Shown here piece by piece: positions 1-64,000 of a DNA stretch of 64,000 bases. Origin of the DNA: Deltaproteobacteria bacterium. GTDB taxonomy: Bacteria; Desulfobacterota; Desulfobacteria; Desulfobacterales; SURF-15. The stretch is from contig JAFDFZ010000015.1 of the NCBI GenBank assembly GCA_019309565.1, forward strand, positions 1 through 64,000. Reading direction: 5' to 3'. The notes below the pieces were generated by a model. That model was not told the DNA's origin. It did no database searches and saw nothing but the letters and a program-made list of their open reading frames with translations. Numbering within the stretch: the stretch's first letter is position 1; every line of letters starts with the position of its first letter. Both the position numbers and the translations under genes were made by a program.

Positions 1-115
1 AACGATCACAGCCGAGCTGATCACTCCGATCGCCATGGAGAAGGAGTTGAGGTTTGCGATCCGGGAAGGAGGCCGCACCGTAGGGGCCGGGGTGGTAAGT
101 GAAATCATCGAATAG
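1..115 (+). CDS. tuf: Elongation factor Tu, C-terminal end (partial)
   Basis: The first bases encode, in frame from base 2, the last 37 residues of EF-Tu, ending in [10 protein letters not shown] and a TAG stop at 113-115. EF-Tu delivers aminoacyl-tRNA to the ribosome as a GTP complex. The gene is cut by the left edge of the window. It lies 6 bases before rpsJ, which matches the usual str-to-S10 junction in bacteria, so the two are probably co-transcribed. Confidence 0.95.
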
Positions 116-121
116 GAATGG

Positions 122-442
122 ATGGCTGCCATGATAAAGAACACCAAAATAAGGATTCGGCTTAAGGCATATGATCACAAGCTTTTGGATCAGTCGGCAA
201 CCGATATTGTGGATACGGCAAACAAAACAGGTGCCAAGGTCATCGGCCCAATCCCCCTGCCGACCCGGATCAGTAAATATTGCGTGCTGCGGTCGCCGCA
301 TATCGACAAGAAATCCCGTGAGCAGTTTGAGATTCGAACCCACAAGCGTCTTTTGGACATTATTGAGCCGACGCAACAAACCGTTGATGCACTGATGAAG
401 CTGGATCTGTCTCCAGGTGTAGATGTTGAAATTAAACTTTAG
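122..442 (+). CDS. rpsJ: 30S ribosomal protein S10
   Basis: S10 is a small-subunit protein that also acts as NusE in transcription antitermination. The sequence contains the family pattern [15 protein letters not shown] followed by a GPIPLP loop and the RTHKR segment. The ATG at 122 follows an AGGA at 114-117, but a second in-frame ATG at 131 would give exactly 103 residues, the usual family length, so the start is uncertain by three codons. It opens the S10 operon block. Confidence 0.97.
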
Positions 443-462
443 CAAAGGAAGCCCCAGAAGAT

Positions 463-1095
463 ATGGTTAAAGGAATCATCGGGAAGAAATTGGGAATGAC
501 CAGTCTGTTTACACAGCAGGGGGAATATATGCCTGTCACTGTTGTTCAGGCAGGGCCTTGTTTGGTAACGCAAATAAAGACGGTGGAAAAGGACGGATAT
601 AATGCCCTGCAGCTTGGTTTTCAAGAGACAAAGCCGTCTCGAATCAACAAACCGATGGAAGGTCATCTGAAGAAATCCGGACAGAAGCGGTTTGCCGTGC
701 TGCGGGAGGTGCCCGTGGACAAACCCGATGATTACCGGCTTGGGCAGGTCATTGGTCTTGAGGTATTTAAGATTGGAGAGCGCGTCAACGTTACAGGCAC
801 GGTGAAAGGGCGCGGATTTTCAGGTGTGATCAAACGCCATGGTTTTCATGGGGGGCGCAAAAGCCACGGGAGCAAATCCCACCGAATTCCCGGCTCCATC
901 GGCTGCAGTGCTTCGCCTTCGAGGGTTTTTAAGGGAAAGAAGCTTCCCGGACATTACGGTAATGATCGTAAAACGGTCCAAAATCTGGAGATTATTGACA
1001 TCAGGCCGCACGAGCATCTCCTGCTTTTGAAGGGTCCGGTACCTGGGCATCCATCTGGACTGGTCTCCATAAGAAAACCAAAATTAGAAAAATAA
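463..1095 (+). CDS. rplC: 50S ribosomal protein L3
   Basis: L3 is an early assembly protein of the large subunit near the peptidyl transferase centre. The 210 residues start MVKGIIGKKLGMT and carry the conserved GFSGVIKRHGF and SIGCSASPSRVFKGKKLPGH segments; the first of these surrounds the glutamine or other residue methylated by PrmB in some bacteria. A purine-rich AAAGGA lies upstream. The gene is followed by an unusually long 210-base gap before rplD. Confidence 0.97.
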   Translation: MVKGIIGKKLGMTSLFTQQGEYMPVTVVQAGPCLVTQIKTVEKDGYNALQLGFQETKPSRINKPMEGHLKKSGQKRFAVLREVPVDKPDDYRLGQVIGLEVFKIGERVNVTGTVKGRGFSGVIKRHGFHGGRKSHGSKSHRIPGSIGCSASPSRVFKGKKLPGHYGNDRKTVQNLEIIDIRPHEHLLLLKGPVPGHPSGLVSIRKPKLEK

Positions 1096-1305
1096 CATTT
1101 CAAGTTTCGCACCCCTATTTTACCGTAAAATAGCGAATGACTTGAGTCGAATAAAATTTTTAAGGCAAAATAATGATACAGAATAAGGCTTTTCAAGGGA
1201 TTTGGGGGAGCAAAACTTCAGTAACATTACTACGGAGCACGGTTCATAGCGTAAGATGCGGGCCGTTCTGCATGGGTTGAGGCGTGCGTTAAATTGAGGA
1301 CGATT
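1096..1305 (+). other. Long spacer inside the S10 operon with AT hairpin
   Basis: No gene is visible in this 210-base gap between rplC and rplD, where most bacteria have a few bases. It holds a perfect 8-base-pair AT-rich stem (1115-1122 with 1126-1133, loop CCG). There is no T-run after it, so it is not a typical terminator. The rplD start site is preceded by GAGG at 1296-1299. Confidence 0.6.
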
Positions 1306-1929
1306 ATGCCGGTTGTGAATGTTGTAGATCAAAACGGGGAAAAAGTATCACAGGTAGAGCTGCCAGAGGAGCTGTTCAATGTGAAAGTGAAGCCTGCTGT
1401 TCTTCATGAGGTTGTCACCATGCAGTTGGCATCCAGAAGGTCAGGTACGGCCTCTGTGAAGAATCGTTCCGATATCAGGGGAAGCAGAAGGAAGCTTTTC
1501 CGCCAGAAAGGCACCGGCCGTGCGCGACGAGGTGACATCAAGTCTCCGCTTCTGCGAGGGGGTGGTGTTGTTTTCGGTCCGAAACCAAGATCTTTTGCCT
1601 ATAAAGTTCCCAAACGGGTTCGAAAATTGGCGCTTAAAATGGCATTGACCAGTAAGCTTAAGGAAAACAAACTGGTGGTGCTCAAAGATTTCGGACTTAA
1701 GGAAGTTAAAACCAAGGGCTTTTTGCAGGTTTTATCCGCATTGAACCTGGGAAGCACACTTATCGTAGAGGATAGAAAAGATGAAACACTTGAGCTTTCA
1801 TCACGGAATATTCCCTATGTAAAGGTTCTCAGGGCCGAAGGGTTGAATACCTATGACATCCTCAAATATGAAAGCTTGCTTCTGCTTGAGCCTGTGATCC
1901 AGACGCTGGAAGGGAGATTGTCGGCGTGA
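1306..1929 (+). CDS. rplD: 50S ribosomal protein L4
   Basis: L4 lines the exit tunnel of the large subunit and in enterobacteria also represses its own operon. The 207 residues start [14 protein letters not shown] and contain the loop signature [19 protein letters not shown]. The ATG at 1306 is preferred over an upstream TTG at 1294 because GAGG lies six bases before it and because the length then fits the family. The stop overlaps the rplW start. Confidence 0.96.
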
Positions 1930-2213
1930 TGCAATATGATATCATAAAACGGCCGCTTATTACGGAGAAAACGACGATTCAAAAAGATTCTTTCAACCAG
2001 GTTTCCTTTGAGGTGGACAGAGGGGCAAACCGGGTTGAGATCAAAAGAGCTGTTGAAAAACTGTTCAACGTGCGGGTGGCAAGCGTACAGACCATGCAGA
2101 TGAAGGGGAAGCGAAAGCGCAGGGGATGGATCGTGGGGAAGCGAAAAGATTGGAAAAAAGCGATAGTTACGTTGATGCCTGGTGAACGAATCGACTTTTT
2201 CGAAGGAGTATAA
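1929..2213 (+). CDS. rplW: 50S ribosomal protein L23
   Basis: L23 sits at the tunnel exit and docks trigger factor and the signal recognition particle. The 94 residues start [15 protein letters not shown] and include the [19 protein letters not shown] rRNA-binding loop. The ATG overlaps the rplD stop codon in an ATGA arrangement, which implies translational coupling; a GTG one codon earlier is also possible. Confidence 0.96.
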
Positions 2214-2229
2214 ACATTAGGAGATCTCA

Positions 2230-3051
2230 ATGGCAATAAAAAGAGTAAATCCTGTATCTCCCGGGCGGCGGTTTCAGATGTATGCCACCTTTGAGGAGAT
2301 TACCCGAAAATCCCCGGAAAAGAGTCTGTTGAAGGCTCTTACCAGTTCGGGGGGAAGAAATTGTTATGGCCGCATCACGTGCAGACATCGCGGTGGAGGG
2401 CATAAACGTCACTATCGAATAATCGATTTTAAGAGAGACAAAGTGGGGATACCAGCGAAGGTTGCGTCCATAGAATATGATCCGAATCGGTCCGTCCGTA
2501 TCGCCTTGCTTCATTACAGGGACGGAGAGAAGCGTTATATCCTGGCTCCATTAGATCTTGAGGTGGGTGCTGAAGTGATGTCCGGACCGGATGCAGATAT
2601 CAAACCCGGCAATGCGCTTCCGCTTCGAAACATACCTCTGGGCACCCACATTCATAACATCGAGTTGCGAGCCGGAAGAGGCGGTCAGATAGTAAGAGGC
2701 GCCGGGACCTTTGCGCAGTTGATGGCAAAAGAGGATCGATATGCGATGGTCAAACTTCCATCCGGGGAGGTTCGCATGATTTTGATGGAATGTAAGGCCA
2801 CCATCGGACAGCTGGGAAACGTGGATCATGAAAATATCTCTCTGGGAAAGGCCGGGCGAAAAAGATGGCTTGGATTAAGGCCGAAGGTACGCGGTGTGGC
2901 CATGAATCCGGTTGACCATCCCATGGGCGGTGGGGAAGGAAGATCCTCAGGTGGTCGTCATCCGTGCAGTCCCTGGGGAGTGCCGACCAAAGGATACCGG
3001 ACGAGAAAAAACAAAAGAAGCGATAAATATATTGTTACCAGAAGAAAATGA
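2230..3051 (+). CDS. rplB: 50S ribosomal protein L2
   Basis: L2 is a core large-subunit protein needed for subunit joining and peptidyl transfer. The 273 residues match family length and contain the very conserved [18 protein letters not shown] segment with the functional histidine, followed by [16 protein letters not shown] at the C-terminus. AGGAGA lies before the ATG. It is followed by a 69-base gap before rpsS. Confidence 0.97.
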
Positions 3052-3120
3052 ATCATATGCAATATCAAGCATCCAATATTCGTTGGCGCCGGTGGGGCGT
3101 CCATTTAATCAGGAGAAATT

Positions 3121-3402
3121 ATGCCGCGATCTCTTAAAAAGGGCCCATTTGTCGATCCCAAGCTGATGAAAAAAGTTGTTGCCGCACAGGAAAGCCGTTC
3201 AGGCAAAGTGATCAAGACATGGTCAAGAAGATCGACAATCGTTCCTGAAATGGTGGGAATCACCATTGCGGTTCATAATGGAAAGAAGTTTGTACCGGTT
3301 TTTATTTCAGAAAATATGGTGGGGCACAAACTCGGAGAATTTTCTCCGACCCGGACATTTTACGGCCATGCCGGGGATAAGAAATCGAAACTGAAGAAAT
3401 AA
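3121..3402 (+). CDS. rpsS: 30S ribosomal protein S19
   Basis: S19 binds 16S rRNA in the head of the small subunit near the A site. The 93 residues start [12 protein letters not shown] and carry [20 protein letters not shown], both family signatures. A clear AGGAGA ribosome-binding site precedes the ATG. It sits in the normal order between rplB and rplV. Confidence 0.97.
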
Positions 3403-3418
3403 CAAGGATCGGTTAACC

Positions 3419-3751
3419 ATGGAGGTTAGAGCGGTATCAAAATATGTGCGTATCTCCCCTCAAAAGGTCCAAAACCTTATAGGTGCGATACGAGGCAAGC
3501 CGGTGGAGGCTGCATTGGATGTGTTGAGGTTTATGCCTCAGAAATCAGCAAGGATTCTTTCCAAAGTCATTCAATCCGCTGCTGCCAATGCTGCTCAGTC
3601 CGCCGACATTGATGTCGATACTATGATCGTCGAGAATATTTTGGCAGATAAAGGGCCCACGCTCAAACGCTTTCGAGCCAGGGCTCGCGGCAGGGGGACG
3701 CGGATACTAAAACGAACAAGTCATATTACGGTTATTTTATCGGAAGCATAA
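3419..3751 (+). CDS. rplV: 50S ribosomal protein L22
   Basis: L22 contributes an extended loop to the peptide exit tunnel. The 110 residues contain KYVRISPQKVQNLIGAIRGK near the start and the loop pattern GPTLKRFRARARGRGTRILK near the end, which together identify the family. It is spaced 16 bases from rpsS and 15 from rpsC, consistent with one transcript. Confidence 0.97.
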   Translation: MEVRAVSKYVRISPQKVQNLIGAIRGKPVEAALDVLRFMPQKSARILSKVIQSAAANAAQSADIDVDTMIVENILADKGPTLKRFRARARGRGTRILKRTSHITVILSEA

Positions 3752-3766
3752 AAAGGAGGCGGCGGC

Positions 3767-4423
3767 TTGGGTCAAAAGGTAAATCCCATAGGGCTGAGGT
3801 TGGGTATTGTTAAAACCTGGGAATCGCGTTGGTATGCAGAGAAAAACTATTCGAATTATATTCTTGAAGATTACAATATTCGAAAATTTCTAAAGAACAG
3901 ACTCTATCATGCAGGGATTTCCAGAACCGAGATCGAACGGTCAGCAAAGCGTGTGAGGCTGCGAATTTTTACTGCAAGACCCGGTATCGTCATCGGCAAA
4001 AAGGGGGCAGAGATCGAAGTGCTCAAAAGAGATCTTGAGAAGCTGATCTCTCAGGAGGTGCTGATTGACATACAAGAGGTTAGAAAACCCGAGATCGATG
4101 CCCAATTGGTGGCGGAAAATGTGGCCCTGCAGATCGAACGCCGCGTGGCCTTCAGGCGTGCCATGAAGCGTGGTGTGTCGTCTGCTATCCGATTTGGTGC
4201 CAAAGGGATAAAAATTATTTGTGCCGGAAGACTGGGCGGTGCCGAGATGGCTAGAACGGAATGGTACCGAGAGGGCCGCGTTCCTTTGCATACGCTCAGA
4301 GCCGATATTGATTACGGTATTACAGAGGCCAAGACCACTTACGGGATTATTGGGGTTAAGGTGTTCATCTTTAAAGGGGAGATCTTGAAAAAAGATCAAA
4401 TCGATGCTGGTTCGGCGGCTTGA
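3767..4423 (+). CDS. rpsC: 30S ribosomal protein S3
   Basis: S3 forms part of the mRNA entry channel. The 218 residues begin [19 protein letters not shown] after the initiator and contain the KH-domain motif [14 protein letters not shown] and the C-terminal [14 protein letters not shown]. Translation starts at TTG (3767), placed seven bases after a strong AGGAGG. A 240-base gap follows before rplP. Confidence 0.96.
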
Positions 4424-4663
4424 TTTTGATGACATCCACTTTTTGATGAAGATTGTTTCAAACCGAATCAGCCGGAAAGACTTAATCCTTTTTAACAGAG
4501 AAATACCTTTTAGGGCTTCTGGCAGGCGGTTGCGCTCGGAAAACTGGCATCGGGATATGTAAGTCGGTTATGGTAGTAAAAGATTAAGAGCGAATAACAT
4601 TGACGAAATGAGCGGCGAATTCCAAAAAGACGATCGACGATTAACAAACGGGAGTTATAGGGC
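4424..4663 (+). other. Long spacer between rpsC and rplP
   Basis: This 240-base stretch interrupts the rpsC-rplP pair, which in most bacteria is nearly contiguous. I see no convincing open reading frame, RNA gene or terminator in it. A GGGAG lies just before the rplP start. It may hold a secondary promoter or RNA processing site, but nothing in the sequence proves this. Confidence 0.5.
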
Positions 4664-5080
4664 ATGCTAAGTCCAAAAAAGGTCAAGTATCGAAAACAGC
4701 AGAAAGGTCGAATGAAGGGCATGGCGTACCGGGGGTGCAACCTTAATTTCGGCGAATTCGGCCTTCAGGCGGTGGAATGTGGGGCCATCAGCGCAAAACA
4801 GATTGAAGCGGCACGCGTTGCAATGACCCGGCATGTAAAACGGGGAGGGAAAATGTGGATTCGTGTATTTCCCGATAAACCGATTACGAAAAAACCGGCT
4901 GAGGTGAGAATGGGCAAAGGTAAGGGCTCTCCGGAGGGCTGGGTTGCGGTGGTACGGCCAGGTAAGATACTTTATGAGATGGAAGGAGTCCCAAGAGAAT
5001 TGGCGAGGGAAGCGCTTCGTCTGGCATCCCATAAACTTTCTGTGAAGACTCGGTTTGTGGAAAGGAGTCAGATGCTATGA
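4664..5080 (+). CDS. rplP: 50S ribosomal protein L16
   Basis: L16 helps position A-site tRNA on the large subunit. The 138 residues start [19 protein letters not shown] and include the conserved [20 protein letters not shown] segment. The stop overlaps the start of rpmC by four bases, so the two are translationally coupled. Confidence 0.97.
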
Positions 5081-5277
5081 AACCGAGTGAGATACGGGAG
5101 TTGAGCATCGAAGAGATGCGGCGCAAAAGAGATGAGCTTAAACAGGAGCTTTTCAATCTTCGGTTTCAGCATGGCGCCGGACAACTTGAAAATACTGCCA
5201 GGTTGTTGCTGGTCAGACGGGATATTGCAAGAGTAGAAACGATCCTTAGGGAAAACTATCAGGCGAAAGCGGATTAG
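5077..5277 (+). CDS. rpmC: 50S ribosomal protein L29
   Basis: L29 is a small helical protein at the tunnel exit. The 66 residues show the standard pattern [19 protein letters not shown] and [19 protein letters not shown]. It overlaps rplP by four bases and is four bases from rpsQ. Confidence 0.96.
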
Positions 5278-5281
5278 CTGA

Positions 5282-5539
5282 ATGAAAACCAGGGGAATGA
5301 AACAACAGTTGGTGGGAACGGTTGTCAGTGACAAAATGGATAAGACCGTCATCGTGCTTGTGGAGCGGCTGGTCAAACATTCTTCATACCATAAATTCGT
5401 ACGAAGACGGGCAAGATTCGCCGCACATGATGAACATAATTCATGCCGAGTCGGTGATAAAGTGCTTATCATCGGTTCCAGACCGATAAGCAGGACCAAG
5501 CGCTGGCGCGTGAGCAAGGTTCTAGAAAAAGCGGAATAG
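5282..5539 (+). CDS. rpsQ: 30S ribosomal protein S17
   Basis: S17 is an OB-fold protein that binds 16S rRNA early in assembly. The 85 residues contain [18 protein letters not shown] and [19 protein letters not shown], the family signatures. The ATG at 5282 follows the rpmC stop with only weak ribosome-binding signal, so coupling is likely; ATG 5297 is an alternative. Confidence 0.96.
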
Positions 5540-5561
5540 ATTCTTTGAGGGAACGGTTAAA

Positions 5562-5930
5562 ATGATTCAGCCAGAAACTCGATTAACAGTTGCAGATAAC
5601 TCAGGCGCCAAAGTCCTTTATTGTATCAAAGTGTTAGGAGGATCCAAGAGGCGCTATGCCAGTATCGGGGACATTATCGTCGTCTCTGTCAAGGAAGCCA
5701 TCCCCAATGCAAAAGTCAAAAAAGGAGATGTTCTCAAGGCAGTTGTGGTTCGAACCAAAAAGGAGATCAGGCGACCGGATGGATCCTATATCCGGTTTGA
5801 CGATAACTCCGCTGTATTGATCAACGCCCAAAGAGAGCCTATCGGCACTCGCATTTTCGGTCCTGTGGCAAGGGAGCTTCGAAGTAAGCGGTTCATGAAG
5901 ATCATTTCATTGGCTCCGGAGGTCCTGTAG
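5562..5930 (+). CDS. rplN: 50S ribosomal protein L14
   Basis: L14 forms an intersubunit bridge with 16S rRNA. The 122 residues fit the family length exactly and start [17 protein letters not shown]; the middle carries [17 protein letters not shown] and [19 protein letters not shown] precedes the ATG. Confidence 0.97.
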
Positions 5931-5948
5931 GCTTGGGAGACAAAACAA

Positions 5949-6278
5949 ATGAAGCGTCAACAATGCTATATCAAAAAAGATGACAAAGTTAAGGTGATTT
6001 CCGGTAAAGACAGAGGCAAGATAGGCAAGGTTTTAAAAGTCCTCCAGGGTCAGAACCGGTTGTTGGTCGAGAAAATCAACATGGTGAAGCGGCACACCAA
6101 ACCATCAGCACAGAATCGGCAGGGGGGTATCATCGAAACCGAAGCACCGATTCATTGGTCAAACGTGATGCTGATGTGTAACAAATGCATGACACCGGCG
6201 CGAGTCACCATGAAGCGCCTTGAGGACGGTAAAAAGGTACGTGCTTGCAAAAAGTGCAATGAAATTATTGATGCCTGA
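5949..6278 (+). CDS. rplX: 50S ribosomal protein L24
   Basis: L24 is an assembly initiator that binds 23S rRNA through a KOW motif, visible here as [18 protein letters not shown]. The 109 residues also hold two CxxC pairs (MCNKCM and RACKKCNE) that would form a zinc-ribbon-like C-terminal tail, as seen in many bacterial L24 proteins. Confidence 0.96.
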
Positions 6279-6304
6279 AAAGAGTCGCCCAGATGAGGAG
6301 TACT

Positions 6305-6844
6305 ATGTCCGAGTTTAGAGCTTATTATGAAAAAGAGGTTGTCGCCCGGCTAATGGAGACCTTTCAATACAAAAACCGCATGCAGGTTCCGAAACTGAGC
6401 AAAATTGTGTTGAATATGGGTCTTGGAGAGGCAATTCACAACATCAAGGTTCTGGACTCGGCGGTTGAGGAACTCAAGGTCATATCAGGGCAACAACCGG
6501 TGATCACACGCGCTAAAAAATCCATTGCCGCATTCAAATTAAGAACAGGAATGCCCATCGGTTGTATGGTTACGTTGCGAAAGGACCGTATGTACGATTT
6601 TTTCAATAAGCTTGTTAATGTTGCGCTTCCTCGGGTGCGTGATTTCAGAGGAGTGCCGGGCAGGGCCATGGATGGGCACGGAAATTATTCTTTGGGTATC
6701 AAGGAACACATTATTTTCCCAGAAATCGACTATGATAGAATAGATAAGATCAAGGGAATGAATATCACTATTATAACAACAGCACAGACGGATGAGGAAG
6801 GAAAGGAACTGCTCCGACTGCTTGGGATGCCGTTTCGAAATTAA
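6305..6844 (+). CDS. rplE: 50S ribosomal protein L5
   Basis: L5 binds 5S rRNA and contacts P-site tRNA. Conserved stretches include [25 protein letters not shown] and [20 protein letters not shown]. The ATG at 6305 is chosen over an in-frame ATG at 6293 because GAGGAG lies at suitable distance before it and the product is then 179 residues, the usual length. Confidence 0.96.
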
Positions 6845-6882
6845 TGATCAGAGGCTGTGGATGATTTCCAAAGGAGGATGGT

Positions 6883-7068
6883 TTGGCGAAAACTTCGCTT
6901 CGAGTTAAAGCAAAGCGAGAACCCAAATATAAGGTTAGACAATACAATCGATGTCCCATATGCGGGCGGCCCAGGGGGTTTTTAAGAAAATTCGGAATTT
7001 GCCGTATCTGTTTCAGGATGCTTGCCTCCCAGGCCAAACTTCCGGGAGTAGTTAAATCAAGCTGGTAG
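6883..7068 (+). CDS. rpsN: 30S ribosomal protein S14, zinc-binding type
   Basis: This is the short, zinc-containing form of S14 (61 residues), shown by two CxxC motifs in [10 protein letters not shown] and CRICFR. S14 is assembled late into the head of the small subunit. Translation starts at TTG (6883) after a strong AGGAGG. No zinc-free paralogue is present in this window. Confidence 0.96.
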
Positions 7069-7191
7069 CAAGCCGATATCGGGTATCGGCACCTTAAGAG
7101 AATATAGAGCAATCAGATGTGAGGCGAAAAACCAGCCGCTATCACTCATAAAGTAGCCAGTATGAGGTATCAAACAACAGGAGAGATAACC

Positions 7192-7590
7192 ATGGCGATC
7201 AGTGATCCCATTGCCGATATGCTGACCCGAATCCGCAATGCCGGAAAGGCGAAGTTCAACAGTGTGGATATTCCGGGGTCGAAGATAAAAATAGAATTGG
7301 CAAAAGTCTTGAAAACCGAAGGGTATATTCGGAATTATAAGTTTATAAAAGATGATAAACAGGGGGTCATTCGCATTTACCTTAAATATGGTCCCCAACA
7401 GGAACATGTCATCTATCGGGCTGATCGAGTGAGCAAACCCAGCCGAAGGGTCTATGTAAAAAGCAAGGACATAAAACCTGTTTACAACAGCACGGGTATT
7501 GCGATTCTGTCAACCTCCAAAGGAATCATGACCGATCGTCAAGCCAAGAAACAGAACGTAGGAGGAGAGATCCTCTGCACAATTTGGTAG
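7192..7590 (+). CDS. rpsH: 30S ribosomal protein S8
   Basis: S8 binds the central domain of 16S rRNA and in E. coli autoregulates the spc operon. The 132 residues start MAISDPIADMLTRIRNA and end with STSKGIMTDRQAKKQNVGGE and a short tail, as in the family. The ATG at 7192 has AGGAG in front; an in-frame ATG at 7162 lacks one. A 123-base gap separates it from rpsN. Confidence 0.96.
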   Translation: MAISDPIADMLTRIRNAGKAKFNSVDIPGSKIKIELAKVLKTEGYIRNYKFIKDDKQGVIRIYLKYGPQQEHVIYRADRVSKPSRRVYVKSKDIKPVYNSTGIAILSTSKGIMTDRQAKKQNVGGEILCTIW

Positions 7591-7605
7591 AAATAGGAGC
7601 TGCAA

Positions 7606-8145
7606 ATGTCGCGGGTAGGCAGACAACCGATTGTTGTTCCGGATAGTACAAAGTTGACCTATGAAGACAGGGTGCTTACGGTGGAGGGTGCCTTGGGCAA
7701 GCTGTCACAAGCCATTCATAGATCTGTGGATTTAAGAATCGAGAACGGGGTAATTCATGTTACGCGGCAGTCCGATGATCGAGCCACGCGCTCGATTCAA
7801 GGTCTTACTCGCAGCTTGGTTGCCAACATGATTATCGGGGTAAACCAGGGGTTTGAGCGTACTTTGTTGATTAACGGTATCGGGTATCGAGCAGAGCTCA
7901 AGGGCTCGCGGATCATTCTGCATCTGGGGTTTTCTCAGCCTGTTCAATTCGATCTTCCCGAAGGCATCACCGCCAGCATCGATAGAACCAATACGATCAA
8001 GCTTACCGGTATCAGTAAAGAGAAAGTTGGCCATACTGCAGCGGCGATCAGGCGGTTGAGACCACCGGAACCATACAAAGGCAAGGGCATCAGATACGCG
8101 GACGAATTTGTACGAAAGAAAGCCGGAAAGGCTGGAACGAAATAG
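7606..8145 (+). CDS. rplF: 50S ribosomal protein L6
   Basis: L6 is a two-domain protein near the factor-binding site. The 179 residues start [14 protein letters not shown] and end with the conserved [20 protein letters not shown]-like segment (here with VRKK), followed by AGKAGTK. Length and order in the spc block agree with the assignment. Confidence 0.97.
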   Translation: [179 protein letters not shown]

Positions 8146-8176
8146 CTTTCGATAACTGCATGGGATAAAATAGAAT

Positions 8177-8545
8177 ATGGGAACAACGAGTTTAAGAAGG
8201 CAGGCTCGGTTGAGGCGCAAGAAGCGGATACGGAAGAAAATATCGGGAACCACTCTTCGGCCCCGGTTAAGCGTATTTCGCAGTTCGAAACATATTTATG
8301 CCCAGATCATTGATGACACGGCCGGACACACAATCGCCGCAGCATGCAGCCTGGAGGCCGCTGCCAAAGAGCAGCGCGATATTGAAGATAATGTTTCCAT
8401 GGCCCGTTTTGTGGGAAAGCTTGTGGGCGAGCGCGCCTTGAAAAAGGGAATTAAGCAGGTAGTATTTGATCGAAACGGATTTTTATATCACGGACGGATC
8501 AAGGCGGTTTCGGAAGGCGCGCGCGAGGCAGGTCTTAATTTTTAA
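8177..8545 (+). CDS. rplR: 50S ribosomal protein L18
   Basis: L18 binds 5S rRNA and brings it to the large subunit. The 122 residues contain [20 protein letters not shown] and the C-terminal [20 protein letters not shown] segment. Weak Shine-Dalgarno signal precedes the ATG at 8177. Confidence 0.96.
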
Positions 8546-8566
8546 TCTTTGCAAGGAGGCAAGCCT

Positions 8567-9070
8567 TTGTTCAAGCAGGATACAGAAGAGATCCAACTCA
8601 TCGATAAGGTTGTGCATATCAACCGTGTGGCAAAAGTGGTTAAAGGGGGGCGAAGATTCAGCTTCAGCGCTATTGTGGTTGTCGGGGACGGCGAGGGGAA
8701 GGTTGGATATGGGCTGGGAAAGGCCGGTGAGGTGCCCGAGGCCATTCGCAAGGGTATGGAAAAAGCCAAGAAGAACATGATTCAGATACCACTTGTAGAT
8801 GGAACGATTCCCTTTGAAGTGATTGGAAGGTTTGGTGCGGGCAGGGTCTTATTGAAACCGGCTTCGAAAGGAACGGGAGTGATTGCCGGCGGTGCGGTTC
8901 GGGCTGTGCTGGAAGCTGCAGGCATCCAAAATATTCTTACGAAATGTTTGGGATCACATAATCCTCATAATCTTGTGAAGGCCTCTTTTCAGGGATTACA
9001 GCAGTTGCAAAGTCGAGAGCAGGTTGCATCAAGGCGGGGTATTCCCATTGAAGCAATAGAGAGAGGATAG
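8567..9070 (+). CDS. rpsE: 30S ribosomal protein S5
   Basis: S5 takes part in decoding fidelity. The sequence carries [19 protein letters not shown] and the [13 protein letters not shown] region. A TTG at 8567 is chosen as start because AAGGAGG ends seven bases before it; a TTG at 8549 in the same frame lies upstream of that ribosome-binding site and is unlikely. The product is 167 residues. Confidence 0.95.
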
Positions 9071-9076
9071 ACGTCC

Positions 9077-9262
9077 ATGGGCGGAACATTGAAGGTTACA
9101 TTGGTAAAGAGCATGATAGGAAGGCCGGAGAAGCATCGAAAAATCTTAAGAGCCATGCGGTTGACCAAGCTCAATAGAACGGTTGAATTGGAAGATACAC
9201 CCTGCAGCCGGGGAATGATAAACAAGGTTTCGCATCTTGTTAAGACCGAGGAGAAGAAATGA
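9077..9262 (+). CDS. rpmD: 50S ribosomal protein L30
   Basis: L30 is a small large-subunit protein with a ferredoxin-like fold. The 61 residues show [20 protein letters not shown] and the end IRKVSHLV-like segment (here [12 protein letters not shown]). The stop overlaps the start of rplO by four bases. Confidence 0.95.
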
Positions 9263-9699
9263 GGCTAAATGAGTTGTCACCTGCAAAAGGCTCCCGCCGT
9301 TCAAACAAACGGCTGGGACGGGGTGTGGGATCTGGAACCGGCAAGACTGCCGGCAGAGGAACCAAAGGATTCAAGAGTCGTTCCGGTGGTAAGGTGAGAA
9401 CCGGATTCGAAGGCGGTCAGATGCCGATTCACCGCCGATTACCCAAACGCGGGTTTACCAATATCTTCAAGAAAAATGTCGCTGTTATCAATATTCGAGA
9501 TCTCGCTGTGTTTGAAAGCGGAGAGGTGGTGAACAGAGAATCTTTTGTTCGCCGGGGGCTGATAAAGGGCAGGTGTGAAGTGATCAAATTGTTGGGACAA
9601 GGAGACATCTTCTACCCGCTTTCGGTCAAGGTTGATCGTGTCAGCAAGAGCGCAAAAGAGAAAATCGAAGCGGCAGGCGGAACCGTAGAGGTGATGTAG
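9259..9699 (+). CDS. rplO: 50S ribosomal protein L15
   Basis: L15 is a late assembly protein. The 146 residues start [20 protein letters not shown] and hold the glycine-rich [18 protein letters not shown] and [17 protein letters not shown] segments. The gene overlaps rpmD and ends two bases before secY. Confidence 0.97.
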
Positions 9700-9700
9700 C

Positions 9701-11017
9701 ATGCTGGGTAGCGGATTTCAAAATATTTTCAAGATACCCGAACTAAAGCGCCGTATTATTTATACGTTTGCGCTTTTGTCTGTGTATCGAGTCGGTGTTC
9801 ATGTGCCGGCACCTGGTATTGACAGCGCGGCCCTGGCCTCTTTTTTTGCACGCGCCAAGGGTACCTTATTGGGGTTGTTCGATATGTTTTCCGGCGGTGC
9901 GCTTGAAAGGCTCTCCGTTTTTGCTCTTGGTATTATGCCCTATATCAGCGCATCCATCATTCTGCAGTTATTGACCGTAGTGATTCCTCATTTGGACCGC
10001 CTATCCAAGGAAGGCGAACACGGCCGTAAGAAGATCACACAGTACACCCGGTATGGAACCGTGGTGCTCAGCATTATTCAGGGTTTCGGTATCAGCATGG
10101 GGCTGGAAAGCATGACATCTCCGGGTGGTGCGCCGGTGGTGGTCTTGCCTGGCTGGCAGTTTCGATTGATGACCGTGATCACCTTGACAGCAGGAACAGC
10201 TTTTATCATGTGGTTGGGAGAGCAAATTACCGAGCGTGGGATCGGCAACGGCATCTCGCTGATCATTTTTGCCGGTATTGTGGCTCGGATGCCAACGGCC
10301 ATTGGAAATACGTTTCGGCTTATATCAACCGGCGAGATGGGAATTTTTTCGATTCTTGTTCTGGTTGTGCTGATGGTGGTTGTGGTGGGGTTCATTATTT
10401 TCGTTGAACAGGGCCAACGTCGAATACCCGTTCAATATGCCAAGCGTGTTGTAGGTCGCAGAATGTACGGCGGGCAGAGCACTCATCTTCCTTTAAAGAT
10501 AAATACTTCGGGGGTGATTCCCCCCATATTTGCCTCTTCCATCATCATGTTCCCCGCCACCCTTGCCAGTTTTATTCGGATACCATGGATGCAGAATGTT
10601 GCATCGGCCATGCGTCCGGGAAATGTGCTGTATGAATTGTTATTTGTTGGATTTATTTTCTTTTTTTGTTACTTTTATACGGCTGTCACCTTTAACCCTG
10701 TGGATGTTGCAGATAACATGAAAAAACAGGGAGGATATATCCCGGGGATTCGCCCTGGAAAACGAACTGCCGATTATATCGATCGGGTGTTAACGCGGAT
10801 TACCCTTGGAGGAGCCATATATGTTTCGGCGGTCTGTGTGCTGCCTTCCATTTTAATATCCAAGTTTAACGTCCCTTTCTATTTTGGAGGAACCGCATTG
10901 CTGATTGTTGTGGGTGTGGCCATTGATACTGTGGCTCAGATAGAGTCGCACATGTTAACCAGACACTATGAGGGATTTTTGAAAAAAGGTGCCGCAAGGG
11001 TAAAGGGCCGGTATTAA
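9701..11017 (+). CDS. secY: Preprotein translocase channel subunit SecY
   Basis: SecY is the membrane channel through which unfolded proteins cross or enter the inner membrane. The 438 residues show about ten hydrophobic segments, with conserved [20 protein letters not shown] after TM1, [18 protein letters not shown] in the cytosolic region and [20 protein letters not shown] before TM9. It starts two bases after rplO. The adk and map genes that commonly follow secY are absent here; infA comes next. Confidence 0.97.
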
Positions 11018-11047
11018 TTTTCAGGGTTTCATATGTGAGGATCCACA

Positions 11048-11266
11048 ATGGCAAAAGAAGAGCCTATTAGAGTTGAAGGAAAGGTTATTGAAACCCTCCC
11101 AAACGCGATGTTCCGGGTGGAGCTTGAGAATAAGCATACGATCCTTGCCCATATTTCAGGAAAGATGCGCATGCACTTTATTAAGATTCTGCCTGGAGAC
11201 ACGGTTACCGTTGAGCTATCGCCTTACGACCTTACACGCGGAAGAATCACCTATCGTTCGAAATAA
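11048..11266 (+). CDS. infA: Translation initiation factor IF-1
   Basis: IF-1 binds the ribosomal A site during initiation. The 72 residues form the usual OB fold with [20 protein letters not shown] and [16 protein letters not shown]. It lies 30 bases after secY and before rpmJ, a standard bacterial order. Confidence 0.97.
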
Positions 11267-11324
11267 ACGCGTAAGGCGACTCTGCAATCGGCGGAGGTGA
11301 GGTCAGCAAAGGGGGATTGTGCTT

Positions 11325-11438
11325 ATGAAAGTCAGACCATCGGTAAAGAAAGTTTGTGCGAAGTGCAAGATTATTCGAAGAAAAGGCGTTGTAAGGGTTA
11401 TCTGTGAAAACAGCCGCCATAAACAGCGGCAGGGCTAA
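11325..11438 (+). CDS. rpmJ: 50S ribosomal protein L36
   Basis: This 37-residue gene encodes [19 protein letters not shown] and continues [18 protein letters not shown]. The cysteines in VCAKCK and ICEN and the histidine near the end form the zinc site of the zinc-binding L36 type. It lies between infA and rpsM, the usual place. AGG-rich sequence upstream (GGGGG at 11310-11316) is the likely ribosome-binding site. Confidence 0.96.
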
Positions 11439-11453
11439 GGGGGAGAGCACTAA

Positions 11454-11837
11454 GTGGCTAGAATTGCTGGGGTTGATTTACCCCGAAAAAAACGGGTTGA
11501 GATTGGGCTTACATACATCTATGGCATTGGGAGATCCACATCAAATAAAATTTTGTCACAACTCGGTATTGATCCCAACACCAAAACTGATGATTTGTCA
11601 GAGTCGGAAATCAACAGGATTCGGCAAGTGATAGACGGGGGCTATAAGGTGGAAGGTGAACTTCGCACGGAAGTCTCTATGAATATCAAACGCCTGATGG
11701 ATTTGGGATGCTACCGGGGGCTTCGTCACCGAAGATCACTTCCGGTCAGGGGACAGCGAACCCATACCAATGCACGCACACGTAAAGGACCGCGCCGCGC
11801 CGCTGTCAAGAAAAAAGGCGCAGCCAAGAAAAAGTAA
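11454..11837 (+). CDS. rpsM: 30S ribosomal protein S13
   Basis: S13 sits at the top of the small-subunit head and contacts L5 and P-site tRNA. The 127 residues start [20 protein letters not shown] after the initiator and hold [20 protein letters not shown]. Translation starts at GTG (11454), after GGGGGAGAG. The C-terminus is lysine-rich. Confidence 0.97.
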
Positions 11838-11852
11838 TAGAGGGCATGAGTT

Positions 11853-12239
11853 ATGGCAAAGAGAGCCCGAACGAGAAAAAAAGAAAAAAAGAATATTTCA
11901 AATGGAATCGTTCATATTCAATCTACATTTAACAATACGATTGTTACCATAACGGATCCTGCGGGAAATGTTATTGCATGGTCAAGTGCAGGAGTTCAGG
12001 GGTTTAAAGGGTCCCGGAAATCGACTCCATTTGCCGCCCAGCTTGCAGCCGAAGATGCTGCCAAGAAAGCGATGGAACACGGCATGAAAAACGTGGAAGT
12101 GTACGTAAAAGGCCCGGGGGCGGGTCGCGAATCGGCGCTTCGTTCCCTTCAATCTGCGGGATTCAATGTGGTCATGATAAAGGATGTAACACCCATTCCC
12201 CATAACGGTTGCAGGCCACCAAAAAGACGCAGGGTTTAA
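11853..12239 (+). CDS. rpsK: 30S ribosomal protein S11
   Basis: S11 lies on the platform of the small subunit. The 128 residues include [16 protein letters not shown]-like sequence ([20 protein letters not shown]) and end with [15 protein letters not shown], a family hallmark. It follows rpsM by 15 bases. Confidence 0.97.
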
Positions 12240-12325
12240 TGGAGGGAATCTCACCGGTGCCGGTAATGGGCAATCCATAATCCTGTTTTTTTTCAAAGGG
12301 CTAAGATGTTTTAAAGGAGGTTCAT

Positions 12326-12955
12326 TTGGCAAGATATACGGGTTCGGTATGCAGATTGTGCCGAAGAGAAAACCTTAAACTATTTTTGAAAGGAGATCGG
12401 TGTTATTCCGATAAGTGTGCATTCGATCGAAGGGGGTATCCACCGGGGCAGCACGGTCAAAGCCGAAGGGGGAAGATATCCGACTATGGGATACAGCTTC
12501 GAGAAAAACAGAAAGTTAAGAGAATGTACGGATTATCTGAAAACCAGTTTCGTCTCTTTTTTAAACGCGCTGAAAGACAGGCAGGGATCACCGGCACCAA
12601 TCTGTTGGTATTGCTGGAAAGACGGCTTGACAACGTGGTATATCGTCTCGGTTTTGTGAATTCCCGCTCCCAGGGGCGTCATTTTGTCAGACACAATCAT
12701 TTTTTGGTAAATGGGAAAAAGGTGAATATTCCATCCTATCAAGTTCAGATGAACGATGTAATTGAAGTAAGGGAGAAAAGCCGGAACATTAAGGCCATCG
12801 AAGAAGCTATGGAGGCGGTTGCACGCAGAGGTGTTCCCCAGTGGTTGGATTTGGAGAAAGAGAACTATCGTGGTGTGGTTAAGGCCTTCCCTGTACGGGA
12901 AGACATTACCATGCCGATTCAAGAGCAGTTGATCGTGGAACTTTATTCGAAATAG
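12326..12955 (+). CDS. rpsD: 30S ribosomal protein S4
   Basis: S4 initiates small-subunit assembly and in E. coli regulates the alpha operon. The 209 residues carry the zinc-type N-terminus with [20 protein letters not shown] and a further cysteine in DKCAF, then the S4 RNA-binding motif [20 protein letters not shown]. Translation starts at TTG after AAAGGAGG. Confidence 0.97.
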
Positions 12956-13034
12956 CCGGCGGAACACTTTCACGTTACGGTGCTTTGATATTATAGAGAA
13001 TGATTTTTCAAAAAATAAGCGTTGGAGAGTGAAA

Positions 13035-14081
13035 ATGCCTTCAAATGAACTCATGGTCATTAATTGGCAGGATATGATTAAGCCCGAAAAGATTCAAGTC
13101 AACAGTACACCTTTTTATGGCAAGTTTGTCTGTGAGCCTCTTGAGAGAGGCTTCGGAATTACCATCGGAAATTCCCTAAGGCGGGTTATTTTATCGTCTC
13201 TGTACGGAGCGGCCATCACCGCGGTGAAGTTCGAGGGGGTTATGCATGAATACAGTGTGATACCAGGGGTATATGAAGATGTATCTGAAATAATATTAAA
13301 TCTGAAGGAAGTTCGCTTTAAAGTGAGCGACGTGGAACCAAAAACGGTTCGTATTGAAAAGACCGGAGAAGGTGAAGTTACAGCTGCAGACATCATCAGT
13401 GATGATGGCCGGTGTGAGGTGCTTAATCCCCAATTGCATATTGCCACACTATCGGATAAGGCTGTTTTAAAAGCCTCCATGACGGTAAAGGTCAGCAAGG
13501 GATACTCTCTTGCAGAGGCGAACAAGGATGAGGACGCACCCATTGGAACCATCCCTGTCGATGCGGTCTTCTCTCCTATCAAACGGGTTAACTATGTGGT
13601 GGGAACCGCTCGGGTCGGACAACGCACAGATTATGATAAGCTGACGCTTGAAGTATGGACCGATGGCAGCATTTTACCTGAGGAAGCTGTGGCATATGCT
13701 GCTAAAATAATAAAAGAACAGATGAACATTTTTATCAATTTTGATGAACAAATCACAGGAGAGGCGGTTCAAAAAACAGAGAAACCGGAGATGCCGCCGT
13801 ATAACGAAAACCTGTTTCGAAACGTCGATGAACTGGAACTATCCGTTCGAAGCGCTAATTGTCTTAAAAATGCCAATATAAATAAAATATATCAACTGGT
13901 CAGTAAGACCGAAGCGGAAATGTTAAAGACAAAGAATTTCGGCCGAAAGTCTTTAAACGAGATAAAGGAAGTGCTTGCAGAAATGGGACTTTCTCTTGGA
14001 ATGAAACTGGAGGCCTTTGTACCACCTGAAGAGCAACAACAAGAACAAGCAGCAGAAGAAAAAGAAGAAGAAGGAGCTTAG
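13035..14081 (+). CDS. rpoA: RNA polymerase alpha subunit
   Basis: Alpha dimerises to start RNA polymerase assembly and its C-terminal domain contacts activators and UP elements. The N-terminal domain has [20 protein letters not shown]; the C-terminal domain has [17 protein letters not shown] and the helix-hairpin-helix [20 protein letters not shown] glutamine/glutamate-rich tail closes the protein. ATG 13035 is preferred over GTG 13029 because GGAG lies seven bases before it; the product is 348 residues. Confidence 0.97.
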
Positions 14082-14089
14082 CGGGTTCC

Positions 14090-14560
14090 ATGAGACACCG
14101 GAAAGCAGGCCTGAAGTTAAATCGAACAAGCAGCCACCGCAATGCCATGTTTCGGAATATGGTTACTTCTCTGTTTAAATATAATCGTATCCGGACTACA
14201 AGCGCAAAGGCAAAGGAATTGAAACGCTGGGCTGATAATTTAATCACATTGGCAAAACGCGGAGATTTGCACGCCCGGCGTCAGGCCCTGTCCATCGTGC
14301 GGGAAAAAGAAGTTGTTCACAAATTGTTTAAAGAAGCCGAAGATCGATTCAATGGTTCCTCAGGGGGTTATACCAGGGTGATTCGGCTGGGAGCACGACC
14401 CGGAGATGCAGCACCTATGTCGGTGGTTGAGCTGGTGTCTTCTGAAATGGGAAAGAAGAAAAAGGAAAGAAAAAAGAAACAGGCCAAAAAGGAACCATCA
14501 ACGCACGGACGGGAGCCAGATAGGACCGGGGCCGAAAAGATTGATGAAGAAAGCGGTTAA
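14090..14560 (+). CDS. rplQ: 50S ribosomal protein L17
   Basis: L17 is the last gene of the alpha operon. Its start [20 protein letters not shown] and the segment [20 protein letters not shown] identify it. At 156 residues it is longer than the common 115-130; the extra part is a Lys/Glu-rich C-terminal tail (from about residue 120) with no fold signal. It lies eight bases after rpoA and ends the ribosomal block. Confidence 0.96.
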
Positions 14561-14754
14561 GCGGTTCTGAACCGAAACAGCGAGCCCTATTGAATTGCGC
14601 TTTGCGCACCCCTTCGGGGATTCAACAGGACGAGCGCGCATTCCCCTTAAGCTTGTCGAAGCGATTGGGCTTCGCCATCGGCTACGACCCAACAAGGCGA
14701 AGATCCCGCTTAAACGGGGCTGCGGGGTCTTCAACCCCCTGTGAGATGTTTCCA
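14561..14754. other. GC-rich palindromic spacer after ribosomal operon
   Basis: This spacer separates the ribosomal block from a convergent GGDEF gene. It is richer in G+C than its neighbours and holds several short inverted repeats, the clearest being 14699-14708 with 14723-14732 (one wobble pair). None is followed by a T-run, so a factor-independent terminator is not evident for either strand. It may be a degenerate dispersed repeat. Confidence 0.4.
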
Positions 14755-15861
14755 TTACCGATTGTTTTTCCGCTGTTTTTCCTCATAAAGCCTCTGATCC
14801 GCTTTCTTTAAAAGCAGACGTGATTCTTTTCGTTCCACATCTTCCGTGGATGCCACTCCAAAACTGATCGAAATGGGAATGGAAATCTTCCCTGTCCTAA
14901 ACGGGTATTCCTCTAAATGTTTTTTAATTCGTTTCATGAGCTTTTTCGCACTTTTGGATGGCGTTTCCGGAAGGATAAATACAAACTCATCTCCGGCAAA
15001 CCGAGCGACCGCATCGGAGTTCCGACTCATTTCGATAAGCTTGTTCGCTACAAATTTTAGAAGATCATCTCCCGTGTCATGGCCATAGGTATCGTTGACG
15101 CTCTTAAAATCATCCAGATCCAGAAACACCACCGATAGCACATTCTCATATCGGCTTGAACGATTCAATTCCCTTCTCAGTACGGTTTCCATAACTCTGC
15201 GATTCAGCAGTCCGGTTAACGGATCATGATAGGCCAAAAACCTGAGTTTTTCATGGGCAAAGACGTTTGAAAGACAAAGCGAAACTTTTACTGCAAGCTG
15301 TTCGAGGCGGCTTGTATCGATACCGGGTTCAAACCGCTTTCGCGAGTAATCCGCCTGATTCAGGCTTCCGATAATCTGTCCGTGAAGGGAGATGGGAGCA
15401 ACTGCCATGGATTTGATCAGGTACTGCTGTCGCTTGGGGAATAAGCGGTGATACCGCTTAATGTCGTCGTTTATGAGCAACGGTTTCATGCTGGTGCCAA
15501 CAAGTTCAAGGAAGCGGTCTTTGTCGATGATATTCAGCCGGGCTTTTAAAATATCGGAAGACTCAAGTGATTGAACGAGACTTGAAACCTCGCTGTTTTC
15601 TATCATAGAGAGCCAGACATAAGGTACTTTGAATTTTTCGATGATTTGAGTGAGTAAAACCTCGAAAAGATCTCTAAAGTTGGTAATCGTTAGAAGCTGG
15701 GTTTCGATTTCATGAAATTTCCTTGTAATTTCTTCATTGTAACGCAATCGTTCGATGATCTTGTCGATATCAGAGATATGATAAAAATTTAACAGTGTAT
15801 CCTGCATACTGGTTAACGCTGAAAGCACTCCGCCCTGACGAGAAAGAAGTGCATCCCTCAT
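14755..15861 (-). CDS. GAF-like sensor / GGDEF diguanylate cyclase
   Basis: The product (368 residues) probably makes cyclic di-GMP. Residues about 50-195 form a GAF-like sensory region resembling the DUF484 family. From about 205 a GGDEF domain follows, beginning YHDPLTGLLNRRVME. The active-site loop reads AGDEF instead of GGDEF, a variant usually compatible with activity, and an RxxD inhibitory site (RNSD) lies five residues before it, so feedback inhibition by c-di-GMP is expected. No membrane segment is seen, so it should be cytosolic. It converges on rplQ and diverges from the response regulator at 16175, a possible partner. Confidence 0.85.
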   Translation of the reverse strand: MRDALLSRQGGVLSALTSMQDTLLNFYHISDIDKIIERLRYNEEITRKFHEIETQLLTITNFRDLFEVLLTQIIEKFKVPYVWLSMIENSEVSSLVQSLESSDILKARLNIIDKDRFLELVGTSMKPLLINDDIKRYHRLFPKRQQYLIKSMAVAPISLHGQIIGSLNQADYSRKRFEPGIDTSRLEQLAVKVSLCLSNVFAHEKLRFLAYHDPLTGLLNRRVMETVLRRELNRSSRYENVLSVVFLDLDDFKSVNDTYGHDTGDDLLKFVANKLIEMSRNSDAVARFAGDEFVFILPETPSKSAKKLMKRIKKHLEEYPFRTGKISIPISISFGVASTEDVERKESRLLLKKADQRLYEEKQRKNNR

Positions 15862-16174
15862 TGCCCGATAAAAAATTGTATTTGGGCATTGACTTTTTCG
15901 TTTTTTTGATGTTATTGAATATATGCATATTTCATGCCTAACTTTAAAATGTTTTTATATTCCTGGAAGTTTCGAAACACCTGGAAGATTGGCGTTGTGT
16001 CTTTTGTAACATTTTAGCCCTTATTTTCGAGTTTTTCACGAAGGAAAAAGGGGTTCTCACCGGTTGCGGGACATTGGTCTGCGTTGTGTTAAGCGGCAAC
16101 ATGAACCATCTGGTATTTCGGAAAAAAGAACGACAACAAAGACTATAGGCTTATCCACAGAGGCTTGCGACAGA

Positions 16175-16687
16175 ATGGGCGCATCGGGGCTATTAAAAGA
16201 CAAAGTCGTTCTGGTGGTGGATGATGATCCTGACGTGCTGGATACCGTTGAGGATGTTTTGAGCATGTGCTTGGTTCAAAAGGCCAGTGATTATGAAACC
16301 GCCCGACAATACTTGTTGAGCTACAATTTTGATATTGTTATTCTGGATATCATGGGAGTTAATGGATTCGAACTTCTTAAAACTTCGGTAAAAAGGCGAT
16401 TCCCGACCGTTATGTTGACTGCATACGCCCTGACACCAGAGGCTCTTGAAAAATCGATGAAGCTTGGAGCCGTTTCCTTTTTGCCAAAAGAAAAGATGAT
16501 CGAACTGGAAGAATTCTTGGAGGATGTGGTGTTGGGGGGAGGAAAGCCCGTATGGGAAAAACTCTTCCAGCGCCTGGGGGGCTTTTTTTCCAGACGGTTC
16601 GGGCCGGACTGGAAAGAGCGGAACGAATTCTTTAAGAGTTTTGAACAAACGGTAAAACAGGGATTATCAAGAAAAAGCTGCAGCTGA
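16175..16687 (+). CDS. Response regulator receiver protein
   Basis: The protein carries one REC domain near its start: the acidic pair in VVDDDPDV, the phospho-acceptor aspartate in IVILDIMG, the conserved threonine in VMLTAY and the lysine in FLPKEK. After the domain is a short C-terminal part (about 60 residues) with no DNA-binding or enzymatic motif that I recognise. ATG 16175 is chosen because the REC domain begins seven residues later; an upstream TTG at 16064 would add 37 residues of no recognisable fold. It lies opposite the GGDEF gene, and no histidine kinase is nearby. Confidence 0.8.
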   Translation: MGASGLLKDKVVLVVDDDPDVLDTVEDVLSMCLVQKASDYETARQYLLSYNFDIVILDIMGVNGFELLKTSVKRRFPTVMLTAYALTPEALEKSMKLGAVSFLPKEKMIELEEFLEDVVLGGGKPVWEKLFQRLGGFFSRRFGPDWKERNEFFKSFEQTVKQGLSRKSCS

Positions 16688-16703
16688 CCGCATCATTAGT
16701 TGC

Positions 16704-16732
16704 TTGACTAAATTCGGCATATTTAATATTTA
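16704..16732 (+). promoter_or_regulatory. Possible sigma-70 promoter upstream of the liv operon
   Basis: TTGACT (16704-16709) and TATTTA (16727-16732) are separated by 17 bases. It would give a leader of about 460 bases before livK, so a closer promoter may exist. Confidence 0.3.
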
Positions 16733-16874
16733 ATTTACATAATAATACTCTCTGTGACAAATTGCCCATGTTTTGTTCACCCAACGGGCGATACAGGTTT
16801 GAGACAAAGGGGTTTTAAAGGGATTGTGATATACCGCCGTGGGATGGATATTAACCAAGACCGTGTTCGTCAAT

Positions 16875-16900
16875 CTATAGAATTAGGCTATAGAATTAGG
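16875..16900. repeat. 13-bp tandem direct repeat
   Basis: Two perfect adjacent copies of CTATAGAATTAGG, followed by a T-run. Possible protein-binding repeat or replication slippage. Confidence 0.7.
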
Positions 16901-17200
16901 TTTTTTTCGGGGATAACTTTAACCTAAACTGATCGGTATCGGTTCCAGGTTCGGGGTTAGAGGGTTGCAGCCGATTGAAACCACCCATGATATTTAGCGG
17001 AATATAGAAAATTCATCATAAACAAATGGGTTAAAGTAAGATTATGCCACAACACACGGGCATTTGTGGTTTTTAACCCGGAACGCAGAATGATGAACCG
17101 CTCAACCTAGGTTATTATAGTTACCTGTACCAGCCGGCCCGCCCGCCGCTTCTGCAGGTGTTGTAGCAATATGGACGATAAATGAGAAAAGGAGGTAACA

Positions 17201-18358
17201 GTGAATAGGAAAAAAACCACAATTGTTGTGATTGTTTGCTTGTTTGTAATTGGAATTTTTGTAAATTCCGCTTTCGCCTTTAAGATTGGCGCTGTATTTT
17301 CGGTTACCGGCAGAGCTTCTTTTTTGGGTGATCCTGAAAAGAAGACCGCAGAGATGATCGCCGAGCAGATCAACAAGGCCGGAGGGATCAATGGCAAGAA
17401 GCTGGAATTGATCGTGTATGATGATGAAGGTGATGCCACCAAGTGCAACCTGGCTGTTAAAAAGCTCATAACTAAAGACAAAGTATGTGCGATTATCGGC
17501 CCTTCTTTGAGTGGACTTTCTCTTGCCGTAATTCCCCTTGCCGAGAAATATAAAACTCCACTTATTTCCTGTGCTGCAAGCTATAAGATCGTATACAACG
17601 AGAAGACAAAAAAGCCTTATCGATGGGTTTTTAAAACCCCCCAGAGCGACTCCATGGCTGTTGAAGCGATCTATTCTCATCTCAAAAAAAGAGGGATCAG
17701 CAAAATCGCCATCATGAGCGTCACCACAGGCTTTGGTGCCAGTGGTCGCAGTGAGCTTATTCGATTGGCTGCTGCTTACGGGATGCAGATTGTTGCAGAT
17801 GAAAAATATGGGCCCAAGGATACCGATATGACAGCCCAGCTTACCAAGATTAAGGGCAAGGCTCCCCAGGCTATTATCAACTGGTCTATTGGCCCCACCC
17901 AGGTAGTTGTTCTGCGCAACTGGAGAGACCTGGGGATGGCCAGCATCCCGTTTTATCAGAGCCACGGGTTTGGCAGTCGAAAAAATATAGAATTGGCTGC
18001 AGGGGCAGCAGAAGGGGTTTTTTGCCCGCTGGGAGCGGTGAACGTTGCGGAACTCTTGCCTGAAGACCACCCCCAGAAGAAGGTGACGATGCAGTACTTG
18101 AAAAATTACAAAGCCAAATACAATGAGCCGGTAAGCTCCTTCGGCGGTCATGCATGGGACGCACTGCATCTTGTGGCAGGAGCGCTTAAGCAGTTCGGGT
18201 GCGATAAATCAAAAATCAGGTATTACATTGAAAATACCAGGAATTTTATCGGGCAACATGGGATTTTCAATTTTTCCAAGGACGATCACAATGGCCTGAC
18301 TAAACAGGCGTTTCAGATGGTGGTCGTTAAAAACGGCGACTGGGCGCTGGCAGATTGA
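17201..18358 (+). CDS. ABC transporter substrate-binding protein, branched-chain amino acid type
   Basis: This is the periplasmic binding protein of the transporter encoded by the next four genes. The 385 residues start with a signal peptide (positively charged NRKKT, hydrophobic core, cleavage likely after SAFA, residue 26) and continue with the type I periplasmic-binding fold: KIGAVFSVTGRASFLGD, EQINKAGGINGKKLEL and IIGPSLSGLSLAV. These match the LivK family (leucine/isoleucine/valine or related ligands such as amides or aromatic acids); the ligand cannot be told from the sequence. GTG start after a strong AGGAGGT. A terminator-like hairpin lies after the stop. Confidence 0.9.
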   Translation: MNRKKTTIVVIVCLFVIGIFVNSAFAFKIGAVFSVTGRASFLGDPEKKTAEMIAEQINKAGGINGKKLELIVYDDEGDATKCNLAVKKLITKDKVCAIIGPSLSGLSLAVIPLAEKYKTPLISCAASYKIVYNEKTKKPYRWVFKTPQSDSMAVEAIYSHLKKRGISKIAIMSVTTGFGASGRSELIRLAAAYGMQIVADEKYGPKDTDMTAQLTKIKGKAPQAIINWSIGPTQVVVLRNWRDLGMASIPFYQSHGFGSRKNIELAAGAAEGVFCPLGAVNVAELLPEDHPQKKVTMQYLKNYKAKYNEPVSSFGGHAWDALHLVAGALKQFGCDKSKIRYYIENTRNFIGQHGIFNFSKDDHNGLTKQAFQMVVVKNGDWALAD

Positions 18359-18404
18359 TTTTGTCTGTTCCTATAGTGACAATGGATATTCTTTCGTAAA
18401 GTGG

Positions 18405-18435
18405 GAGGGTGGTGGTTTCACCACCCTCATTTTTA
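18405..18435 (+). terminator. Intrinsic terminator/attenuator between binding protein and permease genes
   Basis: A perfect 10-base-pair stem (18405-18414 with 18419-18428, loop GTTT) is followed by ATTTTTATT. It lies inside the liv operon, so partial read-through would give more binding protein than membrane components. Confidence 0.8.
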
Positions 18436-18472
18436 TTCTGCCCGATGACTCGGGCCGGACAATTTGCCGATC

Positions 18473-19375
18473 ATGGAAAAAATCACGCTAAGCGGCCAGC
18501 TGTTTCAATATCTCATCACCGGGCTTACCATTGGCAGCATCTATGCGATGGTAGCCATTGGGTTTAACATTATCTATAATGTTACTGAGATTATCAATTT
18601 TGCCCAGGGCGAGTTTGTTATGCTGGGTGGGTTGATAATGGTGTTTTTCAATACCGTCCTTAAGCTTTCCATTTTTTTGGCGTTTCCATTGACCATTATG
18701 GTTGTGACTGCGGTGGGACTGCTGATGGACCGGCTGGCAATCCGTCCCATACGCCAGCCATCAGTCATCACATTGATCATTGCCACCATCGCCGTTTCTA
18801 TCCTGATTAAAGGGGCCGCCATGTTTATCTGGGGAAAGGATCCTCTTGATTTACCGGCATTTTCCGGTCGACATCCCATAGATTTCTTTGGAGCGGTGAT
18901 TCAACCCCAGTATTTTTGGGTGATTGGGTTTCTGATTGTTATTGTGGTCCTTTTGACCCTTTTTTTCGAGAAAACCATTCTCGGAAAAGCAATGAGTGCA
19001 TGTGCCGACAACGTCGATGCGGCCAGCCTGGTGGGTATCAATGTGAAGCGGATGGTTCTGTTTTCTTTCTGTCTTTCTGCGGCCATTGGTGCTACCGCTG
19101 GAATCGTGGTCACTCCCATATCACTGATGGAATACGATCGGGGGGCGATGCTGGCGGTTAAGGGATTTGGCGCGGTTATTTTAGGTGGGCTCGGCAGTTT
19201 TCCCGGTGCCGTTTTAGGGGGGTTGATTTTAGGGGTGATCGAATCTTTCGGTGCTGGTCTGATTTCATCGGGGTACAAGGATGCTTTTGCCCTCATTGTT
19301 CTGTTGATCGTACTTTTTTTCAGGCCAAGCGGTCTGCTGGGTAGTGTTGAAATCAGTAAAATCAAGAAGTTCTAA
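18473..19375 (+). CDS. livH: ABC transporter permease, LivH type
   Basis: This is an inner-membrane subunit of the transporter, with about eight hydrophobic segments. The family signature is visible as LTIGSIYAMVAIGFNIIYNV near the start, with NFAQGEF following, and ALVGINVKRM-like sequence (SLVGINVKRMVLF) later, then GFGAVILGGLGSFPGAVLGG. ATG 18473 is preferred over the TTG at 18464; neither has a strong ribosome-binding site. It lies after the attenuator hairpin and before livM. Confidence 0.9.
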   Translation: MEKITLSGQLFQYLITGLTIGSIYAMVAIGFNIIYNVTEIINFAQGEFVMLGGLIMVFFNTVLKLSIFLAFPLTIMVVTAVGLLMDRLAIRPIRQPSVITLIIATIAVSILIKGAAMFIWGKDPLDLPAFSGRHPIDFFGAVIQPQYFWVIGFLIVIVVLLTLFFEKTILGKAMSACADNVDAASLVGINVKRMVLFSFCLSAAIGATAGIVVTPISLMEYDRGAMLAVKGFGAVILGGLGSFPGAVLGGLILGVIESFGAGLISSGYKDAFALIVLLIVLFFRPSGLLGSVEISKIKKF

Positions 19376-19382
19376 GGCTATT

Positions 19383-20360
19383 ATGCTGAAATTCCGAAAA
19401 ATGCCCGTTGCGATGTTCGGGGCTTTCATTGTCCTTTTTCCATGGGTTGCGCCCGGAATCGCCGGAATCGATCATTATCCGGATATTATGGTGTTTGCAG
19501 GGATCTATTGCATGATTACCATCGGGCTCAGTTTGCTTCTGGGGTACGCAGGGCAAATATCGCTGGGACATGCGGCTTTTTACGGTATCGGGGCTTACAC
19601 CTCTGCGATACTCACAACACATTACGGCATAAATCCCTGGATTTGCATGTTGATCGGCATGATCATCTCAGCCTCTGTGGCGATGGTTGTTGGAGTGCCT
19701 TCCATGAAGCTGAGGGGGCATTATCTGGCCATGGCTACTCTTTCTTTTGGTATTATCATCTATATAATCTTCAACGAAGAGGCGGAATGGACGGGGGGAC
19801 CGGACGGCATGACCGGCATTCCTGGTCTGAGCATTTTCGGCCTGCAACTGGATTCCATCGAAAAGTATTATTATCTGGTTTGGAGTTTTGTGTTTGCCGC
19901 CTTAATTTTTACCATTAACATTATACAATCACCAACCGGCCGTGCGTTACGGGCGATACATGCCAGTGAGGCAGCAGCCAATGCGGTTGGCATCAACGTA
20001 TCAAGATTCAAGGTGATCGTGTTTATTTATTCGGCCATCCTGGCGTCTATTGCAGGCAGCCTGTACGCACACTATCTTAATTTTATCAATCCATCTTCTT
20101 TTGATCTTTTTTTTGCGATAAAGCTTCTGATCATGATCGCGTTGGGCGGAATGCATCATATTTGGGGGGCTATACTGGGGGCTTTCCTGATTACGTTCCT
20201 CAGCTATGAATGGTTGCATTATTTTGAGGAATATGAAGTGATTGTTTACGGTTTCATCTTACTTTTTGTGACCATATTCCTGCCCGATGGTTTGGCCGGG
20301 CTACCGGCTATTATCGGGCAGCGGGTGAGGAGAAAGCGCAGCGGTGCAGGCGGGATCTGA
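19383..20360 (+). CDS. livM: ABC transporter permease, LivM type
   Basis: The second membrane subunit. Signatures include GLSLLLGYAGQISLGHAAFY near residue 50 and TGRALRAIHASEAAANAVGI in the cytosolic coupling loop, with about ten hydrophobic segments. ATG 19383 lies seven bases after the livH stop; an in-frame GTG at 19344 would overlap livH and is less likely. Its last 17 bases overlap livG, suggesting coupled translation. Confidence 0.9.
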   Translation: MLKFRKMPVAMFGAFIVLFPWVAPGIAGIDHYPDIMVFAGIYCMITIGLSLLLGYAGQISLGHAAFYGIGAYTSAILTTHYGINPWICMLIGMIISASVAMVVGVPSMKLRGHYLAMATLSFGIIIYIIFNEEAEWTGGPDGMTGIPGLSIFGLQLDSIEKYYYLVWSFVFAALIFTINIIQSPTGRALRAIHASEAAANAVGINVSRFKVIVFIYSAILASIAGSLYAHYLNFINPSSFDLFFAIKLLIMIALGGMHHIWGAILGAFLITFLSYEWLHYFEEYEVIVYGFILLFVTIFLPDGLAGLPAIIGQRVRRKRSGAGGI

Positions 20361-21138
20361 TGAGTATATCCTGGAAGTGGAAGATGTGGCCATGACCTTT
20401 GGAGGTCTCGTCGCGTTGATGGATCAGAATTTTAAGGTTAGACAGGGGGTCATCAAGGCGATTATCGGCCCGAACGGGGCCGGCAAAACAACACTGTTTA
20501 ATGTGATTACCGGCTATTTCCCACCGTCTGAAGGGACGATTCGGTTCAAAGGAGAGGCCATAGAACACTTAAAGGCACATCAAATAGCCCAGAGGGGCAT
20601 CTCTAGAACCTTTCAGACCGTGGAGCTGTTTGAAAACATGACCGTATTAGAAAACGTCATGGCAGGTTTCCATGCACGGATGCGTCATTCCTTTCTAACC
20701 TGTGGGTTTCAACTGCCGAGGCTGCGGCGGGTGGAAAGGCAAATGCGATCAAAGGCCATGGAGATCCTTGAATTTATAGGTTTAGCGGAAAGGTATTATG
20801 AACCGGCCAGCGGCCTTCCTTTGGGTGATCGAAAAATCCTGGAGATCGGCAGAGCCCTTGCCACTGAACCCGCACTCATATGCCTGGATGAACCGGCTGC
20901 TGGTCTCAATGAAACCGAATCCCATGCAGCATCACGGCTTATCAAATCCATTCGGGAAAAGGGGATTACGGTTTTGTTGGTTGAGCATGACATGAAGGTG
21001 GTCATGAACATATCCGATGAGGTTATGGTGCTCAATTACGGAGAGAAAATAGCCGAGGGCACTCCCCGGGAAATACAGAACAATCCCGAAGTCATCCAGG
21101 CTTACTTGGGGGAATTGCATCCAGATGCTCAAAATTGA
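20344..21138 (+). CDS. livG: ABC transporter ATP-binding protein, LivG type
   Basis: One of the two ATPases driving the transporter. It contains Walker A GPNGAGKTTLFN, Walker B LICLDEPAAGLN and the switch histidine in LLVEHDM. The usual LSGGQ signature is replaced by LPLGDRKILEIGRAL, as is common in LivG. No ATG is available at the start; GTG 20344 with GAGGAG about ten bases upstream is the best choice. The 3' end overlaps livF by 14 bases. Confidence 0.92.
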   Translation: MQAGSDEYILEVEDVAMTFGGLVALMDQNFKVRQGVIKAIIGPNGAGKTTLFNVITGYFPPSEGTIRFKGEAIEHLKAHQIAQRGISRTFQTVELFENMTVLENVMAGFHARMRHSFLTCGFQLPRLRRVERQMRSKAMEILEFIGLAERYYEPASGLPLGDRKILEIGRALATEPALICLDEPAAGLNETESHAASRLIKSIREKGITVLLVEHDMKVVMNISDEVMVLNYGEKIAEGTPREIQNNPEVIQAYLGELHPDAQN

Positions 21139-21841
21139 GGGATTAAAGGCCTTCTATGGCAATATTCCGGCTTTGAAGGGAGTTTCCCTGCATGTGCTCA
21201 AGGGGCAGGTGGTCTGTATCATTGGAGCTAACGGGGCGGGAAAAACCACCCTGTTGAAATCCATCTCCGGGCTTGTAAAGGCCCGGGAGGGCCGGATTGT
21301 GTTCAAAGATCAGGACATTATGGGACTTTCGCCGGAGCGGATTGTGGAAATGGGAATCTCCCAGGTTCCGGAAGGCAGACAAATCTTTTCGCATCTTACG
21401 GTTTTAGACAACATTCGGCTCGGTGCGTATATCTATTTTTTTAAGCGTGGATATCATTCTGAAATCAATAAAAAAATCCAGAGTCTCTATGACCTTTTCC
21501 CCATCTTGGAAAAACGTTCTAATCAAATTGCTGGCACCCTGTCCGGAGGAGAGCAGCAAATGCTGGCGATTGCCCGGGCGCTAATGGGCAGGCCGGAGAT
21601 GCTGCTATTGGATGAGCCTTCCATGGGACTTGCGCCCCTTATCGTTCGAGATATTTTCGAAGTAATCAAAAAGCTGAACGATTCGGGCACTACCGTTCTG
21701 CTGGTGGAACAAAACGCCAAGGCGGCTTTGGAGGTGGCTCAATATGCATATGTGTTGGAGACAGGAGCAATGGTTTACGAGGGTTCTGTCGAAGAGCTGC
21801 TGGATAATCCGAAAGTCAAAGAGGCTTATCTTGGAGGATAG
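21125..21841 (+). CDS. livF: ABC transporter ATP-binding protein, LivF type
   Basis: The second ATPase. Walker A is GANGAGKTTLLKS, the signature is LSGGEQQMLAIARALM and Walker B is MLLLDEPSMGL, with VPEGRQIFSHLTVLDNI typical of LivF. The 238 residues match family length. A 14-base perfect palindrome (21872-21885) follows the stop but lacks a clear T-run, so termination is uncertain. Confidence 0.92.
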   Translation: MLKIEGLKAFYGNIPALKGVSLHVLKGQVVCIIGANGAGKTTLLKSISGLVKAREGRIVFKDQDIMGLSPERIVEMGISQVPEGRQIFSHLTVLDNIRLGAYIYFFKRGYHSEINKKIQSLYDLFPILEKRSNQIAGTLSGGEQQMLAIARALMGRPEMLLLDEPSMGLAPLIVRDIFEVIKKLNDSGTTVLLVEQNAKAALEVAQYAYVLETGAMVYEGSVEELLDNPKVKEAYLGG

Positions 21842-21931
21842 CTCATTGCTTTATTAGCAGGAAAGTCCAACACCTCTTAAGAGGTATTAAAACACCCATC
21901 GGCCGCGCCGGCACTGAAAGGAGAAAGAGAC

Positions 21932-22405
21932 ATGCTGCCTATAAAAAAGATTATCTGTCCTACGGATTTCAGCGAGCCGTCTTACGAAGCGTTAAAAGCA
22001 GCTTGTGAGATAGCACAGCACTTTTCCGCTGAGCTTATAATGGCACATGTGATCACCCCGATTCCTTTCATCCCGATTCACGATGATCCCTCCAGCTTCA
22101 ATCTGCCCATGTATGAAAAGGAAATGGAGGCTTCAGCCCGAATATCTTTGGATCAGGTGCACAGAGAAAAGATTCCCGGATTTTTGGCAAGCCGTGCACT
22201 GGTTTTAAAAGGAGATCCCTCAAGCATTATTGTTCAACTGGCCGATGATGAGAGGGCTGATCTCATTGTCATCGCAACTCACGGACTGACGGGATGGAGA
22301 AAATTGGTATTCGGCTCTGTTACAGCGAAGGTGATTCGACTGGCCAACTGTCCGGTGCTTTCAATCAGGGTACCTCATGCAGCAGGAACTCAAAAAAAGG
22401 TCTAA
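21932..22405 (+). CDS. Universal stress protein (UspA family)
   Basis: A single-domain USP of 157 residues. It starts LPIKKIICPTDFSEPSYEAL after Met and ends with the nucleotide-binding motif GLTGWRKLVFGSVTAKVIR (G-x2-G-x9-GS), so ATP binding is expected. Such proteins help cells survive starvation and stress; the precise role is unknown. A strong AAAGGAG lies ahead of the ATG. It may be the last gene of the liv transcript, 90 bases after livF. Confidence 0.9.
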   Translation: MLPIKKIICPTDFSEPSYEALKAACEIAQHFSAELIMAHVITPIPFIPIHDDPSSFNLPMYEKEMEASARISLDQVHREKIPGFLASRALVLKGDPSSIIVQLADDERADLIVIATHGLTGWRKLVFGSVTAKVIRLANCPVLSIRVPHAAGTQKKV

Positions 22406-22496
22406 CAGGGTGCATGCAGGGGGGTGTTCAAAGGATATGCAGAGAGGCTTTTAATTGCAAAGAGGCAGGTTAACATACACAAGCAACAAAGCCCGA

Positions 22497-22530
22497 CAAA
22501 AAGCCCCCGGTACCTATCTGGACCAGGGGC
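22497..22530 (-). terminator. Intrinsic terminator for ferredoxin gene
   Basis: Read on the - strand, a 9-base-pair stem with one wobble (22522-22530 with 22503-22511) is followed by a run of T (22498-22501). It lies 20 bases after the ferredoxin stop. In the + direction there is no T-run. Confidence 0.75.
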
Positions 22531-22549
22531 ATGATACACACTGTATGGA

Positions 22550-22738
22550 TTATGTTTCCTCGATGGTGATTGCACCGGGTTCACATACTTCTACACAGCT
22601 TTCACATCCGAGGCATTCTTCTGCGTTAACCGGAGATGATTTGCCGTCTATCATTTCAAAAACTTCTACAGGGCAGACATCTACACATTCTTCGCAGCCT
22701 TCACATTTATCCTCGTCCACAGTCGGATTAAAACCCAT
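22550..22738 (-). CDS. 2[4Fe-4S] ferredoxin
   Basis: A 62-residue soluble electron carrier. Two CxxCxxCxxxC motifs are visible: cysteines 12, 15, 18 and 22 (last followed by Pro) and cysteines 42, 45, 48 and 52 (followed by Glu-Pro). The protein is strongly acidic, as expected for a clostridial-type ferredoxin of anaerobes. It has a strong AGGAGG ribosome-binding site and its own terminator, so it is probably a single-gene unit. Its redox partners are not encoded nearby. Confidence 0.95.
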   Translation of the reverse strand: MGFNPTVDEDKCEGCEECVDVCPVEVFEMIDGKSSPVNAEECLGCESCVEVCEPGAITIEET

Positions 22739-23159
22739 CGAACACGCCTCCTTTCTTTTTAAGATTCACACACAGAATTTAATGCCATTATATATTCGAT
22801 ATCGGGCAAAGTCCATATCCTAGTTGATAGAGTGAGTCAAGCCTTCATGACATCTTTTTAGATAAGTTTTCCGCGCACCCTTTTAATAGGATCGATTCAG
22901 CAATTCGAAAACTGATTATGTCCTTTATCGAGGAGCACAACCCCAACTCGCCTAACGGATTATTACGTAAACCCTCAACTTTACCCCGTAGTTGCATAAA
23001 TCACATAATAAAGTGGCCTGTACGCACAATTTGTCAGGACCAGACAATTGAGCCCTGTGAGTCCTTTTTCAACAACGGGGTTTAGTTCACTATTTATCCC
23101 AGCTAAAAGGATGATGTTCAGTGACGACAACAAATTGTCGATGTGATGTTGATAAGCAC
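22739..23159. other. Gene-free stretch between ferredoxin and tmk
   Basis: No gene is supported in these 421 bases. They include a promoter-like pair for the ferredoxin gene, a bulged inverted repeat (CAATTTGTC with GACAATTG around 23027-23050) and a small hairpin CGACAACAAATTGTCG just beyond the tmk stop without a T-run. Confidence 0.5.
22812..22840 (-). promoter_or_regulatory. Possible promoter of the ferredoxin gene
   Basis: On the - strand TTGACT (22840-22835) and TATGGA (22817-22812) are 17 bases apart and about 75 bases upstream of the ferredoxin start. The -10 match is modest. Confidence 0.3.
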
Positions 23160-23792
23160 TTAGTCATAAAGCAGAGAAAGCGTTTTTATTATTTCGTTTT
23201 TAACTTTCATTTCATTTTGCGCCGCGTTAATAATCCGGAACCGTTCCGGTTCTTTTTTTGCAAGTTCAAGGTATCCTTTCCTTACCTTTTCATGAAACCC
23301 GATGGTTTCTCTCTCGAAGCGCGATTCCATATCCGTACGGGTGCCGTTTTCAATCTGTTTCCATGCCCGAGCAAGCCCCTGTTCGGGTGGAAGATCCAAC
23401 AACAGCGTGATATCGGGCTGGATGCCATCGAGCAATACCCGGTGTAGGGTGTTAATTATCTTAAGATCGATTCCCCGCGCAAACCCCTGATAGACAACCG
23501 TTGCATCATGAAATCTGTCACACAGCACGGTCTTTCCGGATGCCAAAGCAGGTCTTATAATCTCCGTCACGTGCTGAACGCGGTCTGCCATATACAACAG
23601 AAGTTCCGTTAAAGGCTCAATCCCCTGGATTTTTGGATCAAGGAGAATGGATCTCACCTTCTTGCCGATCTGAGTCGCTCCCGGCTCCTTTGTGATGACA
23701 TATTGAATTCCTTTACGCTCGAGAAATTCTTTAACATGAACTATCTGGGTTGTTTTGCCGGAACCTTCGATACCTTCAATGGTAATAAACAC
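23160..23792 (-). CDS. tmk: Thymidylate kinase
   Basis: The enzyme phosphorylates dTMP to dTDP with ATP. The 210 residues start with the P-loop FITIEGIEGSGKTTQ and have the DR(F/Y) motif in LCDRFHDATVVYQGFARG, plus the thymidylate-binding KEPGATQIG. Length matches the family. Translation starts at GTG 23792, whose G is shared with the stop of the upstream gene, so the two are coupled. Confidence 0.95.
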   Translation of the reverse strand: MFITIEGIEGSGKTTQIVHVKEFLERKGIQYVITKEPGATQIGKKVRSILLDPKIQGIEPLTELLLYMADRVQHVTEIIRPALASGKTVLCDRFHDATVVYQGFARGIDLKIINTLHRVLLDGIQPDITLLLDLPPEQGLARAWKQIENGTRTDMESRFERETIGFHEKVRKGYLELAKKEPERFRIINAAQNEMKVKNEIIKTLSLLYD

Positions 23793-24742
23793 TATTTCTT
23801 TTTCCCCTTATAAAAATATCGTTCCAGTATTTTATGGTAAGATGTCCAAATGGCCTCCGGGTCCTCGGTGGCCATGAAGTCCCGGACTCCGCTTATTTTT
23901 GAGTCAATTTCGTCAATATAGTTGAGCAGCATTGCTTCCAAGGTCTTTGGGGGTTCTGGAGAGCCGAAATCCCTTGCTCCATGATGGCTGACAATCATGT
24001 GTTTAAGCAATACAGCCTTTTCGTAAGGAAAATCTTCCAATCCTTTTAATTTTTCTTCCAGCATCTGAAGCCCGATGATGATGTGATTCAGCAACCTTCC
24101 CTCATCTGAATAGTCGATAAAGAATTTGTACTCAAACTCTCTGATCTTGCCGATATCATGCAAGACAACCCCTGCAAGCAACAGATCAATGTTGACTCCG
24201 CTATAATGACCGGCGATTTTCTCAGCCAGCACTGCCATGGACAGTGTATGTTCCAATAATCCTCCAATGTAGGCGTGATGCATTTTTTTAGCCGCAGGTG
24301 CTGATTTAAATTTTTGAACAAAATCGGTATCATTCCAAAAAGCCTCAAGAAGCGTCCTTAGATTCGGATCTCTCAGCTCGGCTGATAATTTAATGAGGCG
24401 ATCGAGCATGTTCTCAATATTACGCTCGGTTACCGGAACAAAGTCCCTTGGATCGATGGCCTCCGGGGAGCAGACAGCCATCTTTTTTACCACAAGCTGA
24501 AGCTCACCCTTGTATTCATTGGCAACTCCGTGAATTTGAACCACATCGTTAACAGCCACCGATAATGAAACCCGGTCCGCATTATCCCATACAACCCCTT
24601 TAATGGTGCCTGTTTTGTCTGATAACACCAAGTTTAAATAATTGTTTCCATCTTTTTTCTGTGCCAGGATTTTTTCCGATAACACGAAAACATCGTTGAT
24701 CGTGTCTGCAGGCTTAATATCGCCAACATATGTCTTTTTCAT
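23792..24742 (-). CDS. OB-fold / HD-domain protein, YhaM-like 3'-5' exoribonuclease
   Basis: The N-terminal 100 residues look like an OB-fold nucleic-acid-binding domain (MKKTYVGDIKPADTINDVF; YLNLVLSDKTGTIKGVVWD). From about residue 150 is an HD phosphohydrolase domain with HHAYIGGLLEHTLSM and LLAGVVLHDIGK, the metal-binding histidines and aspartate. This order is that of Bacillus YhaM, a 3'-5' exonuclease; activity here is inferred. ATG 24742 is chosen because an upstream TTG (24823) would overlap surE and add a cysteine-rich stretch of no family likeness. Lies between surE and tmk in one transcript. Confidence 0.87.
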   Translation of the reverse strand: MKKTYVGDIKPADTINDVFVLSEKILAQKKDGNNYLNLVLSDKTGTIKGVVWDNADRVSLSVAVNDVVQIHGVANEYKGELQLVVKKMAVCSPEAIDPRDFVPVTERNIENMLDRLIKLSAELRDPNLRTLLEAFWNDTDFVQKFKSAPAAKKMHHAYIGGLLEHTLSMAVLAEKIAGHYSGVNIDLLLAGVVLHDIGKIREFEYKFFIDYSDEGRLLNHIIIGLQMLEEKLKGLEDFPYEKAVLLKHMIVSHHGARDFGSPEPPKTLEAMLLNYIDEIDSKISGVRDFMATEDPEAIWTSYHKILERYFYKGKKK

Positions 24743-24819
24743 CCCATATATCCTCTTTGCATCTAGCCCATCAGCCGTTGTTACAGATTCCTGTTCGCTA
24801 TTGCTGCAGCGAGAACATG

Positions 24820-25647
24820 TCAATCCTCGCCCTCTTTTGATGGCAAACCGTCGTTTATGATTGATATCCCCCAGTTTTTTATTTCTTCAAGAAAGCGGTA
24901 ATCGGTAGTATCAGTCTTTATCGGAGTGATGGATATGTACTGTTGTGCAAGGGCACATGCATCGATTTCCGGGTTCTCAGCAGCGGGCTGAGAATCACAT
25001 CCCTGCCAGAAATAGGTTCTATTGCGAGGGTCTTTTCGTTTCTCAAAATATTCCTTGGCCAGGCAGAGACCCTGACGGCTGAACCGAATTCCTTTCACCC
25101 CGCTCAAGGGTATATCAGGAAGGTTAACGTTGATAAATGTACCGGATGGTAATCCGTTCTTAAACACATAATCGGCCAGCGTTTCAATAAATGATGCAAT
25201 CTCCTCACATCGCTGCTCAGGGTTTCCGCAAGCAGATACAGCCAGCGCGGGGATTCCATATAATGCAGCCTCCCGGGCCGCTGCAACGGTGCCAGAGTAG
25301 TTTAAGTTGATTCCAACATTCGCCCCTTGATTAATACCCGATATTACCAGATCCGGCCGTTGTTTGAGTATTTCCAGAATCCCCAGTTTAATGCAATCGG
25401 CCGGAGTTCCTGTAACCGAATACGCCTTTAATCCGCCATCGACTCGGACCTCAGTGACGTGAAGGGGTCGATGCAGGGTAATGGCGTGTCCGATGGCACT
25501 TCGCTCACGATCCGGAGCAATCACCAAGACCCGATGTCTGGTTGCAAATCGCCTGTACAGTGCCCAAAGACCTGACGCATAAACCCCGTCGTCGTTTGTC
25601 AACAATAGATGCATCCTGTGAACAGAATCCTGTCTCCAAAGCTCCAT
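24820..25647 (-). CDS. surE: 5'/3'-nucleotidase SurE
   Basis: SurE removes phosphate from nucleoside monophosphates and short polyphosphate with a divalent metal. The diagnostic LLTNDDGVYASGLWAL segment with the Asp-Asp metal ligands is present, followed by APDRERSAIGHAIT and SGINQGANVGINLNYSGTV. The 275-residue form starts at ATG 25647 after an AGG; ATG 25614 (MHLLLTNDDG) would match the usual family N-terminus and is equally possible. It leads the surE-HD-tmk transcript. Confidence 0.93.
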   Translation of the reverse strand: MELWRQDSVHRMHLLLTNDDGVYASGLWALYRRFATRHRVLVIAPDRERSAIGHAITLHRPLHVTEVRVDGGLKAYSVTGTPADCIKLGILEILKQRPDLVISGINQGANVGINLNYSGTVAAAREAALYGIPALAVSACGNPEQRCEEIASFIETLADYVFKNGLPSGTFINVNLPDIPLSGVKGIRFSRQGLCLAKEYFEKRKDPRNRTYFWQGCDSQPAAENPEIDACALAQQYISITPIKTDTTDYRFLEEIKNWGISIINDGLPSKEGED

Positions 25648-25868
25648 GTCGCCGCCTGGTGGGCTACAGCGGCTGTTCCGCAGTGCAGGTGCTTATGATT
25701 AATCAGGGCCATGGGTTCTAGAAATACCCAGTGCCCCCCCTCTTATTGCCCCCTAAAGCAGTTTATTACAACCGCAAAATTCCGGGGTGGTCCTCCGGGT
25801 CCCGATTCTTTGTGTGTTTATATACCAACTGCCACGGATTTAAAAGAAGGTATTTTGCCAAGTATATC

Positions 25869-25897
25869 TTGACATTTTGGATGATCTTGGATTTTAT
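25869..25897 (+). promoter_or_regulatory. Likely sigma-70 promoter of lptD
   Basis: TTGACA (25869-25874) and TTTTAT (25892-25897) are spaced by 17 bases. Transcription would begin about 28 bases ahead of the lptD ATG. Confidence 0.45.
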
Positions 25898-25931
25898 TAC
25901 CTAAATTTATAAAACTTCAGGCTGCCGGCAT

Positions 25932-28274
25932 ATGTTCTTAACCCGTCTTTTCATTTCGTTTTTAGCGGCTCGCATCGGAAGCCGAACCACTGATCACAAA
26001 GCAACGCATGTTGTATTAGCGGTTTGCCTTGCTGTCGGTATTATCTTCTCTTCTCCCCTTAAGGCTCAGGTATCCGTAGAAACTCTGGAAGAACCCGATC
26101 AACCCTGGCAGATTGAAGCGGACGAGGTTGGGTATGATGATGTTACCAAACAATACATCGCAAAGGGTAACGTCACCATAAAGAAACGGGATATTTCACT
26201 TACAGCTGATTTTATTCGATTCGATTCTCAGTCGATGACAGCAGTGGCCATCGGCAACGTTGTCATGACGGTGGCGGGGGATATCCTTGTGGGAAACAGC
26301 ATCGAGATCAATCTTGTCTCAGAGACCGGAACCATTTACCAGGGATCGATTTTCCTTAAGGAGAGCCATTTTTATATTAAAGGCGACAAACTTAAAAAGA
26401 TCGGCAAAGACACCTATGTCGCAGAAAAGGCAAGCATATCCACCTGCGATGGTGAGCCACCGGCCTGGAGGATTACCGGAAGGAACTTAAAAATTACCAT
26501 TGAGGGATTCGGTACCGTTAAGCATGGAACCATGTGGGCGAGAAAGGTACCGGTGTTGTATTCTCCTTATCTTGTGTTCCCCACAAAGCGAAAACGCCAG
26601 TCAGGGTTTTTATTTCCCAAGTTCGGCAGCTCTGACCGCAAGGGGTTTCGGTACATCCAGCCTTTTTTCTGGGCTATCAGTGACAACACAGACGCCACCT
26701 TTTTCTGGGATCATATGGATAGTCGCGGAGAAAAATTCGGCGCAGAATACCGATACCTTTTAAGCCGGGAATCAAAAGGCACGGTCATGTTTGACTATCT
26801 TAACGACAAGGAAATCGACGAGGGCACCGGGGATTCAAGTGAAAAGTTTGGATTTGCCGATGATAATGCTTTGCGTCCCAATTCGGATCGTTACTGGTTT
26901 CGAATGAAAGTCGATCAGGAATTGCCTTACGATTTCAGCGGCAAGCTTGACCTGGATATCGTCAGCGATCAGGATTATCTGTCGGAATTCAGGGAGGGGA
27001 TAACCGGCTTTGATCAGGCTGAAGAATATTTTAGCGGAACCTTTGGAAGGGGATTTAACGATTATACCGATCGGGTCAGGAAAAATCTGTTGAATATTCA
27101 ACGGCGGTGGTCCGGGTACCAGCTGAATGTGTCTGCAGAATATTTTGATGACGTGGTTTTACGCCGTCAGAGCGATATCGATCCCACGCTTCAAAAACTT
27201 CCTTTAGTAGAGTTCGATTTAAGTCGCAAGCGGATTTTCGAATCTCCGTTTTATATTGATCTTGATTCTGAATATGTTTATTTCTTCAGAAAAGATGGAC
27301 AGACAGGCCATCGAACAGATATCTTGCCAAGATTTTATGCTCCTGTCCGTGTGCGCAACTATTTTACGTTTGAACCTTCTGTGGGAGTGAGAGATACTTT
27401 GTGGTATCTAGATAAGCTTGAGGATAAAAGATTTGAAGGTGATCGCATCCACCATCGACTGATCCCGGATGTTTCAGCCGATGTTCTTACCGAAGTGTTT
27501 AATGTATATAATTTCCGCTTTGGCCGTATCGATAAAATCAAACATACGCTTCGGCCTCAAGCGGTTTATAGTTTCACTCCGCATGTAGATCAGAGTGATT
27601 TACCGTTTTTTGACGATACGGATCGGATAGCCGAAGAAAACCTGTTGACTTACTCGTTGACCCAGACGCTGATATCTCGAAGCATAGCAAAAAAGGCTGC
27701 CGGCACCGAAAAGACCCAAAAGAAGCAGACCAAGCAGAATGAGCTTCCTGAATATGACTATAATCAGTTCTTGCGGTTCAAGCTTGAACAGAGCTATGAC
27801 ATCAAGAAGGCACTGGATGATGAGCCCAGACCCTTCTCATCGGTTGCCGGCCGGCTGGACTTTGTACCATTTCGGTATTTTTCTCTTGAGGCCACCGCCA
27901 AATGGTCCCCTTATGACAACGACTTGCCGGAGCATAATGTCGCCGCAACCTTATCGGACGGGCGGGGCGATCGGCTTGTAGTGGAACATCGATATTCGAA
28001 GGATCAAAACGAGTCTATCTATTTCGATACAAGCATAAAGTTATCTGAGCGTCTTAGGATTTACGGGGACTACGAGCATAATTTGTTGGATGATATCAGA
28101 ATTAGATCCAGCGTGGGAGTTCTTTATTCATCACAGTGCTGGTCCATTGACATGCGGTATGTTGATGAGATCTCAGATCAAAGGTACGTATTTGCAATCA
28201 CCCTTGTGGGACTCGGTCAGGTAAGAAGGAGCTTTCAGGGACGCATTATTGGAAACCCGTTCGGTGGTTTTTAG
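25932..28274 (+). CDS. lptD: LPS-assembly outer membrane protein LptD
   Basis: LptD inserts lipopolysaccharide into the outer leaflet of the outer membrane. After a hydrophobic signal region (residues about 25-45), an LptA-like beta-jellyroll domain follows with IEADEVGYDDVTKQYIAKGN and later WARKVPVLYSPYLVFP, then a C-terminal beta-barrel rich in alternating aromatic residues. The 780 residues fit the family. Outside the signal there are two cysteines, C172 in the periplasmic part and C736 near the barrel end, suited to the inter-domain disulfide known from E. coli LptD (C173 with C725). It heads the envelope gene block. Confidence 0.9.
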   Translation: MFLTRLFISFLAARIGSRTTDHKATHVVLAVCLAVGIIFSSPLKAQVSVETLEEPDQPWQIEADEVGYDDVTKQYIAKGNVTIKKRDISLTADFIRFDSQSMTAVAIGNVVMTVAGDILVGNSIEINLVSETGTIYQGSIFLKESHFYIKGDKLKKIGKDTYVAEKASISTCDGEPPAWRITGRNLKITIEGFGTVKHGTMWARKVPVLYSPYLVFPTKRKRQSGFLFPKFGSSDRKGFRYIQPFFWAISDNTDATFFWDHMDSRGEKFGAEYRYLLSRESKGTVMFDYLNDKEIDEGTGDSSEKFGFADDNALRPNSDRYWFRMKVDQELPYDFSGKLDLDIVSDQDYLSEFREGITGFDQAEEYFSGTFGRGFNDYTDRVRKNLLNIQRRWSGYQLNVSAEYFDDVVLRRQSDIDPTLQKLPLVEFDLSRKRIFESPFYIDLDSEYVYFFRKDGQTGHRTDILPRFYAPVRVRNYFTFEPSVGVRDTLWYLDKLEDKRFEGDRIHHRLIPDVSADVLTEVFNVYNFRFGRIDKIKHTLRPQAVYSFTPHVDQSDLPFFDDTDRIAEENLLTYSLTQTLISRSIAKKAAGTEKTQKKQTKQNELPEYDYNQFLRFKLEQSYDIKKALDDEPRPFSSVAGRLDFVPFRYFSLEATAKWSPYDNDLPEHNVAATLSDGRGDRLVVEHRYSKDQNESIYFDTSIKLSERLRIYGDYEHNLLDDIRIRSSVGVLYSSQCWSIDMRYVDEISDQRYVFAITLVGLGQVRRSFQGRIIGNPFGGF

Positions 28275-28309
28275 TTCGCTCTTTACCCCTTATATTTGAG
28301 GTATGATTC

Positions 28310-29305
28310 ATGGTTATTGTAAAGACACCTCTGCGCATCAGCTTTGTGGGCGGGGGTTCTGATATGAAAAATTATTATTCCAGGAAAACAGGCAGTGTAG
28401 TCAGCACTACGATCGATAAATATGTGTATGCCATCGTCAAAGAGCGATTTGATGAGTTGATTTATGTTAACTATTCAAAAAAGGAGTGTGTGGATCACAT
28501 AGACAAAATCCGCCACGATTTAGTGCGTGAGGCCATGAAGATGACAGGGATAACAAAAGGGATTGAGATCACCACCCTTGCAGATATCCCCTCAATGGGA
28601 TCCGGACTGGGAAGCTCAAGTTCCATAACGGTTGCTCTTTTGCATGCCCTGTACACTTATCAGAACGTGCTTATCACCGCAGAACAGCTGGCAGCCGATG
28701 CGTGTCGAATCGAAATCGATATTCTCGGAAAACCGATCGGAAGGCAGGATCAGTATGCCGCTGCATACGGGGGGCTGAACAAATTCACTTTTCATAAAGG
28801 CGGGCTGACGCATAGAATCCCGGTGAAGATGTCGGGGGCTGCCAAGCGAAAGTTCGCATCTTCGCTTATCCTGTATTATACCGGTATCACCAGAAGTTCG
28901 GATAAGATATTATCCGAGCAGAGCAGCAATCTTCTGTCCAAAGAAAGATTTTTATCCATGGAGAAGATGGTCTCCCTGGTAGATCCGTTTGTGGATGCCA
29001 TGGTTCGCGGCGATATCGAAAAATGTGGTGAACTGATGGCACAAAACTGGGAGTTGAAACAGAAGATGGCAACCGGTATTTCCAACAGGAAGATTCAGCG
29101 AATGTATAAGAAGGCCCTGGAGGCCGGGGCTTTGGCGGGCAAGGTAGCCGGTGCCGGCGGAGGAGGGTTTCTTTTGCTCATGGTTCCAAGAGAACGGCAG
29201 AATGCTGTGTTTGAAGCCATGCGGGAATATCGGGAACTTCCCTTTATGATAGAGGAAAGTGGAAGCAAAGTGATCTTTGATGATCGATCCTATTCGACCA
29301 AGTAG
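28310..29305 (+). CDS. GHMP kinase, D-glycero-D-manno-heptose 7-phosphate kinase-like
   Basis: A sugar kinase of the GHMP superfamily (331 residues). It begins VIVKTPLRISFVGGGSDMKN, typical of the HddA/heptose kinase group, has the ATP-binding loop MGSGLGSSSSITVALLHAL and the C-terminal motif KVAGAGGGGFLLLMV. HddA makes heptose 1,7-bisphosphate on the way to GDP-heptose. The GmhA-like isomerase two genes downstream supports a heptose pathway for LPS or surface glycan, although no HddC or GmhB homologue is seen here. The exact sugar is inferred. Confidence 0.83.
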   Translation: MVIVKTPLRISFVGGGSDMKNYYSRKTGSVVSTTIDKYVYAIVKERFDELIYVNYSKKECVDHIDKIRHDLVREAMKMTGITKGIEITTLADIPSMGSGLGSSSSITVALLHALYTYQNVLITAEQLAADACRIEIDILGKPIGRQDQYAAAYGGLNKFTFHKGGLTHRIPVKMSGAAKRKFASSLILYYTGITRSSDKILSEQSSNLLSKERFLSMEKMVSLVDPFVDAMVRGDIEKCGELMAQNWELKQKMATGISNRKIQRMYKKALEAGALAGKVAGAGGGGFLLLMVPRERQNAVFEAMREYRELPFMIEESGSKVIFDDRSYSTK

Positions 29306-29420
29306 GCGTTTGTGTTCCACTGTTTCCTTATTTCCATTGCGGTCAGCGGCAGACTTAAACACCCGGGTGGGCTCAGTCCAAAGTTGTGTTCCATGGAGGT
29401 GGGCTATTTTTTGGCCTGTG

Positions 29421-29470
29421 AATCCTTGAGCCCTCAAGCTGCCGGTTTGATGCCGGTACGGAGTTTATTT
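29421..29470 (+). repeat. Dispersed palindromic repeat, copy A
   Basis: This 50-base segment aligns without gaps to 39541-39590 with 39 identical bases. Its centre is the imperfect palindrome GCCGGTTTGATGCCGG. Both copies end shortly before a start codon, here that of the epimerase gene at 29485. Confidence 0.7.
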
Positions 29471-29484
29471 AACGGAGAGTCCAA

Positions 29485-30633
29485 TTGAATATACTTGTAA
29501 GCGGAGGAGCAGGATTTATAGGTTCCCATACCGTGGATGCCCTTATTGAAAAAGGCCACCACGTACGTATCCTGGACAGCCTTCAAAAAACCATCCATCC
29601 CAGGGGCAAACCCGATTATATCCATCCGGAAGCTGAATTCATACAGGGTGATGTTCGTAAAAAACAGTCTTGGCTGACGGCGCTAAAGGACATTGACGTC
29701 GTCTACCATTTTGCTGCTTATCAGGACTATCTTCCTGACTTTTCAACTTTTTTTCATACCAACGCCGTATCGACCGCTTTGCTCTATGAAATTATCGTAG
29801 CACAGGCAGCTTTCAAAAAGATTCGAAAAGTCATCGTAGCTTCAAGCCAGGCGGTTATGGGAGAGGGCCGGTATAAATGCCCTCAGTGCTTTCCCAGCAC
29901 CCGGGCGTTCATTTATCCGTCGATTCGACCAGAGAGCCAGCTTTCAAGAGGGCAGTGGGAGCACCGGTGTGCAGTCTGCCATGGACAGCTTAAGTGGCTT
30001 GCCTCCGATGAGACGGTCGTCAATCCCGGCAACCAATATGCTCTGTCGAAATCCTCTCAGGAACAGATTGCCATTCAGCTTGGAAAACGATATAACATAC
30101 CAACTGTGGTATTGCGATATTCCATAGTACAGGGCTCCCGGCAATCATTGTATAATGCATATTCGGGAGTGATGCGGATATTTGCGCTCTCCTTGATGCT
30201 GGGCAGAGCACCGGTTATCTTTGAAGACGGTAACCAGATCCGGGATTATGTAAACATTGATGATGTCGTCGAAGCAAATCTTTTGGTATTGAATCGACAG
30301 GATGCGAACGGACAGGTGTTTAATGTCGGGGGCGGGCGGGGTTTAAGCGTAATAGAATTTTACAATGCCATGCAAAAAACCGTTGGGAAAACAATAGAAC
30401 CAATCATCTCACGGTATTACCGCTATGGCGATACCAGGCACATTTTCTCCGACATCCGGAAACTAAGGCGCCTGGGCTGGGAGCCAAAGCGCAGGATAAC
30501 ACAGAGTATCAAAGACTACTGGGAGTTTATTCACCATCAGCAACGTTCAGAGGATATCCTCGAATATGCGCAGAGTCGTATGAAAGGGCTGCGGGTGATC
30601 CGAGAAGTATCCGCATCCGGCTCTTTGTGTTAG
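29485..30633 (+). CDS. NAD-dependent nucleotide-sugar epimerase/dehydratase with CxxC insert
   Basis: An extended short-chain dehydrogenase acting on a nucleotide sugar (382 residues). The NAD-binding loop is SGGAGFIGSHTVDALIEKG and the catalytic YxxxK is in QYALSKSSQEQ. Between them is an insertion with two CxxC pairs (YKCPQCFP and RCAVCHGQ) that could bind zinc; I recall a similar insertion in dTDP-L-rhamnose 4-epimerases. Translation starts at TTG 29485 after GGAGAG. Its position between the heptose kinase and isomerase genes suggests a role in surface glycan sugar synthesis; the substrate is unknown. Confidence 0.82.
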   Translation: MNILVSGGAGFIGSHTVDALIEKGHHVRILDSLQKTIHPRGKPDYIHPEAEFIQGDVRKKQSWLTALKDIDVVYHFAAYQDYLPDFSTFFHTNAVSTALLYEIIVAQAAFKKIRKVIVASSQAVMGEGRYKCPQCFPSTRAFIYPSIRPESQLSRGQWEHRCAVCHGQLKWLASDETVVNPGNQYALSKSSQEQIAIQLGKRYNIPTVVLRYSIVQGSRQSLYNAYSGVMRIFALSLMLGRAPVIFEDGNQIRDYVNIDDVVEANLLVLNRQDANGQVFNVGGGRGLSVIEFYNAMQKTVGKTIEPIISRYYRYGDTRHIFSDIRKLRRLGWEPKRRITQSIKDYWEFIHHQQRSEDILEYAQSRMKGLRVIREVSASGSLC

Positions 30634-30666
30634 CAACCATTTTAATCGGCATTTTATGAGACATAA

Positions 30667-31284
30667 ATGAACACGAAAGATTTTGCAAAGCAGTACCTTC
30701 ATGGATTAATGGCCGTGTTTGAGGATTTAAATCTCGATTGCTTTGAAGCGATCGTTTCCAGCCTTCTCGATGCCTACCATAATCAGGCAGCCATTTTTGT
30801 CATGGGAAACGGCGGCAGTGCCGCTACTGCTTCTCATTTCGCAACCGATATCAACAAGGGCTGCTGCTGGGATCTTGACAAGAAGTTTAAAATGATTTGT
30901 TTGAATGATAACATTTCTACCCTTATGGCATGGGCCAACGACATGACCTATGATGCCGTATTTGTTCAGCAGATGAAAAATTTCTTCACACAAGGAGACC
31001 TTGTTATCGGGATCTCAGGAAGCGGGAATTCCGAAAATGTTCTAAATGCCATTCGGTATGCGAAAAAAAACGGAGGGCTAACCATTGGTTTATCCGGATT
31101 CAACGGGGGGAACCTTGCTAAGCTGGTCGACATTTCCCTGGTTACAGAAGCAGAGGATATGCAGAAAGTGGAAGATGTTCACCTGATCGTCGTTCACATG
31201 ATTATGCAGGCTCTATATAGGTTATTGCATGATTCCGCAGGTACGGAATTTGCTCAAGAACATCAGAACACATCGGAGAGTTAG
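30667..31284 (+). CDS. SIS-domain phosphosugar isomerase, GmhA-like
   Basis: A single SIS domain of 205 residues. It has FVMGNGGSAATASHFATDIN and ISGSGNSENVLNAIRYAKKN, both typical of sedoheptulose 7-phosphate isomerase GmhA and close relatives, and the histidine-containing EDVHLIVVHMIMQAL near the end. With the HddA-like kinase upstream, conversion of sedoheptulose 7-phosphate to heptose 7-phosphate is the most likely reaction. Ends ten bases before the NusG-like gene. Confidence 0.85.
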   Translation: MNTKDFAKQYLHGLMAVFEDLNLDCFEAIVSSLLDAYHNQAAIFVMGNGGSAATASHFATDINKGCCWDLDKKFKMICLNDNISTLMAWANDMTYDAVFVQQMKNFFTQGDLVIGISGSGNSENVLNAIRYAKKNGGLTIGLSGFNGGNLAKLVDISLVTEAEDMQKVEDVHLIVVHMIMQALYRLLHDSAGTEFAQEHQNTSES

Positions 31285-31293
31285 TGCGAGTTT

Positions 31294-31821
31294 ATGGCTA
31301 CCCAAGAATTAAAGCGTTCATGGTATGCTCTTCATACAAGGAGCAGATTCGAAAATGTGGTAAATGAGGGTTTGATCAAAAAACAGCTGGAAGTTTTTCT
31401 GCCCAAGATAAGGGTGCAAAGCAGACGCCGGGACAGGCGGTTGATGATTCGGGTTCCGCTGTTTCCCGGCTATCTATTTGTGAAGACCGATTTAAATCCT
31501 GTGGAACATATTGAAATTCTAAAAACCATTGGCGCTGTCCGTCTGGTGGGAAACAGGCAAGGGCCCCTGGCAATCTCCGATGAGACCATCGGATCGTTGA
31601 AGATTATGGTGGCAAGTGACCAGCCGGTGCAGACAGGCAGTCGATTTCGAAAAGGAGATAAAGTAATCGTTGTGAACGGTCCCTTTGCAGGGGTTATCGG
31701 AACTTTTGTTCGTTACCGCGGCAAACATCGGGTGATAGTAAATATCGAGGCTCTGGGACAGTTTGCCGGAGTGGACGTAAGCGAGGATGATGTGGAGAAG
31801 TTACCGGAAATATTGTTGTGA
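31294..31821 (+). CDS. NusG/RfaH/UpxY-like transcription antiterminator
   Basis: A specialised NusG paralogue of 175 residues. The NGN domain is seen in WYALHTRSRFENVVNEGLIK and LFPGYLFVKTD, and a C-terminal KOW motif in GDKVIVVNGPFAGVIGTFVR. Such proteins let RNA polymerase read through long surface-polysaccharide operons. It is not the housekeeping nusG, which belongs next to rplK. It stands at the end of the heptose/epimerase genes; its target operon cannot be told but could be those or the exopolysaccharide locus at 56-64 kb. Confidence 0.85.
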   Translation: MATQELKRSWYALHTRSRFENVVNEGLIKKQLEVFLPKIRVQSRRRDRRLMIRVPLFPGYLFVKTDLNPVEHIEILKTIGAVRLVGNRQGPLAISDETIGSLKIMVASDQPVQTGSRFRKGDKVIVVNGPFAGVIGTFVRYRGKHRVIVNIEALGQFAGVDVSEDDVEKLPEILL

Positions 31822-31900
31822 CCACTTGACTTCTGTACGAGCCATGATAATTTCGATTTAAAATCAGCCAAGGAATTAAAGGAGGGTGGATCATTAAAGG

Positions 31901-32890
31901 TTGCCTCAGTTTGAATCTTTCATAGATCAGAAACGGCCCAATCAAATTCTGTCAGCCTTTCTTCGCAAAGGAAATATTCCTCATGCGTTGCTGTTTTATG
32001 GGCCCCCTGGGGTTGGAAAGCGAACCACGGCCATGCTTTTTGCCAAGGCATGTAATTGCCTGCATCGGACTTCAGAGGCTGGATATCGCATACCATGCGG
32101 GGATTGCAGATCGTGCAGAAAAATTGCATCTGAAAATCATCCGGATGTCATCTACATTCGACCGGCGGGCGCTGTCATTCGTATAACTCAGATTCGTGAG
32201 CTTTCAGCGACTCTGTCTCTAAAACCATATGAGGCGAAAACCCGCGCGGTTATCATTGCCGATGCCCATAGCATGAATACCGAGGCGGGCAATGCGCTTC
32301 TTAAGGTGCTGGAAGAGCCGCCCGATCATACGATTATCATTTTAACCACCGATCAGCCGCTTGATCTTCTTCCGACCGTACTGTCCCGCTGCCAGCAGAT
32401 ACGATTTAAGCCCTTGGCAATGAACACTGTGAAGAATCTGCTCATCGATAAACAGAAGGTAGAGCCGGAAACAGCACAGATCATTGCAACCATGGCGAAC
32501 GGCAGCTTTTCCAGGGCGATGGAGATGAGTAAATCCAACTGGATCAAAAGAAGGCGCTGGCTTCTTGCCGAGATGCGAACAGTTTCGCAAAAGCCCGTAG
32601 GATCCATTCTTGCGCTTGCCGAATCGTTATCAAAAGACAGGGGCTTTTTACCGGATGCCTTTTATATCATCAATACCTGGTTTAGAGACCTGTTAGTCTA
32701 TAAGTGGAGCCCTCAAAGAATCGTCAATAAGGACTTGACCGATTCCGTGCGATATGATTCACAAAGACTTTCAGCAGCTTCCTTATACTTGAAAATCAAG
32801 TTCGTACAGAACGCACAGAAGGATATTCTGAGAAACGCCAATGTGCGGCTTGCGCTGGAATCGTTGATGGTTCGCCTATCACACGATTAA
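31901..32890 (+). CDS. holB: DNA polymerase III delta-prime subunit
   Basis: A clamp-loader AAA+ subunit. It contains Walker A in LLFYGPPGVGKRTTAML, a zinc-binding module with CGDCRSC, and the segment NTEAGNALLKVLEEPPDHTI followed by SRCQQIRFKPL, all typical of delta-prime. The 329 residues agree. Start is at TTG 31901; the strong AGGAGG lies about 16 bases upstream, so the exact start is uncertain. The order holB-ricT-metG is also common in other bacteria. Confidence 0.88.
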   Translation: MPQFESFIDQKRPNQILSAFLRKGNIPHALLFYGPPGVGKRTTAMLFAKACNCLHRTSEAGYRIPCGDCRSCRKIASENHPDVIYIRPAGAVIRITQIRELSATLSLKPYEAKTRAVIIADAHSMNTEAGNALLKVLEEPPDHTIIILTTDQPLDLLPTVLSRCQQIRFKPLAMNTVKNLLIDKQKVEPETAQIIATMANGSFSRAMEMSKSNWIKRRRWLLAEMRTVSQKPVGSILALAESLSKDRGFLPDAFYIINTWFRDLLVYKWSPQRIVNKDLTDSVRYDSQRLSAASLYLKIKFVQNAQKDILRNANVRLALESLMVRLSHD

Positions 32891-32932
32891 GAGCGAACAG
32901 CTTAAGGGAGTTTTGTTGCGGGTGGATATTTC

Positions 32933-33733
32933 ATGAAAAAAATTGTTGGTATAAGATTTAAGCCATCGGGTAAAGTATACGATTTTGACAGCGGTGCATT
33001 TGTTTTGAGACGAGGTGATTGTGTAATCGTGGAGACAGAACAGGGACTGGGGTTTGGTGTCGTGGTCAGCGCTCCTTCCCCCCGCGCACAGCTGCCTGCA
33101 GGGAGAACATTGAAAAAGGTGTATCGCATCGCCACGGAAAAAGACCACCAGCAGCGCGAGAGGAACATTGAAACCGAAAAGCAAGCCTATCGGTATTGCC
33201 AGGACTGCATCCAAGAGCTTGGATTAAAAATGAATCTGTTTTCCGTTGAGAGTAACTTTGATGCCAGCAAACTGACCTTTTATTTTACTTCCGAAGGGCG
33301 TGTCGATTTCCGGCAGCTCGTTAAAATGCTGGTTAAGGATCTAGGCGCTCGAGTTGAAATGCGGCAGGTGGGCATACGAAATCAGGCCAAAATTTGTGGC
33401 GGCATCGGACGGTGCGGCCGTAGAATCTGCTGTTCGGCGTTCATTGAAAAATTTGAACCAGTATCAATCCGCATGGCAAAAGACCAGAGTCTATCGCTGA
33501 ATCCCACGAAAATTTCCGGTCTTTGCGGACGATTGATGTGTTGTCTTACGTTTGAAAATGATACATATCAGGAGCTGAAGGAAGACTTTCCCCGGATTGG
33601 AACCACGGTAACCACCATTCGCGGACGGGGTAAGATCGTTCGGCAGAATGTTCTTACAGGCCGGGTCGTCGTTCGATTGGAAGACGGAACGGAAATCGAA
33701 GAACCTTTGGATGAAATCATGCAAACAAATTAG
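32933..33733 (+). CDS. ricT: PSP1-domain protein, RicT/YaaT-like
   Basis: Members of this family bind iron-sulfur clusters and, in Bacillus, act with RicA and RicF in RNA maturation. The cysteine-rich core reads ICGGIGRCGRRICCSAFIEK and continues to PTKISGLCGRLMCCLTFE, exactly the family pattern; the start KKIVGIRFKPSGKVYDFD is also typical. At 266 residues it is of normal length. It follows the holB-like gene as yaaT follows holB in Bacillus. The function in Gram-negative bacteria is poorly known. Confidence 0.88.
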   Translation: MKKIVGIRFKPSGKVYDFDSGAFVLRRGDCVIVETEQGLGFGVVVSAPSPRAQLPAGRTLKKVYRIATEKDHQQRERNIETEKQAYRYCQDCIQELGLKMNLFSVESNFDASKLTFYFTSEGRVDFRQLVKMLVKDLGARVEMRQVGIRNQAKICGGIGRCGRRICCSAFIEKFEPVSIRMAKDQSLSLNPTKISGLCGRLMCCLTFENDTYQELKEDFPRIGTTVTTIRGRGKIVRQNVLTGRVVVRLEDGTEIEEPLDEIMQTN

Positions 33734-33741
33734 GTGGCGTC

Positions 33742-35664
33742 ATGTCCAGGCCGTTATATATCACAACCCCCATTTATTATGTGAACGCCAGACCGCATCT
33801 GGGCCATGCCTATACGACCATCATTGCAGATGTGATTTGTCGATTCCACACCATGCGTCGTGCTGAGACGTTTTTTCTTACCGGCACCGATGAACACGGG
33901 GATAAGATCGTTCGGGCCGCAAAACAAGAAGGCTTAAGCCCCAGAGCATATGTAGATAAAATCAGTCGACTGTTCAGAGAACTATGGCCTGAATTAAATA
34001 TTCAGTATAATTCGTTTATTCGAACCACAGAACCGTATCACATCAAAGTGGTGGAATACGTTTTGCAGAAAATCTACGACAAGGGGGATATTTATTTCAG
34101 CGAATACGAGGGCCGTTACTGCTTTGGATGCGAGCGGTTTTATGCCGAAAGGGAGCTTGTAAATGGTCTATGTCCAGACCATAAAACAGAGCCGGAGTTG
34201 ATTAAGGAATCCAATTATTTTTTTAAGATGAGTCGTTATCAGCAATGGCTTGTTCAATACATTCAACGGCATCCTGATTTTATTCGGCCGGCGCATTTCA
34301 GGAATGAAGTTCTTTCGTTTCTAAGGGAACCGCTTGAGGATCTTTGTATTTCAAGACCCAAAAGCCGACTTGAATGGGGAATTACATTGCCTTTCGATAA
34401 TCGATTTGTCACCTACGTGTGGTTTGATGCTCTGTTAAACTATGTGTCTGCTCTGGGTTATCCGGATGGGGCATTGTTCAAAAAGTTCTGGCCTTATGCT
34501 CAGCATATTATCGCCAAAGATATTCTAAAACCCCACGGCATCTACTGGCCGATTATGCTGAAAGCCGCTGATATACCGGTATACAAACACCTAAACGTGC
34601 ACGGGTATTGGAACGTTGAACAGAGCAAGATGTCAAAAACGCTTGGAAATGTTGTAGAACCGCTCGAGCTGAAAAATGTGTATGGACTGGATGCTTTTCG
34701 GTTTTTTCTGATAAGGGATATGGTCTTTGGGCTTGACGCTAACTTCAGCGAATCCGCATTGATACAGCGCATCAATTCTGACCTGGCCAACGATTTGGGC
34801 AACCTCTTCAGCAGAGTGCTTGCGATGGTTCATAAATATTTTGACGGTCTGGTTCCGGATGTGGACCCACAGGCGGAAAAAGAACTGCATCTTGGCCTTA
34901 CATCCTGTGCATTGAGCACCATCGACGAATATGAAAAGGAGATGGAATCGCTTGCCTTCCACAGGGCAATGCAGGTGGTTTGGGAATATGTCAATCGTCT
35001 GAACAAATATATTGATATGACCGCACCCTGGGAGCTGGCCAAAAAAAAGTCCACTCGAAAACAGCTCCAGGTGGTTCTCCATAACCTGCTGCAGGGTCTC
35101 GGGGTAATCTCCGGTCTGATCTATCCGGTCATGCCCGATACTGCGGCTACAATGCAGAAGCATCTGGGGATGGATCCGCAAAAGCCGAACTATCTTTTAG
35201 ATTCACTGCGGACATTGACAACTGTGGCCACTGGTACGAAGCTGCCCAAATCGGTCGCACTTTTCCCGAGAATCGATCCTGATAAATTCAAAAGATCTGT
35301 TGAGTACACGGATGAAACGGGTGTTCCGGCGACAGCGGTCAAGCCCGAGATCACGCTTGAGGAGTTTGAAAGGCTTGATCTGCGGGTAGCCACCGTTATC
35401 AAGGCAGAATCGATTCCTCGAGCCAAGAAACTGTTGAAATTGGAAGTGGACATGGGAGAGAAAAGAACCATTATAGCCGGTCTTGCCGAAAGCTACTCTG
35501 CTGAAGAGCTGGTTGGGAAACAGATTATTGTGCTTGCGAATATCAAGCCGGCAAAAATAATGGGGATATTATCAAACGGTATGATGCTTGCTGCAGTGGA
35601 TAAGAAAGGCCTGGCCATTGTGACACTGGATAAGAAGGTAACCCCCGGCACTCCGCTAAGTTAA
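33742..35664 (+). CDS. metG: Methionyl-tRNA synthetase
   Basis: Attaches methionine to tRNA. The 640 residues start with ITTPIYYVNARPHLGHAYTT, where HLGH is the class I HIGH motif, and have KMSKTLGN as the KMSKS motif. Between them is a metal-binding knuckle CFGC with a second half C-x2-H instead of C-x2-C. The C-terminal 100 residues are the tRNA-binding (Trbp111-like) domain, seen in DLRVATVIKAESIPRAKKLL. It follows ricT by eight bases. Confidence 0.96.
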   Translation: MSRPLYITTPIYYVNARPHLGHAYTTIIADVICRFHTMRRAETFFLTGTDEHGDKIVRAAKQEGLSPRAYVDKISRLFRELWPELNIQYNSFIRTTEPYHIKVVEYVLQKIYDKGDIYFSEYEGRYCFGCERFYAERELVNGLCPDHKTEPELIKESNYFFKMSRYQQWLVQYIQRHPDFIRPAHFRNEVLSFLREPLEDLCISRPKSRLEWGITLPFDNRFVTYVWFDALLNYVSALGYPDGALFKKFWPYAQHIIAKDILKPHGIYWPIMLKAADIPVYKHLNVHGYWNVEQSKMSKTLGNVVEPLELKNVYGLDAFRFFLIRDMVFGLDANFSESALIQRINSDLANDLGNLFSRVLAMVHKYFDGLVPDVDPQAEKELHLGLTSCALSTIDEYEKEMESLAFHRAMQVVWEYVNRLNKYIDMTAPWELAKKKSTRKQLQVVLHNLLQGLGVISGLIYPVMPDTAATMQKHLGMDPQKPNYLLDSLRTLTTVATGTKLPKSVALFPRIDPDKFKRSVEYTDETGVPATAVKPEITLEEFERLDLRVATVIKAESIPRAKKLLKLEVDMGEKRTIIAGLAESYSAEELVGKQIIVLANIKPAKIMGILSNGMMLAAVDKKGLAIVTLDKKVTPGTPLS

Positions 35665-35700
35665 AAAAAACGGAAAGGCGATATCTGAAGAGGAAAGCTC

Positions 35701-37056
35701 ATGCTACAGTCGAATCGACACAGCTTCGGGATGTATCAAGAATGGTACGGAAGGCGTGCGGTAAAAAGGGTGTTTGTAAAAAGAATTTTTTACCTGTTCG
35801 GGTTTCCCATGTTTTTGGTTCTGGCCCTGTACAAAGGCACTGGTGGGGATCCATTTCATGACAGGCTGGCACGACAACCCATTGCTTCACTCAGAGCCGA
35901 AAGTAAGTATGAGTTAAGCAAAACCGAGATTCAACAATTGCTCGCAGACAGGAGAATATTTAATTTTGAGAAGGATGGGTTTGAAGCCACCTACAGGGGT
36001 AAGCCGGTATGGGTGGACACAAGTCTTGATATTTCCTTGCAGCGGTATTTGAAGAAAAAACTTAAACGATCCACTTCCCGGTATATCGGAATCGTGATCA
36101 TGGATGCGGCCACCGGTAAAATTTTATCCATGGTGGGATATGACAAAACTGATCCCTCAAACAACCCCTGTATTGACCATAGATTTCCGGCGGCCAGTAT
36201 TTTCAAGATTGTAACAGCCGCAGCGGTCATCGAAACCTATGGGCTGGCCCCGAATGCGGAGTTTACATACAATGGCCGAAAGTATACGCTATACAAATCG
36301 CAACTGAAAGAACGAAGAAATCGGTATACTCGCAAGATCACTTTGCGCGATTCCTTTGCTCAGTCTGTCAATCCGGTGTTCGGTAAAATCGGCGCTAACA
36401 GGCTTGGAAAGATCAAGCTTGAAAAGTATGCCGAGACGTTCGGTTTTAATCGGATAATTGATTTTGAAATTCCTTTCTCTCCAAGTAGTGTCACGCTGTC
36501 GGATGAGCCGTATCAACTGGCGGAAATCGCAAGTGGTTTCAACCGGAAAACCACGCTGTCCGCTTTGCATGGCGCTTTGCTTGCAGCGATCATTGTAAAT
36601 GATGGTAGATTTATATCCCCCACCATCATAGAGAAAGTAACGGATGAAGATGGACGTATTCTTTATCACAGCAAACACCCCGAGCTGAAAGAGGCCATAT
36701 CCTCTGAAGCCTCTCAGGTTGTGGGAACACTTATGCAGGCCACGATCCGATCCGGAACTTCCAGAAAGGCTTTTCGAGGATATCGAAAGGATCGCGTTCT
36801 TTCGCGGCTTATCATCGGAGGTAAAACCGGCTCGATCTACAATAAAACCAGGGATGCACGGTTTGACTGGTTTGTTGGATTCGCAAAAGAAAAGCGGGGT
36901 CCGAAGAAAATGACCATAGCCGTGGTGGTCGCTCACGAAAAATATATTGGCATACGGGCAAGTCAATATGCGCGCATGGCCATACGGCATTATTTTAAGA
37001 ACCTCTACTCTAAGCGAACCGTACAATTGAACAGCGAGGGGAAATCTTCCGGATAG
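35701..37056 (+). CDS. Penicillin-binding transpeptidase domain protein
   Basis: A 451-residue peptidoglycan transpeptidase. A cytosolic basic stretch is followed by one membrane anchor (about residues 28-42, IFYLFGFPMFLVLALY). The transpeptidase domain contains SxxK in PAASIFKIVTAAA, SxN in SFAQSVNPVFGK and KTG in IIGGKTGSIYNK, so the serine enzyme should be active. There is no glycosyltransferase domain and no PBP2/3 dimerisation region of normal size, so it is neither a class A nor a typical class B protein; it may act at a specific stage such as sporadic wall repair. No partner gene is evident. Confidence 0.82.
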   Translation: MLQSNRHSFGMYQEWYGRRAVKRVFVKRIFYLFGFPMFLVLALYKGTGGDPFHDRLARQPIASLRAESKYELSKTEIQQLLADRRIFNFEKDGFEATYRGKPVWVDTSLDISLQRYLKKKLKRSTSRYIGIVIMDAATGKILSMVGYDKTDPSNNPCIDHRFPAASIFKIVTAAAVIETYGLAPNAEFTYNGRKYTLYKSQLKERRNRYTRKITLRDSFAQSVNPVFGKIGANRLGKIKLEKYAETFGFNRIIDFEIPFSPSSVTLSDEPYQLAEIASGFNRKTTLSALHGALLAAIIVNDGRFISPTIIEKVTDEDGRILYHSKHPELKEAISSEASQVVGTLMQATIRSGTSRKAFRGYRKDRVLSRLIIGGKTGSIYNKTRDARFDWFVGFAKEKRGPKKMTIAVVVAHEKYIGIRASQYARMAIRHYFKNLYSKRTVQLNSEGKSSG

Positions 37057-37104
37057 CAAAGGAAATAGCCAAACGGGGTTTTGAGCCCAATTTGGTATTA
37101 GAAA

Positions 37105-37131
37105 CCTTTGAAAAATGAACATTTTCAAAGG
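37105..37131 (+). promoter_or_regulatory. Hairpin in leader of kdnA
   Basis: A perfect 10-base-pair stem (37105-37114 with 37122-37131, loop of seven) stands 20 bases before the kdnA ribosome-binding site AAGGAG. No T-run follows it. It may be an RNA stability or processing element. Confidence 0.5.
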
Positions 37132-37161
37132 ATTTCATATTAAATTATAAGGAGATAACAC

Positions 37162-38361
37162 ATGCCGGGTTTTGAAGTGTTTGGTGAGGAGGAGCGTAAG
37201 GAAGTTCAAGATGTTCTGGAAACAGGCGTTTTACACCGCTATGGATTCGATGTCGCTCGCAAAGGGCACTGGAAGGCAAAAAGCTTCGAGCAGCAATTCG
37301 CCGAACGAACCGGTGTAAAGTACTGTCTGCTTGTATCAAGCGGAACCGCAGCTCTTTCAACGGCCCTGGCCGCGACAGGTATCGGCGCGGGCGATGAGGT
37401 GATTATTCCTCCCTTTACGTTTGTAGCCACATTCGAGGCGGTTATCGCAGCGGGCGCGGCGCCGGTGTTTGCCGATATCGATCATACGTTATGTCTTGAC
37501 CCCAAGGCCATTGCCAAGGCATTGACTGCGCGGACGAAAGCGGTGATGCCGGTCCATATGTGTGGCGCCATGGCGCATATTGATGAAATCAAGTCGTTTT
37601 GCGATCAAAAAGGGCTTGTGTTGATTGAAGATGTGGCACAGTCTGTGGGCGGTTCATTCAATGGAAAAGCGCTTGGGACTTTTGGACAGATGGGATGTTT
37701 TTCGTTTGACCCTGTAAAAACCATTACCTGTGGAGAGGGCGGTGCGGTTATCACCGATGACGAAGAACTATTCCGTCAGGCCGACTACCATGCCGACCAT
37801 GGCCATGATCATCTTTGCAGCGACAGAGGCTTGGAAGACCATCCCATCATGGGAACCAATTTCCGAATCAGTGAGCTAAGCGCAGCCGTCGGGTTGGCCC
37901 AGCTAAGAAAGCTGGATCAGATCATTGAAAAACAAAGATTCCATAAGCAAACCCTCAAAGAGGCATTAAGCAGGTTTGCCCGGATCACTTTCCGCCAAAT
38001 CCCCGATGAAAATGGAGACAGCGCTACCTTTCTGACATTTTTTCTGCCCGAGGCAGAAGCGGCTAAAAAGTTCTGCCAGAAATTAGCAGAAGCCGGTGTG
38101 GGAGGCTGTTTTTACTGGTATGAGAACAAATGGCATTATCTGCGCCAGTGGGATCATTTAAAGGCACTGAAGTCAGCGGCAAAACTGCCGGTAACCCTGT
38201 TGGCTGATCTGCCGGATTACCAGAACCTCAAATTACCGGTGTCCGATCACATCATGAGCAAGGCAGTCTCCATGCTCATCATGGTTTCCTGGACGCCACA
38301 GGAGCTTCAGAAAAGGGTAGAGACAGTGACCCGCATTGCAGGTGAGATGTTGGGACAATGA
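37162..38361 (+). CDS. kdnA: PLP aminotransferase, 8-amino-3,8-dideoxy-Kdo synthase (KdnA-like)
   Basis: A DegT/DnrJ/EryC1-type sugar aminotransferase of 399 residues. The PLP-binding lysine lies in CFSFDPVKTITCGEGGAVIT; VSSGTAALSTAL and VIIPPFTFVATFEAV are also typical. It closely recalls Shewanella KdnA, which aminates 8-oxo-Kdo. The iron alcohol dehydrogenase immediately downstream is like KdnB, which makes that 8-oxo-Kdo, so the pair predicts 8-amino-Kdo in the LPS core. The family match is from memory of KdnA sequences; another amino sugar is possible. AAGGAG precedes the ATG. Confidence 0.8.
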   Translation: MPGFEVFGEEERKEVQDVLETGVLHRYGFDVARKGHWKAKSFEQQFAERTGVKYCLLVSSGTAALSTALAATGIGAGDEVIIPPFTFVATFEAVIAAGAAPVFADIDHTLCLDPKAIAKALTARTKAVMPVHMCGAMAHIDEIKSFCDQKGLVLIEDVAQSVGGSFNGKALGTFGQMGCFSFDPVKTITCGEGGAVITDDEELFRQADYHADHGHDHLCSDRGLEDHPIMGTNFRISELSAAVGLAQLRKLDQIIEKQRFHKQTLKEALSRFARITFRQIPDENGDSATFLTFFLPEAEAAKKFCQKLAEAGVGGCFYWYENKWHYLRQWDHLKALKSAAKLPVTLLADLPDYQNLKLPVSDHIMSKAVSMLIMVSWTPQELQKRVETVTRIAGEMLGQ

Positions 38362-38393
38362 GGACACTGGTAAAGATAAAGGGGAGTTTGTAA

Positions 38394-39464
<1,071 letters not shown>

Positions 39465-39540
39465 TGGAAGCTGTCCCGGAAAGAGTCGAAGCTCAACAGG
39501 GACATGTGAATTTATTGTTCCGCTCTGGGAAGGGAAGAAA

Positions 39541-39590
39541 AACCCTTGACTCCTAAAGCTACCGGCTTAAAGCCGGTAGGAAGTTTACTT
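39541..39590 (+). repeat. Dispersed palindromic repeat, copy B
   Basis: This segment matches 29421-29470 at 39 of 50 positions. It holds a perfect stem CTACCGGC (39559-39566) with GCCGGTAG (39572-39579) and loop TTAAA, and ends 23 bases before the start of the GlmS-like gene. Confidence 0.7.
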
Positions 39591-39613
39591 TTCAGTCGCG
39601 GATCGATAGGAAT

Positions 39614-45376
<5,763 letters not shown>

Positions 45377-46246
45377 CTAGGGGCTTTGTTCATAAAGTTT
45401 TTTGAATTCCTCAATTGTTTTTTGAATCTCATCAACCGCCTCTAAAGGCCGTTCATCCGGGGCTTCTTGCACATAAAGCGATTGGAGCAGTTTAATATCA
45501 AAGAGGTCTTCAGAAAATTGCGGGTTTGCAGCCCACGATGTCACTTTCATCTCGCGGATCAACTTTCCGTTATGGTAGCATTCTATATGCATGGGATATG
45601 TAATTCCATCCATTTTTTCCCATTTATAATACCGGAATTCTAAGAAATCTGCATCATTTCTTTTCAGCAACAAGCGGATTGGAAGAAAGGTGTCTTTTTC
45701 GATCCAGAGCTGGGATCGGGTTTGATCCGGGTACTCTGCTCCAAGAACGTAAGCGATCATGTCCTGAAATCGACCGAAACTTGACACAGATACATCCACG
45801 CCCGCTGAGGTCAGTTTGTGTTCCAGCATTTTTCTGGAACGATACAAAAGAATATCTTTATATTGATCCATAAGTGTTTCAGTTCCAAGAGCATATTTTC
45901 CGTCTGTCACCGTTAAGACAATCCCCCTGGTAACGAGATGGATGCGCTGAATGGTCTCAGATAAAATATCGGATCGAAAGGTTTCAGGGAAGACATATCT
46001 TACAATCTCTTTAAATGCCGCCCCATGCTGTCCTGTAGAATTATCATGCAGTATGAGAGCCTGCTCCACCAGCAGTCGATTCGTCTTACCTATCTTTTTG
46101 ATCATCAGTTCAAGAACGTGGGGGCCTGAAAGCACATAGGAGCTTACAGACGTGAGCATGCCTACAAAAACAAAGAACCATACAAGAAGGGTAAATCTTG
46201 CTGCAGCAAGGATACCCCTTTTATATGAAACGGTGTATATTTTCAT
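45377..46246 (-). CDS. Conserved secreted or membrane-anchored protein, LolA-like
   Basis: I do not recognise this gene firmly. The 289 residues begin with a basic stretch and a long hydrophobic segment (about residues 15-40), so the rest is probably periplasmic. The C-terminal half ([20 protein letters not shown], then [20 protein letters not shown]) recalls the LolA-like beta fold of outer-membrane lipoprotein-sorting relatives; this is an impression of pattern, not an alignment. The start overlaps the eno stop in an ATGA arrangement, so it is co-translated with eno. Confidence 0.6.
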
Positions 46247-47520
46247 CGAGCAATGAAAACGTTCTTGGAAAATCGGGCAGCCTCATCAAGAACCTCTTCG
46301 ATTCGAATCAATTGATTGTATTTGGCTATCCTATCGGTGCGGGACATGGAACCGGTCTTGATTTGCCCACCGTTTACCCCTACTACAAGGTCTGCGATAA
46401 AAGTATCTTCTGTTTCACCGGACCTGTGCGAGATGACAGTTGTGTACCCGGATTGCTTCGCCATTTCGATGGCATCCAGAGTTTCGGTTACCGTACCGAT
46501 CTGGTTTAACTTTATCAGTATGGAATTTGCTATTCCCTCAACGATTCCTTTGGAAAAGATCTTTGGGTTTGTTACGAAAATATCATCTCCCACAAGTTGA
46601 ACACATCCCCCCAGGCGGCTTGTTAAAACCTCCCAGCTCTTCCAGTCCTGTTCGGCCAATCCGTCTTCGATGGACAGGATCGGGTATTTGTCAATAAGTT
46701 TATCATAATAATCGATCATCTGTTGAGATGAGAGTGTCTTGTTTTCGGATTTAAAAATATATTTGCCATTTTTGTAGAATTCACTGGCCGCAGCGTCGAT
46801 GGCGATGCCGATGTCCTTGCCGGGTTTATATCCTGCAGATTTAATGGATTGAATGATTAGATCTATCGCAATCTCGTTTGTTTCCAGATCCGGGGCAAAT
46901 CCCCCCTCATCTCCCACTGCTGTGCTGAGTTGTCTTTCCTTTAATATAGCCTTCAGGCTGTGAAAGGTTTCGGCTCCCATTTCCATGGCCTGTGTGATAC
47001 TCTTGGCGCCTATGGGAATAATCATAAACTCCTGCAGGTCAAGGTTGTTGGCAGCATGTGCGCCGCCGTTTATGATATTCATCATCGGAACGGGAAGATA
47101 TCGTGCATTGATGCCCCCGATATATTGAAACAGGGGAAGTCCATGTGCATCGGCGGCTGCTCTGGTCGCCGCCATGGACACAGCCAGAATCGCATTGGCT
47201 CCCAGTTTTGATTTGTTAGCCGTGCCATCCAATTCGATCATGGTTTTATCCAGCGCTGCCTGGTCGACGGCGTCCATGCCTAAAATCGCCGGGGAGATGA
47301 TGTTAAGGATGTTGTTGACGGCTTTGGTCACCCCTTTTCCTCCGAGCCTTTTCCGCCGTGTATCCCTCAGCTCAAGGGCCTCGCGTTTTCCGGTGGATGC
47401 CCCAGAGGGGACGGCAGCCCGCCCAAAGGCGCCGCTTTCTAAAATAACATCTGCTTCAACTGTGGGATTTCCCCTTGAATCGAACACCTCTCGTGCTTTT
47501 ACATCGATGATTTGCGTCAT
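46243..47520 (-). CDS. eno: Enolase
   Basis: Interconverts 2-phosphoglycerate and phosphoenolpyruvate in glycolysis and gluconeogenesis. Family marks are [41 protein letters not shown] and [17 protein letters not shown] with the catalytic histidine and lysine region. ATG 47520 ([12 protein letters not shown]) has GGGGGAA ahead of it; an upstream start at 47559 would add 13 residues not typical of the family. The product is 425 residues. Confidence 0.97.
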
Positions 47521-47552
47521 GAAGTTTTCCCCCTGTTGTTTTTTATAAGATC

Positions 47553-47580
47553 TTGACAAATCAAAAAGAACTGATACTCT
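47553..47580 (+). promoter_or_regulatory. Possible promoter of the small winged-helix-like gene
   Basis: A consensus TTGACA (47553-47558) is followed 16 bases later by TACTCT (47575-47580). Transcription would start about 45 bases before the gene at 47635. Confidence 0.35.
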
Positions 47581-47634
47581 TCTTCAGGGATGATGTCAAG
47601 AAGCTGAAAACAATAACAGCAATTCTCGGTGAAC

Positions 47635-48042
47635 ATGAAAAGTTCTGACTTTTACAATAACGCGCATTTGGTCCTGGCCGCAATCCGTGTTCTGGAATAT
47701 CAAAAGGGAAGGCCGCCCAGCATGGAGGAGATGTGTCAGACCCTTTCGGTTTCCCTGGAACAGGGCCACATGCTGTGTAGAAAACTTATCGATATCGGGG
47801 CCATCGAGGTGGTGGAAGGCACCTACGGCACCCGGCTGTTCATCAGGGATCATCTGAGGCTTGAAGAAATTCCAAAAGAAAGCAAAGAGACAGGGCTTGA
47901 GGATGCCGTAAGACAGTTTCAGGATTCAAGAAAGGCAATAAGCCAAAAGGTGGCTTCCATAAAAGCGGAGCAGCAGGAAAAGAAGAAAAACCTGTTTGCC
48001 GAGCTGGACAAGAAGTTAAGGAAAAATATGGACAAAAAATAG
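47635..48042 (+). CDS. Small protein with winged-helix-like N-terminus and charged coiled tail
   Basis: The 135 residues are not assigned to a named family. Residues about 8-65 look like a winged helix (AHLVLAAIRVLEYQKGRPPS, then EEMCQTLSVSLEQGHMLCRK). Residues 75-135 are charged and helical and probably form a coiled coil ending in KKLRKNMDKK. It may be a DNA- or RNA-associated regulator. It stands divergent from eno and convergent with the U32 gene two bases away. GTG 47629 is an alternative start. Confidence 0.65.
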   Translation: MKSSDFYNNAHLVLAAIRVLEYQKGRPPSMEEMCQTLSVSLEQGHMLCRKLIDIGAIEVVEGTYGTRLFIRDHLRLEEIPKESKETGLEDAVRQFQDSRKAISQKVASIKAEQQEKKKNLFAELDKKLRKNMDKK

Positions 48043-48044
48043 GA

Positions 48045-50009
48045 CTACTTCAAACCGATTTTCCAGTTCCACAACCCCTGTCTTTTTTTCATGTTTACAG
48101 TGCGCGGCACCGGCTGCCGCAGATTCACAAACAGGCTGTATCCGGCCGATTTGAGCTGCTGCCTTTTATCAGTAAGATCAATCGGCCAGTTGGGATAGAG
48201 CCAAAAAGTCGAACCGTGTTCCGACACCCAGGCCAGTTCACCTTTGGGGCTGGTGAAGGGTATGTTAGTTTTTATTTTCCGGCTAAGCGTGCGAGCGACA
48301 CACAGCGGCCAGTTTCCCGAAACAACTATTCCTAAGGGCAGCGGGCTTTGTTTCGGCAGTTTGAGGTAATCTTCTCCTCCCAGCTCGGGGCTGACGATAA
48401 CCCCTGTGAAGCCAAGCGACGATAGCGCCTCGATTGCCAGTGCATTAGCGATGTTGCAAAAAGGTCCTGCCCACAGGGCAAGTCGAGGGCTTTTTTCAAA
48501 AAAGCAGATCTGCCAGGGGGCGTTTAGCACAAAACTGTGGGCTCCCTTTTTCAGCACCTCCTCGATTTGTGCTTTCAACTCTTCTATTTCCTCCGGCCAG
48601 ATAACCGGTGGAAGCCACCACCAGATATCGGTTGCAGCTTGCTCAGGCAGCGTTTCAGCGGAAAGCCAAAGCCCGATGCGGTTTTTTGCGCCTGTTTGAT
48701 CCAATGATCGGTACACCGTGATTTCTTTTATGGATTTTCTCTTTGTCGGCCGCCAAGAAAGTTTCGCCTGAAACGCCCCCCGCACTTTTGGTAAAAGAGG
48801 AACGTTTCCAAGTTCTTTTTCAAGATTTCGTATCATCTCCTCCAGCGCCCCTTCCCGTCGATCGATGAGAAACACCGATGTACCCTTCGGGGCAGAGCAG
48901 TGGATCGACGGATCGAGATAATAGTGTCCGTTTTTAGGAACGTATCGATTCACTTTGCAGATATGATGCCAGCGTTGATCTTCGTATCCGATGCGCAACA
49001 CATCACCGCGCATAAGATTTAATTTTGGAGAGATGAAAGTTTTCCTTCCACCGCCTTCTGTTTTACCGACCAGCAATCCGGAAGCGGTTTGGTCATCGTC
49101 GCTGACGGGATTTTGTGGCCTCTGAGGTAAGAAGCGATAGTGGGTGGTCTTTCGACCCAAAGACTGTTCAAGAAGCAGCAATGCTTCTTTTTTCGCTTGG
49201 GGATCTGTTCCATGATCTCTGAGCATCTGATAGGCCTTTACCGTATAGAAAACATAATGGGGGCCTTTTTTACGCCCCTCTATTTTCCAGCCGCTGATCT
49301 GCGGGATGTTCAAAAGCACCTTCACCAAAACATCCAGGCTCAGATCCTGGCACGAGAAACTTCTGGCCTCTCGGTTCTCTTGCCGGTAAACCCGGCGGCA
49401 GGGCTGGACGCAACGGCCCCGCAGGCCGCTTTTTCCACCCAAATAACTGCTCCAGTAACATCTTCCGGATATTCCATAGCAAAGGGCGCCATGGACGAAT
49501 ATTTCAAGCTCCAAACCTTCCGGGCAGCCCCTCGCCATGGCCCTGACCTCATCGATACAAAGCTCCCTGGGCACCACCACGGCCTTTACGCCAAGCTTGT
49601 TTCGAACAACGGGCAATGCCTCTGGAAAACTCACATTGGCCAGGGTAGACAAAACGAGATCCCCGGTAAAATCGGCTTGCCGCGCAACGGAGATGAGGGC
49701 CAGATCCTGGATAATTAAAGCATCGGGCCTGGCAAAACGATTGAGTCGTTTTATTAAATCACCCACTTCGTCCAGTTCGGCCGGTATCATCATGGTGTTG
49801 ACGGTGATGAAGACCTTTGCTCCCTTTTCATGTGCAAGGGGTATAAGTGTCGTCAGTTCTGCAATGGTAAAGTTTTGCGCTCCCATGCGGGCAGAGTGTT
49901 TCTTTAAGCCGCAGTATATGGCTTCAGCTCCGGCGGCTAAAGCCGCAAGGAAAGATTCTCTGTTTCCGGCAGGCGCTAGAATCGACGGTTGTAAAGAATC
50001 AGCTCGCAT
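48045..50009 (-). CDS. U32 family protein (RlhA/TrhP-like RNA hydroxylation)
   Basis: Although named peptidase family U32, characterised members (RlhA, TrhP) hydroxylate cytidine in 23S rRNA or uridine in tRNA using prephenate. The 654 residues start with the TIM-barrel-like SILAPAGNRESFLAALAAGA and hold the diagnostic IFVHGALCYGISGRCYWSSY, with further cysteines in GRCVQPCRR, four cysteines that likely bind an iron-sulfur cluster. The C-terminal 350 residues are an extension. The gene ends two bases from the convergent small gene; which RNA it acts on cannot be said. Confidence 0.82.
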   Translation of the reverse strand: MRADSLQPSILAPAGNRESFLAALAAGAEAIYCGLKKHSARMGAQNFTIAELTTLIPLAHEKGAKVFITVNTMMIPAELDEVGDLIKRLNRFARPDALIIQDLALISVARQADFTGDLVLSTLANVSFPEALPVVRNKLGVKAVVVPRELCIDEVRAMARGCPEGLELEIFVHGALCYGISGRCYWSSYLGGKSGLRGRCVQPCRRVYRQENREARSFSCQDLSLDVLVKVLLNIPQISGWKIEGRKKGPHYVFYTVKAYQMLRDHGTDPQAKKEALLLLEQSLGRKTTHYRFLPQRPQNPVSDDDQTASGLLVGKTEGGGRKTFISPKLNLMRGDVLRIGYEDQRWHHICKVNRYVPKNGHYYLDPSIHCSAPKGTSVFLIDRREGALEEMIRNLEKELGNVPLLPKVRGAFQAKLSWRPTKRKSIKEITVYRSLDQTGAKNRIGLWLSAETLPEQAATDIWWWLPPVIWPEEIEELKAQIEEVLKKGAHSFVLNAPWQICFFEKSPRLALWAGPFCNIANALAIEALSSLGFTGVIVSPELGGEDYLKLPKQSPLPLGIVVSGNWPLCVARTLSRKIKTNIPFTSPKGELAWVSEHGSTFWLYPNWPIDLTDKRQQLKSAGYSLFVNLRQPVPRTVNMKKRQGLWNWKIGLK

Positions 50010-50056
50010 TGCTTTATTACCGTAACTAAGAATCGCTGAGGTAATCGGTAAAATGA

Positions 50057-50085
50057 TTGACTTCTCATTAGCTTTATTATATTAA
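50057..50085 (+). promoter_or_regulatory. Likely promoter of the peptide-modification operon
   Basis: TTGACT (50057-50062) and TATTAA (50080-50085) are spaced by 17 bases in an AT-rich stretch. Transcription would begin near 50092 and read through the repeat hairpin at 50155-50253 into the first PqqD-like gene at 50333. Confidence 0.45.
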
Positions 50086-50154
50086 TCTTATTAGATCAAA
50101 AACTTAACAAATGTGTCAAGTTTCAGCATATAGTGTTACACAAAACAAACAGAT

Positions 50155-50253
50155 ATTGGATGCTGGATACTTGATGCTTGATACTGGATAAAAAAATGAT
50201 AGTTACCTTTTAATATCAAGTATCCAGAAACCAGCATCCAGCATCATACCAAT
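50155..50253. repeat. Inverted cluster of GGATGCTGGATACTTGAT-type repeats
   Basis: The left arm (50155-50190) contains tandem 7-8 base units TGGATGC, TGGATAC, TTGATGC, TTGATAC, TGGATA. The right arm (50211-50253) holds their complement. A perfect 12-base stem pairs 50164-50175 with 50215-50226, and the arms as a whole could form a long imperfect hairpin in the operon leader. Confidence 0.75.
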
Positions 50254-50332
50254 AAGATGGGTTGTAAGCCTTAAACTCCGAACCCTGAGCCTGAAACCCG
50301 ATTGGTTTAGGTTAACCAAATTGGAATGTGTT

Positions 50333-50734
50333 ATGGCTTCGAGACGGCAATTTATGGCAGCAGTGTCCGGGCTTTTTATAGGGTGTTTATTTTCTTCTCC
50401 GGGCCGCTCACAACAGACCAGGGCGGATTTTAAACATTTTTTGGGTAACCTTGAACTCGACACCCTAATTAACTCTACTCCCAGAAAAGATCCGGCTTTT
50501 GTGTTGAAAAAGACAGATCAATCTTTCACCTTGTTTCGAAAGGGTTCGTTTCGTCCGATATGCAAGATTAATCGGACAGGGAAAATCCTCTGGGAGCTAT
50601 GTGATGGAACAAGATCTCCTCTTGAGCTCTCGGCAATCATTCATAAAACTCATCGGGTGGATCCACATCAAGCATATGTGGATTGCCTCCTGTTCCTCGG
50701 GTTGCTTAAAAACAAAGGTGCCGTTCTAATCTGA
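50333..50734 (+). CDS. PqqD-domain protein with Tat-type signal
   Basis: First gene of the left arm. From ATG 50333 the protein starts MASRRQFMAAVSGLFIGCLF, a twin-arginine (S-R-R-x-F) signal with a short hydrophobic core; the cysteine could be a lipid anchor, though the lipobox is not ideal. Residues about 55-130 are PqqD-like (GKILWELCDGTRSPLELSAI; AYVDCLLFLGLL). PqqD proteins normally chaperone precursor peptides in the cytosol, so an exported one is unexpected. A TTG at 50321 could add four residues. It is 6 bases from the next PqqD gene. Confidence 0.72.
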   Translation: MASRRQFMAAVSGLFIGCLFSSPGRSQQTRADFKHFLGNLELDTLINSTPRKDPAFVLKKTDQSFTLFRKGSFRPICKINRTGKILWELCDGTRSPLELSAIIHKTHRVDPHQAYVDCLLFLGLLKNKGAVLI

Positions 50735-50740
50735 TCTACA

Positions 50741-51019
50741 ATGTCCTGCCGCTTTAGAAAAAATGAACATGTCATCATAAGAGAAGAGCAAGGTGGCGCT
50801 TTTCTTTTTGATCCTCAAACCGGGAATCTTAAATACATGAATCCCACCGGCAAAGAGATTTTTTTGATGCTGGAAACAGGTAATACTGAAACAGAGATGG
50901 TAGAAACCTTCAAACGCCGATATCCAGAAATATCTTCTGAACAGTGCCGGTTGGATGTCCAGAGTTTTCTTAAGCAGTTAGAGGAAAACAGGTTTATCAT
51001 TAAGCTGATGGGCGGCTGA
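50741..51019 (+). CDS. PqqD-family peptide chaperone
   Basis: A 92-residue stand-alone PqqD domain. The pattern GGAFLFDPQTGNLKYMNPTG followed by KEIFLMLETG and a C-terminal three-helix part with FLKQLEENRFI is typical. Such proteins bind the leader of a ribosomal peptide and present it to a radical SAM enzyme. It lies six bases before the radical SAM gene. No signal sequence is seen, so it should be cytosolic. Confidence 0.85.
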   Translation: MSCRFRKNEHVIIREEQGGAFLFDPQTGNLKYMNPTGKEIFLMLETGNTETEMVETFKRRYPEISSEQCRLDVQSFLKQLEENRFIIKLMGG

Positions 51020-51025
51020 ACCAGA

Positions 51026-52090
51026 ATGATATCTCATTATCCTCTTACAAGCCTTTATCTCTATCTTACCGATGCCTGTAATCTGAGTTGTTCCCATTGC
51101 TGGATTTCTCCGCGCCTTTCAAAACAGCTGCAAAGCGGGATTCCGTTTGAGCCTTTAACAGCCATTATCCATGAAGCAAAGCTCTTAGGATTGCAAAGTG
51201 TCAAACTTACCGGAGGAGAACCTCTTTTATATCGGGAAATAAAAGAACTGCTTGTCTTTTTATCTTCAGAGAACCTGGCTATCTACATTGAAACAAATGG
51301 AACCCTTTTGGACAGTGAGATGATTACCCTGTTGGAGCAGGCTGCTGTTACACAGATTTCGGTAAGTTTAGATAGTGCCAAAGAGAAGATACACGATGCG
51401 ATCCGGGGGGTGAGGGGAGGTTTTCAACAGACACTGAAGGGATTGAGGCTTCTTTCAGAAACCGGTTTGAATTTTCAGATTATCATGACATTGCAGCGAA
51501 AAAACAGCCGAGAGATTCCGACAGTTATCGATCTCTGCCGGTCACTTAAAGTAGGCTCTTTAAAGATCAATCATTTGCTTCCCTGTGGCAGGGGAGCTGA
51601 GGCATACAGAAGAGGGGAGAATCTTACGTTAGAAGAACTGAGGGCACTTTACAGGCAGGTAATGGAAATATCGAAAAAAAATCAAGATCTGGAGGTTGAT
51701 TTTGATATACCTCTGGCATTTCGGTCCATTCAGGATATTACACACAGGGGGATTTGTGAATGTGAAATCCTGAACATACTGGGGATACTGGCAGATGGTG
51801 AATACTCCATATGCGGTATCGGTAAGACTGTGCCGGAACTTCGGATGGGCAATATCTTAAATGATTCTATTCGAGACACATGGCGGCACCATCCTGTGCT
51901 TTCCGATCTGCGCCGGTCGCTTCCCGAAAAACTGCGCGGTATCTGTAAGAATTGTATTTTTAAATTTCAATGCCTTGGCGGGTGTCGTGCCAGTGCATAT
52001 GCCATGGAAAAAGACCTTTACGCCCCTTACTTTTTATGTCAGGCATTATATGATGCAAATCAATTTCCTTCATCAAGATACATCGGATAA
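51026..52090 (+). CDS. Radical SAM/SPASM enzyme (ScmF-like), peptide maturase
   Basis: A 354-residue radical SAM protein. The cluster motif is CNLSCSHC (C18, C22, C25), preceded by TSLYLYLTDA; the SAM-binding VKLTGGEPLLY follows. The C-terminal SPASM domain, for two auxiliary iron-sulfur clusters, is seen in ICECEI, SICGIG and CKNCIFKFQCLGGC. SPASM enzymes usually modify ribosomal peptides, for example by thioether or C-C bonds. The N-terminus resembles ScmF of the SynChlorMet cassette as I remember it. Its likely substrate is the seven-cysteine protein at 53012. Confidence 0.9.
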   Translation: MISHYPLTSLYLYLTDACNLSCSHCWISPRLSKQLQSGIPFEPLTAIIHEAKLLGLQSVKLTGGEPLLYREIKELLVFLSSENLAIYIETNGTLLDSEMITLLEQAAVTQISVSLDSAKEKIHDAIRGVRGGFQQTLKGLRLLSETGLNFQIIMTLQRKNSREIPTVIDLCRSLKVGSLKINHLLPCGRGAEAYRRGENLTLEELRALYRQVMEISKKNQDLEVDFDIPLAFRSIQDITHRGICECEILNILGILADGEYSICGIGKTVPELRMGNILNDSIRDTWRHHPVLSDLRRSLPEKLRGICKNCIFKFQCLGGCRASAYAMEKDLYAPYFLCQALYDANQFPSSRYIG

Positions 52091-52104
52091 GAGAACAGGT
52101 GTTG

Positions 52105-53007
52105 ATGATCCTTGAGTTGGCCGGCTTTTTTATATCCATCGTTTTTTTAGATAAGACAAGGGAAGTTTTGTCTTTTTACGAATATGTGTACCAGAAATTT
52201 TTGATCTCCTCCGCGCAGATCGATGCAAAAATGACTGTTCATACGATAGAAGATTCTTTTGAAAGTTTATTGGATGATATAGATCCGAGCCCGGAAATTT
52301 TGGTTCCAACACCCAGGGTAACGGAATGGTTGAACGCCGGGTTTAAATTTCGAAAAGAGCCCAACATCACTCCGCAAACCATTGCAGTTCGCCTGCTTAA
52401 CGGTCTTTTGCTTTATACCCCCGATTGCAAAGAGGGTAATATCTATCTTTCCGCCGAACCGACATCTAACCCTTATCGTCCGCTTTTTCATCTGTTATGG
52501 ATATTTTTTGCACAGGTGCTGGGTGAATTTGGAGCATGCTTTGTCCATGCGGCCGGATTGGGGAAGGACGATAATGGATATTTGTTCATGGGGCCGCCCG
52601 GAGGAGGTAAAAGTACCATCAGCAGCCTGTGTTCGGGATGCAAAATCCTATCAGACGACAGCCCGATCCTTAAAGCATCAAACGGGAGTGTAAGAATATT
52701 TCCATCCCCCATCCACCAGCTTCCTGCAGAGCAGGCGCCCGGCAATGTCATCGCGCCTTTTGGCATTCCGTTGCGGGGGATCTATTTTATCATACGAGAT
52801 AATGTCGCGTGTTTGAGATCCATATCGCGCTCTGAGGCCCTTGGCGCTATTTTAAGCCATGGTATTCATTATTTCTCTTGCCTTTCTCCATCTGCAAGGG
52901 CGAAACTTTTTGATATTTTTTTAAAATTATGCCATACAATTTCAACTAGTTATCTTCATTTTCAACTGAATACCCGGATTTTCAGCTTAATAACCAGGCA
53001 GGGGTGA
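52105..53007 (+). CDS. HPr-kinase-like ATPase of the peptide cassette (ScmC-like)
   Basis: A P-loop protein of 300 residues. FVHAAGLGKDDNGYLFMGPP leads into GGGKSTISSL (Walker A), followed by CKILSDDSP (acidic Walker B-like residues) and a C-terminal part resembling the HPr serine kinase/phosphorylase fold. It lacks the N-terminal half of true HprK and no HPr or PTS gene is nearby, so it is unlikely to act in sugar transport. Related proteins occur in radical SAM peptide loci; the substrate is unknown. ATG 52105 with AGG five bases upstream is preferred over GTG 52099. It ends five bases before the repeat protein. Confidence 0.75.
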   Translation: MILELAGFFISIVFLDKTREVLSFYEYVYQKFLISSAQIDAKMTVHTIEDSFESLLDDIDPSPEILVPTPRVTEWLNAGFKFRKEPNITPQTIAVRLLNGLLLYTPDCKEGNIYLSAEPTSNPYRPLFHLLWIFFAQVLGEFGACFVHAAGLGKDDNGYLFMGPPGGGKSTISSLCSGCKILSDDSPILKASNGSVRIFPSPIHQLPAEQAPGNVIAPFGIPLRGIYFIIRDNVACLRSISRSEALGAILSHGIHYFSCLSPSARAKLFDIFLKLCHTISTSYLHFQLNTRIFSLITRQG

Positions 53008-53011
53008 TGAT

Positions 53012-53674
53012 ATGTCGAACCAGTCGGACGATTCTAAATCAGGTAAATTTCAGTATGAACCTCCAAGACTTTTTGACTTAAGCGGCAGCGTGGCTTACGC
53101 AGGCAGCAAATGTCAGCCTGGAGGGTCGGCGCCGGGTGGAAAATGTCAACCCGGAGGGGTCGCAGCATCGGGGAAGTGTCAACCAGGCAGTCAGGCAACC
53201 GGCGGGAGCCCACGGCCCGGGCAGAAATGTCAGACCGGAAATTATGCTGCTAGCAAATGCCAGGTTGGCAGTGTAGCATCAGGGGGGAAATGCCAGGTCG
53301 GAGCAACTGCTGCAGGAAAATGTCAGGTCGGCAGCAGCCCATCCGGTAGCAGTGGCAGTGGCAAAAGTTCGAAAACCACCAGAGGTAAGGGCCGGGATAA
53401 AAAGGAGCCGACGGGTTCTGTTGAACCGGGAGGTGTTGAGCCAGAACCCGGCACAGGCGGACAGGAAACGAGTGTCGTCCCAAGCGTCGAACCGACAATC
53501 CCGCAGCCAGGCACAGGAAAGTCTGATAAAGGGAAATCCAAGGCAGACGAAGATAAAGGAAAGAGCGGTGAAGATGAATCGGAATCGACCGGTGAGAAAG
53601 CAACCCCAGGAGTTGAACCCACGGTAACCCCTAAAAGTTCCATGAAACGGGGGAAAGGCAGATCCGTGAAGTAA
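53012..53674 (+). CDS. Seven-cysteine repeat protein, candidate modified-peptide precursor
   Basis: I recognise no named family. Residues 1-31 look like a leader, with YEPPRLFDLSGSVAYAG. Residues 32-107 hold seven units of Lys-Cys-Gln-X-Gly with cysteines at 34, 45, 56, 73, 83, 94 and 104, spaced 11, 11, 17, 10, 11 and 10. X is Pro in the first three, Thr in the fourth and Val in the last three. Residues 118-220 form a cysteine-free tail rich in Lys, Glu, Pro, Thr and Gly. Repeats use different synonymous codons, which points to selection on the protein. No signal peptide is seen. It lies after radical SAM, PqqD and kinase-like genes, so it is probably their substrate. Confidence 0.72.
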   Translation: MSNQSDDSKSGKFQYEPPRLFDLSGSVAYAGSKCQPGGSAPGGKCQPGGVAASGKCQPGSQATGGSPRPGQKCQTGNYAASKCQVGSVASGGKCQVGATAAGKCQVGSSPSGSSGSGKSSKTTRGKGRDKKEPTGSVEPGGVEPEPGTGGQETSVVPSVEPTIPQPGTGKSDKGKSKADEDKGKSGEDESESTGEKATPGVEPTVTPKSSMKRGKGRSVK

Positions 53675-53776
53675 CGGGCTCATCTGGTTTTTGCGTATTT
53701 TCAATTCTGAGAGCAACATATATCAGATTCGGCCCGAGGCCCTTTCGATTGAATAGAGCCTAACTGTTTGAGATTC
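53675..53776. other. Convergent junction of the two cassette arms
   Basis: This 102-base spacer separates the precursor gene (+) from the nucleotidyltransferase gene (-). The only inverted repeat is a 4-base GGCC pair around 53732-53742 without a T-run, so no clear terminator exists for either strand. Confidence 0.4.
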
Positions 53777-54946
53777 TTAGAAACCGCTTGAAAAAAGGCG
53801 ATAAGACAGGGCCTGTTTAATTGCATTTCCAATCATAAACAAGGATTGCACAATCCGATCCATCGATTGAAGGAATCGGCTATTTGCCGTAGATTCCTGG
53901 TATATCTGGGCCATAATCTGATTTGCAGGCAACATAGTTTCTTTGAGAAATTTAAGCTTTCTTTTCATCCCTGTAATTGAAAAAAACCAAAGGATAATGT
54001 GATATCCTGTAAATTCTATACCTTCTATTTTCAGTCGAAGCACGTATTTTTCAAGGGTACCGAGCCTCTGATAACCCAGTTCTTTTTTCACCTCAAAAGG
54101 CATTTGCTGTTTCAGCATCCCCTCCAGCATAGTCAGCGCGTAAAGCACTGTTTTCTCCTGTTGCCAGGATTTCGCGCATGGCACGAGCCGATCCCACTTA
54201 CTGGGGGTAGTGATCAGCTCGGTTAAAGATATATTGAGATCAACCAGCCAGATCATGCGTGAATAGGCATGTTTTAATGTGTGTGCCGCCAGCAATATGA
54301 AGTTATCAGCCGGATCAGGTTTCAACAGCCCACCGGAGGATTTAAAGACAGGGCAGGCTCGATCCCACAGGGGGGAGAGATCCTCTGGGAAAACGTACTT
54401 GCGGCTTTCTATTCGATCGATATTTAAAATATGGGTATGGAGATCCAACCATAATACATCTTTGAAAAATAGGTTTGGGTAGGAGGAATTTGAGATTCGA
54501 AATCCAATCTCATGCAACAGGGCGACAACCCTATCACGCTGATCTACTTTTACCATAATATCCATATCGCCCATGGGTCTTAATCCCGGAAATTTATAAC
54601 TCTGAAACACAGACAGGCCCTGTAAGGCAATAGCCGTAAGCCCGTTGCGTTCTAATTGGAGGGATATGAGTTCGGCTTCATGTTCGATTCTGCTTTGACG
54701 GTTTTTGTGTTTCCGGTAACTATCCTCAAGCAATGTCCAGGCGGATTCCGGGATTTTAGCGCCCTTTAAATGGCATAGATGATGGTAAAGAAGTGAATCC
54801 ACACCCTGGGCCTGGGCAAGGAGCATGATTTGCTCCCATGGCAGATCCTGATCAAGAAATTGCATGATGGATCTTCTCTGTTCCGGATCCAGGTTTAGTC
54901 TTGAGACCGTTCGAATGAATTTTATTATATCCTGCCAGTAGATCAT
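53777..54946 (-). CDS. Nucleotidyltransferase-family protein
   Basis: A 389-residue protein of the type often called nucleotidyltransferase family (PF14907-like). The characteristic block is TAIALQGLSVFQSYKFPGLR followed by PMGDMDIMVK, where the Asp-x-Asp pair would bind metal. Similar proteins sit in many surface-glycan and ribosomal-peptide loci, but their reaction is unknown. ATG 54946 is chosen: it starts five bases after the stop of the radical SAM gene, with GGA ahead; a start at 54997 would overlap by 46 bases. Last gene of the right arm. Confidence 0.75.
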   Translation of the reverse strand: MIYWQDIIKFIRTVSRLNLDPEQRRSIMQFLDQDLPWEQIMLLAQAQGVDSLLYHHLCHLKGAKIPESAWTLLEDSYRKHKNRQSRIEHEAELISLQLERNGLTAIALQGLSVFQSYKFPGLRPMGDMDIMVKVDQRDRVVALLHEIGFRISNSSYPNLFFKDVLWLDLHTHILNIDRIESRKYVFPEDLSPLWDRACPVFKSSGGLLKPDPADNFILLAAHTLKHAYSRMIWLVDLNISLTELITTPSKWDRLVPCAKSWQQEKTVLYALTMLEGMLKQQMPFEVKKELGYQRLGTLEKYVLRLKIEGIEFTGYHIILWFFSITGMKRKLKFLKETMLPANQIMAQIYQESTANSRFLQSMDRIVQSLFMIGNAIKQALSYRLFSSGF

Positions 54947-54951
54947 TTTAC

Positions 54952-56037
54952 TTATTCCGGCAGGGTTCCACCCTGTTCCAAAAATCGTTTCAAGCATGCA
55001 TCAGGACTTGGATGGTTTTCTTTGCCCACAAGAGTATAGGCCAGCGCAGGACAATTTCCTGTACAGTTCATTATAAATTGGCACCCCTTGCAGAATTCAA
55101 AATTCTTCAGTTCAATAAGATGCCTTGTCCGAAGACGGCTAAGCTGTGGGTGATGTGTCCAGATGTGTTGAAGATCGTCTTTATTTACACGGCCCAATTC
55201 GATGTGGCTTAGTTGAATGCAGGGTACCATGATGCCGTCTGAACGTACGCCGATGGTATCGAAGGGACCGCTGCATGCGGAAAGATATCCTCCGCCTGGT
55301 TGTTCCGGGCGGTTATTACCGGAACCTTTAATCATCCTGTTCCATATCTCCGCTTCTGCCAGGGGGCCGGCTGCAGCCGTAATACGCCCTTCATATTTTC
55401 GGTTCAATTCTTTAAGTGCTTTCATGGCAAATGAACGCTCTTTTACTGAAAGCTGAACAAGCCTGGTGTTTGAACGACAAAGCCCCATATAGCTTGCCGC
55501 ATTGGTGGAAAATGATTGAAGGCCGAGATCTTCTAAAAGCAATTTTGCTATGGATTCAAGCTCCCTAACATTCTCCTTATGGATCGTAACCCTAACGGTT
55601 ACCGGTACGGATTTAGACTTTAGATTTTCGATTCCTCTGATGGCTCTAAAAAAATTACCTTTGCCCCGGAAAGCATCGTGAGTAACGGGGATCGATCCGT
55701 CTATTGATACCTGAACCACGTCACATCTTCTGGTTTCGGCTATGAACGCAGCATTCTCTTGAGTTATCAGGGTGCCGTTGGTTAGAATGGAGAACCGCAT
55801 GCGGTTTTTTATAATTCCTTCAAGCAGTTTTTTAAAGTCTTTTCGGCAGAAAGGCTCTCCGCCCTGGAGAATAACATCCATTACAGCACAGCGGTTTAAC
55901 TCCCTGAAAAATCGAAGCCATTCATCTGCCGGCAGATCATTGTTCACATCCCCATGGCCGGTAAAGTGGCTGCAATATGAACATCGAAGGTTGCATCGGC
56001 CGGTTATGGCGATATCAACGGTTCGGGGTGTTCTCAT
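54952..56037 (-). CDS. Radical SAM/SPASM enzyme (ScmE-like), peptide maturase
   Basis: The second radical SAM enzyme of the cassette (361 residues). It begins MRTPRTVDIAITGRCNLRCS, with the cluster cysteines C15, C19 and C22; VILQGGEPFCRKDF binds SAM. The SPASM region has SACSGPFDTIGV, VPCIQLSH and CKGCQFIMNCTGNC. It strongly recalls the ScmE family. ATG 56037 is preferred over TTG 56067 because the family begins near it. Two SPASM enzymes of different families in one locus suggest two successive modifications of one precursor. Confidence 0.88.
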   Translation of the reverse strand: MRTPRTVDIAITGRCNLRCSYCSHFTGHGDVNNDLPADEWLRFFRELNRCAVMDVILQGGEPFCRKDFKKLLEGIIKNRMRFSILTNGTLITQENAAFIAETRRCDVVQVSIDGSIPVTHDAFRGKGNFFRAIRGIENLKSKSVPVTVRVTIHKENVRELESIAKLLLEDLGLQSFSTNAASYMGLCRSNTRLVQLSVKERSFAMKALKELNRKYEGRITAAAGPLAEAEIWNRMIKGSGNNRPEQPGGGYLSACSGPFDTIGVRSDGIMVPCIQLSHIELGRVNKDDLQHIWTHHPQLSRLRTRHLIELKNFEFCKGCQFIMNCTGNCPALAYTLVGKENHPSPDACLKRFLEQGGTLPE

Positions 56038-56068
56038 CACCCTTGTTTTATTGCCGGAGTGCTGCAAT

Positions 56069-56341
56069 TTATTCTATGTAACCCTTGTTTTTAAGATCGC
56101 CAAGAAACGCCTTTACATGCTCTGGTGCCTCTGCAGGAACGTTGGCAAACCGATTAATTGTGGCATTGACGATTTCCCTTTCCGTATGCCGTCCATCAAG
56201 CAGCTTCCAGATATAAACACCCACGGGGTTTAAGGCAAAGGTATCACCTGTATCCGGATCATATAACAGGGTCTGATCATCAAATTCCTCACGCAGTACT
56301 ATGGACGGGCTGGCTTTTATTTTCTCTTTTTTATGGTTCAA
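56069..56341 (-). CDS. PqqD-family peptide chaperone (ScmD-like)
   Basis: The 90 residues show a PqqD domain: SIVLREEFDDQTLLYDPDTG and ALNPVGVYIWKLLDGRHTER, ending GDLKNKGYIE. This resembles ScmD, partner of ScmE. The only usable start appears to be TTG 56341, with AGGA too close for an ideal ribosome-binding site. It lies 37 bases after the O-antigen-ligase-like gene on the same strand and directly before the radical SAM gene, so the pair is likely co-expressed. Confidence 0.83.
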   Translation of the reverse strand: MNHKKEKIKASPSIVLREEFDDQTLLYDPDTGDTFALNPVGVYIWKLLDGRHTEREIVNATINRFANVPAEAPEHVKAFLGDLKNKGYIE

Positions 56342-56378
56342 TTCCTGTTTTCTAGAAATGCTTTTCTTTTGCCGGTAA

Positions 56379-57791
56379 CTATGCTTGAGCGGTTTTAAGG
56401 GAAGGTGGTTGTTGTAAGCCGGCGTAGTATTGTCTGGAATCTACAGCCGGCAACGCAAAAATAATTGCAGCCACAAGCCAGAAAGATTCCATAATACGAA
56501 CGATGATAAAGGTGTTGGCTCCGATGGCATGGAACAGAAGGCCGATGTATCCTGCCATAAATCCGGCAACAAGCCCTTTGTAATAGGGAGTGAGCACCTG
56601 GCGGGAGGTCTGGATGGCCAGTTTAAATATCGAAATTACAAGATACATGAACACCACAAACCCTACAGCACCGGTTTCAACTAAAACCCGCAGGTACTGG
56701 GCGTCTATGAATCCGAATCCGGTCACCCCGTATCCGAACACCGGCCGTTGTATCATGCCCAGGGCAGCCTTCTCCCATGAACTAAGCCTGGCAGAAAGAG
56801 AAGTATCAAGCCGGATATCTCCAAGCTTAATCTGGCCTGCCCTTTCGGCCTGGCTTACTGTAAATTTTATACGATCGATGACCGCTTTAGGTAGAAGAAA
56901 CGGGCTTAGCAGCAATATGGATATCATAAGCCCGATGAGAATAACTCGTCTGGTACTGCGAAAAATAAGGTAGAGGCTTGCCGGAATCATGGCCAGATAT
57001 GTGGATCGGGATTGCGTGTAGAGCAAAGGAGGAATTATGGTAACAATCAAGATGCCCAGGAAGATTTTTGCCCTTGAATCCTCGATTTTCGGAAAAAGCC
57101 CCACTGCTACCGCCCCGACAAACAGCAGGTATCCGCCGAATGTATTCGGCTCTCCGGCTTCTCCTTCAAACGGAGCGGTGACCCTTCCACCCGCGGGGAT
57201 CTGCATCATCCCGTATATTGCAACAATAAAACAGGTGACGAACAGACAGAAAAGAAACCGATTGATCTGCTCTCTGTTTTCAAGATGATTCACCATCATA
57301 AAATAGACGATAAAGTATTCAAAGTATTTAAGTACATAGAAAAATCCGACTTTTGCATCCACCCGCTCCCCCATAATCCCAAGTGAGGTGGAAAAAAGAC
57401 ATGCGATAAGATAAAAGAAAATGGGTTTATTTAGCGGTGTTTTTAAGAACAGCCCAAGCTCCTTATTTATGGCTGTCTTTGCAAACCAGCTGGCTCCGAT
57501 TACAAGCAGAAGAAAGTCATCCAGCCGAACGGTAACCCCTCCTCTCTGAGCCACCTCCCCTCCGGCCGTACCGACGATGAACTCAGTAGAAAGCAGCATA
57601 GAGAACACAAGCAAATAGAGGCCCAATTCCGTCTTGATAAAAGATACGATAAACAGAGTAAGCCCAAGAGCCAGTGAAATCATGGTGCGAGATGAGAATT
57701 GGGTGAGCATCATGCCTACAGTAAGTGCAATCACAAGAAAAAAGATCAAGGCAAGTAGCTGTTTAAACATGGAATGAGACACAGATATCAT
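56379..57791 (-). CDS. O-antigen ligase/polymerase-like membrane protein
   Basis: A polytopic inner-membrane protein of about 470 residues with roughly ten to twelve hydrophobic segments. The Wzy_C-like region is seen as LYTQSRSTYLAMIPASLYLI followed by RPVFGYGVTGFGF and a large periplasmic loop. Such proteins polymerise or ligate surface polysaccharide. ATG 57791 lies just after the kinase stop; a TTG at 57824 would overlap the kinase gene. It connects the polysaccharide genes to the right arm of the peptide cassette. Confidence 0.82.
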   Translation of the reverse strand: MISVSHSMFKQLLALIFFLVIALTVGMMLTQFSSRTMISLALGLTLFIVSFIKTELGLYLLVFSMLLSTEFIVGTAGGEVAQRGGVTVRLDDFLLLVIGASWFAKTAINKELGLFLKTPLNKPIFFYLIACLFSTSLGIMGERVDAKVGFFYVLKYFEYFIVYFMMVNHLENREQINRFLFCLFVTCFIVAIYGMMQIPAGGRVTAPFEGEAGEPNTFGGYLLFVGAVAVGLFPKIEDSRAKIFLGILIVTIIPPLLYTQSRSTYLAMIPASLYLIFRSTRRVILIGLMISILLLSPFLLPKAVIDRIKFTVSQAERAGQIKLGDIRLDTSLSARLSSWEKAALGMIQRPVFGYGVTGFGFIDAQYLRVLVETGAVGFVVFMYLVISIFKLAIQTSRQVLTPYYKGLVAGFMAGYIGLLFHAIGANTFIIVRIMESFWLVAAIIFALPAVDSRQYYAGLQQPPSLKTAQA

Positions 57792-57795
57792 GTGC

Positions 57796-60102
57796 TTAGA
57801 AAAATTCCTTCCAGAATATGCCAAGTATCAGCAAAAAGGCTGAAAGAGCAAGCGCCAGCATGGGGTAGTATCTGGAATATTTTTTGAATGTCTTGGAAAC
57901 CTTCTGTAGGATCTTTACATAAAAAGGCTTTCTTTCAATACTCTCTTTTCTGTCGCGTCCGTAATAGTACTGGGTATGATATTTGAAATAGTCCGGACCT
58001 ATTTCAGGTCTTACATTGTTTAGAATAACACCGGTTACTTTTGCTTCAATATTGTCCAGAGTAGCCTTTGCTCTTTTAAGAACCCCCCGGCCGATTTGCC
58101 CCACCTTATAGACCAGCAGCACCCCGTCCACATGCGGGGCTATCTCTGTGGCATCCACTACCGGCAATATTGGAGGAACGTCTAAAAAGACGAAATCGTA
58201 TTGTTTCTTTGCTTCTTTAAGGAATTCATAGAAAACAGCAGAGCGCAGAATTTCACTTGGGTTTGGCGGGATGGTGCCCGCTGTCATGATGTGTAAATTA
58301 TCGAGCCCGGGAGTTCGTAGAATCTCATCAATATCCAGCTCCCCCAGCATCACATCGGTTATCGTGTTTATAGCCTCTTTCCATTGGTAATTTCCCAGCA
58401 CGATATCGGTTAATCCAGGGGATATGGAAAGACCGAACACTTTATGAATAACGGGCTTTCGCAAATCCGCCTCTATCAGCAGCACTTTTTCTCCGGACTG
58501 GGCCATGCTCAAGGATGTGTTAACCGCAACGAAGGTTTTGCCTTCCTGTATAAAAGAGCTTGTAATGACGAATACTGTCTCGTTTCTATCACGTTTAATA
58601 AACTGCAGATTTGCTCTTAAGGCTCTAAAAGATTCCGCTGACAGGGATTTTGGGTCGTAATGGGTTACCAGATAGTAAGATCGATCGGTTCCCGATGGGC
58701 CCGCATCTTTACGATCGCCTTCCTTGATATCGAGAAAGGGTATCAAGCCCTGTACCGAAACCCCTATCAGGGCTTCAACATCCTCTATGGTTCCTATGGA
58801 TGTGTCAAGTGTTTCCATAACAAAGGAAAGCACAAGCCCGATAATAAGACCCAGCACTATACCGGTTCCAACTATCATCATTGCAGACTGGCGATTTGTC
58901 GGAACCGTTGGCACCAGGGCCGGACGAACAATGGTCACCTCCTCTATCCTTCCTGATACTTGAATCTGGATTTCCTGGTGCCTCGCTTTGAGTTGCTGAT
59001 AGAGAGATTCCTGTAACTTCACCTCCCGTTCGAGACGGGCGAGCTGTAGCGCTTTTTCGGCGAGCTGTAGCGCTTTTTCGGGAATATGTCTGTTCTCTTG
59101 TCTTAATCTTTCCAGTTTTTCTAAAATCGCGTTTTCACGCTTGGCCAGATTCTTTATAAGGCTCTTGACCTCATTTTCCATATCGGTTATAAGCATTTTA
59201 ATCTGGTCATTAACATCCACCACATCCGGATGCTTTTCCGTAAAATCGATAAGAAGGGTTTCTCTTTTTCGTTCCAGGTTTTTCAGCTTGGCGCTCATGT
59301 CCTGTAACGGTCTATTGTCAAACAGAAAGAACAGAGCCCCCTTGATTGTTTCCGGCCGGTCCGAAGCATTCCTGAGTTTTTCCAGCACAGATGCGAGCTC
59401 TTTTTTCTGGGTTTGAATTCTTTCATAGGCGGTTTCCGCTGCAGCTATCTGATTTACAATATTGCTCGTACGCGCATTCAAAGCAGTCAGGGCATGGGTT
59501 TCCTGGAAATTTTTAAGCCTCTCCTCTGCCTGTGTAAGCCGCTTCCAGATAATATTGAGCTGGGTTTCAATAAACGCCTGAGCATCAAGGGTCTGTCGGT
59601 TTCTTTCCTTGATGTTAAAGTCCCGAAAGGCATTTGCAATGGAATTGGCCAAAAAGGCAGCTTCCTCATTCTTGCCCGATGTTACAATAATGTTGATAAT
59701 ATTGGTGCCTGCTTCTATTTCGGTGCGGGTCATTGCCTTAAGTCGTGTGATCACAGACAGATAAGACTTGTTTTCGCGAATTTCCCTGTGGCTGATATCT
59801 TTAGGAAGCCAGCCGATTCTTTTTGCCGTGTGTACCAGAACCGGAAAACTTCGAATGATGAAAGCCTGGGTAAGGATGTTCTCATTGGCTCCGAAAAACC
59901 CGGCCCGACCGAATCCGCTGAGCATGCTTGCCGCGCCCTCGATCTTTACCGAAGCAGTGGCTTCATAACGTGGAGCAGGCTCTTTCATCTTGGCGAAGCC
60001 GTAACTGGAAAGCCCCACCATAACAACCATGAAGATGATGGTCAGCTTTCTTTTCCGGATTATTCTCCAGTAATCTCTAAGGTCGACATCGTATTGAGGC
60101 AT
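57796..60102 (-). CDS. Wzz chain-length domain fused to BY-kinase (tyrosine autokinase)
   Basis: The 768 residues combine a Wzz/Wzc-like membrane domain (helices at about 18-36 and 405-430, with a long coiled coil between) and a cytoplasmic BY-kinase. The kinase has a Walker A in TSSFIQEGKTFVAVN, Walker A' in LLIEADLRKP and Walker B in DFVFLDVPP; the tyrosine cluster near the end includes QYYYGRD. It controls polysaccharide polymer length and export. Odd: a further hydrophobic segment (LALALSAFLLILGIFW) follows the tyrosine cluster and ends the protein. A perfect 21-base tandem duplication (59039-59080) repeats EKALQLA in the coiled coil. Confidence 0.88.
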   Translation of the reverse strand: MPQYDVDLRDYWRIIRKRKLTIIFMVVMVGLSSYGFAKMKEPAPRYEATASVKIEGAASMLSGFGRAGFFGANENILTQAFIIRSFPVLVHTAKRIGWLPKDISHREIRENKSYLSVITRLKAMTRTEIEAGTNIINIIVTSGKNEEAAFLANSIANAFRDFNIKERNRQTLDAQAFIETQLNIIWKRLTQAEERLKNFQETHALTALNARTSNIVNQIAAAETAYERIQTQKKELASVLEKLRNASDRPETIKGALFFLFDNRPLQDMSAKLKNLERKRETLLIDFTEKHPDVVDVNDQIKMLITDMENEVKSLIKNLAKRENAILEKLERLRQENRHIPEKALQLAEKALQLARLEREVKLQESLYQQLKARHQEIQIQVSGRIEEVTIVRPALVPTVPTNRQSAMMIVGTGIVLGLIIGLVLSFVMETLDTSIGTIEDVEALIGVSVQGLIPFLDIKEGDRKDAGPSGTDRSYYLVTHYDPKSLSAESFRALRANLQFIKRDRNETVFVITSSFIQEGKTFVAVNTSLSMAQSGEKVLLIEADLRKPVIHKVFGLSISPGLTDIVLGNYQWKEAINTITDVMLGELDIDEILRTPGLDNLHIMTAGTIPPNPSEILRSAVFYEFLKEAKKQYDFVFLDVPPILPVVDATEIAPHVDGVLLVYKVGQIGRGVLKRAKATLDNIEAKVTGVILNNVRPEIGPDYFKYHTQYYYGRDRKESIERKPFYVKILQKVSKTFKKYSRYYPMLALALSAFLLILGIFWKEFF
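59039..59080. repeat. 21-bp perfect in-frame tandem duplication
   Basis: Two identical adjacent 21-base units inside the Wzz/BY-kinase gene encode a duplicated heptad EKALQLA in the coiled-coil region. The exact identity suggests a recent slippage event. Confidence 0.85.
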
Positions 60103-60199
60103 GCATCAAATCCTCAAATAGGTGCTGATTGTTAAACATTAAAGCTGAAAAACGCAGAATCATGTGCAAGGGTGGAAGATCTAAAACCATTGCCTCCAA

Positions 60200-62386
60200 T
60201 CACGGTAGATTTTTAAGAAATTGTAAAGAATCTGGATCTCCATAGGCATCCCGAACCCTTGTAGGCTCAAGCACTAGATCAACCAGCGGGCGGATTTGCT
60301 GCAGAAAGCGGTTGGCACTGCCCAGAATACTGCGTGGCACATATACAAAGTCTCCGTTTAAAAGGGCGATATTCTGTGTCTGATCCCCCTGTTCAAGTAG
60401 CGCCTTTAAGTCAACAGAGATTATTTCAGGGCGAGAAATATCCCCCCTAACAATTTTTGTCTGGCTTCTTTTGGCAAATATCGTAACATCACCTGCCCGG
60501 GAGATAGCATCCAGGATATGAATATTGGGGCCTGTAAAAGCATAAAGCCCGGGATTATTTACCTCTCCGTAAATATAGACTCGATTTTTAGCGGTTACAG
60601 TGCTGGGAACGATTACAAGGTCTCCGTCATCCAAAATAATATCCTGACTGACATCCCCCTGAATGATGACTTTAAAAAGATCGACTATGAAAGTTCGGCC
60701 GTTTTTCCGACGAACGCGAACCCTGTTTAAGTTTGCATCGTTGGTAGGGCCTCCTGCGATATTTATCATTTCAAGCAGGCTGACCTTTCCGGTCAGCGCA
60801 TATCTTCCAGGCCCCGATTGTCTGCCTAGAGCCACGGTTTGAATGGCGCCTGTTAAGGTTACGAACTTGCTGTTGTATCTTTTTACAACCACATCTATTC
60901 GTGGTTTTTTGATAAACGCTTTCAAATCCCTTCTAAGAAGCTTATCCAGCTGAGGTGTGGTAAGCCCTGAAACATAAAGATCCTCTATAAAGGCAAAAGA
61001 TATTCTTCCATCGGATCGAACCGTTATTTCCTCCCTGGTTTTTTTTGTACCTTGCCACAATGTCAATTCCAATACGTCTCCTGGGCCTATTTTATATTGT
61101 GGCTTTCCATCGATGGTAGCGAAAACGGCGTTTTCCCGAACATACTGAGGGCCAATGACAGATTTGGTGCTTGGTATCTGCCTTATCGTTTGAGCACGAG
61201 CAGAAACGGGGAATCCGCCCTGTCCCATCCATACCTTGATACCCTCTCCGAAGCTGGCCGCGCACAGGTCGTTTATGCCATCTCCGTTAATATCTCCGGT
61301 GGTCATGTCGTAATAAAACCCTTCGGATGGAAACCGTCCTCTTATTTCTTCCCAGGAGCCGGCGCCCCTGTTTGCCCAGGCCTTGATTCCTTCATCGTCT
61401 ATGGATCCGGCCAGTATATCGAGCCTGCCGTCTCCATCCATATCTAAAGCAAGCACTTTCCAGAAGCTGCCGGTTAGCGTTGGGCTTGGCGCCTCCTGAA
61501 ACCGCCCCCTGCCGTTTCCAAGAAAAATCTTAACACCTCTGCGATAAGATCCTGTAAGTACATCAAGATTCCCGTCGCCATTTATGTCTGCTGTGCTAAG
61601 CCCGTAAAAGCTTCCCATTTCAACTGGCGCAGTAGATGACCATCCTCCGCTTCCGTCGCCCAGCCACACTCTTAATGCGCCGTTGGTCCCCCAGCCAGCC
61701 GCCGCTATATCCAATCGACCGTCTTTATTGAAGTCTGCCAGGGCCACATCCATGTATATCCCCTCATTGGTAGGGCCTGTTTCAACCGGCCAGTTTCCCT
61801 TACCGTCTCCCAACCAGACTTGAATTCCCCCTTCCAAGAATTCTGTTGAATTGGCGGCAATGATATCTTCGAATCCATCACGGTTTACGTCTTCTGTTTG
61901 AATGTTTTCGAACCTTTTAACCTGGTCAGGCCCGGTGCCGCGGATCCATCTGCGGTTGTCATCATTTATCCAGACCATGATTCCACGAGCTTCCCGCTGG
62001 ACGGAAAATACGATATCAAGGCGGTCATCGGTGTTTATGTCTGCCACCGAAACGGATCGCACATCTGCTTTTATAGGAAGAAATTGATACTCGGGAAACC
62101 CCCCTCGGCCGTCTCCATACCAGATGGCGACCGTTCCCGGCAGATTAGAACCTCCAATGACATCCATATTTCCGTCATTGTCGATATCTGCAAGGACAAC
62201 GCTTCGGTACTGTCCTGAAGTAACAAGACTGCCGGCCTTCTCCCAGTCCGAAGGCTCACTGTCTATGCCGCCCCTTTTTTGCTTTGAACATCCAAAGGAC
62301 ACTATTGCCAAAATGAGCAAAATGCTCATAAACAGAAAAACCAATGTAACACTCTTCATTTTGTATTTCTTAATCGGTCCATCCAT
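60200..62386 (-). CDS. Polysaccharide export lipoprotein with FG-GAP repeat region
   Basis: The 728 residues begin with a signal and probable lipid-attachment cysteine (C33, before SKQKRG). Residues about 55-395 hold seven FG-GAP/VCBS-type repeats with calcium-binding loops such as DIDNDGNMD, DFNKDGRLD, DINGDGNLD and DMDGDGRLD. Residues about 430-520 are a Wza-like polysaccharide export domain (YKIGPGDVLELTLWQGTKKT), followed by two SLBB domains (GPGRYALTGKVSLLEMINIA; VNNPGLYAFTGPNIHILDAI). The export half should form a periplasmic/outer-membrane channel; the repeat half should be a calcium-dependent propeller. The fusion is unusual. Confidence 0.83.
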   Translation of the reverse strand: MDGPIKKYKMKSVTLVFLFMSILLILAIVSFGCSKQKRGGIDSEPSDWEKAGSLVTSGQYRSVVLADIDNDGNMDVIGGSNLPGTVAIWYGDGRGGFPEYQFLPIKADVRSVSVADINTDDRLDIVFSVQREARGIMVWINDDNRRWIRGTGPDQVKRFENIQTEDVNRDGFEDIIAANSTEFLEGGIQVWLGDGKGNWPVETGPTNEGIYMDVALADFNKDGRLDIAAAGWGTNGALRVWLGDGSGGWSSTAPVEMGSFYGLSTADINGDGNLDVLTGSYRRGVKIFLGNGRGRFQEAPSPTLTGSFWKVLALDMDGDGRLDILAGSIDDEGIKAWANRGAGSWEEIRGRFPSEGFYYDMTTGDINGDGINDLCAASFGEGIKVWMGQGGFPVSARAQTIRQIPSTKSVIGPQYVRENAVFATIDGKPQYKIGPGDVLELTLWQGTKKTREEITVRSDGRISFAFIEDLYVSGLTTPQLDKLLRRDLKAFIKKPRIDVVVKRYNSKFVTLTGAIQTVALGRQSGPGRYALTGKVSLLEMINIAGGPTNDANLNRVRVRRKNGRTFIVDLFKVIIQGDVSQDIILDDGDLVIVPSTVTAKNRVYIYGEVNNPGLYAFTGPNIHILDAISRAGDVTIFAKRSQTKIVRGDISRPEIISVDLKALLEQGDQTQNIALLNGDFVYVPRSILGSANRFLQQIRPLVDLVLEPTRVRDAYGDPDSLQFLKNLP

Positions 62387-62455
62387 TGGTTTAGCACATG
62401 ATTTATCAGTACCTGGCAGTTGTCTCTTTTTGAGTCGTTTTTAAACAACGAGGAC

Positions 62456-63250
62456 TCACCTGATTTCTTCTATAGCCTCATTTACAATCTTTGAATCGAT
62501 AAGTCTTGCTTCCCTTATAGAGCCTATCAATAGACATAAATCACAAATATTGTTGATCTTCAACGGTATTCCCCCTGAATGCCGGTAGATGGTTAATGCG
62601 GCTTCCCTGGAAAATATTCCCCGGTTCGTTCCTGCTGCTTTTAACTTAAAAACAATATATTTCAATGTATTCTGGGAATCTAAAGGCTGCAGGTGGTATT
62701 TGATACCGATTCTTTCTTTAAGCGGCTGAATCGATTCAACCGTTGCCAACAATGGAGGTTGTCCCAATAACACTAGCGTCACCAGAAACCTGTCGCCTGC
62801 CTGGAGATTGAGCAACATTCTCAGCTCGTCAAGGGTTTCCTGTTCCCGGATGACGTGCGCTTCGTCAACCGCAATTACGGTAATAAGCCCTTTTTCTGCA
62901 TTTTTGTGAAACCGTTGATGGAGACGGTTTAACAAGATTGTTTTTGAATCTGAATCCAATTTTTCATTAAATCTAAGCAAAATGGCACGAATCAAATCAA
63001 TGGGAGTTAAGGCAGGGTTAGATAAAATCTGAAAATCAAACTTTCTAGGACTTAATTGTTTTACATAAGTTTTCACAACAGTTGTTTTACCGCTTCCCAC
63101 CTCCCCTGTCAGCATGGCTATTCCTTTGTTATGTTGGCTGGCATACAGAAGCCGTATCAAAGCCTCCTCATGCTGAGGGGATCGAAACATATGTTCTGTC
63201 GGTACGTTTTCAAACGGGGGTTTCTTCAACCCCCAGTAATTTAAATACAT
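62456..63250 (-). CDS. ExeA/GspA-like AAA ATPase of an exopolysaccharide locus
   Basis: A 264-residue AAA protein. It begins MYLNYWGLKKPPFENVPTEH, then Walker A in TGEVGSGKTTVVKTYV, Walker B in VIAVDEAHVI and the sensor region LVLLGQPPL. This order is shared by ExeA of type II secretion and by ATPases of exosortase/exopolysaccharide clusters. It has no periplasmic or membrane domain, unlike ExeA. Given the neighbours it probably serves polysaccharide synthesis or export. Confidence 0.85.
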   Translation of the reverse strand: MYLNYWGLKKPPFENVPTEHMFRSPQHEEALIRLLYASQHNKGIAMLTGEVGSGKTTVVKTYVKQLSPRKFDFQILSNPALTPIDLIRAILLRFNEKLDSDSKTILLNRLHQRFHKNAEKGLITVIAVDEAHVIREQETLDELRMLLNLQAGDRFLVTLVLLGQPPLLATVESIQPLKERIGIKYHLQPLDSQNTLKYIVFKLKAAGTNRGIFSREAALTIYRHSGGIPLKINNICDLCLLIGSIREARLIDSKIVNEAIEEIR

Positions 63251-63292
63251 CTAATCCTCTAATCCTGTTCTCATAACTAAAATTGTTTATAA

Positions 63293-64000
63293 CTAATGAA
63301 TTTCCTCCTCGGACACAGCGTCCACAATATGTAAAAGGGATTCTTTGGAAAGATCTAAGATACGCTCCCCCAGCACCTCTTGGTTTTGAGAATCGTATAC
63401 AATCTTAACCTTGGGTTTCATGGGATAATCCGGATATGTTTCCACCACCTTTCCGATAGCGCCTGAATTCAATCGGACATAGCTTGAGAGAGGAAATATC
63501 GAGAAAATATTTAATAAGGCTTTGAGATACTTTCTCTGAAAACCCTTTTTGTTTTTTTTCATGATTTCTTTCACAGCATTAAAGTGCAAAAATTTTTCCC
63601 TTTGAGGTCTTGAGTGAATAAGGGCCTCATAAACGTTTACAAGTCCGATAATCTGGGCGTATTCACTGATCTCATTTCCATGGAGGCCGTTGGGATAACC
63701 ACTGCCGTCGATTCGTTCATAAATTTGATAGGCGGATTCTGCCAAATACGGGTATTGCGGGGCTGCGGTTTTTAAAATCTTATAAGAATAGACCGGAAGT
63801 TCCCGCAACATGGAAAGCTCTTTTTTACTAAGCTGTCCATCTTTAAAAAGAATATCATTCGAAATAAGCCCCATTCCTACATCGTGCAGAAGCCCTGCCA
63901 TGCCGATTTCCAGCTGGTTCTGTTTGCTGAACTTGAGGTACTGTGCCATTTTAACTGCAAAGATAGAAACATTTACGGAGTGATAGACAACATATTCATC
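63293..64000 (-). CDS. HD-GYP domain protein (partial, cut by window edge)
   Basis: A c-di-GMP phosphodiesterase-type protein. The visible part includes LLHDVGMG (HD motif) and ERIDGSGYPNGLHG (GYP motif). The frame stays open to the right edge of the window (it reads DEYVVYHSVNVSIFAVKMAQ there), so the gene begins beyond 64000 and its N-terminal domains are unknown. The metal-ligand pattern of the visible part appears complete. Together with the AGDEF protein at 14755 it suggests c-di-GMP control in this organism. Confidence 0.85.
   Translation of the reverse strand, partial: DEYVVYHSVNVSIFAVKMAQYLKFSKQNQLEIGMAGLLHDVGMGLISNDILFKDGQLSKKELSMLRELPVYSYKILKTAAPQYPYLAESAYQIYERIDGSGYPNGLHGNEISEYAQIIGLVNVYEALIHSRPQREKFLHFNAVKEIMKKNKKGFQRKYLKALLNIFSIFPLSSYVRLNSGAIGKVVETYPDYPMKPKVKIVYDSQNQEVLGERILDLSKESLLHIVDAVSEEEIH

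Follow-up and report, generated by a model that had tools for sequence, protein, structure and literature searches.

A protein with seven C-x-x-G units as the very probable precursor in an SCM-type radical SAM cassette with a twin-arginine PqqD protein

What is the role of a 220-residue protein that repeats one short cysteine motif seven times and is encoded among radical SAM genes? The question is raised by the open reading frame at 53012-53674 of a 64,000-nucleotide stretch of DNA from a Deltaproteobacteria bacterium, analysed as a whole and called here the window. The sequence-only reading had proposed a substrate of a radical SAM peptide pathway, and the gene context agrees, as two radical SAM/SPASM genes with full cysteine motifs belong to the same cassette. 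Judged from sequence comparison, the protein very probably belongs to an SCM-type radical-SAM peptide pathway, and we put the probability that it is the precursor acted on by ScmE/ScmF at roughly 90%. SCM stands for SynChlorMet, a cassette type known as an annotation category of NCBIfam.

Gene content of the cassette

50321..50734, + strand: Tat-PqqD, a PqqD/RRE domain after a twin-arginine motif (PF05402, E 1.5e-7, residues 82-134)
50741..51019, + strand: second PqqD/RRE protein, 92 aa (PF05402, 2.6e-14)
51026..52090, + strand: ScmF-like radical SAM/SPASM enzyme, 354 aa (TIGR04251, 337.7 bits, cut-off 400)
52099..53007, + strand: ScmC-like HprK/PEPCK-fold P-loop protein, probable peptide kinase, 302 aa (TIGR04352, 1.5e-7; TIGR04249, 2.2e-5)
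53012..53674, + strand: ScmA-like precursor, 220 aa, with leader 1-30, seven C-x-x-G units and a Cys-free C-terminus
53777..54997, - strand: NTP_transf_5 nucleotidyltransferase-like protein, 406 aa (PF14907, 2.9e-35)
54952..56067, - strand: ScmE radical SAM/SPASM enzyme, 371 aa (TIGR04250, 591.9 bits, cut-off 400)
56069..56341, - strand: ScmD PqqD/RRE protein, 90 aa (TIGR04248, 110.8 bits, cut-off 100)

The five plus-strand genes are closely spaced in this order, while those for ScmD, ScmE and the NTP_transf_5 protein lie on the opposite strand and converge on the precursor side. For Tat-PqqD, the ATG at 50333 is the likelier start. ScmD and ScmE score above the NCBI cut-offs, and the ScmF-like enzyme, the ScmC-like protein and the precursor below theirs. 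The ScmC-like protein stays under both of its cut-offs (TIGR04352 and TIGR04249), with 24 bits of the 125 needed for ScmC; a profile of it matched the HPr kinase structures 2qmh/1jb1 at 4.2e-6, and its AlphaFold2 model (pLDDT 85.9) retrieved PEPCK structures at the top of a Foldseek search and HprK structures lower. The best NCBIfam match of the second PqqD protein was a lasso PqqD model (1e-10, below cut-off). The CxxxCxxC motif and the SPASM cysteine pattern are complete in both ScmE and the ScmF-like enzyme. At the Tat-PqqD end of the cassette there is a gene (48045-50009) with a counterpart at locus L174 (5154-7136; phmmer 893.6 bits), and we take both to be U32-type peptidase-like.

The repeat array of the precursor

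Translation bears out the array as first described: the only cysteines of the protein are residues 34, 45, 56, 73, 83, 94 and 104, each within KCQxG, where x is P, P, P, T, V, V and V in turn. The steps between them are 11, 11, 17, 10, 11 and 10 residues. Among 200,000 shuffles of residues 30-112, one reached seven C-x-x-G and none reached three or more KCQxG; composition is thus no explanation for the units. The codons for K, C, Q and G differ 0 times at positions 1-2 and 38 times at position 3 (84 codon pairs), so that these residues look selected, as the earlier reading had held. The leader carries YEPP at 15-18, within YEPPRLFDL, and AYA at 28-30.

The C-terminal part is indeed free of cysteine; its length, previously given as about 100 residues, is in fact 116. 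Such a tail had been called unusual for precursors of this kind, and it is unique among the 72 distinct ScmA-like ORFs described below, where the number of residues after the last cysteine has a median of 7 and the next longest tail has 25. AlphaFold2, run on a 15-row alignment, predicted no fold for either the array or the C-terminus (pLDDT about 37-56), and in the leader only block 11-20 reached pLDDT 81. A search of the organism's own genome for a second copy recovered only the precursor itself. The 17-residue step (CQPGSQATGGSPRPGQKC in the window) has a parallel of the same kind at locus L180 (CKPGQTASGGSPSAGQSC) and is therefore probably no recent accident; recent decay was rejected as its origin on this ground.

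The ScmA-like family

It had also been suggested that no known family has this exact unit. A family with units of this kind, ScmA (TIGR04252), is however already annotated, and KCQxG is a local form of C-x-x-G. With the curated model the window protein scored 7.1 bits against a cut-off of 35. Ten other ScmA-like ORFs scored singly were likewise all below 35 (best 28.7, five unmatched), 16 of 50 ScmA-like ORFs matched at E<=1, and among 58 relatives 42 matched at E<=10, mostly as noise, and 0 exceeded the cut-off. We worked with a definition of ScmA as a small ORF that has a Y/W-x-x-P leader and C-x-x-G units in series and belongs to a cassette containing ScmE/ScmD, and the window protein has all of these features. 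The corresponding profile was built from 50 ORFs found by a leader-plus-repeat regular expression, and 49 of its 72 distinct matches are such seeds.

Across 387 units of the 72 ORFs the consensus is C-x-x-G(89%)-x-x-A/P(65%), the next cysteine following at 10 residues in 164 of 343 spacings and at 11 in 90, and Y/W-x-x-P precedes the first C-x-x-G in 66 of the 72. The same kinds of leader and repeat are found next to ScmE in methanogens and in bacteria of several phyla. Of 395 genomes from the phylum, 18 had ScmE above its cut-off, and the precursor profile matched in 19 of 291 genomes of the order. A search for related loci from ScmE alone gave no relative; an alignment-based search kept 80 loci, with L065-L095 (31) used as SCM loci and L096-L144 as control, and L067, L073, L078 and L079 were removed before counting as duplicates of L034, L039, L038 and L044, respectively. 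A closely similar cassette was found in a Desulfobacteraceae MAG (L066), where ScmE is 66-67% identical and the precursor has nine units and lacks a long C-terminus. Precursor-like ORFs that are Cys-rich and irregular, with Cys residues side by side in pairs, occur at L038 (7345-7704, 14 Cys) and L047 (70-471, 12 Cys), and in one genome (G573) precursor-like ORFs are scattered on three contigs (L181, L183, L186).

Association of the precursor with radical SAM genes

The earlier reading had advised looking for the repeat next to ScmE/ScmF-type genes in other genomes. Of 53 ScmE genes scoring above 250 bits, 39 have an ScmA-like ORF no more than 8 kb away, as do 22 of the 28 genes flanked by 4 kb or more on each side; these counts cover loci fetched through ScmE alone, from which the precursor profile was partly built. 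With the window and the precursor-fetched loci added, they become 52 of 66 and, for well-flanked genes, 29 of 35. No ScmA was detected near six well-flanked ScmE genes (L039, L095, L046, L048, L089, L055), and for L046 a precursor is present on another contig of the same genome. Conversely, homologues regularly lacking a radical SAM gene would have spoken against a substrate, and 14 of the 19 regions newly fetched with the precursor carry ScmE and/or ScmF. Four of the 19 are short contigs or a contig end: for L181, L182 and L185 the entire contig measures 3.3-5.5 kb, and L186 stops 350 bases past the precursor. The remaining region, L188, was matched weakly (E 7e-4), and its 19.4 kb contain no radical SAM gene. 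A small YEKP ORF with three Cys at L188 (9270-10632) adjoins PqqD and HprK-like genes and is perhaps part of an LPP-like system.

Exopolysaccharide genes in the neighbourhood

Beyond ScmD, at 56379-63250, the window contains genes for a ligase, a chain-length/kinase protein, an export protein and an ExeA-like ATPase, some of these names being our assumption. In a phmmer search at E<=1e-10, genes like them were detected at 12 of the 51 SCM loci that span 10 kb or more and at none of the 38 radical SAM loci used as control (Fisher 9e-4), a comparison in which the window is outside the 51, the control taxa differ and L188 was dropped. The available text of PMC13381572 also places LPP clusters near capsule loci. 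From these observations an extracellular matrix role for the product may be guessed.

Nature of the modification

The exopolysaccharide genes close by and the long hydrophilic C-terminus, which no other ORF of the 72 shares, would suit a repeat protein that serves, without modification, a structural or metal-binding role and stands in the cassette by chance. We regard this as very improbable, since its position, leader and unit are common to ORFs at many ScmE loci and no fold is predicted for it, the alignment used being shallow; an unmodified structural protein was rejected on the lack of a predicted fold together with co-location with the cassette. Modification of the precursor at its cysteines by ScmE/ScmF is, in our estimate, probable, and a thioether at these cysteines, argued from analogous systems, is somewhat favoured. 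An S-Calpha thioether would be the mark of a sactipeptide, and an S-Cbeta or S-Cgamma thioether that of a ranthipeptide. SPASM enzymes catalyse many types of reaction, and so the precursor could instead be an ScmE/ScmF substrate of non-thioether chemistry, for example formylglycine formation, a carbon-carbon link, or another change for which cysteine serves only in recognition. An anaerobic sulfatase-maturating enzyme, which converts Cys to formylglycine, is among the solved relatives of the ScmF-like enzyme (1.9e-7), and Gly+3 and Ala/Pro+6 are conserved besides Cys. We regard such chemistry as a less likely but real alternative. Against it, the top solved-structure match of both enzymes is the sactisynthase SkfB, in the radical SAM core only (ScmF-like, 6.4e-23, residues 4-206; ScmE, 1.1e-18, residues 14-228), and C-x-x-G equals a known sactionine spacing, since in streptosactin an S-Calpha link joins Cys31 to Gly34 (available text of PMC8172795).

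Twin-arginine PqqD proteins and two kinds of cassette

The N-terminus of Tat-PqqD reads SRRQF followed by a hydrophobic stretch, that is, an SRRxF-like motif plus hydrophobic segment, and all 10 aligned homologues have the twin arginines. The corresponding regular expression was passed by 11 of 81 PqqD-like matches versus 38 of 2220 ORFs of 80-250 aa; some of the 11 may be counted among the latter. Of the curated Tat models, PF10518 matched 2 of 10 homologues (best E 0.22) and TIGR01409 1 of 10 (0.019); the window protein matched neither. TatC and one S26 signal peptidase are encoded in the organism's own genome, and the S26 profile had no match among the window ORFs.

Tat-PqqD is present at eleven loci, at one of which (L077) no precursor was detected. 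At the other ten the leader always contains [A/V][Y/H]A, found at only 1 of 47 other loci (L094; Fisher 2.5e-10), and an S26 match above 70 bits occurs at 0 of these 10 versus 35 of the 47 non-Tat loci whose leader was usable (Fisher 1.5e-5). Both Fisher values ignore the shared ancestry of the loci, because of which the association of Tat-PqqD with the leader site is not a set of independent events. Under a looser signal-peptidase rule at a fixed leader position, 11 of 12 Tat-locus leaders fit versus 5 of 54 non-Tat leaders; the twelfth, from the second ScmA of L044, had been cut at a wrong YxxP, and with AYA in its true leader all 12 fit. Among 48 non-Tat loci with a precursor, PqqD matches numbered one in 32, two in 7 and none in 9. 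On the ScmE tree the Tat label changes at least 5 times, at least 3 of these changes being forced by well-supported branches, versus 9.4 for shuffled labels. It thus seems that several ScmE lineages have exchanged the pair or lost it.

At the Tat locus L034 there is an S26-NTP5 fusion that scores 51.5 bits, short of the threshold of 70. As L184, with a second-type leader similar to that of L034 and no Tat-PqqD, also has an S26-NTP5 ORF, we infer that the fusion belongs to the second cassette of L034. S26 peptidase shares one ORF with a weak HprK-like match (E 0.026) at L049 (6617-8128) and with NTP_transf_5 at L068 (14011-16047), fusions that link the peptidase with HprK-like and NTP_transf_5 functions. 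When the Tat-PqqD alignment was searched against 297 genomes, 15 matched at 1e-12, and in four cases the match extended into the Tat part. Three of these had been known before, namely the window and two loci already in the alignment. The fourth, G157, gives an eleventh pair, with the precursor 50 bases downstream of Tat-PqqD and DAQA at the same leader position, where AQA fits A-x-A and lies outside the stricter [Y/H] form. L206 (G157:C34, 2968-5239) and L046 may be the two parts of a split cassette, as Tat-PqqD, precursor and NTP5 share one contig and ScmD/E/F lie on a second contig of that genome.

Proposed pathway

In the pathway that we propose, the Y-x-x-P motif of the leader would dock on PqqD proteins and ScmC would phosphorylate the precursor peptide. 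Both steps are suggested because LPP peptides are analogous: in LPP, an RRE binds the YxxP leader, an HprK-like kinase phosphorylates the peptide, and the leader is removed by a signal-peptidase-like enzyme together with the RRE (available text of PMC13381572). ScmE and ScmF would work along the array and link the sulfur of every Cys to a residue close by. The analogous streptosactin (PMC8172795, available text) suggests the alpha carbon of Gly at +3 as the leading acceptor, a tentative assignment at less than even odds, which would yield separate four-residue rings and a mass change of -2 Da per unit, up to -14 Da.

The modified, protein-sized precursor, which has no evident export signal of its own, may then be held through YxxP by Tat-PqqD and cross the membrane bound to it, with signal peptidase cutting after AYA30. 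The released product would be beaded, hydrophilic and about 190 residues long, and its destination may be the extracellular matrix. In most other SCM cassettes, a dedicated S26 leader peptidase would take the place of the Tat-PqqD route. Export of a radical-SAM RiPP precursor by hitchhiking on Tat-PqqD, with a cut at AYA, is speculative, and we would not bet on it. Curated Tat models match Tat-PqqD weakly or not at all, and an uncleaved hydrophobic segment could simply anchor it. It is a serious possibility that the precursor does not ride with it: Tat-PqqD may act alone outside the cytoplasm or as a membrane-anchored cytoplasmic RRE, and the precursor may leave by another exporter. What speaks for the ride is that A/V-x-A at a fixed leader place accompanies Tat-PqqD, and that a crude ABC ATPase motif search matched at only 3 loci.

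Novelty and significance

What is new here is the existence of window-type cassettes with a PqqD/RRE protein bearing a conserved twin-arginine motif. In the literature searched, with subscription papers mostly outside it, we found no mention of SynChlorMet and no report on ScmE/ScmF radical SAM enzymes, although SCM cassettes span several bacterial phyla and methanogens. Matches for twin-arginine with PqqD, or with a RiPP precursor peptide, were judged unrelated, and among the papers listed by a wider search none combines twin-arginine with RiPP or PqqD. The definition of the unit as C-x-x-G allows precursors to be found where the curated model scores below cut-off, and it predicts one specific bond that can be checked by mass spectrometry. 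If the Tat link is true, it would represent a RiPP export route for which we found no report in the literature searched, and modified protein-sized products could leave the cell.

Comparison with known systems

The SCM cassette (NCBIfam TIGR04248-TIGR04252) is matched in ScmE and ScmD above cut-offs, in ScmF as the best family for the second enzyme, and in a leader and C-x-x-G repeats like those of ORFs at other SCM loci. The window differs in its sub-cut-off ScmA, ScmC and ScmF, the additional Tat-PqqD and second PqqD, the long Cys-free C-terminus of its precursor and the lack of an S26 match. In QHNDH, the radical SAM enzyme QhpD installs Cys thioethers on the gamma-subunit, an exported protein-sized substrate, which resembles what is proposed here; the genes are different, and the system is not known to have a C-x-x-G array.

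With LPP (PMC13381572, available text) the window shares the YxxP leader, a discrete RRE, an HprK-like kinase, an NTP transferase and polysaccharide genes in the neighbourhood. The term 'radical sam' has 0 occurrences in that text, and LPP has a dedicated signal-peptidase-like leader peptidase, whereas none was matched in the window by the S26 profile; a single-sequence search of the organism's own genome for an LPP-type SpI-like leader peptidase, run without a positive control, was also empty. Unlike sactipeptides, for which streptosactin serves as the example (PMC8172795, available text), the window has seven units in series, two maturases and a 220-aa precursor, and the bond here is predicted; the likeness lies in SPASM maturases matching SkfB and in C-x-x-G, which is the Cys31-Gly34 spacing.
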